Source: a virus
Virus record (IMG/VR): IMGVR_UViG_3300022693_000155
Location: 1-50,141 of that record
Direction: 5' to 3' (one strand)
DNA length: 50,141 bases
In this document: one piece after another, positions 1 to 50,141 of the stretch
How the letters are laid out: each line of letters starts with the position of its first letter
Numbering within the stretch: the stretch's first letter is position 1
Translations under genes and position numbers: made by a program
Notes under the pieces: generated by a model
What the model was told of the DNA's origin: nothing
Seen by the model: the letters and a program-made list of their open reading frames with translations, nothing else
Database searches by the model: none

Positions 1-656
1 GACACTTGTTAAAATTCCTGGAAAGGGCGTGGGTATTTGTGGGGACTGTGTAGGTGGTATTTCAAGCGGGGGTAGGTAGGTCGTATGGGGTTTAGATAAG
101 CACTCTAATACATTTTGAGGCTTTCCCAATGCCTTTCGACCCCCTTTATATTTTTTGGAGTGATTTCAAAAGTCGCTATAATTTTTCTTGGAATACAGCT
201 TTTTCAGGATAGTCAGTAGGATTACTGTACAATACCCTGTTAAGTATGCTTTTGAATACCATACTCATTAGGGATAGTTTTATTTAAGCTATCGGGAAGG
301 ATTCTTGGAAGGGACACTGTAAAGTATCTTACACGACACCACAACATAGATTACACGATACTCAGGATAGTGTTAGTGTATTATAAAGGTGTTGTTAAAG
401 ATATGTGCGATAGCACAGGTGATTAACAGGATTTTATAAGGCTTAGAAGGACTTTAAAAGAGAGGACGGGATTACATCAATCCAACCGTCCTTTTCTTCT
501 AAGGAACCTTTAGACCTATAGATTATTGGTAAGTGGTGTGCTGGCGCACAGAATGTTTACCAGCACTTCTATAAAAGCCTGTTCAGTATTCTACTAATAT
601 GTTTACTAGTGGAAATTGGCTTTTTGAGGGTATCAAAATGATACCTTTAGAAATCT
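1..656. other. Non-coding left segment
   Basis: No convincing gene is visible. Positions 25-90 are strongly G-rich on the + strand, with five runs of three to five G. The rest is AT-rich. The 10-mer TCAGGATAGT occurs twice (204-213 and 362-371). The terminator of the leftward operon lies at 463-497. A second possible stem (GGTAA at 528-532 with TTACC at about 556-560, enclosing GTGTGC/GCGCAC) lies between that terminator and the last gene. An origin or other control role is possible but not shown. Confidence 0.5.
463..497 (-). terminator. Terminator of leftward early operon
   Basis: AGGACGG (463-469) pairs with CCGTCCT (486-492), extended inside by GATT/AATC. Read leftwards the stem is followed by CTTTT, and read rightwards by TTTTCTT, so it may work both ways. 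It lies just beyond the stop of the last leftward gene. Confidence 0.75.
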
Positions 657-1349
657 CTAACATTCCTTGCCACGCTCTTTGTAGTCTTTCCACCACCTTT
701 TAACAGTAGCTATAGACACATCTAATTTTTCAGAGATGGTCTTTTGTGTCATTTTTTCTTGGTACATTTCATACCCTATATCTCTTTTAGAGAGCGCTTC
801 TGTCTCTACACCAGTATGCCTTTTCAGAAGATTAATCTCTTTACTGTGCGTATCAACCTCATATTCTAAACCCTCTACACGATCTTCTAATCCTTCTAAT
901 TTATCACTGACTTTCTTATACCGTGACAATCGTGTGATCTGTTGATTGACTGTGTTAGATGATTTCAAAGCCGATTTATCCATAGTACCATTTCTGAGCA
1001 TTGTCTTCTGTGCAGGATGATCTTCGTGTGCTTTAACAGTCTCTTTAGAATGGTAATAAGGATTGTGTTTAATACCATCTAACCATTCAAGTGACTTGTC
1101 ATGTACTGTAACAGAGTATTCTAAGGCTTCTCTGGGTGTTCCTCCATTGTCAAGTATGTATTTGTAAGCTGCTAGACCTATATTGTACGGGACAGTCTCT
1201 CTTGTGGTGCCTTGGTAATTTTTCTTAAAAGTTTTGTCAGTTATTGCTTTCACAGCTTCCCTTTTCTTGAAGTCTTGGTTGTCTGCATTACTGAAGAACT
1301 TTGTAAGCATTTCCTCGACATCTTTAAAATCAGGATCACTCTTGCTCAT
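657..1349 (-). CDS. Putative DNA-binding protein, coiled coil plus C-terminal HTH
   Basis: This 230-aa protein is the last gene of the leftward operon; its start overlaps the helicase stop by 14 bases. Residues about 145-175 form a heptad-rich coiled coil (LEGLEDRVEGLEYEV). Residues about 188-225 look like a resolvase-type helix-turn-helix (KTISEKLDVSIATVKRWW). The N-terminal 130 residues are not recognised. Oligomeric DNA binding is inferred, perhaps in replication because it is co-transcribed with a helicase or as a regulator. A small-terminase role is less likely because a candidate lies beside the large terminase gene. Confidence 0.7.
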   Translation of the reverse strand: MSKSDPDFKDVEEMLTKFFSNADNQDFKKREAVKAITDKTFKKNYQGTTRETVPYNIGLAAYKYILDNGGTPREALEYSVTVHDKSLEWLDGIKHNPYYHSKETVKAHEDHPAQKTMLRNGTMDKSALKSSNTVNQQITRLSRYKKVSDKLEGLEDRVEGLEYEVDTHSKEINLLKRHTGVETEALSKRDIGYEMYQEKMTQKTISEKLDVSIATVKRWWKDYKERGKEC

Positions 1350-2928
1350 AAAACTCTTGCACCTCTTTTTGGACGATAATGTTATTTGGAGAGACGTAAT
1401 TCACAAACGATAAATTTCTAAGGTCTTTTACACGGCTTAATGCAACGTATAACTGACCGTGTTCAAAACAGCCTCTTCCAACGTTTATTGTGGCTGCTTC
1501 CAATGTCATACCTTGTGATTTATGGATAGACACTGCCCAACCTAATTTCAAAGGGTATTGTTGATAGGTTGCATCGACAGTCTTTTTAACGCCTTCACTG
1601 CCTTTGTTGTATTTAACACGTTCCCACTTGTGTTCTTCAACAATAACATCTTGTTGGTCTGAATCTTTAGTCACAACAATACCATAATTATTCATAGACT
1701 TGACAGTACCCATCATACCGTTCTGGTAAGCACCTTCTGGGTGATTAGCACAGATAACAACCTTTGCACCAACCTTCAACTCTAAACGTGTTGCAACAGG
1801 CTTCTCTGATTCTGACCATTTACCAGAGCAGTTCGCAAAGAATGTCTTTGAAGGTGTCTTTAATTGCTTGAACCAGTAATTATTGATGTTATCAACATCT
1901 CTGTTGAATACACATAGGTTAATGCTAGAGTTGGTCTTATCGTGCGGTTTTGCTTCCTTTTGAATAATGTCTAGCGCATGTTTATGGTTCTTATCTTTTC
2001 GACGGATAGATTTCAGAATGTTTATCTGCCGTTTATCACTTTGTCGGAATACTTTACGAAGCTCTACCTTTTCAAAGTCCCAAGAGTCACTTGAGAAGCA
2101 GAATCTTGAAGAGCGGCCTTCCTCCTGGTAATACTGCTCTTTGTCGTAATTACTGACGATAGGAGGTATTTGGTAGAAATCCCCTACAACCACCATCTGT
2201 ATTCCACCAAAAGGCAGATTGTTATTACGTGCTTGCTTCAGTTTCCAATCAATGAGGCTTAGGTAATCAGCTCTCAACATACTGACTTCATCAATCACAA
2301 TGCGCTTTAGATTTTTAGCATTTAATACTTGTCGTGTTGCTGAATCTAAACGGTAATCTTCTTCTGTAACCACTGTGGTAGGCAACCTGAAGATTCTGTG
2401 GCAAGTTGACCCGCCGATGTTAAGTGCTGCAATACCGGAAGGCGCACATAAGATTGTATTGGAATCTGTGACTTTACGAATAATCCAGCTTTTACCACAA
2501 CCTCCACCACCTGTTACGAAAACATTTTCACCGTTAAGGATTTTGTATATTGCTAACTCTTGCCCTTTTAGATCATTAGGATCAGATTCCAGAATGTGCT
2601 TAAACTCCTCCGGTGTGTCGTCAATAACACCGAGACTGTCCAAATGGTCTACTACGTCAGAAGGCATTGTTTCGTAAAGCTCACCAAGACGCTTCCTACG
2701 TTCAATCTCATTAAGTTCAAAATCAATTTCAGAGTCAAAAGGTAAACCTAGTTCCTTGCTAATCTTCTCTCCCTTCTCTACAGCTTTTTCCTTGTCGATA
2801 GAGAGGTTCTTAACATAAAGACTCCCTTTAAAGTCTTTATACCCATTGTTGAATGTACCCCACTTTCGCAGGGTATACATACGTGTTTTCTCACCCGTTG
2901 CTATAAACGTTTTCTCAGCTCTAAACAT
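1336..2928 (-). CDS. Pif1/RecD-type SF1 DNA helicase
   Basis: ATP-dependent SF1 helicase of the Pif1/RecD/Dda type, expected to act in phage DNA replication or recombination. From the chosen start (530 aa), Walker A GGGGCGKS lies at about 140-147 and Walker B VIDEVSML at about 211-218. The C-terminal SF1 signature includes SIHKSQGMTLE and YVALSRV. The N-terminal 110 residues are an unrecognised accessory part. A longer frame opens at 2976, but AAGGAGG at 2938-2944 sits 9 bases before the ATG at 2928. That start also leaves a natural 4-base gap after the preceding gene instead of a 44-base overlap. Confidence 0.9.
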   Translation of the reverse strand: MFRAEKTFIATGEKTRMYTLRKWGTFNNGYKDFKGSLYVKNLSIDKEKAVEKGEKISKELGLPFDSEIDFELNEIERRKRLGELYETMPSDVVDHLDSLGVIDDTPEEFKHILESDPNDLKGQELAIYKILNGENVFVTGGGGCGKSWIIRKVTDSNTILCAPSGIAALNIGGSTCHRIFRLPTTVVTEEDYRLDSATRQVLNAKNLKRIVIDEVSMLRADYLSLIDWKLKQARNNNLPFGGIQMVVVGDFYQIPPIVSNYDKEQYYQEEGRSSRFCFSSDSWDFEKVELRKVFRQSDKRQINILKSIRRKDKNHKHALDIIQKEAKPHDKTNSSINLCVFNRDVDNINNYWFKQLKTPSKTFFANCSGKWSESEKPVATRLELKVGAKVVICANHPEGAYQNGMMGTVKSMNNYGIVVTKDSDQQDVIVEEHKWERVKYNKGSEGVKKTVDATYQQYPLKLGWAVSIHKSQGMTLEAATINVGRGCFEHGQLYVALSRVKDLRNLSFVNYVSPNNIIVQKEVQEFYEQE

Positions 2929-2932
2929 CCTC

Positions 2933-3487
2933 TCATCCCTCCTTATAATCTTCCCAACCTGCGCATCCACCACCAAGACCTTTATAACTCACCCAAACCT
3001 TCTGCTTAAACTGTTGAGCAAACTTCTTAGCACGTTCCTTAATCTCTTCGTGACCAATCAGGATAGGTTCTGAAGCACATTCTAAAACCTCCGTATGCAC
3101 ATCGGGACGTGACCAAGAGGTTCCTTCAGAACGATGTCTACCAAGTGAAATAACATAAGTGTGATAAGAGTGTCCTCTCACGTCAATACCTGTGTCTTTG
3201 AACAAATCTTCACCATTACTGTGCCAAGGTGCATGTACATCTTCCACCGAACCATCTTCAAGAGTAAACTTCAACGTGGCCCCTGCCATACCGTTCTTGT
3301 TATTGGTTACAACATAGATGTTATCTTCGGAGTTTTCTTGAATAGCAACGTACCAAGTACCTCGCTTTCCAACCACCTTACGAAATACTTTTGATTGTGC
3401 TTCACCTTGTCCAGAAATTGTTGGCCCATAAATACTGAACTCTACACTGTCTTTATACATGATCTTCTCCTGTGTTGTACTATTCAT
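2933..3487 (-). CDS. Hypothetical phage protein, 184 aa
   Basis: Family not recognised. The protein is soluble and mixed alpha/beta by eye, with a Gly-rich C-terminus (GLGGGCAGWEDY). It overlaps the preceding 49-aa gene by ATGA, so the two are likely translationally coupled. It is followed 4 bases later by the helicase start and overlaps that gene's ribosome site. Co-transcription with the helicase suggests DNA metabolism, but nothing in the sequence proves it. Confidence 0.7.
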   Translation of the reverse strand: MNSTTQEKIMYKDSVEFSIYGPTISGQGEAQSKVFRKVVGKRGTWYVAIQENSEDNIYVVTNNKNGMAGATLKFTLEDGSVEDVHAPWHSNGEDLFKDTGIDVRGHSYHTYVISLGRHRSEGTSWSRPDVHTEVLECASEPILIGHEEIKERAKKFAQQFKQKVWVSYKGLGGGCAGWEDYKEG

Positions 3488-3633
3488 AACCCACCCACAT
3501 AATAATCATACATTTCCAAAAGCTCTTCATCACTTACATTCTCAAGTAATGGCAACTCATCCTCCATACCGTTATCAATACACGCTTGCCATTTTCTACT
3601 TGAACGGATCATGCTAATCACAAGATTTCTCAC
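3484..3633 (-). CDS. Small hypothetical protein, 49 aa, GTG start
   Basis: A short frame that starts GTG (VRNLVISMIRSSRKW) and ends ENVSDEELLEMYDYYVGGL. Its TGA overlaps the next ATG (ATGA), and its GTG overlaps the TGA of the upstream 56-aa gene. GGAGG lies about 8 bases upstream. The overlap at both ends and the strand agreement support a real gene. The C-terminal half is acidic. No function can be given. Confidence 0.6.
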   Translation of the reverse strand: MRNLVISMIRSSRKWQACIDNGMEDELPLLENVSDEELLEMYDYYVGGL

Positions 3634-3800
3634 GACATGCCTCCAAGTTTTCGATAAGCACCTTCATATCTCTCAAGAGCTTTCTCACCAGCTTTCTTAA
3701 ACTCTGTTTCTACAGGTGTCTCTACAACCTTCTTAAAAAACTCCCAATCTTCTTCGGTAAGCTCCCAATGTGTTTTGTCTAGGCGATTTTCAATGTTCAT
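3630..3800 (-). CDS. Small hypothetical protein, 56 aa
   Basis: Starts MNIENRLDKTHWELTEED and ends YRKLGGMS. It is charged, helical and soluble. AGGAG lies about 11 bases before the ATG, inside the end of the preceding 77-aa gene. The stop overlaps the start of the 49-aa gene. Function unknown. Confidence 0.65.
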   Translation of the reverse strand: MNIENRLDKTHWELTEEDWEFFKKVVETPVETEFKKAGEKALERYEGAYRKLGGMS

Positions 3801-3807
3801 AATCTCA

Positions 3808-4041
3808 CTACTCCTCTAAAAGATATTCTGCACCACACCGTGTACCCAACAAATACTCAAGGTATTCATCATTATCTTTCAAATCCCTACCATTATCAAG
3901 AGCATTATTAAAACCCTCCTGCAAACACACTTCACAAAAGAATGTTTCAAGCACATCAATAACCTGCTGTGAATCATCTGATTGAAATGTGAAGGATTGT
4001 GAAGAACCTTTCACAAGGTTGTATTTATACGTTTGTTTCAT
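3808..4041 (-). CDS. Hypothetical protein, 77 aa
   Basis: A soluble acidic protein. A basic N-terminus (MKQTYKYNLVKGSSQ) leads into a helical region with FFCEVCLQEGF and an acidic tail. The two cysteines (CEVC) could bind metal but have no partner pair. GGAGG lies just upstream. The tight spacing suits the early operon. Function unknown. Confidence 0.65.
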   Translation of the reverse strand: MKQTYKYNLVKGSSQSFTFQSDDSQQVIDVLETFFCEVCLQEGFNNALDNGRDLKDNDEYLEYLLGTRCGAEYLLEE

Positions 4042-4058
4042 ATTATAAACCTCCTTTC

Positions 4059-4394
4059 CTATGGGTATACATCATATTCATCAGGATCGTCCAACTTTTC
4101 AATACGAACTTGTAGATTGTGTTTCTCAAGCAGTGTTATAAAGAATAGATATTGTTCTTCATCATCTAAATCATAGTAATCACTCTGCCAATCACTTCCT
4201 ATGACACCTTCAAACACTAGCACATCTGCAAAACACTCTTCAATAGAGTGTGCAGAACCATTCTGCTCGAAGTCTGGATGTTCGTCAATATCAATGTTAA
4301 AGACTTCCATAAGGTCTTCGTAATCACAACAATCACAAGCTGGTGTATCTATCCAAGAATCGTTGTTGAAGTAATATGTTTTTCTTTTATTCAT
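4059..4394 (-). CDS. Hypothetical acidic protein, 111 aa
   Basis: A very acidic protein with a Cys-rich segment CDCCDY near residue 20 and many Asp/Glu residues to the end (DDPDEYDVYP). Such DNA-mimic-like composition is common among phage host-takeover proteins, but no family is recognised. It starts by ATGA overlap with the 58-aa gene upstream, which implies translational coupling. Confidence 0.65.
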   Translation of the reverse strand: MNKRKTYYFNNDSWIDTPACDCCDYEDLMEVFNIDIDEHPDFEQNGSAHSIEECFADVLVFEGVIGSDWQSDYYDLDDEEQYLFFITLLEKHNLQVRIEKLDDPDEYDVYP

Positions 4395-4567
4395 AAAGTA
4401 TCTCCATTCTCCTCAGCAAGCAACCTTGACAATACCTTAATCACATCTTCAAGCCTTTCAATCTCTTTATCTTGTTGTGCAATAGTGTCCATACAGTTAC
4501 CAACGTTCTCTGTAAGGACTTCGTTACGTTCTCGTTCGGCAATAAGCTCTTCAAAATATGTTGGCAT
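4391..4567 (-). CDS. Small coiled-coil protein, 58 aa
   Basis: Starts MPTYFEELIAERERNEV and is helical throughout, with heptad spacing (EIERLEDVIKVLSRLLAEE) that suggests a short coiled coil. Its TGA overlaps the next ATG. Its own ATG overlaps the stop of a 15-codon frame (TGATG). Function unknown. Confidence 0.65.
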   Translation of the reverse strand: MPTYFEELIAERERNEVLTENVGNCMDTIAQQDKEIERLEDVIKVLSRLLAEENGDTL

Positions 4568-4614
4568 CACTGATTCTCCAATTCAAGCATATAGATTTTA
4601 TTCATTGTAGTCAT
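4567..4614 (-). CDS. Possible 15-aa bridging mini-ORF
   Basis: Encodes MTTMNKIYMLELENQ. Its ATG overlaps the preceding stop (ATGA) and its stop overlaps the next start (TGATG). GGAGG sits 5 bases before the ATG. It may be a real peptide or only a device that carries ribosomes from the 69-aa gene to the 58-aa gene. Evidence is limited to position and ribosome site. Confidence 0.35.
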   Translation of the reverse strand: MTTMNKIYMLELENQ

Positions 4615-4820
4615 ACGTCCTCCAAAGTTGCTAAATAAACCTCATCACCAATATGCCACTTTAAAGCAATCACCACAACCTTATTTCCATCAAACCTTAA
4701 AATAAATGGGTCAACGCCTTTTGAAATACCTTGTGCAACATCTTTTGCACATTCGCTAGGTATGGATATTGACCCAAAGTTTAGAGACTTGCCTGTTGAG
4801 GTTTTGTAAACGATCTTCAT
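4611..4820 (-). CDS. Hypothetical protein, 69 aa
   Basis: A compact soluble protein, mostly beta by eye (FGSISIPSE, PFILRFDGNKVVVIALKW). It overlaps the preceding gene by ATGA. Not recognised. Its place in the operon is the only functional clue. Confidence 0.65.
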   Translation of the reverse strand: MKIVYKTSTGKSLNFGSISIPSECAKDVAQGISKGVDPFILRFDGNKVVVIALKWHIGDEVYLATLEDV

Positions 4821-5020
4821 AGACCGTCACCAGTCTCCTGGTAGGGCACCCACCCACCTCCAATTTCTACTTCAGCGTACTCATCTAATTTTTGTACAAC
4901 AAGCGCTGGATACACGTCACCATCAGCAAATAACACAACCTCTGCATCAGGGTCTTGGTGCATAAGTTGTCCAATCAATTCACGAACTGTTAAAGGTTTT
5001 CCTGTAGTTTCATTTATCAT
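4817..5020 (-). CDS. Hypothetical protein, 67 aa
   Basis: Contains TVRELIGQLMHQDPDAEVVLFADGD, typical of small phage proteins in which a helix precedes a DPDAEV-like turn and a beta strand. It overlaps both neighbours by a few bases. No biochemical role is known to me. Confidence 0.7.
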   Translation of the reverse strand: MINETTGKPLTVRELIGQLMHQDPDAEVVLFADGDVYPALVVQKLDEYAEVEIGGGWVPYQETGDGL

Positions 5021-5432
5021 ATATCACCTCCGCAATAAGTTCTTCATCAATCATTCTAAACACATTCTTCGGAATATGCAACCCATCATTATGAAGACTC
5101 TCAAGTTTCTCGTAAAGCTCTTCGAGAGAATCTGCCCAATACGTCTTATCAGCGTGTTTTGGATTGATTGGTACGTACTTTAGATTCTTCATTAGCCAAT
5201 GACGCTTTTCAAGAGCTAATGAATAGGTTGTTGGGTCGTATGTGTCAATAAGAAAGCGCTTTGCAAGGGTTTCAACATCTTCACCAAGGATTTCTGTATT
5301 GATTGGGTGACTAGCTTTCACATGGATTATGAAAGGACGTATTGATGAATCTTCGTCACCATCATCAACACATGCTTCATAAACATACACGTCAGATTGC
5401 ATATTATCATCAGACCATCGGCAGTAGGACAT
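5010..5432 (-). CDS. Conserved phage protein with MSYCRWSDDN start
   Basis: The N-terminus MSYCRWSDDNMQSDVYVYE belongs to a family I recall as widespread among phages and prophages and annotated only as hypothetical. The 140-aa protein is soluble. The C-terminal half is helical (LEELYEKLESL) and ends with an acidic segment. It overlaps the next gene start by 11 bases. Function unknown. Confidence 0.75.
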   Translation of the reverse strand: MSYCRWSDDNMQSDVYVYEACVDDGDEDSSIRPFIIHVKASHPINTEILGEDVETLAKRFLIDTYDPTTYSLALEKRHWLMKNLKYVPINPKHADKTYWADSLEELYEKLESLHNDGLHIPKNVFRMIDEELIAEVIYDK

Positions 5433-5444
5433 TTAAATCTCCTT

Positions 5445-5723
5445 CTAAGTAGTACCCCGCATCCAAATTGTTGCAGCTTGTTTAACCATCTCTGGATAAT
5501 CTGAATCTTTCTTTGTGAACAGTGTACCAGCTTGTAAATCTTCTTTAGAAACTAAATAGGCATGCTGGTGGTCTTTCCAATCTTCGTAATTATCCAAAAG
5601 CTTCTTAGAAAGTGCATCGTACTCATGGTCTTCGACAAGACTTTCAAATTGTATGTAATACATATAGCTGCAACACAAGTAGGCTTGTAAACATTGTTTT
5701 GGTGTTAGTTCACTGATGAGCAC
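5445..5723 (-). CDS. Hypothetical protein with LigA domain Ia-like segment, GTG start
   Basis: A 92-aa protein starting GTG, with GAGGAGG 8 bases upstream. Residues about 18-45 (CSYMYYIQFESLVEDHEYDAL) resemble the N-terminal Ia segment of NAD-dependent DNA ligase, where a Tyr pair is followed by D-x-EYD-x-L. No adenylation domain is present, so ligase activity is not expected. The resemblance is weak and inferred by eye. Confidence 0.6.
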   Translation of the reverse strand: MLISELTPKQCLQAYLCCSYMYYIQFESLVEDHEYDALSKKLLDNYEDWKDHQHAYLVSKEDLQAGTLFTKKDSDYPEMVKQAATIWMRGTT

Positions 5724-5774
5724 CTATAAAACCTCCTCTTCTTGTTTAGTGATCACTCTACCATACCACTTCAT
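5724..5774 (-). CDS. Possible 16-aa bridging mini-ORF
   Basis: Encodes MKWYGRVITKQEEEVL. It starts by ATGA overlap with the TM-protein gene and stops directly before the GTG of the 92-aa gene. The ribosome site of the latter (GAGGAGG) is its own 3' end. It looks like a ribosome bridge as much as a peptide gene. Confidence 0.35.
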   Translation of the reverse strand: MKWYGRVITKQEEEVL

Positions 5775-5977
5775 TTCTTCATCCCTTTAGCAATAATTGC
5801 AAATATCATCAAAGGCATCCAGAAGATGCACAACGTAATAAAATCAATCACTGTGAAATCACTTTTAACATTTGCTGCCAAAGATTCTTCTTGATCCCAC
5901 TTTTGGAAGAGTGTCCCAATAACACCGCCAATAAATGTGTACACTAGGATAACGATTGTTGATAGGTCAAGAACCAT
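5771..5977 (-). CDS. Small membrane protein, two TM segments
   Basis: 68 aa from the preferred start MVLDLSTIVILVYTF. Two hydrophobic segments (about 6-24 and 45-63) are separated by a polar stretch (QKWDQEESLAAN), and the tail is basic. The frame extends upstream to 6085, but AAGGAGG sits 9 bases before the ATG at 5977, and the upstream region is covered by another small gene. Inner-membrane location is inferred. Its role is unknown and may involve host membrane modification or lysis control. Confidence 0.65.
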   Translation of the reverse strand: MVLDLSTIVILVYTFIGGVIGTLFQKWDQEESLAANVKSDFTVIDFITLCIFWMPLMIFAIIAKGMKK

Positions 5978-6128
5978 TTGTAGAGTCCTCCTTAGTAGGA
6001 CTTTCTTTATCTTTCTTATTCCCAAAGATAGCATCCCAATTATCCCGATACTTCTGATTAGATGCTTTTGAAACCAACCGATCACCTGTTACGGGGTTCT
6101 GTGTAGCGTTCTTTACAATGTCTGTCAT
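5967..6128 (-). CDS. Small hydrophilic protein, 53 aa
   Basis: Starts MTDIVKNATQNPVTGDRLVSK. The NPVTGDRLVSK...YRDNWDAIFG pattern recalls small conserved phage proteins of unknown role. Its 3' end carries the AAGGAGG of the next gene and overlaps that gene by 11 bases. It was found by reading the frame; the length is below common ORF cut-offs. Confidence 0.65.
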   Translation of the reverse strand: MTDIVKNATQNPVTGDRLVSKASNQKYRDNWDAIFGNKKDKESPTKEDSTNGS

Positions 6129-6131
6129 GTG

Positions 6132-6320
6132 TTATTCCCCTTTCTTACCTTTAAACAAACCTTCCAAAGAATCTGAAACAACCCAACCTGCAAAGACCAT
6201 CATTGCGAGTGGTGTTAAGTTATCCCAGAAATGTACTTCTCCAAAAGCACTTTCAAACATCGAATGCCAAGCTAATACACATGCTAAGGCAATCTTCATT
6301 AGGTTGTCTAACTTATCCAT
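6132..6320 (-). CDS. Small membrane protein, 62 aa
   Basis: The preferred start is the ATG at 6320, with AGGAG 7 bases upstream; the longer frame to 6365 lacks such a site. Two hydrophobic stretches (MKIALACVLAWHSMF and LAMMVFAGWVVSDSL) suggest two TM segments, followed by a basic tail. It overlaps the upstream 35-aa TM peptide gene by 8 bases. Function unknown. Confidence 0.65.
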   Translation of the reverse strand: MDKLDNLMKIALACVLAWHSMFESAFGEVHFWDNLTPLAMMVFAGWVVSDSLEGLFKGKKGE

Positions 6321-6420
6321 TATTCTGCTCCTGTTCTTTAAGCTGCTTTTCAAATACACCAACATGGTTGAGGGTCAGTAAAATGCCTGCGAAAATAGTG
6401 CTGAGGATGATAATGTTCAT
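6313..6420 (-). CDS. Single-TM peptide, 35 aa
   Basis: Encodes MNIIILSTIFAGILLTLNHV and then a charged tail rich in Gln, Lys and Glu. GGAG lies about 10 bases before the ATG. Its tail sequence carries the ribosome site of the 62-aa membrane protein. It is the first gene after the thyX terminator. Membrane insertion is inferred from the hydrophobic N-terminal half. Confidence 0.55.
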   Translation of the reverse strand: MNIIILSTIFAGILLTLNHVGVFEKQLKEQEQNNG

Positions 6421-6441
6421 AAGGTTGCTTCTCCAAAATGT

Positions 6442-6492
6442 GCTGATAAAAATAAAGCCTGTGAAGATATGATAAACACATCTTCACAGGCT
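6442..6492 (-). terminator. Terminator after thyX
   Basis: A perfect 13-bp stem, AGCCTGTGAAGAT (6456-6468) with its complement (6480-6492), encloses an 11-base loop. Leftward transcripts read TTTATTTTTATC just after it. It lies directly behind the thyX stop, so it insulates the distal small genes or reduces readthrough to them. Confidence 0.85.
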
Positions 6493-6501
6493 GTCAATAG
6501 G

Positions 6502-7236
6502 TTACTCAGAATTATTTTTAAGGGCTTTCCAAGATACGGGGAATAAGGGTTCAATAATGTTGCTTACCATCTCCTCAAGTTCATTGATCTCACCTTGTGC
6601 ATGGCTATCAGAACGTTGGATAGCAAATCGTGCATAGGCTGCTAAAGAACCTGTCCAAATCCATGTCACTTCTACACCTTGGGGTAATACAAAGCGTGCT
6701 TGTTCAGGGGCTACGTCACCAGCAATCATGTTTTCGTAGGTTGAGATAGCTTGATTACAGTGAGCAATGTACTGGTTTTGCCATTCCCCATTTAAAGGAT
6801 GAATACCTCCTGATCCTTGTTTAATGCTTCCCTCAGGCTTACTACGAAAATCTGGGATGAAAAGTGATGGTGTACTGCTCAAGTATCTTTTTGACTGCTC
6901 ATTCTCGACAAACCCCTGCTTATGCTTAAAACATTGTGTACGAATTGGTACGGGTGCTGTCATACGTAGTGAAATCTGACAATGTGCAAAGGGTGTCCAA
7001 TGTGTAGGAATGTTTTTCACTTCGTTAAGAAGATTACGGATACCTTCTTTGTCGGATGTTCCTTGTAAAAACTCAGCGGCCTTATCCCAATCTTTAGATG
7101 ACCAACCGCTCGCAAGGAACTTGATAAGCCCCTCATCACCACTGTCAAATTCTTCTTTCCAGTTGTTAAAGCTTACACGTGCAACGTTAGCTACACGAAG
7201 GTCGTTACCCATATGGTCGATATACACAGCTTCCAT
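6502..7236 (-). CDS. thyX: Thymidylate synthase ThyX (FAD-dependent)
   Basis: Flavin-dependent thymidylate synthase converting dUMP to dTMP with methylene-tetrahydrofolate and NADPH. The signature region reads FKHKQGFVENEQSKRY, a variant of the canonical RHR-x7-S motif with both arginines changed to lysine. The IRTQCFKHK context matches phage ThyX proteins I recall. PEQARFVLP and WIWTGSL in the C-terminal half fit the family. GGAGGAG is 7 bases before the ATG at 7236; the ATG two codons earlier (7242) is too close to it. The gene works with the nrd operon at the right end to supply dNTPs. Confidence 0.9.
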   Translation of the reverse strand: MEAVYIDHMGNDLRVANVARVSFNNWKEEFDSGDEGLIKFLASGWSSKDWDKAAEFLQGTSDKEGIRNLLNEVKNIPTHWTPFAHCQISLRMTAPVPIRTQCFKHKQGFVENEQSKRYLSSTPSLFIPDFRSKPEGSIKQGSGGIHPLNGEWQNQYIAHCNQAISTYENMIAGDVAPEQARFVLPQGVEVTWIWTGSLAAYARFAIQRSDSHAQGEINELEEMVSNIIEPLFPVSWKALKNNSE

Positions 7237-7261
7237 TAACATTCTCCTCCAAAATTATCTA

Positions 7262-7477
7262 TTAAAACCACTGACCTTCAAGGTATAACAAAGCAACTTC
7301 ACAAGGGTCTTCATAAAGAAGATTTGGGAGTGCTTCACAGTATCCATAAGAAAGCTGGTAAACTTCACACCAATCAATATCAGTTCTCACAGAACATACT
7401 TTTGCTGTGAAGGCTAATGCCCAGACTTGTGGAACATACTTGGGCATTTTGTATTTTACAATAGCTGTGCTACCCAT
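7262..7477 (-). CDS. Hypothetical protein, 71 aa
   Basis: Starts MGSTAIVKYKMPKYVPQVWAL, with a middle segment DIDWCEVYQLSYGYCEALP. Two cysteines and many aromatics are present. GAGGAG lies upstream within the end of the 57-aa gene. Family not recognised. It lies between thyX and other unknown small genes. Confidence 0.6.
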   Translation of the reverse strand: MGSTAIVKYKMPKYVPQVWALAFTAKVCSVRTDIDWCEVYQLSYGYCEALPNLLYEDPCEVALLYLEGQWF

Positions 7478-7479
7478 AT

Positions 7480-7653
7480 TCAGTTCTCCTCAATATCGCA
7501 ATGATCTTTCAGAAAGTCAACATAAACCTTCTCACCGATCAGCTTTTCAATCACCTGCTCTAGTGTCTCACCAGTGTTCTTCACGACCTTATCAGCAAAC
7601 TCTTGTGAAGCATTTTCAAAGGTTACTACCAAGCGTCCTGTATCTTCAAGCAT
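7480..7653 (-). CDS. Small hypothetical protein, 57 aa
   Basis: Starts MLEDTGRLVVTFENASQEFA and ends KDHCDIEEN. It is acidic and helical. GGAGG lies 7 bases before the ATG. Spacing to both neighbours is a few bases. Found by reading the frame. Function unknown. Confidence 0.65.
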   Translation of the reverse strand: MLEDTGRLVVTFENASQEFADKVVKNTGETLEQVIEKLIGEKVYVDFLKDHCDIEEN

Positions 7654-7668
7654 TTTACACCTCCGTTC

Positions 7669-8079
7669 TCAGTGCATTCTATAAAAACTTTCATACTCTA
7701 CTTCAGTCCAATCCAAATTGCTATCCACAATGATGATCTTGTCAACATTCTTCACAGCACCATTCGCAAGGCACTCAACATATTCATCACGCTCCTCATC
7801 ATCTTGGAATGTGTAACATCTTGATGATCCATCCTTCATAATAGCGACTGTGTGAAAGAGCTTTGGAGTACCATACAGCATATTTTGCACAGTGTCTATA
7901 TAATTTGTGATGATGTCGTTATTTTCTGCGAGAGTATCGTCAGCAAGTTGTTGGAGGATGTCATCATCGAGAGTGTCTAAATAGTCGCGTCCGTAGAGTT
8001 GGATAAGGTCTACAGAGGCACCACCATCTCCTGTAATTTCTATCCAAGGGATTACGGAGGTTGTTAGTTTATGTGTCAT
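7669..8079 (-). CDS. Hypothetical acidic protein, 136 aa
   Basis: Not recognised. The N-terminal TSVIPWIEITGDGGASVD is followed by a helical acidic region (TLDDDILQQLADDTLAE). A C-terminal part has FQDDEERDEYVECLANGAVKNVDKI-type organisation, cut here for length. It overlaps the next upstream gene stop by 11 bases. Likely soluble. Confidence 0.65.
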   Translation of the reverse strand: MTHKLTTSVIPWIEITGDGGASVDLIQLYGRDYLDTLDDDILQQLADDTLAENNDIITNYIDTVQNMLYGTPKLFHTVAIMKDGSSRCYTFQDDEERDEYVECLANGAVKNVDKIIIVDSNLDWTEVEYESFYRMH

Positions 8080-8311
8080 TTATAGCAAGCTCCTCTTGAA
8101 GACGTTTGTTAAAAGATTCCCAACCATCGTCACCAGATAACAACCAATCTAAACGATGTACATAGGTCTGTGCAAGTTCTAATTGGTGTTTGCACAAGGC
8201 TATGTGGGTCTTGGTGTGCATCTCAACATCAGGGTTTTGCAAGTCTTCTTCCATAATCTCGACAATATCTTGGATATTATACTGTTTGTAATCATATCTT
8301 CCTCCCGACAT
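8069..8311 (-). CDS. Conserved phage protein, MSGGRYDY family
   Basis: 80 aa from MSGGRYDYKQYNIQDIVEI. Short phage proteins opening with MSGG-x-YDY are common and uncharacterised. The ATG at 8311 has AGGAG 9 bases upstream, whereas the ATG at 8320 abuts that site directly and is unlikely to be used. Helical and soluble. Confidence 0.7.
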   Translation of the reverse strand: MSGGRYDYKQYNIQDIVEIMEEDLQNPDVEMHTKTHIALCKHQLELAQTYVHRLDWLLSGDDGWESFNKRLQEELAINDT

Positions 8312-8312
8312 A

Positions 8313-8549
8313 TCACACATCTCCTATGGAATCTTCAAGTCGTTCAATCTCTCCGATAAGACCTGCAAAGTAACCTTGCTGATAAGCTACCGCCGCTGTA
8401 TAAAGCTCGTTTGAAGACTCAAACACGCCTAACATTGCACCACTTCTTTCTTTGATTTCCCAATACTTACTTGTGGTTTTAACAGCCATTCCCATGTTGT
8501 TGAAGATTCGTATTGCGTCTTGTACTCTCATGTATTGTGTTGGCGTCAT
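8313..8549 (-). CDS. Hypothetical protein, 78 aa
   Basis: Reads MTPTQYMRVQDAIRIFNNMG, then a probable beta segment (KYWEIKERSGAMLGVFES) and a C-terminal helix (GLIGEIERLEDSIG). Its last codons carry the ribosome site for the downstream MSGG-type gene. No family recognised. Confidence 0.65.
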   Translation of the reverse strand: MTPTQYMRVQDAIRIFNNMGMAVKTTSKYWEIKERSGAMLGVFESSNELYTAAVAYQQGYFAGLIGEIERLEDSIGDV

Positions 8550-8560
8550 TTTAATACCTA

Positions 8561-8734
8561 TCAGTTAAAGATTTCTGAAGCTGTCCCGATCTTGTATTCA
8601 GCATACCGCCCTGGGAATATCTTTTGATGGTCTTTAACATACGCCTCTGCATCACGTCTGTCAAGTGTTGTTACGAGAAATTCTTTAGAACCGTCTTGTG
8701 CAATACCTTGGATGTAGATACGGATGTTTGACAT
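8561..8734 (-). CDS. Small hypothetical protein, 57 aa
   Basis: The preferred start is MSNIRIYIQGIAQDGSKEF at 8734, with AGAGGAAG 6 bases before it. The open frame extends to 8785 but would overlap the 115-aa gene without a ribosome site. The pattern of strands and a helix (RRDAEAYVKDHQKIFPG) resembles a small ferredoxin-like fold, but this is only an impression. Confidence 0.6.
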   Translation of the reverse strand: MSNIRIYIQGIAQDGSKEFLVTTLDRRDAEAYVKDHQKIFPGRYAEYKIGTASEIFN

Positions 8735-8747
8735 ATCAGGCTTCCTC

Positions 8748-9095
8748 TTATAGAAAGTTACGCAACTTTGCATGATCTTCGGCACATAACGTTACCAAGG
8801 AATAATTTAACTTAGCAGTTTCGGATAAACTTCTTAGTGTTTTGAAAGAACTTTCGTACCCTGAAAAAGTTAGTTCCATTATATCCTCATACATGCTTAA
8901 TCCCATCGTGTCCTCTGCTGCTTTCAAACGTTCTATAGCGTCATCTCGACATTTACTCGGAAAGAACCTTTTACTCATTAAGTTTTCAATCGCCTTTTCA
9001 AGTCTTTCTTGCCGCTCATCTTGTATAGTATTTAAAGCTCTGTTACACATTTCTATTAATGCCTCAGGTTTAATTTGAATGCTTGTTTTGCACAT
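8748..9095 (-). CDS. Hypothetical helical protein, 115 aa
   Basis: From the preferred start MCKTSIQIKPEALIEMC, AAGGAG lies 10 bases upstream inside the end of the preceding gene. Alternative ATGs at 9104 and 9170 are poorly placed. The protein is almost entirely helical, with a charged segment (ERQERLEKAIENLMSKRFF). Not recognised. Confidence 0.6.
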   Translation of the reverse strand: MCKTSIQIKPEALIEMCNRALNTIQDERQERLEKAIENLMSKRFFPSKCRDDAIERLKAAEDTMGLSMYEDIMELTFSGYESSFKTLRSLSETAKLNYSLVTLCAEDHAKLRNFL

Positions 9096-9096
9096 C

Positions 9097-9348
9097 TCAC
9101 ACATACTCCTTGTCAATATCAAATTCTGGTAAGTGCTTCCCAAGTGAATCCATATCCCACCATTGGGCATTATGCTTCACCATCCAAACGTTAAAGGAAT
9201 TGCGAAATGTCTGAACAGGATAGCCTTTCGATTTAATCTTGTTGAGCCTTTGGAGCTTCTTGTTGAAGACTTCATCAGAATCAATCTTACCATAAATACG
9301 CCCATCAAACACAGATGTTGATTTATGGATTTCACCAGTTACTTTCAT
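9097..9348 (-). CDS. Hypothetical protein, 83 aa
   Basis: A basic N-terminal two-thirds (FNKKLQRLNKIKSKGYPVQT) and an acidic C-terminus (FDIDKEYV). The basic stretch could bind nucleic acid. The final codons serve as ribosome site for the 115-aa gene. Not recognised. Confidence 0.6.
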   Translation of the reverse strand: MKVTGEIHKSTSVFDGRIYGKIDSDEVFNKKLQRLNKIKSKGYPVQTFRNSFNVWMVKHNAQWWDMDSLGKHLPEFDIDKEYV

Positions 9349-9350
9349 AT

Positions 9351-9749
9351 TTATTTCTCCATACCAGATTCTAAGTATTGTTTAAGACATTCTTTAGCAA
9401 GTTCTTCATCGCCATATTCAAAATTGTCAGGGATGTTCAATGTCGTAAACATCACACCGTATTCTTGTATCATTTCCCAATCTAACTTATCGAGGTAGAT
9501 TTTACAAGAGTCGTCTACGAATACAATTTCATCAGCCCATACTAGGTGGGCTTCGGTAATAGGAATCAGTGCAAAGTCAACACCAGTACCTACTGCTCGG
9601 GTATTATACCCAAGTTCTTTGTGAAGAACATTTGCAAGTGTTGGAGATCGTAATAATCCCGCAGAACATACACATAGGACTTTCTTGGCAGTTCCTTGAA
9701 AAGGGTTTGAAGCATTACCCATTTGGTTACGTGTAGATTGACGGATCAT
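9351..9749 (-). CDS. Low-molecular-weight protein-tyrosine-phosphatase-like protein
   Basis: Residues 24-37 read VLCVCSAGLLRSPT. This is a P-loop C-x5-R-S/T (C28, R34) as in low-molecular-weight phosphatases and the related predicted phosphatase group COG4551. IPDNFEYGDEEL near residue 108 fits the group's C-terminal pattern. The usual general-acid DP loop is not obvious. The product may dephosphorylate host proteins or nucleotides; the substrate is unknown. The gene follows a 150-base spacer and opens this stretch of the leftward operon. Confidence 0.75.
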   Translation of the reverse strand: MIRQSTRNQMGNASNPFQGTAKKVLCVCSAGLLRSPTLANVLHKELGYNTRAVGTGVDFALIPITEAHLVWADEIVFVDDSCKIYLDKLDWEMIQEYGVMFTTLNIPDNFEYGDEELAKECLKQYLESGMEK

Positions 9750-9818
9750 AAGTACCTCTCTGTAGGGCTAAGAATCAATTTTAAAGCCGCTTAACATTAC
9801 GTGAGCGTGTCTTAAAAT

Positions 9819-9858
9819 GACCTATTAGGGTCAAGTAGTACCAACAACCCCATAGGTT
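9819..9858. repeat. Two short inverted repeats in leader of phosphatase-like gene
   Basis: TGACC/GGTCA (9819-9833) and AACC/GGTT around CCATA (9846-9858) lie in the 150-base spacer between the 29-aa TM gene and the phosphatase-like gene. They could be operator half-sites or an mRNA structure. They are too short to be certain. Confidence 0.25.
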
Positions 9859-9901
9859 CACACACTCTTGTTCATTTTATATAGGTTCCTGGATAGTTTC
9901 G

Positions 9902-9991
9902 TCAGTAATGATGCCTGTTAAGATACATCGCAAATCCTAACACGGTTATTACGATGGATGCAAAGATAAATAACCCAAACACGTCATACAT
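9902..9991 (-). CDS. Single-TM peptide, 29 aa
   Basis: Encodes MYDVFGLFIFASIVITVLGF and then MYLNRHHY. It is almost entirely one transmembrane helix with a basic tail. GGAGG sits 6 bases before the ATG. The ATG overlaps the stop of the first leftward gene. Found by reading the frame. Function unknown; inner-membrane location inferred. Confidence 0.6.
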   Translation of the reverse strand: MYDVFGLFIFASIVITVLGFAMYLNRHHY

Positions 9992-10289
9992 CGTATTCCT
10001 CCAAATCAGATTCATTATCTTGGATGATCTTTAAAAGGCTTTGGTAGCGGTCTTCTAAGTCTACACCGTATTTGTTCACACAATCAATGAAATCATCTGT
10101 TGTCAGTTGGTCATGGAGAAATTTATGATACAGGTTGATATTGTCTTGTACAACCGCTTCCAAGAAAGATTTTGAAAGGTCTTGGAATTGCTTGTACAGC
10201 ATCGTATCAAGTTCATTCTGAGAATACAATTTGATTTCAGTGTACCCTGTGTTAGATTTATTTTCTTGCTTAGGTTTTTGATAAGTCAT
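9984..10289 (-). CDS. First gene of leftward operon, hypothetical 101 aa
   Basis: A Gln/Lys/Asn-rich N-terminus (MTYQKPKQENKSNTGYTEIK) is followed by helices (LDTMLYKQFQDLSKSFLEAV) and an acidic tail. It is the first gene downstream of the leftward promoter, so it is likely an immediate-early product. No recognised domain. Confidence 0.7.
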   Translation of the reverse strand: MTYQKPKQENKSNTGYTEIKLYSQNELDTMLYKQFQDLSKSFLEAVVQDNINLYHKFLHDQLTTDDFIDCVNKYGVDLEDRYQSLLKIIQDNESDLEEYDV

Positions 10290-10337
10290 AGGTAATTCCT
10301 TTGAAAGATGATTGGTTACTTCAAAACTCTACCTATA

Positions 10338-10366
10338 ATCTTATCAAAGGTGTCTGAATGAGTCAA
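10338..10366 (-). promoter_or_regulatory. Leftward sigma70-like early promoter
   Basis: On the minus strand TTGACT (10361-10366), a 17-base spacer and TAAGAT (10338-10343) match host sigma70 boxes in 5/6 and 4/6 positions. It lies about 50 bases before the first leftward gene and probably drives the whole leftward operon. Confidence 0.75.
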
Positions 10367-10411
10367 GGATTTTCTACGATAAAATAAATTGGATTATTTT
10401 CAAAATAGGGG

Positions 10412-10441
10412 TTGACAAGGGGTATCAAGGTTTGCTATCTT
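10412..10441 (+). promoter_or_regulatory. Rightward sigma70-like early promoter
   Basis: TTGACA (10412-10417), an 18-base spacer and TATCTT (10436-10441). It is divergent from the leftward promoter, about 45 bases apart. It precedes a 160-base AT-rich leader before the Zn-finger gene. Confidence 0.75.
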
Positions 10442-10468
10442 AGTTATATACTTAATAAGATATTAATA

Positions 10469-10563
10469 AGTATTTATAAAGTCTCTATAAATACTAAGTA
10501 TTAAAGATATTATTGGTGTTATATTAAGTAATATATTCATTGTATAGAATCTTTATAAAGTCT
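10469..10563 (+). repeat. Palindromic, repeat-bearing leader of rightward early genes
   Basis: AGTATTTATA (10469-10478) pairs perfectly with TATAAATACT (10486-10495) around a 7-base loop. The 12-mer TTTATAAAGTCT occurs at 10473-10484 and again at 10552-10563. The stretch is about 80% A+T. Being downstream of the promoter, it could be an mRNA leader structure or an operator. Confidence 0.5.
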
Positions 10564-10605
10564 TTTACAGAGGATTCATAAATGTAATTTCCAAGGAGAA
10601 TCTGA

Positions 10606-10908
10606 ATGACCAGTGAAACGAAAAAGTACAACCCTAATTCTTTAACCGTTGTGAAGCCTTCCGAACGTGAATCTAAAAAACACCACAAGTCACAAGGATT
10701 TTATATTCGGTGTGTTTGTTGTGATGCAAACTTACGAACGAATCAACAAGAACGTGGCGTATGCCAGCGCTGTTGGGCGGATGTCGTAAGGGTTCACTAT
10801 CCAGCACTCAAGAAAGCTGATGATGATTATGTTGATACGATGTGGCGTAACCCTATGGATTATAATGAGATTGATGATATGTTCAGTGTGCCTTCTGAGG
10901 GATATTGA
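10606..10908 (+). CDS. Small zinc-ribbon-like early protein, 100 aa
   Basis: The first rightward early gene. Residues about 36-57 contain CVCC and CQRC (C-x2-C, 14-residue spacing, C-x2-C), a four-cysteine zinc ribbon. The N-terminus is basic, and the C-terminal half is acidic and aromatic (DYVDTMWRNPMDYNEIDD). AAGGAG lies 7 bases before the ATG. Nucleic-acid binding or action on host transcription is inferred from the fold and early position. No specific family recognised. Confidence 0.7.
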   Translation: MTSETKKYNPNSLTVVKPSERESKKHHKSQGFYIRCVCCDANLRTNQQERGVCQRCWADVVRVHYPALKKADDDYVDTMWRNPMDYNEIDDMFSVPSEGY

Positions 10909-10939
10909 AAATAAGTATGAATAACTATGGTCAGCATAC

Positions 10940-10974
10940 TTGACATACTCTTGAATACAGATTAACCTATAGGT
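10940..10974 (+). promoter_or_regulatory. Possible second early promoter and palindrome
   Basis: TTGACA (10940-10945) is followed after 17 bases by TAACCT, a weak -10. The perfect 10-bp palindrome ACCTATAGGT (10965-10974) overlaps it and could be an operator. It lies in the 106-base gap before the next gene. Confidence 0.4.
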
Positions 10975-11014
10975 ATAGGGTTGATTACACAAACACCAAA
11001 AGGATTGATTACTT

Positions 11015-11290
11015 ATGAAACTTACAGACGAACAACGTGAAGAACTTAACGAATTAGGGAATGAAGCTTTAAAGATTCTTGAGGAACACACGATGCAACT
11101 CTTGGATGTTATCGAGGCTTACACGGTAGGCTCTGAGGATGTAGATATTAAACAGATTGACGATGTTTACAAGCAGGTTAAACAGGCTGCTAAAGAAACT
11201 CGTAAGATTTCTCGGAAGTATTTGAAGCATCTTGAGAGTGTTGAAAAGGCTAAAGCGGATACGACAGATGTTAAGGAGTTTGTAGCATGA
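11015..11290 (+). CDS. Helical hypothetical protein, 91 aa
   Basis: Highly helical and charged from end to end (LNELGNEALKILEEH, QVKQAAKETRKISRKYLKHL), suggesting a helical hairpin or coiled coil. It overlaps the next gene by ATGA. Function unknown. Confidence 0.7.
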   Translation: MKLTDEQREELNELGNEALKILEEHTMQLLDVIEAYTVGSEDVDIKQIDDVYKQVKQAAKETRKISRKYLKHLESVEKAKADTTDVKEFVA

Positions 11291-11556
11291 GTGATACTCA
11301 ACAAGAAATGCCAGTTTACCAATCGCATAAGAAAGTTTGGGCTTTAAAGATTAAAGATGTGTACGCCACAAACGGAGATTTTATTCTGATACCTTGCGAT
11401 ACGTCTTTTGCGCCTTTTGAAGTAAGTGCTGATTGGATTTCTAGGTATAATCCTGAAGACAGTGACAAAGGGTACTACGTAGTTTATAAAGGTGGTTACG
11501 CATCTTGGAGTCCTTCCGAGGCATTTGAAGAAGGTTATAAGGAGTTGAACACATGA
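11287..11556 (+). CDS. Conserved phage protein, 89 aa
   Basis: The pattern PVYQSHKKVWALKI, then APFEV, then GYYVVYKGGYASWSP and AFEEGY matches a small protein family I recall from many tailed phages, named only hypothetical. It is compact and beta-rich. ATGA overlaps at both ends place it in a coupled early operon. Confidence 0.75.
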   Translation: MSDTQQEMPVYQSHKKVWALKIKDVYATNGDFILIPCDTSFAPFEVSADWISRYNPEDSDKGYYVVYKGGYASWSPSEAFEEGYKELNT

Positions 11557-11789
11557 CCAAAACATTTAACGATGCCAATGGTAAGAACATTCAAGTGTCT
11601 TACTTCGGCAATCTTGATGAGAAGCTAAAGATTGCTACAGGGTATTGTCGAGCAATTAACAGTATGCGTAGTGATGCAAATATGCCGCTTATTGATATGG
11701 ATAACATGATTAAGGGTATTCATAAGGCGCATGATAAGTTCTATGGTGCTTCCAAGTATGATGGTCAAGGACGTTTGAAAGGGGCTTGA
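11553..11789 (+). CDS. Hypothetical protein, 78 aa
   Basis: Starts MTKTFNDANGKNIQVSYFGN, helical in the middle (LKIATGYCRAINSMR), with a Gly/Lys-rich end (YDGQGRLKGA). It overlaps the preceding gene by ATGA. Not recognised. Confidence 0.65.
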   Translation: MTKTFNDANGKNIQVSYFGNLDEKLKIATGYCRAINSMRSDANMPLIDMDNMIKGIHKAHDKFYGASKYDGQGRLKGA

Positions 11790-11790
11790 T

Positions 11791-12024
11791 GTGAACATTT
11801 CAAAAGACATTCAAGCAGCCGCTATACACGTAATCACTTTTGATCAAGCGTACCAAGCAATGCGTAGCAACCATTGGAATGTCGCTGATCAGGGTATTAT
11901 GTTCGGAGCAGCTTTAGAAGCACTTGGAAAGTGTTCTGATGAACAAGTTGCAGATATTCGTAAGATTCAACAGGAGATGAGTATGGAACCTATTGAGAAG
12001 TTTGATGAGAATGACGGACTTTAA
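11791..12024 (+). CDS. Hypothetical protein, 77 aa, GTG start
   Basis: Begins GTG one base after the preceding TGA; AAAGGGG lies about 9 bases upstream. Helical (AIHVITFDQAYQAMRSNHW) with an acidic C-terminus. It is the last protein gene before the tRNA. Not recognised. Confidence 0.6.
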   Translation: MNISKDIQAAAIHVITFDQAYQAMRSNHWNVADQGIMFGAALEALGKCSDEQVADIRKIQQEMSMEPIEKFDENDGL

Positions 12025-12033
12025 AGAGTTTAT

Positions 12034-12110
12034 GGGCGTGTAGCTCAAGCGAATAGAGCAGGATTCTTCTAAAATCCAGGTTGAGAGTTTGAATCTCTCC
12101 ACGTCCGCCA
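12034..12110 (+). tRNA. tRNA-Arg (anticodon UCU)
   Basis: A 77-nt cloverleaf. The acceptor GGGCGTG pairs with CACGTCC (one G-U), the D arm is GCTC/GAGC, the anticodon stem is GGATT/AATCC with loop CTTCTAA giving UCU, and the T arm is GAGAG/CTCTC. The discriminator is G and CCA is encoded. It reads AGA, a codon this phage uses often, so it probably supplements the host pool in late translation. It is co-transcribed with the rightward early genes. Confidence 0.95.
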
Positions 12111-12115
12111 AGTCC

Positions 12116-12159
12116 CTACACAGTGCCTATGTCCAATTTTCCTGGTAAGCATTGTGTAG
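12116..12159 (+). other. Stem-loop 3' of the tRNA
   Basis: CTACACAGTGC (12116-12126) pairs with GCATTGTGTAG (12149-12159), 11 bp with one G-U wobble, around a 22-base loop. It starts 5 bases after the tRNA CCA. It may guide 3' processing of the tRNA or be a small structured RNA. It is not a tRNA cloverleaf. Confidence 0.5.
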
Positions 12160-12261
12160 CGTAAGAAGTCCTGAACAAGACTCTAAACTGTTCTTTACGT
12201 ATGTTTAAAATATAAGAACTTTTGAGTTACTTTTAAAGTTATTTACAACCCGCCTCTTAAT

Positions 12262-12306
12262 AGCCCTGTTTTCTGGATTATTCCCAATAGTCCGCAGGGC
12301 TTTCAT
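12262..12306 (+). terminator. Terminator after early genes and tRNA
   Basis: The outer stem AGCCCTG/CAGGGCT (12262-12268 and 12295-12301) encloses a second stem GGATTATT/AATAGTCC, and TTTC follows. It separates the rightward early unit from the virion block. Confidence 0.75.
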
Positions 12307-12333
12307 TATTTATAAATATAAAGGTTTTTGATT

Positions 12334-13221
12334 ATGTCAGATACAAATAAAGAAGACTACCTAATTGAATGGGTAGATATTGCTGATGACACTCGTAAGT
12401 ATTTAGCAGTATCCCCAGAGACTGGACACTTTTGGACAGACAATCCTAACGAACCGTTGTTGGTGAATGGTTGGGATTTACCCGTTAAGGGAACTATTGA
12501 TGATACGTTAAAGCGTATTGGTGAGAAGTGGAAACTTAAAAAGGGCGCTGCTTATGAGCGTTCTAGGCTATTCAAACACCCCGATCCTAAAGTCCATGCT
12601 TGGTTAGCTGTTGAAAAACTTCCTAATGGCAAGCGTGATGAAGATGGAAAAGTTATTCGAGAGTTCCAAAGTTTTTATACCCATGATTTTAAAAGGGTGG
12701 TTTGCCTAAGCCGTGAGACAGGACAGAGACAAGGAAATCCACAGTTTCAGGATAAAGAGTATGCTCAAGCGTCTGCCGCTAAAGCTAAAGCAGAACGTAA
12801 GAAGCGCCTAGAAAATGTCGAACGTGTTAGTAAACGTTTAAATTTCAACCCTGCTGAACAACTTATTGCTTGGGCGCAAGGTGATGATACGAAGTTGAAT
12901 ACTAAGCAGCCTATTACGAATGCCCAACGCATTAAATCCTTGGAGATACTTGCTTCATACGTTTGGGCGAAACCTAAACCGATTGATCCGAATATTGCTG
13001 ATAAGAACAGTAATAATCAAGGGCCAACTGTCCACGTTACACTGCCGAGTAATTCTAGGGAGTTGGATAAGCATGTTTTGCGTCACGACTCGCAAGCAGC
13101 TTTGAATACTTATTTTGAAAATTCTTATAAAGAACCTGATGAAGTTGAACAGGTAGATCAAGAGGCAGGTGACTATGATGAGCCGACAGGTTCTTTTATA
13201 CCTAAAAACGGGAGAGAGTAA
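12334..13221 (+). CDS. terS: Probable terminase small subunit
   Basis: 295 aa from ATG 12334; a TTG two codons earlier (12328) is open but less likely. No family is certain. The call rests on its place immediately upstream of terL (separated only by a homing gene) and on a C-terminal segment NAQRIKSLEILASYVWAKPK. That segment resembles the repeated helical motif of small terminases and replication-linked phage proteins. The N-terminal 100 residues are mixed and the middle is very basic (AKAKAERKKRLENVERVSKR), suiting DNA recognition. It would bind the packaging site and recruit TerL. Confidence 0.6.
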   Translation: MSDTNKEDYLIEWVDIADDTRKYLAVSPETGHFWTDNPNEPLLVNGWDLPVKGTIDDTLKRIGEKWKLKKGAAYERSRLFKHPDPKVHAWLAVEKLPNGKRDEDGKVIREFQSFYTHDFKRVVCLSRETGQRQGNPQFQDKEYAQASAAKAKAERKKRLENVERVSKRLNFNPAEQLIAWAQGDDTKLNTKQPITNAQRIKSLEILASYVWAKPKPIDPNIADKNSNNQGPTVHVTLPSNSRELDKHVLRHDSQAALNTYFENSYKEPDEVEQVDQEAGDYDEPTGSFIPKNGRE

Positions 13222-13223
13222 TT

Positions 13224-13949
13224 ATGGAAGAAAAGGCTTCAGTTTATTGGATACGACTTCCAAAACATGTAGACCCATATAAAGAAGGTTACATTGGGTT
13301 TACTTCCACAAGTATAGAAGAACGGTTCAAACGCCATGTTAAATCTGCCAAACATGGTTCGGATTATATTATCCATAAAGCTATTAGGAAGTATGGTGAA
13401 GATTCTCTGACAGTGGATACTTTATTTGAAGGAACCATTCAGGAGGCTTACGATGAAGAATTAAAATACCGACCTAAGATATGGACTGGTTGGAACATTT
13501 GTGCAGGAGGAAAAGGAGGAAACTCGCCGTTCATTAAAAGCCTCTGGGCAGACCCTGAAATGAGAGAACATCTGGAAGAGTGCGGAAGAAAAAGAATGCT
13601 TACTCAATGGGAGTGTGAGGAATACCGAAAAGAAATTGCCCAGATGACTACGGATACTTGGAAAGACGAAGAAACACGCCGTAAAAGAGTCGAGGGCATC
13701 TCCAGAGGTTCTTACCAAAGATACGAAAGAGACGGCCCGTGGGCAAACCCTAGAACTAAAAAGGAAACTTGGAAGAATGCTGATAAGTTGATAGAAACGT
13801 GGGAAGCCAATGGTAAACCAGGATCACATGTACTTTCAAGATTAACGGGTTACACCGTATCGTCTCTACAAGTTATCGTCAAGTATTTCCAATCGGGTTG
13901 GCATCCACTTGAAGACGACAGATGGAAGAGAGACTTTCTACATGAGTGA
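13224..13949 (+). CDS. Free-standing GIY-YIG homing endonuclease
   Basis: The N-terminus carries a diverged GIY-YIG core: VYWIRL at 8-13 and GYIGFTS at 22-28, then SIEERFKRHV with the expected arginine. The C-terminal part (RMLTQWECEEYRKEIAQ, repeated lysine/arginine-rich segments, and a possible HTH near LSRLTGYTVSSLQVIVKYF) would bind DNA. It sits between terS and terL, 2 bases after terS and overlapping terL by 8 bases, so it is free-standing rather than inside an intron. It likely cuts terminase DNA in related phages to spread itself. Confidence 0.85.
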   Translation: MEEKASVYWIRLPKHVDPYKEGYIGFTSTSIEERFKRHVKSAKHGSDYIIHKAIRKYGEDSLTVDTLFEGTIQEAYDEELKYRPKIWTGWNICAGGKGGNSPFIKSLWADPEMREHLEECGRKRMLTQWECEEYRKEIAQMTTDTWKDEETRRKRVEGISRGSYQRYERDGPWANPRTKKETWKNADKLIETWEANGKPGSHVLSRLTGYTVSSLQVIVKYFQSGWHPLEDDRWKRDFLHE

Positions 13950-15363
13950 TAACAACGAAAGATATACAGTTTTAAGTCCGCAGGCTGGTAAGCAAACTAT
14001 GTTTCTTGAAACAGAGGCGGACATCTGCCTATACGGCGGCGGGGCCGGTAGCGGAAAGACCTATAGCCTCCTTTTGGAGTGCCTACGCCATAAAGATGTT
14101 CCTAATTTCTTTACATTTTTCCTAAGAAGAACAAAAAATGAACATCGCTACCCAGGCGGGCCGTGGGACGAAAGCTTTAACATTTTTTCACAGTTTCCAG
14201 ATGCGACAGCCTATGATTCAACAATGAAATGGGTATTCGGGAAGTCAAATGCGCGTGTGCAGTTCGCTGGTATCGAGCTTGAAAAAGACTTGGAGAACTT
14301 TAAAGGCTCGCAGGTTCCGTTAATTATTTTTGATGAGTTAACAGGTTTCACTTCCCGCATGTTCTGGTATTTGCTTTCGCGTAACCGTTCTGGAACAGGT
14401 GTAAAGCCCTATATAAGAGCAACATGTAACCCAGTTTCGGAGGGCTGGGTGAGGAAGCTCGTTGACTGGTGGATCAACCCAGACACGGGATACCCTATAG
14501 AGAGCCGCTGTGGTGTATTAAGATGGTTTGTAAGGCGCGGTGAAGATATTCATTGGTATGATAGTAAAGAAGAAGCCCTTAGAATATGGGGTCACGATGC
14601 GATGCCCAAATCCTTTACTTTTATCAATGCTACTGTAAAAGATAATAAAAAGATTGATCCCGCCTACGAAGCCAACTTGAAAGCACTTACTAGGGTTGAA
14701 CGTGAGGCGTTGTACCTAGGTTCGTGGAACGTCAAAGCGAATGCTGGTACATACTTCCAAAAAGACTGGTGCGAATTTGTAGATATGAAAGACGTGCCTC
14801 CTGCCAAAGCTGAAATGAGGGCTTGGGACACAGCCTCAACAGAACCTTCGGAAGTAAATCCAGACCCCGATTATACGGCTTCTGTAAAAATACGTCTAGG
14901 TAATGATGGGTATTACTATATTCTCCACGCTGTAAGAGATAGAAAACGTCCGTCAGGCGTTAAACAGATGATGAGGAAGTACGCAGAAGTAGATGGTTAT
15001 AAAACCACCATAGGATTGCCGTTAGACAGTGGTGGAGCAGGTAAAGCAGTCTTTGAAGACCATGCAAAGAACTTAGCAGGGTTTAAGTTCAAGAAATGTA
15101 AAACTACAAAGTCTAAACTTGAACGTTTTGAACCCTTCTCAGCCGCCGCTGAAGCAGGTCTTGTTAAAATTGTAAAAGGAGATTGGAATGATGAGTTTTG
15201 CAGAGAATTAGAAAACTTCGTAGGTGATGGCAAAGGCCATGACGACCAAGTGGACGCTACCTCTGATGCATTTAACAACCTCTCCCTTAGTCAAGTAATG
15301 CCAACAGACTTCACACTCAACATGAACGCAATGTCTTCAGGAAATGTCTGGGATATTAACTAA
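13942..15363 (+). CDS. terL: Terminase large subunit
   Basis: 473-aa ATPase-nuclease motor that packages DNA into procapsids. Walker A GGGAGSGKT is at 32-40 and Walker B LIIFDE at 127-132. The RNase H-like nuclease has aspartates in RAWDTAS (about D295), LPLDSGG and HDDQVDAT (about 433-440). The start is the ATG overlapping the end of the GIY-YIG gene; an ATG at 13909 is open but would overlap further. A structured 120-base spacer follows. Confidence 0.93.
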   Translation: MSDNNERYTVLSPQAGKQTMFLETEADICLYGGGAGSGKTYSLLLECLRHKDVPNFFTFFLRRTKNEHRYPGGPWDESFNIFSQFPDATAYDSTMKWVFGKSNARVQFAGIELEKDLENFKGSQVPLIIFDELTGFTSRMFWYLLSRNRSGTGVKPYIRATCNPVSEGWVRKLVDWWINPDTGYPIESRCGVLRWFVRRGEDIHWYDSKEEALRIWGHDAMPKSFTFINATVKDNKKIDPAYEANLKALTRVEREALYLGSWNVKANAGTYFQKDWCEFVDMKDVPPAKAEMRAWDTASTEPSEVNPDPDYTASVKIRLGNDGYYYILHAVRDRKRPSGVKQMMRKYAEVDGYKTTIGLPLDSGGAGKAVFEDHAKNLAGFKFKKCKTTKSKLERFEPFSAAAEAGLVKIVKGDWNDEFCRELENFVGDGKGHDDQVDATSDAFNNLSLSQVMPTDFTLNMNAMSSGNVWDIN

Positions 15364-15396
15364 CACTCTTCAACATAAATTATTTTCACTTTAACT

Positions 15397-15460
15397 GTTG
15401 CCTTTATGAATTTCTTTCAATACACTTGAAATCAATCGAAAGAACATTATTAAAGGCAAC
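15397..15460 (+). other. Two-tier stem-loop between terL and portal
   Basis: GTTGCCTTTA (15397-15406) pairs with TAAAGGCAAC (15451-15460), a perfect 10 bp. Inside, TTCTTTC (15412-15418) pairs with GAAAGAA (15438-15444). No U-run follows, so it is not a plain terminator. It may be an mRNA processing site or a recombination scar. Confidence 0.6.
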
Positions 15461-15496
15461 TTATTCACACAAACATTTAAACGGGTGCTTAACACT

Positions 15497-16924
15497 ATGG
15501 CTGAACAAGAAGTTAAAAAGCAAAAAAGCCCGTATTCTTTAGTAGAACTTGGTGGAACAGGTCTTAAACATTCTGCTGGTAGTATTGATGAAGAACAAAT
15601 TATCAATGACCTTAAATGGCCTCGCTGTATTAAGGTTTACCAAGAGATGGAAACAGACCCTTTGATTGCTGGTGCATTGTTTGCAATACGGCAATTTATA
15701 CGTTCTTCCAAGTGGAATGTAGAAGAATACCAAGGCACTGATAAACCTGCGTCAGCAGGCGAAGATGCCAAGTTTGTTGAAAGTTGTCTTAACGACCTTG
15801 ACAAACCTTGGTCAGAAGTTTTAACAGACATCTTGTCATTCCTTACTTATGGTTTCAGTATCCATGAGATTGTTTATAAGAAGCGGCAAGGGCGTTCACA
15901 AGATGAACGTTACAATTCTAAATATAAAGATGGTAAGATTGGTTGGAGAGGTTTTCCAATCCGTTCACAAGACACTATCGAAGATTGGAAGATCACACCG
16001 AGAGGTGGTTTAGAAGCTGTCCGACAGTGGGATTCTTACAATGGTATTGATGTGTGGATTCCTAAGCATCGTTTCTTACTATTCCGTACAACTGCTTATA
16101 AAGATAACCCAAGAGGTCTTTCAATACTGCGAAGTGGTTATCGTGGATATTACTTCCGCAAGAACATTGAAACGTTTGAAGGTATCGGTATTGAACGTGA
16201 CCTAAGTGGTGTACCTGTCCTACGTGTCCCTTCAGAGATTCTTTCTGAAGATGCTGACAATAATCAAAAAGCAATTCGATCTTATCTTGAACGTATGGGT
16301 GCTTCTTTAAAGCGTAATGAACAAGCGTTTATCATGTTACCTTCTGAAGTATATGGCGAGACAGGTAATGGCGATAAGATTTATGATTTTGAACTTGTAA
16401 GTTCTTCTGGAAGTCGTCAGGTTAATACGGGTTCTACCATCGAAAGGTACGATAGACGAATCCTGCAAAGTATCTGTGCGGACATTTTGCTTACAGGTGG
16501 CCAGAGTGTCGGGAGCTATTCACTAGCCTCTACAAAAGAAGGTATGTTCCAAACAGCCATTGTTAGTTACCTTGACACCATTAAAGACCAAATGAACGAA
16601 AAGGCTATCCCATTACTTATGGAAGCCAATGGTAAAGATGGTTCTAAGTGTCCTAAGCTAGTTCATAACGGTATCGGTAAAGCTAACTTGAAAGAGATGG
16701 GCGAGTTTGTTAAGAATGCTATCGAATCTGGTGCATTAACTCCTGATGCTGGTATTGAAAGGGACTTGCGAGAAATGGCAGGTTTCGGAAGGTTTAATGA
16801 TACTGACTTCGAAGGTCTTATGGAACGCGCTAGAAAGCGTCAAATGTTTCTCGGAGAAGGTGAAGAAAATAATGGTGGAAATGGAGAGCAACCTCCTGAA
16901 CCTGAACCACCAACTTTCTCATAA
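15497..16924 (+). CDS. Portal protein (DUF935/Mu gp29-like)
   Basis: 475-aa portal that forms the dodecameric DNA gate at the capsid vertex. EMETDPLIAGALFAIRQFIRSSKW near residues 50-75 (given in part) and the helical stem region SILRSGYRGYYFRKN resemble Mu gp29/DUF935 portals. The C-terminus is acidic and Gly/Pro-rich. The ATG at 15497 is preferred over GTG 15485. It overlaps the next gene by one base. Gene order terL-portal-head protein supports the call. Confidence 0.88.
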   Translation: MAEQEVKKQKSPYSLVELGGTGLKHSAGSIDEEQIINDLKWPRCIKVYQEMETDPLIAGALFAIRQFIRSSKWNVEEYQGTDKPASAGEDAKFVESCLNDLDKPWSEVLTDILSFLTYGFSIHEIVYKKRQGRSQDERYNSKYKDGKIGWRGFPIRSQDTIEDWKITPRGGLEAVRQWDSYNGIDVWIPKHRFLLFRTTAYKDNPRGLSILRSGYRGYYFRKNIETFEGIGIERDLSGVPVLRVPSEILSEDADNNQKAIRSYLERMGASLKRNEQAFIMLPSEVYGETGNGDKIYDFELVSSSGSRQVNTGSTIERYDRRILQSICADILLTGGQSVGSYSLASTKEGMFQTAIVSYLDTIKDQMNEKAIPLLMEANGKDGSKCPKLVHNGIGKANLKEMGEFVKNAIESGALTPDAGIERDLREMAGFGRFNDTDFEGLMERARKRQMFLGEGEENNGGNGEQPPEPEPPTFS

Positions 16925-17754
16925 TGGCAGAACGTTCACCATTCCCTGAAGAAGATGCTTTAGAAGATGAAGTACGCGAAGAGCTTTTGCTGTTGCTGGC
17001 ATTAGCTTTTTTAAATGCTTCACAGAAGATTGTTACACAGTCCTTTGTTAGATCAGACTTCCAAGCACTTCAAGATAGGTTCAGAAGCGAGGCTGCTAAA
17101 GCTTTACCACAACTTACCAGCATATCCCAACGAGCTGCTGAGTTAGCTTTCCAACGTACACCTCTGTCTGCTGATACATTTGATACGGACTTCTCAGACC
17201 AGCGTTACCAACAACTGGTGCGTAACATCTTCAACGATAATATGCAGTATCTTTTAGACACTAATGAACAAGCCTTCATACGTCTTCAAGAGATTGCAGT
17301 ATCAAGAGGGTGGTCTGACGAAAGGTTTAATGAGTACCTTAGGAAGTTTTATGGTTTAACACCGCAGTACATTCAAACAGTCCTATCTCTCGAAGATGCT
17401 TTAAGGGTTGAAGGTACTGCGCAGAATAAGTTGAACAAGCGTGTACAAGATCGTATTGACCATCTTATTGAGGTTCGTATCTCTTTAGCTTCTGAGTTGA
17501 TTGGTACAGAGGTTGTTGAGGGTTCTAAGGAACTTACTTGGACAATCCTTGGTGAAACTGGTCAGTTGGATACTCAGGAGTTTATTAAACAGTGGGTTTC
17601 AACAATTGATTCGGTAACAACCCAAACGTGTTTAGACTCCCATTTAACAACTGCTGAAATTGGTGGATTCTTCTCGAACGGTATGCGAAGTCCTCCAAAC
17701 CTCAATGTTGTCCACAGGTGTCGTTCTTCAATGCGTATCATTAGACGTATTTAA
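16924..17754 (+). CDS. Head morphogenesis protein (Mu gpF-like)
   Basis: 276-aa minor head protein. The C-terminus TTQTCLDSHLTTAEIGG...VVHRCRSSMRII follows the phage Mu F/SPP1 gp7 pattern, in which a cysteine pair precedes a final basic strand. The N-terminal half is helical. It directly follows the portal, as in Mu-like and SPP1-like head operons. The C-terminal pattern is complete, so I see no sign that the following LAGLIDADG gene truncates it. Confidence 0.82.
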   Translation: MAERSPFPEEDALEDEVREELLLLLALAFLNASQKIVTQSFVRSDFQALQDRFRSEAAKALPQLTSISQRAAELAFQRTPLSADTFDTDFSDQRYQQLVRNIFNDNMQYLLDTNEQAFIRLQEIAVSRGWSDERFNEYLRKFYGLTPQYIQTVLSLEDALRVEGTAQNKLNKRVQDRIDHLIEVRISLASELIGTEVVEGSKELTWTILGETGQLDTQEFIKQWVSTIDSVTTQTCLDSHLTTAEIGGFFSNGMRSPPNLNVVHRCRSSMRIIRRI

Positions 17755-17756
17755 AA

Positions 17757-17833
17757 GTTTGAACCGAAAAGGGTAGCTCCCCTGTCTGTACCGTTCTACA
17801 GGCTAGGTTCATTTATTCAAACCTGAACGGAGG
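17757..17833 (+). promoter_or_regulatory. Structured leader of the LAGLIDADG gene, possible pseudoknot
   Basis: The contiguous right arm ACAGG-CTA-GGTTCA (17798-17811) pairs with CCTGT (17781-17785), TAG (17774-17776) and TGAACC (17760-17765) on a bulged left arm. The 12-base loop contains CCGTTC (17791-17796). CCGTTC can pair with GAACGG (17825-17830), which overlaps the ribosome site GGAGG (17829-17833). An alternative pairing GTTTGAA/TTCAAAC is also possible. Translational control of the endonuclease is inferred. Confidence 0.5.
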
Positions 17834-17837
17834 TAGT

Positions 17838-18602
17838 ATGGAACTTATAAAACCGAGTCCGAACTCTAAATATTTCATTAGAGAAGACCTTTTTAAAGGA
17901 TTAACACCCGAGGACTCCTATTGGCTAGGCGTTATTATGGCGGATGGGTGTATAAGGGTTGATGGTAACACGAAGAAAACTGGTTTTAATTATAAATCTT
18001 ATAAAATTACTCTTGCGTGGCAATCGAAGGACTTGCATCATTTGAAAAAGTTCCGCGATTATCTTGGAGATTCTAATCGGTCAATCGTAGCTAACCACTC
18101 TCATAACAGCCAGTGTTATCAAGTTAATGTACAAGGAACTTGGTTAAGGGAGAGGGTGAAAAGGTACGGAATAATCCCAAGGAAAACTTCAGAGTTTTGT
18201 GAAGATTATACCCCACCGATTTATGTAAATGACTTTATTGCAGGTTGGTTTGACGGAGATGGTTACATAAATGTCGGTAAAGAAGACCAAGCGTTCTCTG
18301 GATGTGCTTTAAATGTAACTGGTGAACATAAATCTTTGGAGTGGTTGAAAGACCTCATAATTCAGTGCGGGTATTGCGGGACTATCAGAGTCAAACCAAT
18401 AAAAGACAAGAATGCAAGTCGACTCCACATAAATGGGAGGGTTCAGTGTCAGCAGTTCTACAGACTGTTTTATAATAGTCAACTATGCCTTCCTCGAAAA
18501 TGGGAGAAATTTAAGAAGATCGATTATGACACTGTGAGGTCACTCAGTAGAAACCGGAGGAATGGTGATGTCCAATCTAAAAGTATACGGAGAAGTCTAT
18601 GA
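17838..18602 (+). CDS. Free-standing LAGLIDADG homing endonuclease
   Basis: A 254-aa protein with two LAGLIDADG-type helices: YWLGVIMADGC at 28-38 and FIAGWFDGDGY at 133-143, each with the catalytic acidic residue. A two-motif protein folds as one pseudo-dimer that cuts long target sites. It lies between the gpF-like and XkdF-like genes and overlaps the latter by ATGA, so it is not enclosed in an intron. GGAGG lies 4 bases before its ATG and may be masked by the leader structure. Confidence 0.9.
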   Translation: MELIKPSPNSKYFIREDLFKGLTPEDSYWLGVIMADGCIRVDGNTKKTGFNYKSYKITLAWQSKDLHHLKKFRDYLGDSNRSIVANHSHNSQCYQVNVQGTWLRERVKRYGIIPRKTSEFCEDYTPPIYVNDFIAGWFDGDGYINVGKEDQAFSGCALNVTGEHKSLEWLKDLIIQCGYCGTIRVKPIKDKNASRLHINGRVQCQQFYRLFYNSQLCLPRKWEKFKKIDYDTVRSLSRNRRNGDVQSKSIRRSL

Positions 18603-19090
18603 GTACAACTGAAAAAGACGAATCCGCTAATAAACTTATCAATATGTTTAGCGAATTTGTTACGAAGCACTTTGCAGGCTCTTCTCAAGAAGACACAAGT
18701 AAAGATGAATACAACTATGAAGGTATTGCTAAGAGTGTAGATGTTGAAAAACAAATCTTTACCGCAGTAGTTCTTAGGCCAAACGTTGTAGATAGCCAAG
18801 GCGATATTTATGATGATGAAACTGTAGAAAAAGCTTGTCATCAATATAATACGATTTGCCGAAAAGCTAATTTACAGCATCTCGTTCAGACTGAGTTAGC
18901 AACTCCTGTAGAGTCTTACATTGCACCTTCGGACTTCACTCTTGGTGAGGGGGAGGTTAAGAAGGGAGACTGGGTACTTTCAATGCACATTAAAGACCCT
19001 GACATTTGGGATATGTGTAAAAAGGGGATGTTTACAGGTTTTTCAGTGGGCTGCAAAGGAAAAACACAAAATGTAGAAGACGAGGTTTAA
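18599..19090 (+). CDS. XkdF-like phage head maturation protease
   Basis: 163 aa. FTAVVLRPNVVDSQGDIYDD followed by TVEKACHQY and LQHLV matches the XkdF/Peptidase_U35-like family, in which a D-x-x-G-D turn and a following helix are conserved. It would cleave scaffold or capsid precursors in the prohead. The following gene continues with a VDKAANLQEVLVMKSA segment that family members often carry in the same protein. This suggests the two were once joined; they abut exactly (stop TAA directly before ATG). Confidence 0.75.
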   Translation: MSTTEKDESANKLINMFSEFVTKHFAGSSQEDTSKDEYNYEGIAKSVDVEKQIFTAVVLRPNVVDSQGDIYDDETVEKACHQYNTICRKANLQHLVQTELATPVESYIAPSDFTLGEGEVKKGDWVLSMHIKDPDIWDMCKKGMFTGFSVGCKGKTQNVEDEV

Positions 19091-20038
19091 ATGACAAAAG
19101 CTAAACGTAAAATCACAGAGTTTGATTTTACTTCAGAAGGCGCTCATGTGGCAATTGTTGACAAAGCGGCAAATTTACAAGAAGTCCTTGTGATGAAATC
19201 TGCAAAAGCCTCTGAAGAAGAAATCAGCAAAGCTGTTGAAGTTAATATCAAGATGCCGTTACTACATTACTTCACACGGTTCTTGGATATTGATATTGAC
19301 AGTGCTGAGAAAATCGCAGGTCTGATGGGTTATAAATTCGAAGACTTGTATGAAGAAGATGGGATGAATGGCTTTCAAGAAATGGTAGAGAATAATCTAC
19401 AAGCCTTGACCATCTCAAAATCCAAAGAGTCTGAGGACTTCTTAAAAGCCTATCAGGACTTTAAAAATAAATACCTTACCAAAGCAACCCAAGCAAATGA
19501 GGAAAACACTATGACAACCGAAGCTGCACAAAACACCCAAGACCTACAGACTGAACTTGAAAAGGCTAAAGCACAAGTTGCTGATCTTCAGAAGGCTAAA
19601 GAAGACCTTGAAAAAGCTCGTGAAGAAAAAGCAAATCTTGAAAAGGCTTTCTCAGAAGTTAACGATACTGTTAAAGTTCTGAAAGCTGCTGAAGAGAAGC
19701 GTAAAGAAGCTGAATACCTAGAGAAGGCTAAAGAACACACTGCTGTAGTTAATGATGAACTACCTGCTGAAGACTTCGCAAAAGCCCTACGTGCTGTAGA
19801 GAATGTCGAAGGTGCTGACGTTATTGTTAAAGCTCTTGATGCGTATAAACAGCTTGCTTCTAGTCAAGGTATGTTTGAAGAAATTGGCAAGTCTAAGACT
19901 GACGATCAACCCTCTGGCTCTGCTCTTGATGTTGCTATTGAGAAAGCTCAACAAGAACATTCTGTTGGTTATCTTGAAGCAATGGATATTGTTAAGAAGA
20001 AGCAACCTGAACTGTTTGCTGAAGAATACAAGATTTAA
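19091..20038 (+). CDS. Head scaffold protein with XkdF-type N-terminal segment
   Basis: 315 aa. Residues 8-37 carry the segment GAHVAIVDKAANLQEVLVM. Residues about 140-225 form a long charged coiled coil (LQTELEKAKAQVADLQKAKE). The rest is helical and acidic. Position between protease and capsid genes, plus the coiled coil, indicates the scaffold around which capsid assembles. An in-frame internal start with its own ribosome site (see 19511) may make a separate short form. Confidence 0.75.
   Translation: MTKAKRKITEFDFTSEGAHVAIVDKAANLQEVLVMKSAKASEEEISKAVEVNIKMPLLHYFTRFLDIDIDSAEKIAGLMGYKFEDLYEEDGMNGFQEMVENNLQALTISKSKESEDFLKAYQDFKNKYLTKATQANEENTMTTEAAQNTQDLQTELEKAKAQVADLQKAKEDLEKAREEKANLEKAFSEVNDTVKVLKAAEEKRKEAEYLEKAKEHTAVVNDELPAEDFAKALRAVENVEGADVIVKALDAYKQLASSQGMFEEIGKSKTDDQPSGSALDVAIEKAQQEHSVGYLEAMDIVKKKQPELFAEEYKI
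19511..20038 (+). CDS. Possible nested scaffold isoform (internal start)
   Basis: In frame within the preceding gene, ATG 19511 is preceded by GAGGA with a 7-base gap. It would give a 175-aa protein, MTTEAAQNTQDLQTELEKAK onward, consisting only of the coiled coil and C-terminal helices. Nested scaffolds of this kind are known from phage lambda (Nu3 within C). The ribosome site is good but use of the start is inferred. Confidence 0.45.
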   Translation: MTTEAAQNTQDLQTELEKAKAQVADLQKAKEDLEKAREEKANLEKAFSEVNDTVKVLKAAEEKRKEAEYLEKAKEHTAVVNDELPAEDFAKALRAVENVEGADVIVKALDAYKQLASSQGMFEEIGKSKTDDQPSGSALDVAIEKAQQEHSVGYLEAMDIVKKKQPELFAEEYKI

Positions 20039-20085
20039 TCTTAACTTCGAGTAAACAAACTTTATTATTTTTGGAGGATTCATAG

Positions 20086-20466
20086 ATGGCTTATAATACA
20101 ATTTCACAGATGGACTTCGGTCAAGCAGTTGCATCTGAAGACCTAACTGGCAAGCTTTACTTTCTAGGCGTTCAAGCAGGTGAAACAGTAGGTGTTAATA
20201 CCACTGCGGGTGGCGCTGCAAACGTTGTTATCCATACCGATTCACCTTCTGGCATTGCTGTGCGTACTGTCTTTAAAGGTATTACCAAGGCTGTGGCAGG
20301 TGCAGCTATCGCGGCTGATGCTGATCTTGCTTCTGATGCTGCTGGTAAAGTTGTTACTGCTGGTACTGGCGATGTCGTAGTTGGCAAGGCAATCACCGCT
20401 GCTGGCGAAGCTAACGAAGTTATCACTATTAACTTCTTTGGTGATGGTCGTCGTACCGCTGCTTAA
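20086..20466 (+). CDS. Capsid decoration protein (DUF2190-like)
   Basis: 126 aa, rich in Ala, Gly, Val and Thr with regular beta strands (YFLGVQAGETVGVNT, AGKVVTAGTGDVVVGKAIT). This pattern is typical of DUF2190-type small head proteins that cement the shell and are encoded just before the major capsid gene. GGAGG lies 11 bases before the ATG. Codon choice leans to GCT/GGT, as expected for an abundant virion protein. Confidence 0.78.
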   Translation: MAYNTISQMDFGQAVASEDLTGKLYFLGVQAGETVGVNTTAGGAANVVIHTDSPSGIAVRTVFKGITKAVAGAAIAADADLASDAAGKVVTAGTGDVVVGKAITAAGEANEVITINFFGDGRRTAA

Positions 20467-20517
20467 TAACTTTTAAGTTTAATCACATATAAAATTTTAA
20501 TATCTAGGAGATAGATT

Positions 20518-21510
20518 ATGCCGTTTCAACCTACTCAGTATCAAATTCTTGACGCAGACCAGCGTCTAACGAATATCTCTATTGCGCAGATGAACGACCC
20601 TTCAGTATTCGTTGCGCAGCAAGTATTCCCAACTGTTCCTGTTAATCTGCAAGCTGGTAAGTACGTTACTTATAACAGCGGTGACTTTAACAAAACTGAA
20701 ATGCGCGCTACTGCTGATGGCGCTCCTGCACCGCTCGCTGGCTGGGGCCGTGGTGAAGATAACTACTTCTGTGAAGTTTATAAAGAAGGTGCTATCGTAG
20801 GCCCTGCTGCTATTCAGAATGCCACTGCACCTTTTGATCTGCTGCGCGACACCACTACCATGCTTACTCATCACTCACTGATCCACCGTGAGAAGCAGTT
20901 TAAGCAGAACTATATGAAGACTGGTGTTTGGGGTACAGATCGTCAAGGTGTTGCTGCAACCCCGACTGGTGATCAATTTATCAAATGGTCTGATTATGCG
21001 AACTCTGATCCAATTGGCGATATTCGCAAGTCTTCTACCCGCATGGCTATCACTAATTATGGTCAGCGCCCCACCGGCCTTGCTATGTCTCGTGATGTTT
21101 ATGATGTTTTGGTAGAGCATCCGCAACTTATCGAACGTATTATCTACATCGCTGGTTCGGAGCCTGCACGCCTGTCTACACAGCACTTGGCAGCTTTGTT
21201 TGAAGTTCAGACTATTACTGTACTAGACGCTGTAGAGAACACTGCTGCTGAAGGTCTGGATGCAACTCCTGCGTTCATCTTCGAGAATGAAGCGTTCCTG
21301 TACTACCGTCCGAATACTCCTGGCCTGATGACCGCTTCTGCTGGTTACATCTTTAGCTGGAACTACCTGTCCGGTCTTGGTGGTACTGCTGTACGGCGCG
21401 AAGAGCGTAACATGCGCGAAGGTGGTGGTATCTACCTAGAAACTGCTATGTCTTACGATATGAAAGTAGTTTCTAAAGACCTAGGGGTTTATTTCTACGA
21501 ACTTGTGTAA
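20518..21510 (+). CDS. Major capsid protein
   Basis: 330 aa. Placement after scaffold and decoration genes and length fit an HK97-fold shell subunit. The C-terminal part (GYIFSWNYLSGLGGTAVRRE and SYDMKVVSKDLGVYFYELV) resembles E-family capsids. Synonymous G+C is visibly higher than in neighbours (CTG, CGC, GGC are frequent), as expected for the most highly expressed gene. AGGAG is present upstream. Confidence 0.9.
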   Translation: MPFQPTQYQILDADQRLTNISIAQMNDPSVFVAQQVFPTVPVNLQAGKYVTYNSGDFNKTEMRATADGAPAPLAGWGRGEDNYFCEVYKEGAIVGPAAIQNATAPFDLLRDTTTMLTHHSLIHREKQFKQNYMKTGVWGTDRQGVAATPTGDQFIKWSDYANSDPIGDIRKSSTRMAITNYGQRPTGLAMSRDVYDVLVEHPQLIERIIYIAGSEPARLSTQHLAALFEVQTITVLDAVENTAAEGLDATPAFIFENEAFLYYRPNTPGLMTASAGYIFSWNYLSGLGGTAVRREERNMREGGGIYLETAMSYDMKVVSKDLGVYFYELV

Positions 21511-21538
21511 ACAACAAACTTTATAAGGGGTCTACCAA

Positions 21539-21874
21539 ATGGCTTTAGTCAATGGTTTTGACCCCTCTAAAGAGTATGTAGTTGTTAAAGGTTTCTTTGA
21601 AGGTGGTAAGAATTACCGTCCAGGTGATAAGTATGCACCTAAAACAAAGATTGGTAAATCTAAAGTCTTGTTTCGACATTTCATTGCTAAGCGTATCAAG
21701 CTGGCTGAAGATGAAACTAAGAAGCAACCTGTAGAGGAACCAGCAACTACCAATACTCCTGATGAGGGGTTTGTTCAGAAAGAAGTACAAGAAGAAAGCG
21801 AAGCACCTGTTGAGGAAACTCCGAAGCCTCGTAAGACTAGAGGTCGTCGGAAGAAATCAACAGAAGATGTATAA
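21539..21874 (+). CDS. Small head-region protein with acidic linker and basic tail
   Basis: 111 aa. The first 60 residues look folded (YVVVKGFFEGGKNYRPGDKY). A Glu/Pro-rich linker (EEPATTNTPDEGF) follows, and the end is strongly basic (KPRKTRGRRKKS). Basic tails of this sort can contact packaged DNA. A head or neck accessory role is inferred from position only. Confidence 0.6.
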   Translation: MALVNGFDPSKEYVVVKGFFEGGKNYRPGDKYAPKTKIGKSKVLFRHFIAKRIKLAEDETKKQPVEEPATTNTPDEGFVQKEVQEESEAPVEETPKPRKTRGRRKKSTEDV

Positions 21875-21922
21875 TTGATATGTAAAGTATCGTGAGGTGT
21901 TAGTCAATCTCCTGTGTGTTTC

Positions 21923-21966
21923 GGTGGGGTTCAAAGGGTTTCCTCACAGCCTTCCCACCATTTTAT
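21923..21966 (+). terminator. Possible intra-operon terminator
   Basis: GGTGGG (21923-21928) pairs with CCCACC (21954-21959), and ATTTTATT follows. The loop is long (25 bases), so the structure is only moderately convincing. It would trim transcription after the capsid group. Confidence 0.4.
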
Positions 21967-21987
21967 TATCATAGAGAGGTTTGTAAA

Positions 21988-22113
21988 ATGTTACTTACAA
22001 GTTTTGGCAGAGGCATTTACAACTTAATCAAAATTGCTGTAATGGCTCTTTACATAACATTCTACGAAGGGGTTGTCAATCCTCTTGGCATTAGTGATTC
22101 AATCAACACATAA
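21988..22113 (+). CDS. Single-TM peptide in head operon, 41 aa
   Basis: Encodes MLLTSFGRGIYNLIKIAVMAL and then a short polar end. GAGAGG lies 8 bases before the ATG at 21988. A longer frame opens at 21916 but would cover the hairpin and has no ribosome site. One probable TM helix. Function unknown; unusual among virion genes. Confidence 0.55.
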   Translation: MLLTSFGRGIYNLIKIAVMALYITFYEGVVNPLGISDSINT

Positions 22114-22130
22114 ACACTTAGAGGATTCTT

Positions 22131-22586
22131 ATGACGTTTACATACACAGGCGACCTTAATGACCCAGTAAATTATGTCCGCTTTAAAATCGGCGATAAAG
22201 AAGAGGACGTAGCAATGTTTTCTGATGAGGAAATCCAATACTTCATTAGCAAGTTTGGTAACAACCCAACTGAGCAAGACCTGAACAGGGTTGCTTTACA
22301 GTTCCTTCGTCAGATGCTTAATGAAATCTTACTTGGGCCTTCGAGAGAACGTGCTGGTAAGTATGAATGGTATTCACAAACTTCGGAGTCTTTGAAACTT
22401 GCTATTAGTGAATTTGAGAAACAGATTCGTTTGAATAGTCCCGCTAAGCCTTACTTTGGCGGTGTTACTAAGAAGGATGTTGAGTCTATTCGTGAAGATG
22501 AATCACTAGAACCTAATAAGTTCTTTGATGGTCGTATCCTAACAACAGATCATTATGAAGACCCTTTCAGACGTTGGCGGGTATAA
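22131..22586 (+). CDS. Head-tail connector / adaptor protein
   Basis: 151 aa. The opening NDPVNYVRFKIGDKEEDV, then MFSDEEIQYFIS and the helical middle, match the DUF-type head-tail connector family (HK97 gp6/SPP1 gp15-like), in which a helical bundle docks below the portal. It is the first of four neck and tail-completion genes. Its stop is separated from the next start by three bases. Confidence 0.75.
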   Translation: MTFTYTGDLNDPVNYVRFKIGDKEEDVAMFSDEEIQYFISKFGNNPTEQDLNRVALQFLRQMLNEILLGPSRERAGKYEWYSQTSESLKLAISEFEKQIRLNSPAKPYFGGVTKKDVESIREDESLEPNKFFDGRILTTDHYEDPFRRWRV

Positions 22587-22589
22587 TGT

Positions 22590-23075
22590 ATGACTAGGAT
22601 GACAGCAATCCTCGACACAAGAGGTATCAAGAAACTTGAAAAAGACTTGAAGCAACTTTCATCATCATCTGTTGATTTTGGTTATACACAACCAAAGGTT
22701 CACAAGGGTTCTGGATTAACTTACGGACACCTTGCAAGCATTCTTGAGTGGGGTATCAAAGGTAAAATCCCAGCACGTCCTGCTTTAAGAGATACGACCG
22801 AATCCTTAATAACTTCTAAGAAGCGTTTTGAACTATCTATTCAGCAGCCTGTATCAATGTTCTTGTACGGCAACTCAGGAGCCTTGAACAGTATACTGGA
22901 CACAGCAGGTTCACACTTATCATCACGTTATGAAGAGAAGATGGATAACTGGTTATTGACAGGTTCAACTAATACTAACAACGCACCTTTAACAATAGGC
23001 ATCAAAGGATTCAACAAACCTTTCGAGGATTCTGGTGAATTGATTAACAACACCGATTATACAATCAACCGATAA
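22590..23075 (+). CDS. Neck / tail completion protein (HK97 gp10-like)
   Basis: 161 aa. IPARPALRDT in the middle and NNAPLTIGIKGFNKPFEDSG near the end follow the common pattern of HK97 gp10/Mu gpG-type proteins, where IPARPF-like and KG-x-PLxDTG-like motifs recur. It would bridge the connector to the tail terminator. An ATG three codons downstream is an alternative start. Confidence 0.7.
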   Translation: MTRMTAILDTRGIKKLEKDLKQLSSSSVDFGYTQPKVHKGSGLTYGHLASILEWGIKGKIPARPALRDTTESLITSKKRFELSIQQPVSMFLYGNSGALNSILDTAGSHLSSRYEEKMDNWLLTGSTNTNNAPLTIGIKGFNKPFEDSGELINNTDYTINR

Positions 23076-23095
23076 ATTATAAAGAGGTGTTAATT

Positions 23096-23476
23096 ATGTC
23101 ACCAAGACCGATGGTTCTTAGTAAAGTAGGTGTTAAGACCTTCCCATTATATCGAAAGGTTCCTGGTTATCGTGATCCAAATACAGGTAGATGGGTAGAA
23201 GGTGCTGAAGAGACTTTAGAGGTACGTGGTAATGAACAGCCTTTATCTTCGTATGAAAAGCAAATGTTGCCTGATGCCTTCCGAACAAGAGATACAAGAT
23301 TCTTTATATCAAGCACTTTCCTAAACACGCTTGACGAAGCAGATGGGCAATCACCTGATGAACTTCTTATTGAAGGTTATCGGTATCAGGTCTTTGCTAG
23401 AGAGTCTTTCCAAATGCGTATCCGTAAACACTATGAGTATAAACTTGTACGTGTTGAACAATCAGCAGGGGGTTAA
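23096..23476 (+). CDS. Head-tail joining protein
   Basis: 126 aa from ATG 23096 (GAGG 8 bases upstream); an in-frame GTG lies at 23087. Beta-rich, with DPNTGRWVEG and YRYQVFARESFQMRIRKHYEY. Identified by neighbourhood and size as a head-tail joining or stopper protein. The fold is not certain. Confidence 0.6.
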   Translation: MSPRPMVLSKVGVKTFPLYRKVPGYRDPNTGRWVEGAEETLEVRGNEQPLSSYEKQMLPDAFRTRDTRFFISSTFLNTLDEADGQSPDELLIEGYRYQVFARESFQMRIRKHYEYKLVRVEQSAGG

Positions 23477-23481
23477 TAAGA

Positions 23482-24018
23482 ATGTCATTTCTAACAAATA
23501 TAGAAAACGCCTTGCTGATGTTTTATAACAATCATTTTGACAACGTACCAATGATTCCTGATTACGATAATGGGCCAGAGCCTGTTGGTGATTATGGGGT
23601 TGTTGGTATTACTGTTTTGAATCAACTTAACAAGGGTTCACGCTCAACATCTTCTAAAGGTACAGGCTCATTAGAGGAATCCTTCAAACAAGACTTCAGA
23701 GCCTTAGTAACGATTACTTTCTACGGAGACAGTTGTTACGACAATGCGTTTGAAGCGCAATCAATTATAAAAATGTCTGAGGCACTTGACAAACTTTATA
23801 ACGAAAACTGTTTAAGCATTGTTGATTCTACTGATGTGAGGCGTATTCCAGAATTAAGGGATACAAAGTATATCCAAAGAGCAACATTTGATTTAACAAT
23901 ACTGACAGCCTACGAAAACCTTTCTGATATTGATTGGTTCAACATTGTTGGTTATCAAGCGAATTATCCAGATGCAGGTATTCAGTACAATGAGTACGTG
24001 CCTAATCAACCTACCTAA
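23482..24018 (+). CDS. Tail terminator / completion protein
   Basis: 178 aa, directly before the sheath gene where the tail terminator normally lies. VVGITVLNQLNKGSR and ALVTITFYGDSCYDNAFEAQ show the alternating beta/alpha pattern of the LIC_12616-type tail terminators. It would cap the tail tube and join it to the head. Confidence 0.65.
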   Translation: MSFLTNIENALLMFYNNHFDNVPMIPDYDNGPEPVGDYGVVGITVLNQLNKGSRSTSSKGTGSLEESFKQDFRALVTITFYGDSCYDNAFEAQSIIKMSEALDKLYNENCLSIVDSTDVRRIPELRDTKYIQRATFDLTILTAYENLSDIDWFNIVGYQANYPDAGIQYNEYVPNQPT

Positions 24019-24041
24019 ACGAGAAATTAGGAGAGAGTAAA

Positions 24042-25343
24042 ATGGCGAGAGTTAATGAGATCGTAACGATCAATATTTCAAGGGAGACTCGTGGCGTTAG
24101 TCGTCAGGGTTTTGGTACACCACTATTTATTGGTACTACAGGTTTTGGTACTGATGAACGTGTCCGTACTTATTCCAGTGTTACACAAGCTGAAGAAGAC
24201 TTCGCAGAAGGTGATCCTGAGTTAGTTGCATTACGTCGATACTTTGGTCAACAAGTTTCACCAACATTTGTTAAGGTTGGTTATCACGATACTGCTGCTG
24301 TTGCAAGTGTTACTTATGAAGTGACTGCTGGTGGTACTGAATATGCGGTAACTGTAGACGGGACTGAAGTAAGTTATACTCCTGAAGTTGGAGCAACTGT
24401 ACAAGAGATTGTAGATGGTCTGGAACAGGCTTACCGAGATGCGGCTATTGACGGTCGCTTTGTAGATAATTCTGATGGAACCTTTACACTGATTCCCGCA
24501 GACTTTAACAACTTCACTTATTCAACCACCACTACTGAGTTGACTGAGACAGAAAACATTGAGACCTACGCAGATGCTTATGGTTATATCAAGTCTCAAG
24601 ATGATGACTTCTACTTCGTTAATGCTGAGACACATGAGCCTGCTGATGTAGAAGCCCTTGCAGAGATTGTAGAAGCTGAGAAGCGTATTTACGTGACCTC
24701 TACATCTGCTGCTCAGGCTAAGAACTCCCTAGTGACTTCTGATATTGGTTCTGTATTGCAAGCAAAAGACTTAGCACGTACTGTTGTAATCTTTACTGAG
24801 GATGATACTGAATACCCTGAGTGTGCCATTGTAGGATTGCAAGCTCCTAAAGACCCTGATTCAACCACTTGGAAGTTTAAGTCTGTATCAGGTGTTACTG
24901 TAAGTCGCTTATCAACTACTGAAAGCCTTACTTTGAAAGGTACACGTTTCGATTATGGTAAAGGTTACAACACCTATGAAAATATTGGTGGTCGTAATAT
25001 CTTTGCTGAAGGTCGTGTTGTAAACGGTGAATTTATCGATGTGTTGAGGTTCGCAGATTGGTTAGAAGCACGTATGCGTGAGCGTATCTACCTAACCTTA
25101 GTAAACTCTGAAAAGATTCCTTACACTTCAGCAGGCTTTGCAATCATTGAAGGTCGTATGCGTGAAGTCCTTAACGAAGGTGTTGCTGTAGGTGGTCTTG
25201 CAAGCTATACAGTGAATGTTCCTAATCCCCGGTCACTTGATCCGAACCTACGTGCAAATCGTGTTGCTGAAGGCTTCTCTTTTGAAGGTGTCTTAGCAGG
25301 GGCCGTCCATTTTGTAGATATTCAAGGGCGACTCACGATTTAG
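24042..25343 (+). CDS. Tail sheath protein (DUF3383-like)
   Basis: 433-aa contractile sheath subunit. The N-terminus EIVTINISRETRGVSRQGF, the TPLFIGTTGFG segment, and the C-terminal RVAEGFSFEGVLAGAVHFVD are typical of DUF3383 proteins, which serve as sheath in a group of myoviruses. Presence of a sheath defines the phage as contractile-tailed. A hairpin follows the stop. Confidence 0.88.
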   Translation: MARVNEIVTINISRETRGVSRQGFGTPLFIGTTGFGTDERVRTYSSVTQAEEDFAEGDPELVALRRYFGQQVSPTFVKVGYHDTAAVASVTYEVTAGGTEYAVTVDGTEVSYTPEVGATVQEIVDGLEQAYRDAAIDGRFVDNSDGTFTLIPADFNNFTYSTTTTELTETENIETYADAYGYIKSQDDDFYFVNAETHEPADVEALAEIVEAEKRIYVTSTSAAQAKNSLVTSDIGSVLQAKDLARTVVIFTEDDTEYPECAIVGLQAPKDPDSTTWKFKSVSGVTVSRLSTTESLTLKGTRFDYGKGYNTYENIGGRNIFAEGRVVNGEFIDVLRFADWLEARMRERIYLTLVNSEKIPYTSAGFAIIEGRMREVLNEGVAVGGLASYTVNVPNPRSLDPNLRANRVAEGFSFEGVLAGAVHFVDIQGRLTI

Positions 25344-25358
25344 GAATAATTCTCAATA

Positions 25359-25382
25359 GGGCGTGTAAAAGCGCCCCTTATA
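25359..25382 (+). terminator. Attenuating hairpin after sheath gene
   Basis: GGGCG (25359-25363) pairs with CGCCC (25372-25376), with CTTATAT beyond. A near-identical hairpin follows the tape-measure gene (31242-31266). It is probably a partial terminator or 3' stabiliser. Confidence 0.55.
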
Positions 25383-25416
25383 TGAACACCAATACAAGAT
25401 TTAGGAGATACTTTAT

Positions 25417-25941
25417 ATGTCTTGCTTAACAACTTATTCACCTGAGTTTACTGATTTGATCATCAGTAATGATAACTTTTCAGGGGTGGTTACAGGGTTT
25501 GCTGAAGGTACGTTTCTTTCAGTAGAACCTTTCGAAGATCGTATGACGGCTGTTTACGGCGCAAAAGGGGAATCTTACCGAGCTGTGTCGGCGGTTAAGG
25601 CTTTCGACCTCACTGTAACACTTTCACAAACTTCACGTTGGAACGATATTTTCACACTATTACTCCGTAATGATCGTGACACTCTTGAAGGTACTTTCAA
25701 TGTAACCCTCAAAGATTCTTCTGGTACTACTATCTTCACAGACCGCTGTGCTTATATTGGTACAGAACCTACCCAAGCCTTCTCAGGTGGTGGTACGATT
25801 GAAGGAAGAGAGTGGCAGATTCACTTACCAAACCCTGAAGGTTATATGATTGGCGGCAATAGCCGATTCACTCCTGAACAACGGGATGCTGTAGAAGCAC
25901 TTGGTGGTACTGTTCCTGAACAATGGCAACCTCAAGACTAA
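25417..25941 (+). CDS. Tail tube protein paralogue 1 (DUF3277-like)
   Basis: 174 aa. AFDLTVTLSQTSRWNDIFTLLL and the later GREWQIHLPN follow DUF3277, the inner-tube family paired with DUF3383 sheaths. It opens MSCLTTYSPEF; the next gene opens MSCIRTYAPEE and the third MKLGTFSPTDI, so the three arose by tandem duplication. Being first and followed by a strong mRNA structure, it may be the main tube subunit. Confidence 0.82.
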   Translation: MSCLTTYSPEFTDLIISNDNFSGVVTGFAEGTFLSVEPFEDRMTAVYGAKGESYRAVSAVKAFDLTVTLSQTSRWNDIFTLLLRNDRDTLEGTFNVTLKDSSGTTIFTDRCAYIGTEPTQAFSGGGTIEGREWQIHLPNPEGYMIGGNSRFTPEQRDAVEALGGTVPEQWQPQD

Positions 25942-26007
25942 GAAAAACCTTCACAATACCTTGGGCAGTTTAATCGCTGCCCATATCTTTGTGAAAACCT
26001 TTCTTAG
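25938..26007 (+). other. Three-tier stem-loop between tube paralogues
   Basis: CTAAGAAA/TTTCTTAG (25938-25945, 26000-26007), TTCACAA/TTGTGAA (25950-25956, 25989-25995) and GGGCAG/CTGCCC (25963-25968, 25977-25982) nest into one 70-nt hairpin. The hairpin includes the stop codon of the first tube gene. It may stabilise or process mRNA so that the first tube protein is made in excess. Confidence 0.65.
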
Positions 26008-26033
26008 CATCTTTATAAAAGAAGGTATCCATT

Positions 26034-26534
26034 ATGTCTTGCATACGAACATACGCACCTGAAGAAGTCTCTTTAACAGTCGCTTTACTATACAGCGTCC
26101 AAGGGTTCTCACCAGACACTATCATCCGTATTAACAAAGATGACAATTACTTCAACACTTCAGTAGGTGCTTCAGGAGGTGTTGAAAGAACGCATACCCC
26201 TTCCAATGTCTACACTCTCGAAGTAAGCCTCTCCCAAACCTCCCCTTCCAATGCAATCTTGACAGCGTTAGCAACACTTGACGATGTTTCACGATTAGCA
26301 GCTTTCCCAATCTTCGCAAAGGATTCATCAGGGCGCTCTCTCTTTCTCGCCACGTCCTGTTGGATTGAAAGACCTCCCGAAGTAAGCTATTCAGCTAATC
26401 ACGAAGACCGTGTATGGGAAATCAAGTGTTCAGAAATGATGTTTAACCTTGCTGGTAATGGTGAGGATGAAGGACTTGCGACAGACATTGCAAGGCTCAC
26501 AAGCATTGCTGGACAGTTCTCAAGACTTCTATAA
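26034..26534 (+). CDS. Tail tube protein paralogue 2 (DUF3277-like)
   Basis: 166 aa, with YTLEVSLSQTSPSNAILTAL, matching the SQTS motif of the first paralogue, and the terminal DRVWEIKCSEMMFNLAGNG. It likely forms a tube ring at one end of the tail or replaces the main subunit at the baseplate. The GAAGGT preceding the ATG is a moderate ribosome site. Confidence 0.78.
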   Translation: MSCIRTYAPEEVSLTVALLYSVQGFSPDTIIRINKDDNYFNTSVGASGGVERTHTPSNVYTLEVSLSQTSPSNAILTALATLDDVSRLAAFPIFAKDSSGRSLFLATSCWIERPPEVSYSANHEDRVWEIKCSEMMFNLAGNGEDEGLATDIARLTSIAGQFSRLL

Positions 26535-26555
26535 ACACAAAGAGGACTTTATACA

Positions 26556-27020
26556 ATGAAGCTCGGCACATTTAGTCCTACGGATATAGTCTTAGCTATT
26601 AACGATTATGTTATTAGTGACTTCTCTTCTGAATCCTTCTTAGAACTTACTAAAAACTCCCCATACTTTAGACAGGTTAGAGGTATACGTGGTAAACATA
26701 CCCGTGTAGCTAATCGTGATAAGTCGGGAGTTTTACGTTTCCAGTTAATGCAAACTTCCCCTCAAAATGATGTGCTAAGTGATCTTGTGACTGCTGATAT
26801 GGAGTCACAAACAGCATTGCTTAATGTAACACTTAGAGACGTTGGAGGCACTACTGGAATACAGCTTGTCAATGCTTATGTAGATGGGCCACCTAATAAA
26901 TCATACCAAGGTTCTTCTACAACAGCTAATGAGTGGGTTATCAATTATGATGCGATTGGTCGTTATCATGTTGGTGGGAATCAGAAGAGTCCTTTGGACT
27001 TCCTTTCAAATCTATTTTAA
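26556..27020 (+). CDS. Tail tube protein paralogue 3 (DUF3277-like)
   Basis: 154 aa. The FQLMQTSPQNDVLSDL segment aligns with the SQTSPSN region of paralogues 1 and 2, and NEWVINYDAIGRYHVGGNQ aligns with their C-termini. It is the shortest copy and directly precedes the chaperone gene. It may be a tube initiator or tail-tip ring. Confidence 0.78.
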   Translation: MKLGTFSPTDIVLAINDYVISDFSSESFLELTKNSPYFRQVRGIRGKHTRVANRDKSGVLRFQLMQTSPQNDVLSDLVTADMESQTALLNVTLRDVGGTTGIQLVNAYVDGPPNKSYQGSSTTANEWVINYDAIGRYHVGGNQKSPLDFLSNLF

Positions 27021-27045
27021 ATTTAATACTGTGAGGTAATAAATC

Positions 27046-27417
27046 ATGCGTGATACTAAAGAAATTGCTATCAAAGATAATAAATATCAGATTACACAAT
27101 TTGGCGGTCGTCAGGGGCTACGCCTCGGAAAAAAAGTTGCTAAGGTGATGTTACCGGCTTTAGCAGCAGCTTATAAAGAAGGTTCAGCAGAACCCTCGTT
27201 AGGCGATCTTCTTGAGGCAGCAGCAAGTCATCTTGATGATATTGATGAAAAGACTATTGAAGAACTTTTATCATTAACCACCAAGAATAAGTTTGCTATT
27301 GACTTTGACAATGAGTTTGCAGGCGATTATGGAACACTCTTAACATTGCTTTGGGAGGTGATTTCATTTAACTTTGCAGATTTTTTGCAAGAGGCCCAAG
27401 AAGGTATGCCGCAGTAA
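27046..27417 (+). CDS. Tail assembly chaperone, zero-frame product
   Basis: 123 aa, between the tube and tape-measure genes, where lambda-type G/GT chaperones lie. Helical and acidic (LGDLLEAAASHLDDIDEKTIEEL). It would coat the tape measure during tail assembly. Near its 3' end the zero-frame codons TTT TTG, preceded by T, form the heptamer T TTT TTG (27381-27387) that allows a -1 shift into a longer frame. Confidence 0.8.
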   Translation: MRDTKEIAIKDNKYQITQFGGRQGLRLGKKVAKVMLPALAAAYKEGSAEPSLGDLLEAAASHLDDIDEKTIEELLSLTTKNKFAIDFDNEFAGDYGTLLTLLWEVISFNFADFLQEAQEGMPQ

Positions 27418-27689
27418 AAGCGTCACAACAATCTTCTGATAACAATGGGCAGCAGCAATCTAAACAAAGCAATGTTCATAGAGTATGGAAGAACTTTACA
27501 GAGACTTCCGATATGGAGCCTGAAGTTTACCTCATTGTTTCTAAGGGTAAGGCATCTGTTGTTGAGTTAGATAGAGATTACTCAGTAACGGATGTTTATG
27601 ACTTATTAGAGATAATTGATTTAGAGGCTGACATTGAACAGGCTGCTGAGAAGGATGCTGAAAGAGCAAAACCTAGAGGTGGCCGCTGA
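27046..27689 (+). CDS. Tail assembly chaperone frameshift fusion
   Basis: A -1 shift at T TTT TTG (27381-27387) joins the first 114 codons to a 100-codon downstream frame. That frame runs from GCA at 27387 to TGA at 27687-27689, giving 214 aa. The added part starts ARGPRRYAAVKASQQSSDN and ends in a basic RAKPRGGR. The downstream frame has no good start of its own, coding character is clear throughout, and the stop lies shortly before the tape-measure gene. All of this matches the lambda G/GT arrangement. Confidence 0.82.
27381..27387 (+). other. Programmed -1 ribosomal frameshift site
   Basis: T TTT TTG is an X XXY YYZ slippery heptamer, in phase with the upstream chaperone frame. It resembles the well-known U UUU UUA type. 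The zero frame ends 27 bases later, and the -1 frame stays open for 300 bases. No strong stimulatory hairpin is obvious. Confidence 0.82.
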
Positions 27690-27725
27690 TTATAACTTTT
27701 AAATACATATAAGAGGGTTTATAAT

Positions 27726-28970
27726 ATGGCTGGATCACCAATTGCAACGTTGTTTGCAAGGTTGGGTTTTCAGGTTGATAAGAAGGGTTTGCAGGCTTTT
27801 GAAGGTCATTTGCAAACCCTCCGTAGAGATATTAACAGGATGGGTGCTGCGCAAGCTGCCACATCTAAACAGTATACTAAAGGTGTTAATCAATCTGCTA
27901 GAGCTACACAAAACCTAACTAAAGATACCGAGAAGCTTCAGTCAAGACTTGATGGTATTTTACGGTCTTATGGCAAAGTGCCTGTATCACTTGACCGTGC
28001 CAGAAAAGATATGCAAGCAGTTAGAGGTATGTTTTCTGATGGAGATATTGACAGAGCGCAATTAGCCTCTGCACAGGCTCGTATCCAACAACGTATTGAC
28101 ACACTTGTTCAGGCGGATAATAAACGCACTCAGAGAGTCCTTGGTAATATCTCGAAAGAGCAACAGGGTTTAAAGAGGATACGCAATGACTACTCAGAAA
28201 TTAACCGTGAATACAGACGTGGTAATGTTTCTTATGAAAGACGTGCTGAGTTGCTTGGGGGTCTTCGACAAGAGTATAGGAGACAACAACAATCAATTAA
28301 ACCTGAACATAAACGTGCAAACTTATTAGAACAAATTGAAAAGCGTTATGACAGGCATGGTAAGCAGCTAAGACAAATACGTAGAGACTTCTCTTATGTA
28401 AATACTCAGTACAAGAGTGGTAACATATCTCTTGAAAGGCGTAATGAATTACTTGGTGACCAGTATAGACGCTATCGTGATATACAACGTATAGAGCGGC
28501 GTCAAAGAGCTACTGGAAGTCGTGTAGGAAGAGCTGGTGGGATTTATGCAGGCGGTGCTGATCCTAGACAAGTAGGAAACCATCGTTTAATCTCAGCATT
28601 ACATAGTGACGCTGGCTTAGGGACAATGGTTGCGGGCTTTGGTGCGATACAATCTTCACTAGCTTATCAAGATGTACTGGGGATGGAAAACACTTTGACA
28701 TCTGTTACGGGTTCTGTTGAACAGGGCCGTAAAGAGATGGAGTACATGCTGGACATCGCCCAAAGACTAGGTGTGAATGTAGGCGACTTGACATCTGACT
28801 ACGCAAAGTTTGCAGCATCTGCAAGAGAGACTAGTATTTCTCAAGAACAGCAGAGGGATATTTTCGAGGGTGTGGCTGCAAACATCCGTGTTCTGAACTT
28901 GTCAGCAGTAGACTCACAACGTATTTTTCGTGCGTTGTCTCAGATGATGTCTACTGGCCAGGTCATGGCT
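27726..28970 (+). CDS. Tape measure protein, exon 1
   Basis: The first 415 residues of the tail-length protein. Residues about 1-260 are charged coiled coil (FEGHLQTLRRDINRMG, QYKSGNISLERRNELLG, the latter motif repeated as EYRRGNVSYERRAELLG). The conserved tape-measure core then begins (VTGSVEQGRKEMEYMLD). The frame ends at a TAA immediately after GCT 28968-28970, exactly where a group I intron starts. Splicing to 29861 gives ...GQVMA-QELKLQMGD..., a continuous conserved tape-measure segment of 872 aa in total. Confidence 0.9.
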
Positions 28971-29054
28971 TAATTTATGGGTCATGTAAAACCCCTCTAA
29001 CTGCTGGAACCTCCTAAAGACTACAGAACCACAAAGTGACTTGTAAAAGTGAGC

Positions 29055-29082
29055 TTGACGGTTTGAAAATCTGTGGTATGAT
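29055..29082 (+). promoter_or_regulatory. Intron-internal promoter for HNH gene
   Basis: TTGACG (29055-29060), a 16-base spacer and TATGAT (29077-29082) lie inside the intron, 31 bases before the endonuclease start. Endonucleases in phage introns often have their own promoter because their ribosome site is masked in the long precursor. Confidence 0.5.
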
Positions 29083-29113
29083 AATCTTTTAGACATAATC
29101 TAGGAGATTATAA

Positions 29114-29731
29114 ATGGACAATCAGCAGCGAAGCGCCTCACAAGAGGTTTACAAGCAACACCCAGAGTACCCTGTCCTAGAGGTCAGTAACTTTGGGAAA
29201 GTACGTAACTCATATACAAAAGCTAAGCGTTATACGAATATCAATAAGCAAGGATACCCTATAACGCAACTTAAAGAAAAAGGTAAAGTTAAAACCCTTA
29301 AAATACACAGACTCGTCGCTGAACTATTCTTACCACCTCCCTGTACGGAATTGGTTAAGAAATGTTCCAAAGAACATCATGGGAAAGTTCTTGTGAAGCA
29401 CCTCGACAACGACCCTACTAACAACCACGTTTCTAACTTGGAGTGGTCGGACTTGAGAGGTAACACTAAACAAGCCTGGGATGACGGCCTTATCAAAGCA
29501 GTAAAAGGACAAGATCATTGCAGGGCTATTCTTATAGACGATGTGGTTCATAAACTTTGTGAAGATTATTCTAAAGGGATGATGCCTAAAGAGGCGATTC
29601 TGAAATACGGAATATCTCGACAACAGGCGACGAAGATAAGGGCAGGTTACCAATGGAAACATATATGGGAAAAGTACGACATTAAAGTAAACCGACGAGG
29701 TGAACGTTCATCGACTATCCGTAAGGAGTAG
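29114..29731 (+). CDS. Intron-encoded HNH homing endonuclease (NUMOD4-HNH)
   Basis: 205 aa. The N-terminus YPVLEVSNFGKVRNSYT is a NUMOD4 segment. The HNH core follows with IHRLVAELFLP and VKHLDNDPTNNHVSNLEW, carrying the His and Asn of the beta-beta-alpha-metal fold. The C-terminal KEAILKYGISRQQATKI resembles a helix-turn-helix that would bind target DNA. It cuts intronless tape-measure alleles to drive intron homing. TAGGAG is 7 bases before the ATG. Confidence 0.9.
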   Translation: MDNQQRSASQEVYKQHPEYPVLEVSNFGKVRNSYTKAKRYTNINKQGYPITQLKEKGKVKTLKIHRLVAELFLPPPCTELVKKCSKEHHGKVLVKHLDNDPTNNHVSNLEWSDLRGNTKQAWDDGLIKAVKGQDHCRAILIDDVVHKLCEDYSKGMMPKEAILKYGISRQQATKIRAGYQWKHIWEKYDIKVNRRGERSSTIRKE

Positions 29732-29860
29732 AGTTCAAGCGAACTCGAAACGGGGGGCTTTGGAGTAATCCATTGAAGATATAGTCACGTCTCTGTAGAA
29801 ATATAGAGGGTGTTCACAAGAAGCACCGTACTAGGTTAGCGATCTAGTGTAAAGATAACG

Positions 29861-31234
29861 CAAGAGCTAAAATTGCAAATGGGTGATATACTTCCCTCTG
29901 CAATTACAACAATGGCACAAGCTGCACACGATGCGGGTATTACTGTTGATTCCACTACCAAATCTTTATACGAAGCAATGGAAGCTGGCGAAGTAATGTC
30001 TGAAGATGTGTTGCCTCACTTTGGTAAGCGTATGTGGGAAGCTGCTAACCGAGGCGGTGCTTTACAAGCAGCTATTAATAATACTGGCGCTGCTTACGGG
30101 AGGTTGGGCACAAACATCCGCATGGCTAACAAGACCTTTAACGAAGCTGGTCTTGATAAAGGTATGCGGAGACTTACCAACTCTGTCTCAGAATTCCTAC
30201 TTAAATCCGAAGGATTAATCAAGTTCTTTGGTATGTTATCAGGCGAGATTGCGTCACGCTTTGGAGTCGTGTTCGAAGTCTTAGAAACCTTTGGATACTG
30301 GTCAACAAAACTTGGTGATGCACTCGAAAAACTTGAAGAAAAAGGTATAAATTTAGATATTGCTTTCATGGTTTTATCAGGAACTTTAGCACTCATTAGC
30401 AAGTGGTTCCGTAGAATCTTCATGTTTGTGTACCTATTACCTTGGGCATTATCGAAGACAGCAGATACTTTGAAAGGTAACTTTGGGGATGACGCGGTAG
30501 ATTCCATATCAAGGGTCGTTGCAGCGTTGATGACCATATACGGGACTCTAAGACTAATACGAGGTGTTAAAACTGGCTTAGGAAGTCTTTTCGGAGGTGG
30601 TAGAAGGGGCGTTCCTCCATTACGTCCCAATGTTGCTGGTACAGCAGTTCGCGCAGGTATCCTTACTAGGATGGGGACTCACTTGGCAACTTTAGCAGGT
30701 GCTGTTGTGGGTGGTAAACTTGGTGTTGCTGTACTGGCCTTGTTAGGGGCGACTTCTATAACAGCAGCCTTTGGCGCTCTTGGCACTCTAATTGTTGATG
30801 CAATAAGAAACCCACTTGCGAACACTGGTTCAGACTTCGAGAGTAAGTACGGGGATTTAACTGGCGACAATACCTTTACTGAGAACATCCAAAGGATGCG
30901 TGATGACCTGACAGGGTTATTTACAGGAACCCAAAACGCTATGAGGTCTTTACGAGAGACTTCTCAGATGGCACATGGTAGAGGCTATCGAAATAATCAA
31001 CAAGTCGTTATGGAACCTGTAGATTTTCAAGGTGCTTATAACCAACTGGTTACAAGGTTATATGAAATACCTCCGATGTCTCAACAAGAAGCCTCAAGGC
31101 AGATCATCCAAGGTGGCATAACAATAAACGTAGATGGCGCAGGTGATCCGCAAGTTGTTTCAGAGGAAGTCCTAAGAACAATCCAAAATGTATTCCGAGA
31201 AACAGCCTCCTTAGAACCTGAAACGGAGCAATAA
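29861..31234 (+). CDS. Tape measure protein, exon 2
   Basis: 457 codons joined to exon 1 after intron removal, beginning QELKLQMGDILPSAITTMAQ. It contains hydrophobic segments at about 30360-30460 (MVLSGTLALISKWF) and 30660-30820 (LATLAGAVVGGKLGVAVLAL), typical of tape-measure proteins that insert into the host envelope at infection. An unspliced message could only make this part from a weak TTG start, so splicing appears necessary for a working tail. Confidence 0.88.
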   Translation, partial: QELKLQMGDILPSAITTMAQAAHDAGITVDSTTKSLYEAMEAGEVMSEDVLPHFGKRMWEAANRGGALQAAINNTGAAYGRLGTNIRMANKTFNEAGLDKGMRRLTNSVSEFLLKSEGLIKFFGMLSGEIASRFGVVFEVLETFGYWSTKLGDALEKLEEKGINLDIAFMVLSGTLALISKWFRRIFMFVYLLPWALSKTADTLKGNFGDDAVDSISRVVAALMTIYGTLRLIRGVKTGLGSLFGGGRRGVPPLRPNVAGTAVRAGILTRMGTHLATLAGAVVGGKLGVAVLALLGATSITAAFGALGTLIVDAIRNPLANTGSDFESKYGDLTGDNTFTENIQRMRDDLTGLFTGTQNAMRSLRETSQMAHGRGYRNNQQVVMEPVDFQGAYNQLVTRLYEIPPMSQQEASRQIIQGGITINVDGAGDPQVVSEEVLRTIQNVFRETASLEPETEQ

Positions 31235-31241
31235 ATAGTAT

Positions 31242-31266
31242 GGGCGTGTAGAAGCGCCCTTCTTTC
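31242..31266 (+). terminator. Hairpin after tape-measure gene
   Basis: GGGCG (31242-31246) pairs with CGCCC (31255-31259), then TTCTTTC. It is nearly the same sequence as the hairpin after the sheath gene. It is probably a partial terminator that lowers expression of the baseplate genes. Confidence 0.6.
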
Positions 31267-31281
31267 ATAAGAGGTATCAAC

Positions 31282-32055
31282 ATGGCCTTAGCACTTCTTT
31301 TTGAAGATGATTCAGTCATCATTTTAGACGCTGTTACGCAATATAGTAAAACCCGTAACAGTTCTATCTCAAAACATCCCATAGATAAATCAGCAGTTAT
31401 TGCAGACCACGTTGCTAAGGATAATCCAGTATTCTCAATACGTGGTATAATTTCCAGTGCTGATTTCCATAACCCCTCAACACGTTCACCAGAACTCATT
31501 GAAGAACAGAGTATTGATCCTGTTTACAACACACCTGTCAGTGATGCAGTAATCCCTTCTCAATCTTCCTTACTCGACCTTCTCCCTGGCTCTGTACAAC
31601 AATTCCTAAATGCTCAAGAGTCTAACATTGAAGTTGATGAGTTTAGAGGGTATTCACATGAGATTGCTAGAGAACGTCTACAAGATGCGTGGGATAATTC
31701 AGAACTTATAACTATCCTTGATTACGACTATGACTTCCAGATCGGCAGGTCAGTCTCTACAAAACAGATTGAGAATTGCTTAATTCGTAACTTCGAAGAT
31801 ATCGAAGATGTTGATACAGGTGATTCATTATCGTGTAACCTAACCTTTGAAAAAGTACGCTTTACATTTGTTAAAGAGGTTGATGTAGATGTACAACCTG
31901 CACCAGAAGTTTCAGATGCGGCTGCTGGTGAATCTAATGAAGGCGATCAAGATGGTGTTGAAGACGGTGATCTTGAAAGGGAAGGCCAACAACCCTATTG
32001 GAAGACTGCACCTCCACAGGAACTTATAGACGCTATTTTAGGAGGTGTTTTATAA
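31282..32055 (+). CDS. Baseplate protein, Dit-like / tail hub adaptor
   Basis: 257 aa, the first gene after the tape measure. The N-terminal pattern YSKTRNSSISKHPID and AVIADHVAKDNPVFSIRG resembles the Dit-like first domain that joins tube to baseplate. The C-terminus is very acidic (EGDQDGVEDGDLEREG). The start of the next gene overlaps its stop by one base (TAATG). The assignment rests on the N-terminal pattern and position. Confidence 0.68.
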   Translation: MALALLFEDDSVIILDAVTQYSKTRNSSISKHPIDKSAVIADHVAKDNPVFSIRGIISSADFHNPSTRSPELIEEQSIDPVYNTPVSDAVIPSQSSLLDLLPGSVQQFLNAQESNIEVDEFRGYSHEIARERLQDAWDNSELITILDYDYDFQIGRSVSTKQIENCLIRNFEDIEDVDTGDSLSCNLTFEKVRFTFVKEVDVDVQPAPEVSDAAAGESNEGDQDGVEDGDLEREGQQPYWKTAPPQELIDAILGGVL

Positions 32056-32402
32056 TGGAATACCAAGCAACTTTACCACTTTTCAACAAACCATTCTATT
32101 CATACAACTTCGTCATTGACGATGATGATTACAACTTCACATTTCGCTACTCAGATCGTGCAAAGACCTACTTAATGTCTATTGAAGATTCCCAAGGGCA
32201 GACTGTTATCGAAAGTGTAAAACTTCTAACAGGTGTTTCCTTGTTACGTCAATACGCACTAGAACAATTCACAGGACAATTCATATTAGTACCTAGACAA
32301 CTAAAAGAAATCTATGAATGGGATGTGACAGATGGTCGTAACATTCACCGTACACATGCTTTGGTATACTACGTACCAAGCCCTACTGACAATGGTGACT
32401 GA
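32055..32402 (+). CDS. Baseplate plug protein (Pam3 gp18-like)
   Basis: 115 aa from MEYQATLPLFNKPFYSYNF; AGGAGG lies 9 bases before this ATG, and the upstream in-frame extension overlaps the previous gene. The beta-rich NFTFRYSDRAKTYLMSIED and LLTGVSLLRQY pattern fits the small plug proteins found before baseplate hubs in simple myoviruses such as cyanophage Pam3. It would close the tube end. Confidence 0.7.
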   Translation: MEYQATLPLFNKPFYSYNFVIDDDDYNFTFRYSDRAKTYLMSIEDSQGQTVIESVKLLTGVSLLRQYALEQFTGQFILVPRQLKEIYEWDVTDGRNIHRTHALVYYVPSPTDNGD

Positions 32403-32404
32403 CA

Positions 32405-33316
32405 ATGGCTTCAGATAACAATAAGCAATTCAGAAGAACGTATGAACTTACTATTGGTGATCCACAAGCTAAAGGTGTATTCATCAATGGTGACGAAGAA
32501 AATAACGAAGGCTTAGCAATCAACTTCTCAATCACTAAGAACATTGATAACTCTAAAGATAACGATAGGTGTTCAATCTCTATCACAAACCTTTCGGAAG
32601 ACTCTATCAATTACATCAAAGAGAAATCTTCAGCAGTGATTTTAAAAGTAGGCTATAACGGTGATAACAAGTTACTTTTCCAAGGCATTGTCCAAGAACT
32701 AGAGACGGATGACCGGACAGGTAATGTTGACCGTGTAACCTCATTAAGATGTGTTCCAGCAGATGCCTTCATATATAATTCAAACGTTTCTAAAACATTC
32801 CCTGAGAATACCACACCAAGACAGATCATCAATTACTTAATAGGTAATTCACAATCCCTCTCAAGAGCTTCTTTTAATAGTGATAACATTGATGTGTCAT
32901 TCCCCTTTGGATACTCTATCGAAGGTTCTACTCAACAAGTATTGAAAGAGCTTGCTAGGGACTTTAAATTTGATTGGCGTATATCTAGTGATAAACTTTA
33001 CATTAGTGATCCTGATAAATATGAGAAACCTAACTCTGTTGAAAGGGCTTTCTTGTTCACACCGAATACAGGAATGATTGGTAGACCTATCTTCGTAACA
33101 GGCGATGGTAGGGATGTAGAGGATTCTGAGAATAGACGTAAAGGTGTAAAGTTTAAATCCCTTATTAACCCCTTAGTAAGACCTGGGAGCGCTGTCAAAG
33201 TACAAGACACAGCTCTTGAGGGCGTCTATCGAGTAAACTCTGTAGAGTATCGAGGTGATTGGAGAGGCAATTCTTGGGAGGCTACTTATACGTGTTCTAA
33301 ACTAAATACAAGGTGA
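32405..33316 (+). CDS. Baseplate hub protein (gp27/gpD-like)
   Basis: 303 aa. The N-terminal INFSITKNIDNSKDNDRCSI and ITNLSEDS are typical of phage hub proteins that open with a tail-tube-like domain. VLKELARDFKFDWRI and the last domain (PGSAVKVQDTALEGVYRV) match the late-protein D family. It forms the trimeric hub on which the spike sits. It is separated from the plug gene by 2 bases. Confidence 0.8.
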   Translation: MASDNNKQFRRTYELTIGDPQAKGVFINGDEENNEGLAINFSITKNIDNSKDNDRCSISITNLSEDSINYIKEKSSAVILKVGYNGDNKLLFQGIVQELETDDRTGNVDRVTSLRCVPADAFIYNSNVSKTFPENTTPRQIINYLIGNSQSLSRASFNSDNIDVSFPFGYSIEGSTQQVLKELARDFKFDWRISSDKLYISDPDKYEKPNSVERAFLFTPNTGMIGRPIFVTGDGRDVEDSENRRKGVKFKSLINPLVRPGSAVKVQDTALEGVYRVNSVEYRGDWRGNSWEATYTCSKLNTR

Positions 33317-33323
33317 TTATACC

Positions 33324-34037
33324 ATGCGGCAGATAGGACTTGACAGCATTATTAACCAGTACATTAACAACAACCTTAAAAGAGCCTTTACAGCAATCCC
33401 TTGTCGAGTAACTTCCGTAAACAACATGGGACAACAAAGGATTAATGTTCAGCCAATCATCAATATCGTGAAGACCTCTGATGAAGAACTTGAACATGCT
33501 ATTATTCAGAATGTACCAGTAGTATTCCCAGGGTCTTCAACGTCTCAATTCAGCTTCCCTGTTAATGTTGGTGATACTGTTTTATGTGTATTCTCCCAAA
33601 GGTCTTTAGACAGATTTAAACTTGGTGCTAAAAACCCTCATAGACCTATTGACCTTCGTAAGATGTCACGTAACGATGCTGTAGCGATCCCTGGTCTGTT
33701 CCCTTTTGAAGATGCGGTCAATAACCCTGGTAAACGGTCTCTAGGACACTCTACAGAGGATGCTGTAGTTACCCATAACATAGGTACTGGTAGTGAATGT
33801 GAGGTACGTTTAAAACCCTCTGGTGATGTTATAATCAACTCTCCGAGCAATGTACAAGTGAACTGTGAGACTGCTGAGATTAACGCACCTTCAGGTGTGG
33901 TCGTAGATACCCCTACAACAAAGTTCACAGGTAATGTGAATGTTGTTGGTGATGTGACTGCTTCTGGTGTATCTCTTGTTAATCATACTCATGGTGGTGT
34001 TCAAACTGGCCCTGGTAATACGGGTGTTCCTAACTAA
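33324..34037 (+). CDS. Baseplate spike protein (gpV/Gp138-like)
   Basis: 237 aa. The N-terminal half is an OB-fold Gp138-like domain (IPCRVTSVNNMGQQRINV, FPVNVGDTVLCVFS). The C-terminal part is a repetitive beta helix (SPSNVQVNCETAEINAPSG). The end, VNHTHGGVQTGPGNTGVP, has the H-x-H pattern that binds iron in membrane-piercing spike tips. It would pierce the host outer membrane. Confidence 0.85.
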   Translation: MRQIGLDSIINQYINNNLKRAFTAIPCRVTSVNNMGQQRINVQPIINIVKTSDEELEHAIIQNVPVVFPGSSTSQFSFPVNVGDTVLCVFSQRSLDRFKLGAKNPHRPIDLRKMSRNDAVAIPGLFPFEDAVNNPGKRSLGHSTEDAVVTHNIGTGSECEVRLKPSGDVIINSPSNVQVNCETAEINAPSGVVVDTPTTKFTGNVNVVGDVTASGVSLVNHTHGGVQTGPGNTGVPN

Positions 34038-34096
34038 AGCATTGCTAATACCTATACCTCAATATAAACTTAATTACATAAAGAAGGGTTTTCAAA

Positions 34097-34468
34097 ATGG
34101 ATATACAATTAGGTGAAAACCACGATATTGAAATTGTTGATGGTGACTTTAGACTTACACCGACAGAGCAGCTTTCTATTCGTCAGAAGTTGATTATTAA
34201 GCTTTTAACATTCCAGGGAGAATGGTTTTTGAATAGTGAAGATGGTTTGCCATTCTTTCAATCGATTTTTGGAAAGAACCGTTCTAAAGAAACTATCGAC
34301 ACTATTTACAAAAGAGCAATCCTTTCGACAGAAGGTGTTTTAGAGATTGTTTCGTTCCGTTCAAATATTACCCCGCAACGTGAATATGTTATGCAGTTCA
34401 TTGTTAGGACTGTAGAGGATACTGTCTTAGAACCTATCGAACTGTCAGGGTTTAATATAAACAACTAA
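34097..34468 (+). CDS. Baseplate wedge protein (gp25-like)
   Basis: 123 aa. DIEIVDGDFRLTPTEQLSIRQ and the following LLTFQGEWFLNSEDGLPFF match the gp25/gpW lysozyme-like wedge family, whose conserved Gly-Glu-Trp lies in this position. It links the sheath to the J-like wedge. It lies after a 59-base spacer with no clear structure. Confidence 0.8.
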   Translation: MDIQLGENHDIEIVDGDFRLTPTEQLSIRQKLIIKLLTFQGEWFLNSEDGLPFFQSIFGKNRSKETIDTIYKRAILSTEGVLEIVSFRSNITPQREYVMQFIVRTVEDTVLEPIELSGFNINN

Positions 34469-34486
34469 TAAGATAGGAGGATTCAG

Positions 34487-35908
34487 ATGGCAGGCGTAAC
34501 TAATGAAGGATTTCGCATAAAACGTCTAAGGCAGATTATAGCAGACCTTGAAACAGAAGCTCGTAATCAATATGGCGATGATATATCAACAGATGTAAAC
34601 ACAGTTCTAGGTAGAGCATTACGTGTAGATGCCCCATCGTTAAGTGATTTGTGGGAAGCTGCTGAAGAAGTCTATAATTCATTTAACCCTAATAAGGCTT
34701 CTGGTGTTTCTTTAGATGCACTTGTAGAATTATCAGGACTTACACGTTTTGAAGCACGGCCTACTATTTCACCAGTATTATTGGTAGCGAATAAAGATAC
34801 TGAGTTACCAGCAGGTTCTTTAGCATCTTCATCATTTACTGGCAATATCTTTGAACTACGTAATCCTGTATTCTTTAATCTGAATAACGTGGTTGCTCTA
34901 CAAGTAGAACCTGTAAATGCTGTAGAAGGCAATACTTACACAGTTACTTATGATTCCTCAGTAGTAGCTTACACAGCACTTCCTGGCGACACTATACAAG
35001 ATATTGCTAGAGAACTTTCGCTTCTGTTTGATGTGATCCCTACATTCGAAGGTTCTGTTGACGAGGACGATAACAGGGTTCTCTACATATCCTCTGAAGA
35101 TAACTTCCGTACTCACAATTACCAACTATCAGCTAACCTTGTCGCAAGGGAAGTTACTAAGTTGGGTTCTGTACAAGCCTTGGAAGCTGGCCCTGAAGAA
35201 CAACCTTTAGGGACTATCGACACGGTTGCTGAGCCTATTAACGGTTGGGTATCTGTAATCAACCCTGTAGATGCTGAGACAGGTGCTTTTAGAGAAACTG
35301 ATACGGAGCTACGTACACGCTTTGCAAACTCTAAAGAGACACGCGCATCTAATACTCTTGAAGCGATCTATTCAGACTTGTTAGGTCTTCTTGGTGTTGA
35401 AGAAGTAACTGCCTATGAAAACGTAACTGATGTAGAAGACTCAAGAGGTTTTCCCCCACACTCTGTTGTAGCAGTTGTTGAAGGCGGTTCTTCATTAGAG
35501 ATTGGCAATGTCATTTGGAGGAATAAACCAGCAGGTGTACAGACGTTTGGTAACACCACTGTCACGATTGTTGATTCACAAGGGTTTAACCAAGACATAC
35601 AATTCATAAGACCTGTTGAAGTTCCTGTGTACGTGAATCTTGAAATTACAGCGCTTGGTAATTTTGATTCCGATGGGTCTGATAAGATTGCTAATGCGAT
35701 TATTGACTTCTTAGATTCAGAATATGGTGTTGGTGATAATGTGATCTACTCAAGATTATACACACCTATCAACAGTGTTCCTAATCATCAGATTGAATCA
35801 TTAGAGATTGGTACAGACGGTGTGAATTACTCGACAGCTAATATAGAAGTTCCTTTTGATGGTATTGCGAGATCACGTACAACGTACATAAACATAACGG
35901 TGAATTGA
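34487..35908 (+). CDS. Baseplate J-like wedge protein
   Basis: 473 aa. The N-terminus IADLETEARNQYGDDISTD and the C-terminal domain (ETRASNTLEAIYSDLLGLLG; DSEYGVGDNVIYSRLYTPI) match P2 gpJ/T4 gp6-type wedge proteins, which ring the hub and transmit contraction. AGGAGG is present upstream. A small gene follows within 3 bases. Confidence 0.88.
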   Translation: MAGVTNEGFRIKRLRQIIADLETEARNQYGDDISTDVNTVLGRALRVDAPSLSDLWEAAEEVYNSFNPNKASGVSLDALVELSGLTRFEARPTISPVLLVANKDTELPAGSLASSSFTGNIFELRNPVFFNLNNVVALQVEPVNAVEGNTYTVTYDSSVVAYTALPGDTIQDIARELSLLFDVIPTFEGSVDEDDNRVLYISSEDNFRTHNYQLSANLVAREVTKLGSVQALEAGPEEQPLGTIDTVAEPINGWVSVINPVDAETGAFRETDTELRTRFANSKETRASNTLEAIYSDLLGLLGVEEVTAYENVTDVEDSRGFPPHSVVAVVEGGSSLEIGNVIWRNKPAGVQTFGNTTVTIVDSQGFNQDIQFIRPVEVPVYVNLEITALGNFDSDGSDKIANAIIDFLDSEYGVGDNVIYSRLYTPINSVPNHQIESLEIGTDGVNYSTANIEVPFDGIARSRTTYINITVN

Positions 35909-35910
35909 TT

Positions 35911-36165
35911 ATGATAGTCAACAACATTACACTGTTCAAGAACATTGAGCAAAAAGAAATTGTCAATGCAGGACAGACACTTATTACGCTTACGGATATT
36001 GTCTTAGACTTATCTTCAGAGAATGTTCCCACTGTTTATATCGAAGGTTCTTTTGAAAGGGATTTTACAGTTGAGTCTGAAACAACAGTTAGGCTAGGCC
36101 AAGCGTACCCCGTAGGTACTAAAGTGTATGTCTTGCAGTACCAACTTGATCAGCAACAAACATAA
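35911..36165 (+). CDS. Small baseplate or tail-associated protein, 84 aa
   Basis: Beta-rich, beginning MIVNNITLFKNIEQKEIVNA, with VYIEGSFERDFTV and a Gln-rich end. A segment of the DUF2612 protein downstream (VQEVYVDGAFTDSYTVSKN) is similar in style, suggesting a shared small adhesin-like repeat. An ORF two codons longer would need a TTG start. Role inferred from position. Confidence 0.55.
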   Translation: MIVNNITLFKNIEQKEIVNAGQTLITLTDIVLDLSSENVPTVYIEGSFERDFTVESETTVRLGQAYPVGTKVYVLQYQLDQQQT

Positions 36166-36180
36166 AGAGGTGTCAAACGT

Positions 36181-37416
36181 ATGGCTATTGATAAACAACA
36201 GTATTTAGATATAGCCCGTGAAAGATACACCCAACAGTTCAAAGAGAAATCCAACATTGATAGGTTGGTAGCAACGTGGTTATCTGGTTCTGAAGAAATC
36301 CAAGATGTTTTATCTGATGTGGACGATATTAAATACATCGACAAGGCTTCAGGAATCCAGTTAGACAATATTGGTGAGATTGTTGGACAACCACGTATTC
36401 TTATAGACGCTGATTTGATAGCCTTCTTTGGTTATCAAGGGTTATCAATATCACGGTCTTACGGTGATTTAAACGATGCTTCAAAAGGTGGTCGTTGGAA
36501 AGCATTAGAAGAATCTTCAACAGGTAATATTACATTAAATGACCCTGAATACAGGTTGTTCATAAGGGCTAAAATACTTCGTAATAAGACAGTCGCCACC
36601 ACTGAAGATGTTATAGAATCTATTAAGTTTCTTTTCCAAGCTGAACGTGTGCATCTCTTAGAAGACACAGGCCCAGCATCTTATCGGGTTGCGATTGGTA
36701 AGGTTCTTTCACAGCAAGAGAAGAATCTAATAAAGTATGAATACCAAGATGGTGTAAAAAGGAACCTACTTGTAAAACCCGCTGGTGTAGGTTTCGATGA
36801 CTTCTCTGAATACAACCCTGAACAGTTCTTTGGTTTTGACGGTGTTAGTGGTGCTAAGGGTTATGGAACACTTTTAGAGGTTGGTGAGTATGTACCTTAC
36901 TTTACATCCTTTGGTATGTTTGGCTATGGAGATTTAAGAGATATAGCAGATGTTAATATCTATTATGACTATACGATGTCTTCAAGACACACTACTAGGG
37001 GAGTCTCCAGAGATGGGGATTCTGTAGATATACCTATCAGTAACACCGTCCAAGAGGTTTATGTAGATGGGGCTTTTACAGACTCTTACACTGTTTCGAA
37101 GAACCGTGTAACATTCCCTTATAAGCTTACTGCTGGAACCCCTATCACAGTAGTTGAGAGGTTTGGTCAAGAAGTGATTACAACTGACTATACGTTCAAA
37201 GACCCTGCTGTGACAACTCTAGCAAGGAAGCAGTACGAATCCTCTTTCGGTGATGTGAACGATCCTCAAAAAGGTTCACGGTATAGGTCATTAGGTGAAC
37301 CGCAAGGTGCTAATAACATCCTCAATACAGGCCCGATAAAGAAATTAGAATACTTCGATAGCGATGCTACAGAGCTTACTGAAACAGGTGGCTATTATTC
37401 ATCTATTATAACGTAA
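36181..37416 (+). CDS. DUF2612-like baseplate/tail protein (gpI-like)
   Basis: 411 aa. LSDVDDIKYIDKASGIQLDN followed by IGEIVGQPR is the DUF2612 N-terminal pattern, in a protein that attaches fibres to the wedge in the way P2 gpI does. The C-terminal half carries a repeat of YGDLNDASKGGRWKALEE, seen again as FGDVNDPQKGSRYRSLGE. It precedes the fibre gene. Confidence 0.8.
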   Translation: MAIDKQQYLDIARERYTQQFKEKSNIDRLVATWLSGSEEIQDVLSDVDDIKYIDKASGIQLDNIGEIVGQPRILIDADLIAFFGYQGLSISRSYGDLNDASKGGRWKALEESSTGNITLNDPEYRLFIRAKILRNKTVATTEDVIESIKFLFQAERVHLLEDTGPASYRVAIGKVLSQQEKNLIKYEYQDGVKRNLLVKPAGVGFDDFSEYNPEQFFGFDGVSGAKGYGTLLEVGEYVPYFTSFGMFGYGDLRDIADVNIYYDYTMSSRHTTRGVSRDGDSVDIPISNTVQEVYVDGAFTDSYTVSKNRVTFPYKLTAGTPITVVERFGQEVITTDYTFKDPAVTTLARKQYESSFGDVNDPQKGSRYRSLGEPQGANNILNTGPIKKLEYFDSDATELTETGGYYSSIIT

Positions 37417-37425
37417 GGTATCAAT

Positions 37426-40209
37426 ATGGATGCAAATAAATTAACAAATTTTACGAAGGTTCTCCATAAAAATGATAGAGCTTCGGAAGTCTTGGTGTTT
37501 GATGGACAAGGGAACACATCCTCTATAAGCCCCGAAGACCTTGTGGTCGGTACAGCAACGAAGCTGGAAACTCCTGTGCAAATTGATTTCCAAGGTGATA
37601 TACAGGGTGTGTTGTCTTTTAATGGTTCGGAAGAAACGCCCGTTGTTTCAAATATCACTGTAAAGGATAACTCTCATAACCATACTATAGATAATGTTTC
37701 GGGTCTGAGAGGTGAGATCGACAGTAAGGTTGATGTTGCTGATTATAAAGATTCGGATGTTAAATTAAAATACGAATCTAACGCTGACACCAATGCTTTT
37801 ACGGATTCTGAAAAGTCTAAACTTTCCACAGTAGAAACTGGTGCTGAAGTAAACACTGTCAACTCTGTCTTAGGGCAAGTTGGGGATGTAGACCTTGATA
37901 CGGATGACATTGCGGAAGGCTTGACTAACCAATACTTTACAACAGATCGTGCTAGAAACTCTATCAGTGTGTCTGGTGATCTCAGTTACTCTAGTGGTGT
38001 TATATCCTTCAACGAAACCTATTCTACACCTTCCGAAGTAAAGACAGCTTATGAATCTAACGCTGATACTAATGCTTTTACTGATTCTGAAAAGTCTAAA
38101 CTTTCCACAGTAGAAACTGGTGCTGAAGTAAACACTGTTAATTCTGTCAACGGTTATTCTGGTAATGTTAGCCTCGACAAGTCCGATGTAGGTTTGTCAA
38201 GCGTTACTGATGATGTCCAGTTGAAACGTGATTCTAACTTGTTGGATGTACCTAACAAATCGTTTGCTAGAACAAACTTAGGTCTTGCGGAGGTTGCAGC
38301 AACAGGTAACTTTGCAGATATGTCCGGTGAAGTAACTGAGTCACAGCTATCCCAAGAGCTTGCTGAGAAAGTCAACGATACGTTACCGTATAATTTAGAC
38401 GCTACAACAGCTCCTACGGCTAATGATGATATAAACGCAGGCTGGAAAAGAGGCTCCTTATGGATTGATACGACTAGTCAAAAGGCTTACAGGTGCGTCG
38501 ATAACACCAGTGGTGCAGCAGTGTGGGTGGACACTTCCTTAAGTACTTCTGAACTTGCAACAGTTGCTTTGTCGGGTTCTTATAATGACCTTAACAATAA
38601 ACCTTCTAATGCAACTGAAACAGTATCAGGCTTTATGTCTGCCAGCGATAAGGCTAAACTAGATACTGTAGAGACTGGTGCTGAAGTAAACACGGTTAAT
38701 TCTGTAGCAGGTAAGACTGGTCTGGTAACACTCAACACTTCAGATGTTTCAGAAGGGGCTAACCAATACTTTACAACAGATCGTGCTAGAGAAGCTATAT
38801 CAGTTTCGGGGGATTTAACCTATTCTAATGGCATTATCTCGTTCAATGAGACCTATTCTACGCCTGTAGACATTAAGACAGCTTATGAATCTAATACCAA
38901 CACCAATACTTTTACGGATTCTGAAAAGTCTAAGTTAAGCGGTATTGAGGCTGGTGCTCAAGTAAATGAACCAACTAACTTAGGAAGCTCTCGTACAAGT
39001 GTTGCCTACAGCGTGTCATCTTCAACAGGTTCCAATACATCTTTACAAGCTGCGACGACTACTCTAGCAGGGGTTATGACTGCCGCTGACAAGGCTAAAT
39101 TAGACAGTGTTGAAGAAGGTGCTGGTGTATCTAATGTAGATTCTGTCAATGGTCAAACTGGCACAGTCTCTTTAAGCACTGACAACATCCCTGAAGGTAA
39201 TGTTAATGACTACTTTACTATAGAGAGGGCAAGAAACTCTATAAGTGTTACTGGTGATCTTACCTATTCAAACGGTGTGATTTCTTTTAACGAGACTTAT
39301 TCAACACCTTCCGAAGTAAAGACCGCTTATGAGAGTAACGCTAATACGAACGCCTTTACTGATTCTGAAAAGTCTAAGTTAAGTGGTATTGAGGCTGGTG
39401 CTGAAGTAAATGATGTTGAAGAAGCGCCTATCAATGGGAATCAGTATGCTAGGCAAGATGGTGGCTGGACAACTGTTGATGTTGAAGAAGCCCCTATTAA
39501 CGGTAATCAGTACGCTAGACAAGACGGTGGTTGGACAATACTGAGTATTCCAGAAGGTTACACCTCGACAGATTTTAACACAGATTTTAACAGTAAATCT
39601 ACTGATGATCTTTCGGAGGGTACTACTAATCTTTACTACACAAACGCTAGAGCTTCTAACGCAGCGCCTGTCCAAACTGTATCAGGTAAAACTGGAAATG
39701 TCTCTTTAACATCTTCTGATGTAGGTTTAGGTAGTGTCAGGAATGTTTCAAGTTATTCTCAGGCTGAAACTAACAACCTTTTAAATGGCAAGCTAGATGT
39801 GTCAGCAGATGCACTGGGGATTGATTTTGTAGATACTAGGGCCATAGCTGACAACCCTGCTGATATAAGGGAACAGTCATTCAGCGCCGCTTTTAAGTCG
39901 AATAGCTCCGTAGACAGTCCCCCCGTCACTGCTAACTCATCTTATTCACATATACTACGCAGTAATGGTTGGCGAGATGGGTCAGGAGGTTTTGCGACGG
40001 AGTTAAGTTTAGGTTCTGGCGGCATTGCTTTCAGGCAGGGAGTCTCGAACACTGCGTGGGGGAATTGGTATACGTTTTACCACACAGGTAACGATGGCCC
40101 TGGAAGCGGACTCGACGCAGACACTATAGACGGCTACCAAGCACAAGACTTCGCATACCCTAATCAACCACAAATAGCAAACATAACCTTAACAGGCGAC
40201 TTCGCATAA
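37426..40209 (+). CDS. Long tail fibre with internal repeats
   Basis: 927 aa. The middle consists of repeats containing YESNADTNAFTDSEKSKL and VETGAEVNTVNSV, interleaved with YFTTDRAR...SISVSGDL units. These are typical of elongated fibre shafts that bind host receptors. Two tandem copies of APINGNQYARQDGGWT lie near residue 670. The C-terminus has DADTIDGYQAQDF, a motif of phage fibre tips. No chaperone cleavage motif is obvious. Confidence 0.85.
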   Translation: MDANKLTNFTKVLHKNDRASEVLVFDGQGNTSSISPEDLVVGTATKLETPVQIDFQGDIQGVLSFNGSEETPVVSNITVKDNSHNHTIDNVSGLRGEIDSKVDVADYKDSDVKLKYESNADTNAFTDSEKSKLSTVETGAEVNTVNSVLGQVGDVDLDTDDIAEGLTNQYFTTDRARNSISVSGDLSYSSGVISFNETYSTPSEVKTAYESNADTNAFTDSEKSKLSTVETGAEVNTVNSVNGYSGNVSLDKSDVGLSSVTDDVQLKRDSNLLDVPNKSFARTNLGLAEVAATGNFADMSGEVTESQLSQELAEKVNDTLPYNLDATTAPTANDDINAGWKRGSLWIDTTSQKAYRCVDNTSGAAVWVDTSLSTSELATVALSGSYNDLNNKPSNATETVSGFMSASDKAKLDTVETGAEVNTVNSVAGKTGLVTLNTSDVSEGANQYFTTDRAREAISVSGDLTYSNGIISFNETYSTPVDIKTAYESNTNTNTFTDSEKSKLSGIEAGAQVNEPTNLGSSRTSVAYSVSSSTGSNTSLQAATTTLAGVMTAADKAKLDSVEEGAGVSNVDSVNGQTGTVSLSTDNIPEGNVNDYFTIERARNSISVTGDLTYSNGVISFNETYSTPSEVKTAYESNANTNAFTDSEKSKLSGIEAGAEVNDVEEAPINGNQYARQDGGWTTVDVEEAPINGNQYARQDGGWTILSIPEGYTSTDFNTDFNSKSTDDLSEGTTNLYYTNARASNAAPVQTVSGKTGNVSLTSSDVGLGSVRNVSSYSQAETNNLLNGKLDVSADALGIDFVDTRAIADNPADIREQSFSAAFKSNSSVDSPPVTANSSYSHILRSNGWRDGSGGFATELSLGSGGIAFRQGVSNTAWGNWYTFYHTGNDGPGSGLDADTIDGYQAQDFAYPNQPQIANITLTGDFA
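37765..39540 (+). repeat. Fibre shaft repeat array
   Basis: Imperfect coding repeats. The ESN-x-x-TNAFTDSEKSKL unit begins near 37770, 38045, 38880 and 39330, with shorter AS/ADKAKLD versions near 38640 and 39090. The YFTTDRAR...NETYSTP unit occurs three times (about 37930, 38765, 39210). APINGNQYARQDGGWT is duplicated at about 39424-39537. The DNA copies are diverged but still recombine-able. Confidence 0.75.
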
Positions 40210-40232
40210 ACATTTTTAAAAGGTGATTTAAC

Positions 40233-42395
40233 ATGGCTAAGATTGAAAAACCCTTAAACCTTACGAATACAATTTGGGCAGCAGGTGGTGAATCTGTAGA
40301 ACCCTCTAATTCAAAGAAACTCCAAGGGTGGGTTGCTGAAATCCCCCCTTTCCAATTTGAAAACTGGCTTCAAAACCGTAATGACCGTGCGCTTGCACAC
40401 ATTATCCAAATGGGTATCCCTGAATGGGATGCAAACACTGAATACCAAGCTAACCAATCTTATGTGCAAGACGAAGATGGTGAGATTTACCGTGCAACTG
40501 AAACCCATACAGGTGTCAATCCTAAGTATGATACTGCAAACGTATGGGAACAACCCTTCTCATTCGATGCTCTAAAAGAACTTGCTACAGAAGAATCTAC
40601 AGGTGTTGCCCGTAAAGCTGCTCAACAAGATATTGACCAAGGTACTCCTGGTTCTATCTTTGCAGACCCTTCACAGATTCGACAGCTTGTTGAGAATATC
40701 AACGCATCTTGGATAACAGGCGGTATTCTTTCAAGCGGTACGTTACCGGATGCTACGGAATCTTCTAAAGGTGCTGTGCTTAAAGCACGTCAATCAGATA
40801 TTGACAATGGTGTTGGTGATGATCGTTTTATTAGCCCTCGTCAGTTAAAATCCGTAGCTGATGATATTAAATCAACAACTGCTGGTGTAGCTTTATCAGG
40901 TAATCCTGTAATTACGGCAGGTTCTTCTGAGAATTATCAAATCACTAACTTCTCATCTTTTGATACTTATGAAGTTTCTATTGAGTTTGATAACGGTGGT
41001 ACTGGGAATGTCTCTATTACGGATGATCTAATTTCTGTAGATATTGATGCAGGTGCTACTGGTGGGGTCGTTTTAACAGTCACTAAAGGGGGTGTTGCTT
41101 ATGACTTCGAACTTGCTATTGGTTCCTCCCAAATCAACCGTCCATCTATTGTATTCCCTGTAAATGGTGCTACTAATATGCCTACAAATATCACGTTAGA
41201 ATCTTCAAACTTTACAACCACACCAGCAGGTTTTGACACCCATACTGCAACTGATTGGCAAGTAGCTACTGACATCACGTTCAGTAATGTTATTGCAGAG
41301 TCTTTAAATGACACAACCAATCTTTTACAGTGGTCTGTAGATGCTGATTTACAACCTAATACAACCTACTATGCAAGGGTTCGTTACTATGGCAATACCT
41401 TAACAGTTTCTTCTTGGTCACAGACAGCTTCTTTTGATACTGCTGAACGGCCTGCCACACCTACTGTTACAAGCCCTTCGAATGGTGAGATTAATGTTGG
41501 AGAAACACCGACAATCACTACGAGTAACTTTTCAAGTCCTATTAGTGAAACCCATCAAGCAACAGATTGGGAAATCCGTTTAGCTTCGAATGATTCTTTA
41601 GTATGGTCTTCGATGAACAACACTTCTAATCTTACTTCTATTACGGTTCCTTCAGGACAACTTGCTGAGTCTACTGAATACCGTATCCGTGTAAGACATA
41701 TCGGTTCTCAGTTAGGAGCTTCTGCATGGGGAACTTCTACATTTACTACTGAAGCGCAATTCTTTGTATTTGACCCAAGTAGTGCTGGTGAACCTTTTGG
41801 CGGTGGTTATTATGCTGGTGCTAATATTGTTGTTGGTGGTACTACTTATGCGTTGGTAGTTGCCCCTAAAGCGCAAGGTGGTGAAACAGGTTCAGCGTTG
41901 ACTTGGGGTGTTACTTCAGATGTTCCAGGGGCAACCTCTACTAATGATGGTGCAAGTAACACCGCAGCGATTGTAGCGGCAGGTGGTTCTTCTACAAGTG
42001 TTGCAGCGGGGTTTTGTGATAACCTCAATATCAATGGGTATACTGATTGGCATTTACCTAGTGCTGATGAGTTAGAGATTTGTTATCGGTATTTGAAACC
42101 AACTACTCAAAGTAACAACACTAGTACACGTTCTTTGCATGGTGCTATTAACGGTACTAACCCTAATAGTGTTCCTGTAGGCAGTGGATATACCACATCC
42201 GATCCAGCACGGACTTCAATCGCTATATACCAGGACGGTGCAGGAGAAGCGTTTACTACTGCTAACTACTACTGGACTTCCACGCAGGCCTCCTCTGGGA
42301 TCGCTTGGGGCCAGTTCTTCGTCAATGGCTTCCAGTCCACGTACGACAAGTCGACCTTGCTCTACGTCCGCGCCGTTAGATGGGTCGCAGTGTAA
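40233..42395 (+). CDS. Receptor-binding tail protein with C-terminal DUF1566 lectin-like domain
   Basis: 720 aa. Residues about 70-105 (WDANTEYQANQSYVQDEDG) resemble a carbohydrate-binding module. Two Ig/FnIII-like repeats follow at about 305-415 and 416-525 (SIVFPVNGATNMPTN; TPTVTSPSNGEINV). The C-terminal 190 residues match DUF1566: WHLPSADELEICYRYL, YYWTSTQ and a final VRAVRW. DUF1566 is a C-type-lectin-like fold used for variable receptor binding in diversity-generating retroelements. The last 130 bases are sharply G+C-richer than the rest. Confidence 0.85.
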   Translation: MAKIEKPLNLTNTIWAAGGESVEPSNSKKLQGWVAEIPPFQFENWLQNRNDRALAHIIQMGIPEWDANTEYQANQSYVQDEDGEIYRATETHTGVNPKYDTANVWEQPFSFDALKELATEESTGVARKAAQQDIDQGTPGSIFADPSQIRQLVENINASWITGGILSSGTLPDATESSKGAVLKARQSDIDNGVGDDRFISPRQLKSVADDIKSTTAGVALSGNPVITAGSSENYQITNFSSFDTYEVSIEFDNGGTGNVSITDDLISVDIDAGATGGVVLTVTKGGVAYDFELAIGSSQINRPSIVFPVNGATNMPTNITLESSNFTTTPAGFDTHTATDWQVATDITFSNVIAESLNDTTNLLQWSVDADLQPNTTYYARVRYYGNTLTVSSWSQTASFDTAERPATPTVTSPSNGEINVGETPTITTSNFSSPISETHQATDWEIRLASNDSLVWSSMNNTSNLTSITVPSGQLAESTEYRIRVRHIGSQLGASAWGTSTFTTEAQFFVFDPSSAGEPFGGGYYAGANIVVGGTTYALVVAPKAQGGETGSALTWGVTSDVPGATSTNDGASNTAAIVAAGGSSTSVAAGFCDNLNINGYTDWHLPSADELEICYRYLKPTTQSNNTSTRSLHGAINGTNPNSVPVGSGYTTSDPARTSIAIYQDGAGEAFTTANYYWTSTQASSGIAWGQFFVNGFQSTYDKSTLLYVRAVRWVAV
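42276..42395 (+). other. Variable-repeat-like 3' end of receptor-binding gene
   Basis: Directly after the YYW codons (42267-42275) the sequence becomes G+C-rich. From TGG onward most codons end in C (GGC, TTC, TTC, GTC, GGC, TTC, TCC, TAC, GAC, ACC, CTC, TAC, GTC), and the gene then ends in an R-A-V-R-W core. Runs of NNC codons are what adenine mutagenesis of AAC codons in a template repeat produces. No reverse transcriptase or template copy is seen in the window. Confidence 0.6.
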
Positions 42396-42461
42396 CGCAG
42401 CGAAGCGTAGTTGGAACGAAGTACCCATCCCTATAACCCTAAACCTTGGTGGCGTCGTTCC
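42393..42461 (+). repeat. Inverted repeats after the variable-repeat-like end
   Basis: ACGC/GCGT flank a 6-base loop right after the stop. GGAACGA (42413-42419) pairs with TCGTTCC (42455-42461). Retroelement target sites of this class usually carry a hairpin or cruciform just after the variable repeat. Confidence 0.45.
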
Positions 42462-42493
42462 TACGGAACTCTTTACACCGCATTTAAAATACT

Positions 42494-42563
42494 AGAACCT
42501 CTTGTTGACATCGGGTAATTATATTTACAAACTAGATCATAACAAAAGCAAACAAGAGGTTCT
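42494..42563 (+). promoter_or_regulatory. Perfect 13-bp inverted repeat masking HNH ribosome site
   Basis: AGAACCTCTTGTT (42494-42506) pairs with AACAAGAGGTTCT (42551-42563) around 44 bases. The right arm contains AAGAGG, the ribosome site 8 bases before the HNH start. TTGACA (42505-42510) lies in the left arm, without a good -10. The hairpin should silence translation in long late transcripts. Confidence 0.65.
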
Positions 42564-42567
42564 TTAA

Positions 42568-43101
42568 ATGAAAATAAACAAACTACCGTCAAATGAGATT
42601 TTACACGAATGTTTTGAATACAAAGAGGGTAATCTTTATTGGAAACATTCAAGACCTGAAAACCATTTTAACACACCTTCTCAACACAAGAGATACTTGA
42701 AAACTTCTGCTGGAAAACTTGTGGGAACTTTACTATCTTCAGAGTATTTAACAGTTACTTTTACAATAAGAGGTAAAAGGTTTTCATGCCTTGTTCACAG
42801 GATTGTCTATAAAATGCTGAGGTGTTGTTGCGATGACTTTTTAGTAGACCACATAAACGGTGATCGAAAAGATAATCGTATAGAGAACCTCCGTAAAGTG
42901 ACCTCTTCTCAAAACCTTTCTAATATGAAGTGTAAAAAGAAGTCTGGTTTAATGGGAGCCTACTACGATAAAACCAATAAACGTTGGAAGTCTCAAATAA
43001 AGATGAATAAAGTTTTGCACCACTTAGGATGGTTTAATACCGAACAAGATGCTCACGACGCCTACATGAAAGTGCGTACAGAGCTACATAAGACATTTTA
43101 A
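42568..43101 (+). CDS. HNH homing endonuclease with AP2-like DNA-binding domain
   Basis: 177 aa. The HNH core is LVHRIVYKMLRCC...LVDHINGDRKDNRIENLR, carrying the H, N and N of the motif. The C-terminal GAYYDKTNKRWKSQIKMNKV and LGWFNTEQDAHDAYM form an AP2-type three-strand domain that binds DNA. It lies just 3' of the receptor-binding gene and before its assembly protein. It is free-standing and probably cuts neighbouring fibre DNA in competing phages. Confidence 0.9.
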   Translation: MKINKLPSNEILHECFEYKEGNLYWKHSRPENHFNTPSQHKRYLKTSAGKLVGTLLSSEYLTVTFTIRGKRFSCLVHRIVYKMLRCCCDDFLVDHINGDRKDNRIENLRKVTSSQNLSNMKCKKKSGLMGAYYDKTNKRWKSQIKMNKVLHHLGWFNTEQDAHDAYMKVRTELHKTF

Positions 43102-43114
43102 GGAGCATTAATAT

Positions 43115-43729
43115 ATGAAATACATCCGTTACACATTAGTTGATAAGAAAACCAATAAACCTGTTTCACAAGAACCTGCAAAGAATGGCCCAAAACATCC
43201 TGACGGTGTTACCCCAACATTCGATATTCAATCAACATTCTCAACAGGTGTTCCTACAATCTACGGTATTGCTGAAGATACTTTTGAACCCGCTGATTGG
43301 ATGTTTGAACTATCTGAAGAATCCTTCTACACCACCATGCGACAAGAGTTTAAAACCCGTGCTTCGGATCGTCGCAAGACTGTAGAGCGTGGTGGGTATT
43401 GGGTAACTCCTGAGACTTTTGTAAGAACTGACGAAGGTTCTCAGAACCGTCTTGCACAGCTTGTGACAACCATTAATAACGATCCTGATCTTGTATCAGT
43501 AGACTTCGAAGTAACACCTGGACAATGGACAACCTTTGATACGGCTACTGCATTAACGGTTGCAAAGACAGTATCAAGTCATGTCCAACGCTGCTTTAGT
43601 TGGTGCAGAGGTGTCCATGAGGCATTAGATGCTGCAAGCACTTTAGAAGAAATGCAACCTATTGTAAATGATATTTCAAACTTTGTTGCTGACGATAACC
43701 CGCCTGTGCAGGCTACACAAGATGCTTGA
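43115..43729 (+). CDS. Tail fibre assembly-related protein (DUF4376-like)
   Basis: 204 aa. The C-terminal part (TALTVAKTVSSHVQRCFSWC and ALDAASTLEEMQPIVND) is typical of DUF4376-like proteins encoded after tail fibres, often linked to fibre assembly or attachment. The N-terminal half has no recognised domain. AAGGAG lies upstream of the start. It overlaps the next TM gene by 8 bases. Confidence 0.65.
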   Translation: MKYIRYTLVDKKTNKPVSQEPAKNGPKHPDGVTPTFDIQSTFSTGVPTIYGIAEDTFEPADWMFELSEESFYTTMRQEFKTRASDRRKTVERGGYWVTPETFVRTDEGSQNRLAQLVTTINNDPDLVSVDFEVTPGQWTTFDTATALTVAKTVSSHVQRCFSWCRGVHEALDAASTLEEMQPIVNDISNFVADDNPPVQATQDA

Positions 43730-43883
43730 TTCATTGACTATTAAAGAATGGCAACTTATCTACTTCTTAATCACAATGACTTTCACACTGTTTAACACAC
43801 TCGTCTTGTTATCTTGTGTACGTGTTGTAGATAAACTATTCCATGAGAGTGAGTTATTAAAACTTATTAAGAAACAAACATAA
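43722..43883 (+). CDS. Single-TM protein of lysis cassette, 53 aa
   Basis: Starts MLDSLTIKEWQLIYFLITMT. The N-terminal part is amphipathic, one TM segment follows (FTLFNTLVLLSCV), and the tail is basic. The frame opens earlier (43668), but overlap with the preceding gene favours ATG 43722. It may be a holin partner or antiholin; this is inferred from topology and position. Confidence 0.6.
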   Translation: MLDSLTIKEWQLIYFLITMTFTLFNTLVLLSCVRVVDKLFHESELLKLIKKQT

Positions 43884-43901
43884 GACTAAGGATTCTCAAT
43901 T

Positions 43902-44201
43902 ATGCCACCAACAAGTGATATAGAAAGACGCTTAATGTCTTTGGAGGAAGAGGATAGGCGTCTTCGTGATGCTTTAGGAAAACTTGTGACGAATACGGAG
44001 GTGATGAATAACACTTTGCAAATCCTTACTGGTGACATTTCTCCAAGGATGGAGAACCTTGAAAAAGAAGTAAGAGGTATGCAGAACAGACAATCAACAA
44101 ACACATTGATATTGGATGTTGTTAAGTGGTTTGCAGCACTCATTGCAGGTTCTTCAGTAACAATGGCGATGGTTTATTTGTTTCAGAATGGAGGTTCTTG
44201 A
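43902..44201 (+). CDS. Coiled-coil membrane protein, holin-like (XhlA style)
   Basis: 99 aa. An N-terminal coiled coil (LMSLEEEDRRLRDALGKL; MENLEKEVRGMQ) and one C-terminal TM segment (WFAALIAGSSVTMAMVYLF) match the architecture of XhlA-type lysis proteins. Its stop overlaps the endolysin ATG (TGATG), and its 3' end carries that gene's GGAGG. It likely controls membrane damage timing. Confidence 0.65.
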   Translation: MPPTSDIERRLMSLEEEDRRLRDALGKLVTNTEVMNNTLQILTGDISPRMENLEKEVRGMQNRQSTNTLILDVVKWFAALIAGSSVTMAMVYLFQNGGS

Positions 44202-44695
44202 TGAATTGGTTTGATGAAGTGATTAAAAAGAAACCTGATAAACGAATACCTGTAAAAGACCTTACACACTCTCAATCTGCTGTTGATATTATTAAGGAGT
44301 TTGAAGGTTATCGTTCAAAGGCGTATTTAGATGCAGTCGGGATTCCAACAATAGGGTATGGGTTCGTTAAAGGTGTTTCTCTTGGTGATACAATTACTAA
44401 AGAGGATGCTGTAAAGCGCCTTGAGGATGAAATTAGTGAACACACGGCAGCTATCCATCAACGTGTAAAAGTTCCTCTGTATCAGCATGAATACGATGCA
44501 CTAGCTTCTTTTATATTCAATGTTGGTAAAGGTGCATTTGCACGTTCAACACTCCTGAAGAAACTTAACCAAGGTGATTATAAAGGCGCTGCTGATGAAT
44601 TGTTAAGATGGGATAAGGCAGGTGGGAAGTCTTTAAGAGGTCTTACTAGGAGACGTGAAGCAGAACGCAAGATGTTCCTTGGTGGTGATTTATGA
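44201..44695 (+). CDS. Endolysin, T4-type lysozyme (GH24)
   Basis: 164 aa. It hydrolyses the MurNAc-GlcNAc bond. The catalytic triad is seen as E35 (KEFEGY), D44 (AYLDAVG) and T50 (PTIGYG), spaced 9 and 6 as in T4 lysozyme. The preferred start MNWFDEVIKKK has GGAGG 6 bases upstream. The N-terminus lacks a signal peptide, so release by a holin is expected. It overlaps the lipoprotein gene by four bases. Confidence 0.92.
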   Translation: MNWFDEVIKKKPDKRIPVKDLTHSQSAVDIIKEFEGYRSKAYLDAVGIPTIGYGFVKGVSLGDTITKEDAVKRLEDEISEHTAAIHQRVKVPLYQHEYDALASFIFNVGKGAFARSTLLKKLNQGDYKGAADELLRWDKAGGKSLRGLTRRREAERKMFLGGDL

Positions 44696-44964
44696 TTAAG
44701 AAGGTATTACTCAGCAGCCTCTTAACAATCACACTAACAGCCTGTACAGCAATCCAAACACCTTTTGACGAAGATTATACCTTTGGAGACACGTACAAGT
44801 CTGTGTACACACTTCAACAAACCTATTGTGCATCTACTGATCCTGCACAGCAAGCACTTTACAGGGGGTTGCTTAAACGCCTTTATGATGACTACCCCTC
44901 CGAAGGTGCTTGCACAGATATTCTTGAGGTGTTGAATAGTTATGAAGAAGATAACCAAGGTTGA
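44692..44964 (+). CDS. Predicted lipoprotein of lysis cassette
   Basis: 90 aa, with a signal peptide and lipobox (MIKKVLLSSLLTITLTACTA; Cys18 would be lipid-modified). The mature part is acidic, with two further cysteines. Position just after the endolysin suggests an outer-membrane spanin, but the sequence is not proline-rich as in Rz1. It overlaps the DUF1353 gene by 23 bases. Confidence 0.7.
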   Translation: MIKKVLLSSLLTITLTACTAIQTPFDEDYTFGDTYKSVYTLQQTYCASTDPAQQALYRGLLKRLYDDYPSEGACTDILEVLNSYEEDNQG

Positions 44965-45361
44965 AGACTTAACACTTTTAGTTACCACACCAGTACCTAG
45001 GGATTATCCTGCAAAGCACCTTGCTAAGAAATCTGACAAAGTAATGTTGGTTGAGGATTATGTTGTAAAGGTAACTTTTGAAGATAATAGTGAATGTGTA
45101 ATACGTGTCCCAAAAGGTTATGTGACAGATGGTTCAAGTGTCCCTAGGTTCTTCCACAGGGTCTATCATCCTTTCATTACGGAAGCGCGATGGTCGAGCT
45201 GTGTACATGATTATATCTACAGCGACCTTTACAAGTATTACTCAAAGGAATTTGCTGATGAACTTCTACGGTTTATGATAAAGCGTGATGGTGGGCATTG
45301 GTTTATGCAGCAAGCTTTCCACAAGGCTGTCAGGCTTAATGTCAAAGGAGGTGGTTGGTAA
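44942..45361 (+). CDS. DUF1353 family protein
   Basis: 139 aa. VPKGYVTDGSSVPRFFHRV, HPFITEARWSSCVHDYIYS and ADELLRFMI form the DUF1353 signature, with conserved His-Asp. The family is frequent near phage lysis and tail genes. Its biochemical role is unknown, and a metal-dependent hydrolase has been suggested because of the HD motif. Its stop overlaps the next ATG by one base (TAATG). Confidence 0.82.
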   Translation: MKKITKVEDLTLLVTTPVPRDYPAKHLAKKSDKVMLVEDYVVKVTFEDNSECVIRVPKGYVTDGSSVPRFFHRVYHPFITEARWSSCVHDYIYSDLYKYYSKEFADELLRFMIKRDGGHWFMQQAFHKAVRLNVKGGGW

Positions 45362-45528
45362 TGCAATATAAACAGCGTATCAAGGATAACAGTGAAAGCA
45401 TCTCTGTAAGCGCTTCTGTATTGGCTGTGTGGCTCTTTACAACGTATACCAATACTAACCCACCAGCAGAAGTTATCGTTGCTCTAGGAACCCTTGTAGG
45501 GGCTTTTGCAGCCCGTTTGAAAGGTTGA
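45361..45528 (+). CDS. Small two-TM protein, holin candidate
   Basis: 55 aa: MQYKQRIKDNSESISVSASV, then two hydrophobic stretches (VLAVWLFTTYT and VIVALGTLVGAFAA) and a basic end RLKG. Short two-TM proteins at the end of a lysis cassette are typical class II holin candidates. AAAGGAGG lies upstream and its ATG overlaps the DUF1353 stop. It is the last rightward gene. Confidence 0.65.
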   Translation: MQYKQRIKDNSESISVSASVLAVWLFTTYTNTNPPAEVIVALGTLVGAFAARLKG

Positions 45529-45542
45529 TACATAGAAACAAG

Positions 45543-45594
45543 AAAGCCCCTGTCAGGAACCTTTGTAAAGAGGAACTTGAACAGGGGCTTTTTA
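45543..45594. terminator. Strong bidirectional terminator
   Basis: AAAGCCCCTGT (45543-45553) pairs perfectly with ACAGGGGCTTT (45581-45591), and TTT follows on the right strand. Read leftwards the stem ends in CTTTCTTG. It separates the converging virion and nrd-grx units. Confidence 0.9.
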
Positions 45595-45608
45595 TTGGCT
45601 GTTACTGC

Positions 45609-45869
45609 TTAATCAAATAATTCGTCAGGGTCATGGTATTTATACTTCCTTAAAAGATCATCATAACCGCCTACGATTGCTGAAGTACCTTCGAGAGAAG
45701 AATCAACAATGAATGGGACAGTCTTACGGTTCATTTCATGTTTAACAAAATGCAGAGCCTTTTCATCTTGTGAAATGTCGATGTATTGGTGATTGAGATT
45801 CAATTTCTGAATGTATTCTAGAGCTAGTGTGCAGTATGGGCAGTTGGGTTTACCGTAAATGAATAGCAT
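45609..45869 (-). CDS. Glutaredoxin
   Basis: 86-aa redox protein. CPYC lies at 10-13, the cis-proline segment KTVPFIVD at about 49-56, and GGYDDLL at the end. It reduces the active-site disulphide of ribonucleotide reductase, which is encoded in the same operon. The gene lies at the end of the nrd operon next to the bidirectional terminator. Confidence 0.92.
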   Translation of the reverse strand: MLFIYGKPNCPYCTLALEYIQKLNLNHQYIDISQDEKALHFVKHEMNRKTVPFIVDSSLEGTSAIVGGYDDLLRKYKYHDPDELFD

Positions 45870-45872
45870 GTT

Positions 45873-46025
45873 TTAATTATTCTCCTCACACATTTTTAGG
45901 TTTCCATACGTCGCGATATGCCGTGAAGCACCCAAGATTACAAATGTCTTCCAGATAGAATTAAAAGTTTGTAGAGCTTGTGAATGATTGATGATGTGCT
46001 GTTGAATTTCTCCGTCTAATTGCAT
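45873..46025 (-). CDS. Small hypothetical protein, 50 aa
   Basis: Encodes MQLDGEIQQHIINHSQALQT and ends NLKMCEENN. GGAG lies 7 bases before the ATG. It lies between the nrdA terminator and glutaredoxin; its last codons carry GAGGAG for the latter gene. Found by reading the frame. Function unknown. Confidence 0.6.
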   Translation of the reverse strand: MQLDGEIQQHIINHSQALQTFNSIWKTFVILGASRHIATYGNLKMCEENN

Positions 46026-46049
46026 GTTAAGTCTCCGTCTAATTGTGGG

Positions 46050-46077
46050 TTGTTTAAAAGCCCTCCAAAGAGGGCGC
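46050..46077 (-). terminator. Terminator after nrdA
   Basis: GCCCTC (46060-46065) pairs with GAGGGC (46070-46075) over a 4-base loop. Leftward transcripts continue TTTTAAAC. It lies between nrdA and the two distal small genes and probably reduces their transcription. Confidence 0.8.
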
Positions 46078-46084
46078 TTGTTAG

Positions 46085-48778
46085 TTATGCTTCACAAGCC
46101 ACGCAGTCATCCTTACGGCCCGTAGCAAGTTGTTTAGAGGCGTTCAAGTTGTATTGGTAGTAGAGTGATACAACACCACGTTCCCAAGCATAATACATAA
46201 GACTGTTAATCTCTTTCACAGGCATACTTGGATGAACCATGATATTCAAAGACTGGCTCTGGTCATAATATACCTGACGATCAGCGGCGTGGTCAATAAT
46301 TTCTTTAGGACTGATTTCTTGCATTGTCTTGAACACATTCTTTTCATGTTCACTCAAGAAGTCCAGATGCTGAACACTGCCATCATTTTTAGAAATGCTG
46401 TCCCAAACGTCAGGTGTGTCCTTGCCATATTCTTGCAAAAGCTTTTCCAATGCTGAACTTTTAACTTCTACCTTGAGCTTTGCAAAATCAGCAATGTAAT
46501 AGTTAGAGAATAGTGGCTCAATACCCTGCGACACACCGCCAGCCAAAAGACTTGAAGACTTTGTAGGGGCGCACGCCATGAGCGTTGTGTTACGTCTCCC
46601 ATACCCTTCAAGCACTTCAGGTTCACCAAACAATCCTGCAAGCTCTTTAGAAGCCTTGTAAGCCTTCTCTTCAATAACCTTATGGACTTCTTTGTTCAAT
46701 TCTCTTGCTTCTTCAGACTCAAAAGGGATCATCTTGTCTTGAAGCATTGTGTGGTAAGCTAGTACGCCCATTCCGAGCGCTCTGTGACGCTTCATAAAAC
46801 GATATGCACGCTTCATAAAAAAGAATGTTGTTTCCTTTTCATGGTCTTCAGAATCCCTCATAGCTTCAAGTTTCTCAAGGCTTTCTGTAACTACTGAGTC
46901 AAGGAAGTACACAAGTGTTTCTACAGCATCCGTGTCTTTCCAATCATCATACTTCTTCAAGTTCATTGATGAAAGCACGCACACAAAGCTCTCTTCATTG
47001 TTTGAAGGCAGTGATATTTCCGAGCATTGGCCTGTCAAAATACCGTTAAACATACCCATTCCACGTTTACTTTCAGTGAAACAGTAGGTGTTGTCATAAC
47101 GCCCCTCATCAATAACTTCTACCACTTTGTTGAAGTGGCTGCATTCACGGTTCCCACGATAACTGTAGTCAAGATTAAGGCGGCTAAATTTTATACCTAA
47201 ATCTACAAGCTTGCCTACTTCATGTTGACCGAGCAATAATCTCCAAGCTTCTTGGCAATAGAACGCTTTATTCTCACCAGAACCATCATTAGCAGGCATC
47301 GTCCTTTCACCAGCATCGGCAGCATGGTTGATACGTGAGTTGACCCCAAGCGTTTGCAGCATCATTTGAACATCTTGCAAAAACCCTTTGTTAATACTCC
47401 CCAGTTGCAAGGATTGTGTCTTTCCATTTCTGGCGATTGTCCCATCAGAATCGAATATACCTGCTAACCATTCTAAACGACTTTCTACAGTATAGTCATG
47501 GGTAGGCACAAAGAACTTATCTTTCAATACATCGCTGTGACCATACTCTCGGTTCAAGTTGTCTTGAACATACCAATTTTTAAAGATGTCTCCAAGCCGT
47601 TCTTTTACAGCATTGAGTCTTTTGTCGTGGTAGAGGTAAATGCGTTTTCCGTCAGCAGTTAAGCAGCCATCGCCAGTATAGAAACCGTTTGCGTAAGCGT
47701 TGTCTAGGACTTCGGAACCCTCTACGACAGGCAAAGAGTCAAACTTAATCAGTTTATCACCGGTTTGCAATTCCTGTGCGCGCTTTTCAATCACTTTACT
47801 ACGGCTGTAGGAAGTCTGCACATAGAACTTATGGTAAGGTGTACATTCTAGTTCCAATCCATTAGAAGTAATAACCTTTACAAGCTTCTGGTTATCCCCT
47901 GTCCTTCGAACTGTAGTTTCAGACCACTCTTTACCATTCCATACTTGTACATCTTCATTTTCTAATTCGGCAATTTCGATATAACCTTCAGAAGTTAAGA
48001 TTTTAGTCTCGGGGGATACACAAAGATTACTAGAGTGAATATCCATACCCTTGTCTTTGTAGACTTCTGGTTTATTTCGATTTGCGTTATCCAACCACAC
48101 CAAGTACGGAAAGCCTATCTCTCCACGAACTTTCAAAGTTTTCGCCCAAATCTTACGGTTCCGCTTATCTCTTTCAGTCTCCCCGCGTTTAACAGATTCC
48201 ATAAATTCATCTGAAACAGTGACACCTGTAGTGACATCTTGAATCAAATTACCGTCGCGGGCAATCTCTAAAAACTCTTCTGCGTCCGCGTGCTCAAGAC
48301 TTAGATAGGGTGCTACCCGACCCCTCCGCTGCGAACCTTGAGAGATTACATCAGTAACCTGCTCGAAGAGTCGTGCAAAATGTACTGCTCCAGAAGTCTT
48401 TCCATTATTGGTAATGTCGCTACCCCTTGGTCGAATAGGTGTTAGATTAACTGACGTGCCACCCCCAAGTTTTGACATAATACCAATCTCAGACTGTGTA
48501 AAAAGAATGTCTGGAATGCTGTCTTCACAGTGACTGTTAAAACATGAGATAGGCAACCCACGATCTTCACGGCCATAGTTTGCCCACACAGGACTCGACA
48601 AGCTATAGAAACCCTTTGCCATGTAGTCATACATCTTGTCAGAGAATCCTTCTAACCCAAGACGTTTCTCAGCAGCATCGCAAATATCTCGGATACGTCC
48701 TTCGGCAGTTTCTCCCTCTAATGTGTATCCAGACTGTAGAAATTTACGTGAGTTTTCGTTCAACCATTCAAATGACAT
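46085..48778 (-). CDS. nrdA: Ribonucleotide reductase large subunit with intein
   Basis: An 897-aa precursor. Without the 332-residue intein (C253-Q584) the enzyme is 565 aa. Class I alpha subunit reducing NDPs. The redox cysteines are C79 (PISCFNSH), C585 (SNL-C-SEI, equivalent to E. coli thiyl-radical C439) and C600 (ESFVCVLSS, equivalent to C462). KLGGGTSVNLTPIRPRG is the nucleotide region. The C-terminal DDCVACEA is the swinging CxxC that glutaredoxin reduces. There is no N-terminal ATP-cone. AGGAG lies 10 bases before the ATG, just after nrdB. Confidence 0.93.
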   Translation of the reverse strand: MSFEWLNENSRKFLQSGYTLEGETAEGRIRDICDAAEKRLGLEGFSDKMYDYMAKGFYSLSSPVWANYGREDRGLPISCFNSHCEDSIPDILFTQSEIGIMSKLGGGTSVNLTPIRPRGSDITNNGKTSGAVHFARLFEQVTDVISQGSQRRGRVAPYLSLEHADAEEFLEIARDGNLIQDVTTGVTVSDEFMESVKRGETERDKRNRKIWAKTLKVRGEIGFPYLVWLDNANRNKPEVYKDKGMDIHSSNLCVSPETKILTSEGYIEIAELENEDVQVWNGKEWSETTVRRTGDNQKLVKVITSNGLELECTPYHKFYVQTSYSRSKVIEKRAQELQTGDKLIKFDSLPVVEGSEVLDNAYANGFYTGDGCLTADGKRIYLYHDKRLNAVKERLGDIFKNWYVQDNLNREYGHSDVLKDKFFVPTHDYTVESRLEWLAGIFDSDGTIARNGKTQSLQLGSINKGFLQDVQMMLQTLGVNSRINHAADAGERTMPANDGSGENKAFYCQEAWRLLLGQHEVGKLVDLGIKFSRLNLDYSYRGNRECSHFNKVVEVIDEGRYDNTYCFTESKRGMGMFNGILTGQCSEISLPSNNEESFVCVLSSMNLKKYDDWKDTDAVETLVYFLDSVVTESLEKLEAMRDSEDHEKETTFFFMKRAYRFMKRHRALGMGVLAYHTMLQDKMIPFESEEARELNKEVHKVIEEKAYKASKELAGLFGEPEVLEGYGRRNTTLMACAPTKSSSLLAGGVSQGIEPLFSNYYIADFAKLKVEVKSSALEKLLQEYGKDTPDVWDSISKNDGSVQHLDFLSEHEKNVFKTMQEISPKEIIDHAADRQVYYDQSQSLNIMVHPSMPVKEINSLMYYAWERGVVSLYYQYNLNASKQLATGRKDDCVACEA
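47027..48022 (-). mobile_element. LAGLIDADG intein in NrdA
   Basis: Splicing block A is CVSPETKILTSEGYIEI from C253, and block B is ECTPYHKFYV. The endonuclease helices are YANGFYTGDGCL (about 362-373) and WLAGIFDSDGTIA (about 437-449). Blocks F/G end NTYCFTESKRGMGMF, then NGILTGQ before the +1 Cys. The C-terminal residue is Gln instead of the usual Asn, and the penultimate residue is Gly instead of His. Self-splicing restores a continuous SNL-CSEI active site. Confidence 0.9.
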
Positions 48779-48794
48779 TATTAAATATCTCCTA

Positions 48795-50021
48795 TTAAAA
48801 CAAGTCGTCTTCAGTAAATGACTTATTAACCTTGGTGTAGTTTACGTTCTTACGTGCAAAGAAATCAGGATTGGTGGTACTGTTCACCTGAATTTCAAAC
48901 CACTGGAACTTCTCTTTCGTCTTATCTTGTACTTCAAAAACCTCTGGGAAACCGATCATTTCCATGCTCTTGTTGAAACGCCAACGTAGATAATCTTTGA
49001 CTTCTTCTTTTGAAACAAAATCTAAATCGCCACCTTCAAAAATCCAATCCAAAATCTCACTTTCTGCATCCATACTGACTTTGCAAGCATCATGAGTATC
49101 TTGAACAAGCGCCTCAGTAAACCAATCAGGATTCTCTTCTTTGATCGTGTTGATGATCTCGGCACCAAACATGGCGTGAACGCTCTCATCACAAGCAGAG
49201 CTTTGAACAACATTGCTAATGCCTACCAGCATATTCTTGTAGTTGTCAAAGCATGACATAATCAAGAATTGCCCAAACAATGATACATTCTCAACAAACA
49301 TTGAGAAGAGCAACACTGAACGCATGAACTCTTTGTTGCTTGAATCATTGGGTGATACAAAACGCTTTAGGTATTCTTGCCGCTTACGAAGACAATCAAT
49401 GTTATCAAGGTCTTCAAAAAGCTCATTCATCCCAAGGTACTCTAAAAGCTGTGAATAAGCTGTTGCGTGGATAGATTCGTTGTTACTGAAAGCTGCTCCT
49501 ACATCTGCCACTTCAGGCTTGGGTAAACGGTCGTAAAGTTTTCCCCAGAAGGTTTTCACAAACCTCGCTTCGATCTGTGAAATAGCCAGCATTGTCCGTT
49601 GGATTACTTGGCGTTCATTCTCACTTAGTTCTGAATGATACTCTTGGATAGACGCTGTGAAGTTAAACTCATCAACTACCCAGAACGCTTGGTGTACAGC
49701 ATCCATGTATTGCTTAAAATGCGGATACTCAAACGGTTTGTAGTTCTCCCTTGGTCGAAAAATATCCGGTTCATGTGCCTTACGATAAGTCTCCCTAGCG
49801 ACATCAAAAGCCTTAGCGTTCATAATCCCATCTTCGACAAGTTTATGAACCGTATCAACACTCACAATATCATCTTCAATATTCTTCTTCACATACCGTA
49901 CTACTTTATCTTGCAGCTTATCATCTTCATAGTCAGTCCGTGACATTGCTTTACCAACGGCTGCTTTAATCTTCTCACCATCAAAACTTACAACGTCACC
50001 ATTACGCTTCAATACTTGCAT
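48795..50021 (-). CDS. nrdB: Ribonucleotide reductase small subunit with N-terminal ATP-cone
   Basis: 408 aa. Residues 1-90 form an ATP-cone (VLKRNGDVVSFDGEKIKAA), which senses ATP/dATP. The ferritin-like core carries metal ligands E151, E182-x2-H185 (NNESIHATAY), E244, and E279-x2-H282 (CDESVHAM). Tyr189 lies four residues after the first His, as does the radical tyrosine of E. coli NrdB. The tail KSFTEDDLF would dock with NrdA. It is first in the nrdB-nrdA operon; allosteric control is probably through this subunit. Confidence 0.93.
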   Translation of the reverse strand: MQVLKRNGDVVSFDGEKIKAAVGKAMSRTDYEDDKLQDKVVRYVKKNIEDDIVSVDTVHKLVEDGIMNAKAFDVARETYRKAHEPDIFRPRENYKPFEYPHFKQYMDAVHQAFWVVDEFNFTASIQEYHSELSENERQVIQRTMLAISQIEARFVKTFWGKLYDRLPKPEVADVGAAFSNNESIHATAYSQLLEYLGMNELFEDLDNIDCLRKRQEYLKRFVSPNDSSNKEFMRSVLLFSMFVENVSLFGQFLIMSCFDNYKNMLVGISNVVQSSACDESVHAMFGAEIINTIKEENPDWFTEALVQDTHDACKVSMDAESEILDWIFEGGDLDFVSKEEVKDYLRWRFNKSMEMIGFPEVFEVQDKTKEKFQWFEIQVNSTTNPDFFARKNVNYTKVNKSFTEDDLF

Positions 50022-50036
50022 TGTTATCTCCTAAAT

Positions 50037-50123
50037 TTAAAACCCAACATCCTCGGTAGAGTGATAAGGGCAATTCATATTGTAAACCCTTTGATCACTC
50101 CCTACCAATTCCTCATTATCCAT
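50037..50123 (-). CDS. Possible 28-aa peptide upstream of nrdB
   Basis: Encodes MDNEELVGSDQRVYNMNCPY and ends STEDVGF. It stops 16 bases before the nrdB start, and an in-frame stop precedes its ATG. No clear ribosome site is present, so it may be only leader sequence. Confidence 0.3.
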   Translation of the reverse strand: MDNEELVGSDQRVYNMNCPYHSTEDVGF

Positions 50124-50141
50124 CTTAGGTCATGTAGATGA

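Follow-up and report, generated by a model that had tools for sequence, protein, structure and literature searches.

Does a tail-fibre gene that ends in what looks like the variable repeat (VR) of a diversity-generating retroelement (DGR) belong to such a system when no reverse transcriptase (RT), Avd gene, or template repeat (TR) is visible around it, and if so, how has the repeat come to vary? The window, by which we mean the whole stretch of 50,141 nt that was analyzed, is a linear fragment, and the rest of its genome probably amounts to ~22 kb more, corresponding to positions 20925-42961 of the relative G002 (3300020369_000001). The further genomes compared were L001 (contig 3300037991_001592), L032 (a 51 kb contig syntenic with the window), and L025 (IMG/VR 3300035670_006408), which was found by a pattern scan for the conserved 3' end of the window VR and is syntenic with the window at a DNA identity of ~67-71%. 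We consider it very probable that the fibre is an orphan DGR target, which has retained its VR while its own retroelement was replaced by an HNH gene (Table 1).

Table 1. Features of the fibre locus in the window and of the DGR cassettes in two relatives
Feature	Genome	Position	Strand	Basis or remark
Target (variable) protein gene, 720-aa tail fibre	window	40233-42395	+	PHROGs/Pfam; L025 and L032 orthologues are DGR targets
Lcl_C (DUF1566) C-type-lectin-like domain	window	41781-42395	+	Pfam PF07603, 4e-10
Mosaic module (distal Lcl_C, VR, block, HNH) common to L001	window	~42100-43105	+	informative-site scan
VR, 90 nt	window	42282-42371	+	A-restricted differences to L025 template and between relatives
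3' end of TR/VR homology, TACGTCCGC; TR-VR divergence point (IMH-like)	window	42363-42371	+	alignment with L025 and L032 TRs
Conserved block, mostly beyond stop codon, absent from TR	window	42372-42438	+	comparison with L001 and G002
Inverted repeat GATGGGT (42379-42385) / ACCCATC (42423-42429)	window	42379-42429		37 nt between arms
Inverted repeat GTTGGAACGA (42410-42419) / TCGTTCCTAC (42455-42464)	window	42410-42464		90% complementary
Slot that holds Avd, TR, and RT in L025 (5576-7294) and L032	window	42453-43114		all three absent here
HNH endonuclease gene in the retroelement's place	window	42568-43101	+	PF13392, 1.6e-11; phrog_99, 1e-46
DUF4376 tail-fibre-associated gene, downstream synteny anchor	window	43115-43729	+	PF14301, 1e-10; adjoins RT in L025 and L032
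Target (VP) gene	L025	3357-5519
Avd	L025	5633-6013		phrog_3206, 1e-11
TR	L025	6147-6236
RT	L025	ends 7298		phrog_1423, 2e-96; DUF4376 gene starts 7295
TR	L032	5867-5956		beside Avd and RT, in syntenic place

The fibre is laid out as a phage tail-fibre N-terminus, Ig-like repeats, and a C-terminal Lcl_C domain, in agreement with the DUF1566 C-type-lectin domain named in the initial annotation. An AlphaFold2 model of this domain has a pLDDT of 94.9, and its best PDB match by both fold and profile is the C-terminal domain of Legionella Lcl (8q4e); TM-scores to 8q4e are modest (0.37-0.57), so the assignment of the fold rests on the profile and the structural match together. The runner-up by fold, 4eps, served as the structure for DUF1566 targets of DGRs in PMC4159848. 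The candidate VR thus stands where a DGR places it, in the 3'-terminal part of a gene whose product is C-type-lectin-like (or Ig-like). The codon shift read from the letters in the last ~130 bases of the gene is borne out by composition, with a GC of 0.60 in 42273-42392 vs 0.35-0.52 across almost the whole gene and a third-position G+C of ~80-85% in the last 40 codons vs 26% in the first 640, and the conserved-looking V-R-A-V-R core lies within the protein's final residues, YVRAVRWVAV. The 927-aa tail gene preceding the fibre gene (37426-40209) is made of internal repeats of 60-210 nt. Another viral contig (L003, 18 kb) carries, at 6204-8237, three to four Lcl_C open frames in tandem, one with an internal stop, and has no RT anywhere along its length.

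A search for templates in relatives recovered syntenic TRs in L025 and L032, each accompanied by Avd and RT, which contradicts the possibility allowed for at the outset that no relative would hold an adenine-restricted template. Within each of these two genomes, VR and TR differ at adenines only (15/33 adenines and 0/57 other bases in L025; 14/35 and 0/55 in L032). As a control, the same comparison was made at 61 RT-bearing loci that a search with the L025 RT had recovered, L025 and L032 among them; their VR/TR differences fall almost only at A, most loci having no non-adenine difference and all but one having at most two. Measured against the L025 TR, 20 of the 33 adenine columns and 8 of the 57 others are altered in the window VR (P = 1e-5). 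When the VRs of the window, L001, and G002 are compared pairwise, 13-16 of the 33 adenine columns differ vs 2-3 of the 57 others (P = 8e-5 to 5e-7), and every codon change is nonsynonymous, with no synonymous change. Variation between relatives is concentrated in the template-adenine columns, and the confinement of VR variation to template adenines that marks a DGR was found here.

The AAC origin proposed for the NNC codons also finds its counterpart in the template: of the 30 codons from 42282 on, 10 are NNC codons aligned with AAC in the L025 template (aa 686, 690, 693, 695, 697, 700, 702, 704, 708, and 710), and aa 705 corresponds to AAC in the L032 template. Two of the non-adenine columns, 42298 and 42346, would seem to reflect adenines in a template specific to this lineage, to judge from the GNG and NNC codons in which they lie, and two window changes (42294 and 42358) lie outside the known template adenines. 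Judged from sequence comparison, 42282-42371 is a genuine DGR variable repeat, heavily rewritten. The location given for it in the initial annotation stands, while the bounds given there, 42276-42395, were somewhat too wide.

In both L025 and L032, the cassette runs in the order target gene, Avd, TR, RT, and then the DUF4376 gene. Homology between the window and L025 breaks off near 42452 and picks up at 43115, and the machinery is missing between these points. The window has no RVT_1 match, tblastn with the L025 Avd gave no significant match in the window or in G002, and an adenine-masked scan of both strands of the window found no TR, in line with the earlier statement that none of the three is visible in 50 kb. 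The absence of an RT from 50 kb is weak proof when taken alone, because the window is a linear fragment of a genome that is probably ~22 kb longer. G002 is 92-98% identical to the window over most of the shared part, and it is complete, its ends overlapping by exactly 77 bp to give a circle of 72,762 bp; its sequence also occurs in the Methylophaga-labelled MAG contig PAJP01000006.1, where two VR copies are spaced 72,762 bp apart. No RVT_1 match was obtained in the complete G002 genome even at E 10, and the adenine-masked scan of both its strands found no TR. RT, TR, and Avd are therefore lacking from G002 as well as from the window, and the missing 22 kb of the window phage is unlikely to hide an RT. 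The contig PAJP01000006.1 (G010:C6; also L028 and L030) carries the phage genome as a 1.6-copy repeat, which is either a host hint or a binning artefact.

What fills the slot is a gene overlooked in the initial annotation, a predicted endonuclease with the HNH domain of the HNH homing endonucleases. L001 carries the same HNH gene, with 94.8% identity over aligned bases, while G002 carries a different one at the same site, with 37% aa identity to that of the window; the gene downstream of it is 97% identical in protein between G002 and the window. Two such distant alleles at one site require at least two insertions or one swap, and it is this pair of alleles that suggests homing at the slot. 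Among 48 loci with HNH relatives elsewhere, none of these genes lies beside an Lcl_C gene or a DGR. In the L001 copy (L021, 2164-2696), a 2-nt insertion shifts the frame, reflecting either decay or an assembly error. A perfect 10-bp inverted repeat (42497-42506, ACCTCTTGTT; 42551-42560, AACAAGAGGT) covers the likely ribosome-binding site of the window HNH gene and could serve in translational repression of that gene.

Between the VR and the slot lies a conserved block. The window and L001 are identical at 89/89 positions in 42364-42452, and within the block itself the window differs from G002 only at 42374, at 42388, and by one indel, whereas around it the two are 23% divergent before the VR and hardly alignable after 42439. 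The block is conserved in both HNH modules and is a candidate cis-acting target element; a role as 3' UTR is possible. The inverted repeats reported after the stop codon are present, as listed in Table 1. In phage DGRs, a hairpin or cruciform with a GRNA loop lies 4-34 bp behind the VR (PMC3240598). The 7-bp repeat of the window starts 7 nt behind the VR and has a long loop of 37 nt without the GRNA motif; by analogy, it could be the hairpin or cruciform required there, and the canonical GRNA-loop form was not found behind the window VR. Its arms pair in 5/5 relatives, including L032 with one compensatory A-T to G-C change, though this conservation is weak evidence, since it comprises four distinct sequences and 112/500 shuffles do equally well. 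An Rfam scan of 42000-43200 gave nothing beyond one sub-threshold match.

Whether the VR was rewritten before or after the loss of the RT can be addressed with the module that the window shares with L001. Downstream of ~43105 and in ~41300-42000 the window agrees more with G002, and further upstream the informative sites are mixed. Within the module, the stretches on either side of the variable part (67 bases upstream and 89 downstream of it) differ at 1/156 positions between the window and L001, and the HNH gene at 28/534 (P = 0.01), while 13 of the 33 template-adenine columns differ (P = 2e-10 vs the flanks). Most simply, the module would descend from an HNH-bearing ancestor. Because the flanks are near-identical and the HNH gene is shared while the adenine columns differ, the VR appears to have changed after HNH replaced the retroelement. 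Recombination is frequent in this phage group, and timing arguments from a shared module are not compelling by themselves. On balance, we lean towards a VR that was still being rewritten after local loss of the RT, whether through supply in trans or through VRs brought in ready-made by recombination; such rewriting would need either an outside RT and template or the import of finished VRs.

The course of events we propose starts from an ancestral locus of tail fibre (with VR), Avd, TR, RT, and DUF4376 gene, an arrangement that L025 and L032 still have. Avd, TR, and RT would then have given way to an HNH gene in the lineages that led to the window, L001, and G002, with the VR and the conserved block retained. 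The VR would be the product of adenine-mutagenic retrohoming from an AAC-rich TR, by which about ten residues of the lectin tip were randomised, and RT and template would have come from DGR-bearing relatives, either in trans at co-infection or through recombination of ready-made VRs.

Five explanations of the varying VR were weighed. Ongoing diversification in trans, where RT, Avd, and TR come from a resident prophage or from a related phage infecting the same cell, fares best and is a real, if tentative, possibility. It accounts for the 13/33 and 1/156 differences within one shared HNH module and for the retention of the block behind the VR in phages without an RT, and in BPP-1 (PMC3240598) targets carried by a recipient phage or plasmid are rewritten when avd, brt, and TR are provided on a donor plasmid. 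Against it, a donor with the right template was not found. Searches of viral contigs, of ~85,000 genomes (with an exact pattern), and of 63 genomes from the order to which the MAG belongs yielded no template with the window's non-adenine VR bases; no TR was found in the Methylophaga MAG, and 24 genomes from its genus showed no DGR RT. The VR donor is therefore hypothetical, with a sought TR of the form CAGAACTTCAACAATGGCAACCAGAACACGTACAACAAGTCG. The TRs of L025 and L032 were rejected as direct donors, with 8-9 non-adenine mismatches per 90 columns to the window VR. Apart from the phage itself, the genome pattern scan matched a chance Mycobacterium sequence and a template-like stretch in a Patescibacteria MAG (L029, 1560-1664) whose core, CAGAACTTCAACAATGGCAACCAGAACACGAAC, is as in the L025 phage template, so that an L025-type TR core occurs near-identically in another phylum. 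The only RTs in the Methylophaga MAG are two adjacent genes (L102), which by eye look defence-type, possibly a DRT pair.

Less well placed, and in our view somewhat doubtful, is a frozen relic, in which HNH genes entered the slot in several DGR-bearing phages and each VR has been fixed since. Two distant HNH alleles at the same site would fit such a history, as would the two non-A changes in the window VR, which resemble ordinary drift. It is opposed by the window and L001, where a single HNH allele has diverged by 5% and the VR flanks are nonetheless nearly identical, since old, separate VRs predict the opposite. Rather unlikely is the import of ready-made VRs from DGR-bearing relatives through homologous recombination spanning lectin domain and block: mosaicism at the fibre locus is clear and the block is the last homology common to HNH-bearing and DGR-bearing loci, but two exchanges would be needed with donors of nearly identical flanks, and none was seen. 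Very little probability attaches to an RT and TR in the unsequenced part of the window phage itself, an option raised in the initial annotation, alongside supply in trans and capture by recombination, that the linear window would leave room for but that complete G002, with neither, speaks against. The absence of any DGR, with ordinary positive selection or domain swapping at the lectin tip, is scarcely credible, for although nearby lectin-domain sequence is likewise divergent, the changes track the adenines of an independent template and no VR codon change is synonymous.

Compared with known systems, the locus resembles the BPP-1 DGR (mtd-avd-TR-brt) in its C-type-lectin-like receptor-binding protein, its 3' VR, its adenine-directed variation, and, in L025 and L032, its target-Avd-TR-RT gene order, and supply in trans works in laboratory BPP-1 (PMC3240598). 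It differs in that the window, L001, and G002 have an HNH gene instead of Avd, TR, and RT, Lcl_C takes the place of Mtd as target domain, and no GRNA-loop hairpin was identified. The target domain is the same as in the DUF1566 (Lcl_C)-target DGRs (PMC4159848). The Pseudomonas phages LPPA56, Cruim01, and SC_8_H2H8_2017 have RTs ~49-52% identical to that of L025 and an Lcl_C relative nearby, and, unlike the window, they keep the RT near the target. DGRs with remote targets likewise have a target without an adjacent RT, but in their case target and RT share one genome, whereas the complete relative G002 has none; remote targets go undetected in an RT-anchored DGR survey, as the survey itself states (PMC8144416). 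No precedent for a VR lacking an RT, or for a DGR replaced by an HNH gene, came up in the literature that we searched.

A DGR target thus persists in a phage whose complete genome encodes no RT, and its variation probably post-dates the loss. Conceivably, the lineage has outsourced its diversity generator, with selection maintaining both the VR and the target element, and with DGRs of co-infecting relatives doing the rewriting in trans. If true, this would be a public-good or cheater relation between phages, and the locus makes the sharing of DGR diversification between phages in nature testable.

At this locus, homing-type endonucleases and retroelements alternate in one slot behind a receptor-binding gene. 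Free-standing phage HNH homing endonucleases of phrog_99 share with the window gene the HNH_3 domain, the intergenic position, and different alleles per site; the window gene differs in occupying a retroelement slot. The phage seems to be a frequent target of homing elements. Elsewhere in the window, on the minus strand at 46085-48778, the large subunit of ribonucleotide reductase is split by an intein with a LAGLIDADG domain, and a gene in L032 (10386-12386) looks by eye to be interrupted as well.

Follow-up and report, generated by a model that had tools for sequence, protein, structure and literature searches.

The closest described relative of the reductase analysed here is the class Id NrdBi protein of Leeuwenhoekiella blandensis, which carries its ATP-cone on NrdB and is fully inhibited by dATP (PMC8350387), with a reported Ki of 20 µM. 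In the dATP-bound tetramer of this protein, Met80, Ile92 and Ile93 make up the hydrophobic core, and the same study (eLife 2018) listed 93 NrdBi proteins with N-terminal cones, from viruses and bacteria (PMC5794259). Cones on beta subunits are found almost only in beta-alpha operons (PMC9669993). The NrdBi signature consists of a Glu as the first metal ligand, a strictly conserved Trp and a Lys three residues before this Trp (PMC6754362); in L. blandensis, Lys174 lies in a loop (171-175) that refolds when metal is loaded (PMC6754362; PMC5794259). In PcNrdD, the base of the outer dATP stacks on a Tyr of cone helix alpha4 (PMC11226230).

The DNA studied here (the window), a viral record of 50,141 bases, comes from a marine tailed phage with a contractile tail and encodes terminase, portal, major head protein, tail sheath, tape measure, baseplate, fibres, endolysin, ThyX and a Dda-like helicase. 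Our preferred reading, which we regard as rather probable, is that its nrdB-nrdA pair encodes a phage class I ribonucleotide reductase of the NrdAi/NrdBi (class Id) type, the dATP shut-off of which is weakened or lost in the window strain.

The nrdB-nrdA pair and its class

The features of the locus are collected in Table 1. The ATP-cone profile PF03477 matched residues 1-81 of NrdB with 53.1 bits (E 4.8e-14; Pfam cut-off 25.8 bits), and Ribonuc_red_sm spanned residues 92-365 (E 5.2e-55). An earlier note, made from the letters alone, had placed a cone of 90 residues at this N-terminus; the profile search bears out the cone and shortens it to about 81-85 residues. The same note had the large subunit start directly at its core, which also holds: no PF03477 match was found on NrdA even at E up to 1, and the cone on NrdB is the sole ATP-cone in the 72.8-kb record of a sister phage, so that a second cone on NrdA was ruled out. 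Directly before the nrdA start lies the end of nrdB, and the nrdA frame region has a stop there; NrdA therefore has no hidden N-terminal extension. It was assigned to TIGR02510 (NrdE-prime, 667.5 bits), the short NrdE-prime/NrdAi type. The gene order nrdB-nrdA-glutaredoxin agrees with the operon rule for beta cones (PMC9669993), and the glutaredoxin-like protein is likely the reductant of the enzyme.

Table 1. Positions of the reductase genes and their parts in the window
Feature	Position	Strand	Description
nrdB	48795..50021	-	radical-generating subunit (NrdBi, class Id type), 408 aa with N-terminal ATP-cone; ATG start, C-terminal DDLF
ATP-cone domain	49767..50021	-	residues 1-85: K5-R6, K17-I18, V-D-x-V-H
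Cone helix alpha4	49773..49811	-	residues 71-83; Tyr-Val codons absent at junction 49790/49791
First metal-ligand loop	49545..49571	-	E151-A-R-F-V-K156-T-F-W159, one residue longer (E-x4-K-x2-W)
Ligands E182, H185 and Tyr189	49455..49484	-	NNESIHATAY; others mostly ESEVRHxDAY, Arg to Ile
Last ligands E279, H282	49176..49205	-	QSSACDESVH; others mostly EATSKEExIH
nrdA	46085..48778	-	catalytic subunit without ATP-cone, 897 aa including intein
LAGLIDADG intein in NrdA	47027..48022	-	residues 253-584; extein junction SSNL/CSEISLP
Glutaredoxin-like gene	45609..45869	-	86 aa, downstream of nrdA

The intein of NrdA is inserted at the conserved Cys of its extein junction and has Gln rather than Asn as its final residue. 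Elsewhere in the window, a homing endonuclease gene (13224-13949, +) lies directly before the terminase large subunit ORF and overlaps it, and a single tRNA-Arg gene (TCT anticodon; 12034-12110, +) is found near the terminase gene.

A PDB sequence search with the window NrdB gave L. blandensis NrdBi (PDB ID 5OLK) as the top match over the full length (E 3.8e-101), followed by other class Id NrdBs. When the AlphaFold model was compared with PDB folds, 5OLK was matched by Foldseek (E 1.2e-27) and by VIA (Z 43.9), and the modelled core resembled the Mn-loaded core 6SF5 with a Z of 43.5 and an rmsd of 1.1 Å over 295 residues. All six metal ligands are kept, together with Tyr189, Lys156 and Trp159. 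The published NrdBi signature is represented by the first ligand E151, K156 and W159, which are invariant in both alignments; the further ligands are E182, H185, E244, E279 and H282, and Thr294, the residue that holds the non-radical Tyr in this class, corresponds to Ser275. We infer a dimanganese cofactor, Mn2(IV,III), for the phage NrdB.

The layout with the cone on NrdB is already known in bacteria and phages. About 80 of the 747 phage-collection records matching NrdB align with 80% or more of the query, and the best 60 all start within the cone. When viral contigs were searched with a profile as guide, nearly all of the top 80 had the cone as well, and so did 80/80 of the best bacterial genome loci. 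All three lists were chosen by full-length similarity, which biases these shares as frequencies. Cones on phage NrdB, proposed in the earlier note as something to look for, thus proved common in phages and viral contigs, and the idea that the layout is rare in phages was ruled out. The link drawn there to a known group of cone-bearing NrdBs stands; calling it a small bacterial group is too narrow, as viruses are included in PMC5794259. No near-identical phage was found in the phage DNA collection. In a related phage (L142, IMGVR_UViG_3300028217_000078), an intein-like insert splits the metal-ligand motif of NrdB (ESE/CFSDDTEVL...ITGN/CRH), and this radical subunit seems to need protein splicing.

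A two-codon deletion in cone helix alpha4

The 72.8-kb contig L002 represents the sister phage: its NrdB is 99% identical to that of the window, and over the window's last 7 kb the two share 97.7% DNA identity. The same NrdB is present twice (L147 and L148), 72,762 bp apart, on the 114.8-kb contig PAJP01000006.1 of a Methylophaga sp. MAG (GTDB). Because of this spacing, PAJP01000006.1 appears to be a phage genome of some 72.8 kb that was assembled beyond unit length; it is a phage contig binned with a bacterium. Over the 7.2 kb that they share, L002 and L147 show 100% identity; as both may derive from one sample, we counted them as one strain. Off the phage contig, the Methylophaga MAG has three cones: two belong to an NrdA frame of 1022 aa, and the third to another frame of 162 aa, whose length and single cone suggest that it may be NrdR. 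Binning is weak evidence that Methylophaga is the host; should it be, phage and host put the switch on different subunits.

DNA alignment of the window with L002 revealed an in-frame gap of 6 nt (TAT GTT, encoding Tyr-Val) in helix alpha4, where the window reads VARE--TYRK and the sister VAREYVTYRK. The full motif is also found in L011, L142, L143 and L146, and the DNA alignment with L002 and L011 ruled out an alignment artefact. The two-nucleotide cone motif A-[KR]-x-[YF]-[IV]-x-[YF]-R is present in L002 and L011 and absent from the window. Among 144 other NrdB cones, the first deleted position is Tyr in 142 and Phe in 2, and the second is Ile in 141 and Val in 3, with gaps at either position in 0/144. 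From sister to window, the phmmer cone scores fall from 29.9 to 21.7 bits against 5OLK and from 34.8 to 24.8 bits against 8P23. In the AlphaFold models, alpha4 of the sister is one continuous helix (H72-84, block pLDDT 92), whereas that of the window is broken into H72-77 and H80-83, with a pLDDT of 60 for residues 71-80; both models were built from the same 23 sequences, and AlphaFold is no test of stability or binding.

The deleted residues are the equivalents of L. blandensis Tyr91 and Ile92, the latter lying in the tetramer interface. The outer-site Tyr of PcNrdD aligns with the second Tyr of YIxYR, which the window retains at a position displaced by two; this mapping onto 8P23 ruled out that the deleted Tyr is the outer-site one. 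The inner-site Lys-Arg and the helix-1 Lys, all at near-invariant positions, are present in the window cone as K5, R6 and K17.

By extension from L. blandensis, which we consider sound, dATP would regulate the phage NrdB through its radical subunit. The 6-nt deletion would then take two near-invariant residues out of alpha4 and throw out of register the Tyr-Arg pair whose Tyr would serve the outer dATP site. The window strain would thereby retain a foldable cone and its inner nucleotide site, with a dATP shut-off that may be weakened or lost. AlphaFold breaks alpha4 in the window protein alone, so that an impaired dATP switch is probable for this strain, as is impaired dATP-driven cone pairing. 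Some nucleotide response may be left, as the inner-site residues are intact, and the helix might adjust via the alpha3-alpha4 loop, the TYRK motif being retained. The proposal in the earlier note that an enzyme of this layout might ignore host dATP does not follow from the layout, because L. blandensis has the same layout and is fully inhibited (PMC8350387). It is plausible in the window strain only, on account of the alpha4 deletion.

The window and L002 nrdB genes differ by 17 substitutions. The first 300 of 1233 nt contain 14/17 of these, and a single one of the 17 replaces an amino acid, the deletion being the further protein change. The 5' part of the gene therefore represents a different haplotype. 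This pattern bears on two other readings of the gap. The gene may encode an ordinary, fully working NrdBi whose cone senses dATP like that of L. blandensis; a tighter alpha3-alpha4 loop would then make up for the deletion and hold the Tyr-Arg pair in place. The purifying constraint on the whole gene, the kept TYRK and a cone score well over the Pfam cut-off agree with such an enzyme, but the lost positions are near-invariant and ungapped in every other NrdB cone, the helix is broken with low confidence in the window model only, and the phmmer cone scores drop relative to the sister; we consider this reading doubtful.

The deletion may also be a sequencing or assembly error, which is possible as it rests on one metagenomic contig and was found in none of the other viral contigs. 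The real phage would then have an intact YVTYR helix, and the clustered substitutions would fit a place where strains differ and several of them may be co-assembled. An error is nevertheless unlikely, considering that the gap is 6 nt long and exactly in frame in an otherwise intact gene, and that the synonymous differences around it are better explained by a real third haplotype than by random error. The kept frame and the otherwise undamaged gene fit a natural variant and are no proof of a functional effect.

The metal-ligand loop and the origin of the cone

The first ligand loop has the spacing E-x4-K-x2-W in the window and its sister only, as compared with E-x3-K-x2-W in 192 other loci (77 bacterial and 115 viral, partly non-independent); the E-x3-K spacing, invariant among these other members, is not a published class criterion. 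An assembly error is unlikely for this insertion, which is also present in the sister strain (L002, L147). The lengthened loop corresponds to L. blandensis residues 171-175; in other respects the core model is standard. Near the remaining ligands, ESIH stands where other loci mostly have EVRH, and SACDESVH where they mostly have TSKEExIH.

These changes might mean that the core is no longer classical class Id, the extra loop residue and the altered second sphere (R to I, K to C, E to D, T to S) going with another cofactor or activation route. Such a change would be in line with the confinement of the longer spacing to this phage species, with the likeness of ESIH and DESVH to motifs of unrelated phage NrdB, with the longest terminal branch among 160 cores and with the refolding of the Lys174-bearing loop 171-175 on metal loading in L. 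blandensis (PMC6754362). We regard it as improbable, given that the six ligands with Glu as the first, the Lys and the Trp are all retained, that the modelled core fits Mn-loaded 6SF5 and that the E-to-K spacing is not among the published criteria of the class.

The cone and the core of the sister NrdB have different relatives. Its cone is 94% identical to that of L011, 71% to L143 and 62% to L146; its core shares only 46% with L143 and 48% with L146, whose cores are 72% alike, and it forms the longest terminal branch in the core tree. This suggests that the cone moves between cores, and the comparison fits an exchange of the cone between NrdB cores. Faster core evolution alone would not explain L011 (IMGVR_UViG_3300037991_001592), which has nearly the same cone and a visibly different sequence right after the linker, of which about 35 core residues are readable as the contig ends just past the linker.

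Taken together, the window strain may have disarmed the dATP switch of its own reductase through the alpha4 deletion yet kept the domain; the class Id ligand loop of this enzyme would also have been remodelled by an insertion, and its cone would be an exchangeable module among divergent NrdB cores. We put forward this combined account only tentatively. Phages need more dNTPs than their hosts, and whether a phage reductase escapes from dATP feedback or keeps it is a real question. Two strains of one phage that differ by two residues in the switch helix are a natural experiment, and the pair would show whether alpha4 of a subunit-borne cone shuts the enzyme off. The one-residue insertion beside the first ligand could in turn test the role proposed for the lysine loop in manganese cofactor formation.

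Comparison with known systems

The phage enzyme resembles L. blandensis NrdBi (5OLK, 6SF4/6SF5) in its full-length match, N-terminal cone, Glu first ligand, matching C-terminus, Lys and Trp in the first helix, and a NrdA without a cone. It differs in that the window protein is 41% identical, the ligand loop is longer by one residue, Thr294 is replaced by Ser and Asp73 by Lys, and alpha4 of the window-strain cone is short by two residues. The class Id NrdB of Facklamia (Falseniella) ignava (PMC6187632; PMC6754362; locus L154) likewise bears a cone on a radical subunit with an NrdBi core; there, glutaredoxin, ATP-cone and core are fused, whereas the glutaredoxin is a separate downstream gene in the window.

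The cones of aeruginosa NrdA (5IM3) and P. copri NrdD (8P23), which are among the best matches of the sister cone, share the inner-site Lys-Arg and the following helix; unlike the phage cone, they are located on the catalytic subunit and have an intact outer-site helix alpha4. The NrdB proteins of Salicola phage SCTP-2, Sporosarcina phage Lietuvens and Staphylococcus Silviavirus-type phages are 40-46% identical over the full length, carry an N-terminal cone and adjoin a cone-less NrdA, as in the window phage, but have the standard E-x3-K-x2-W loop and an intact alpha4 of the YIxYR type.
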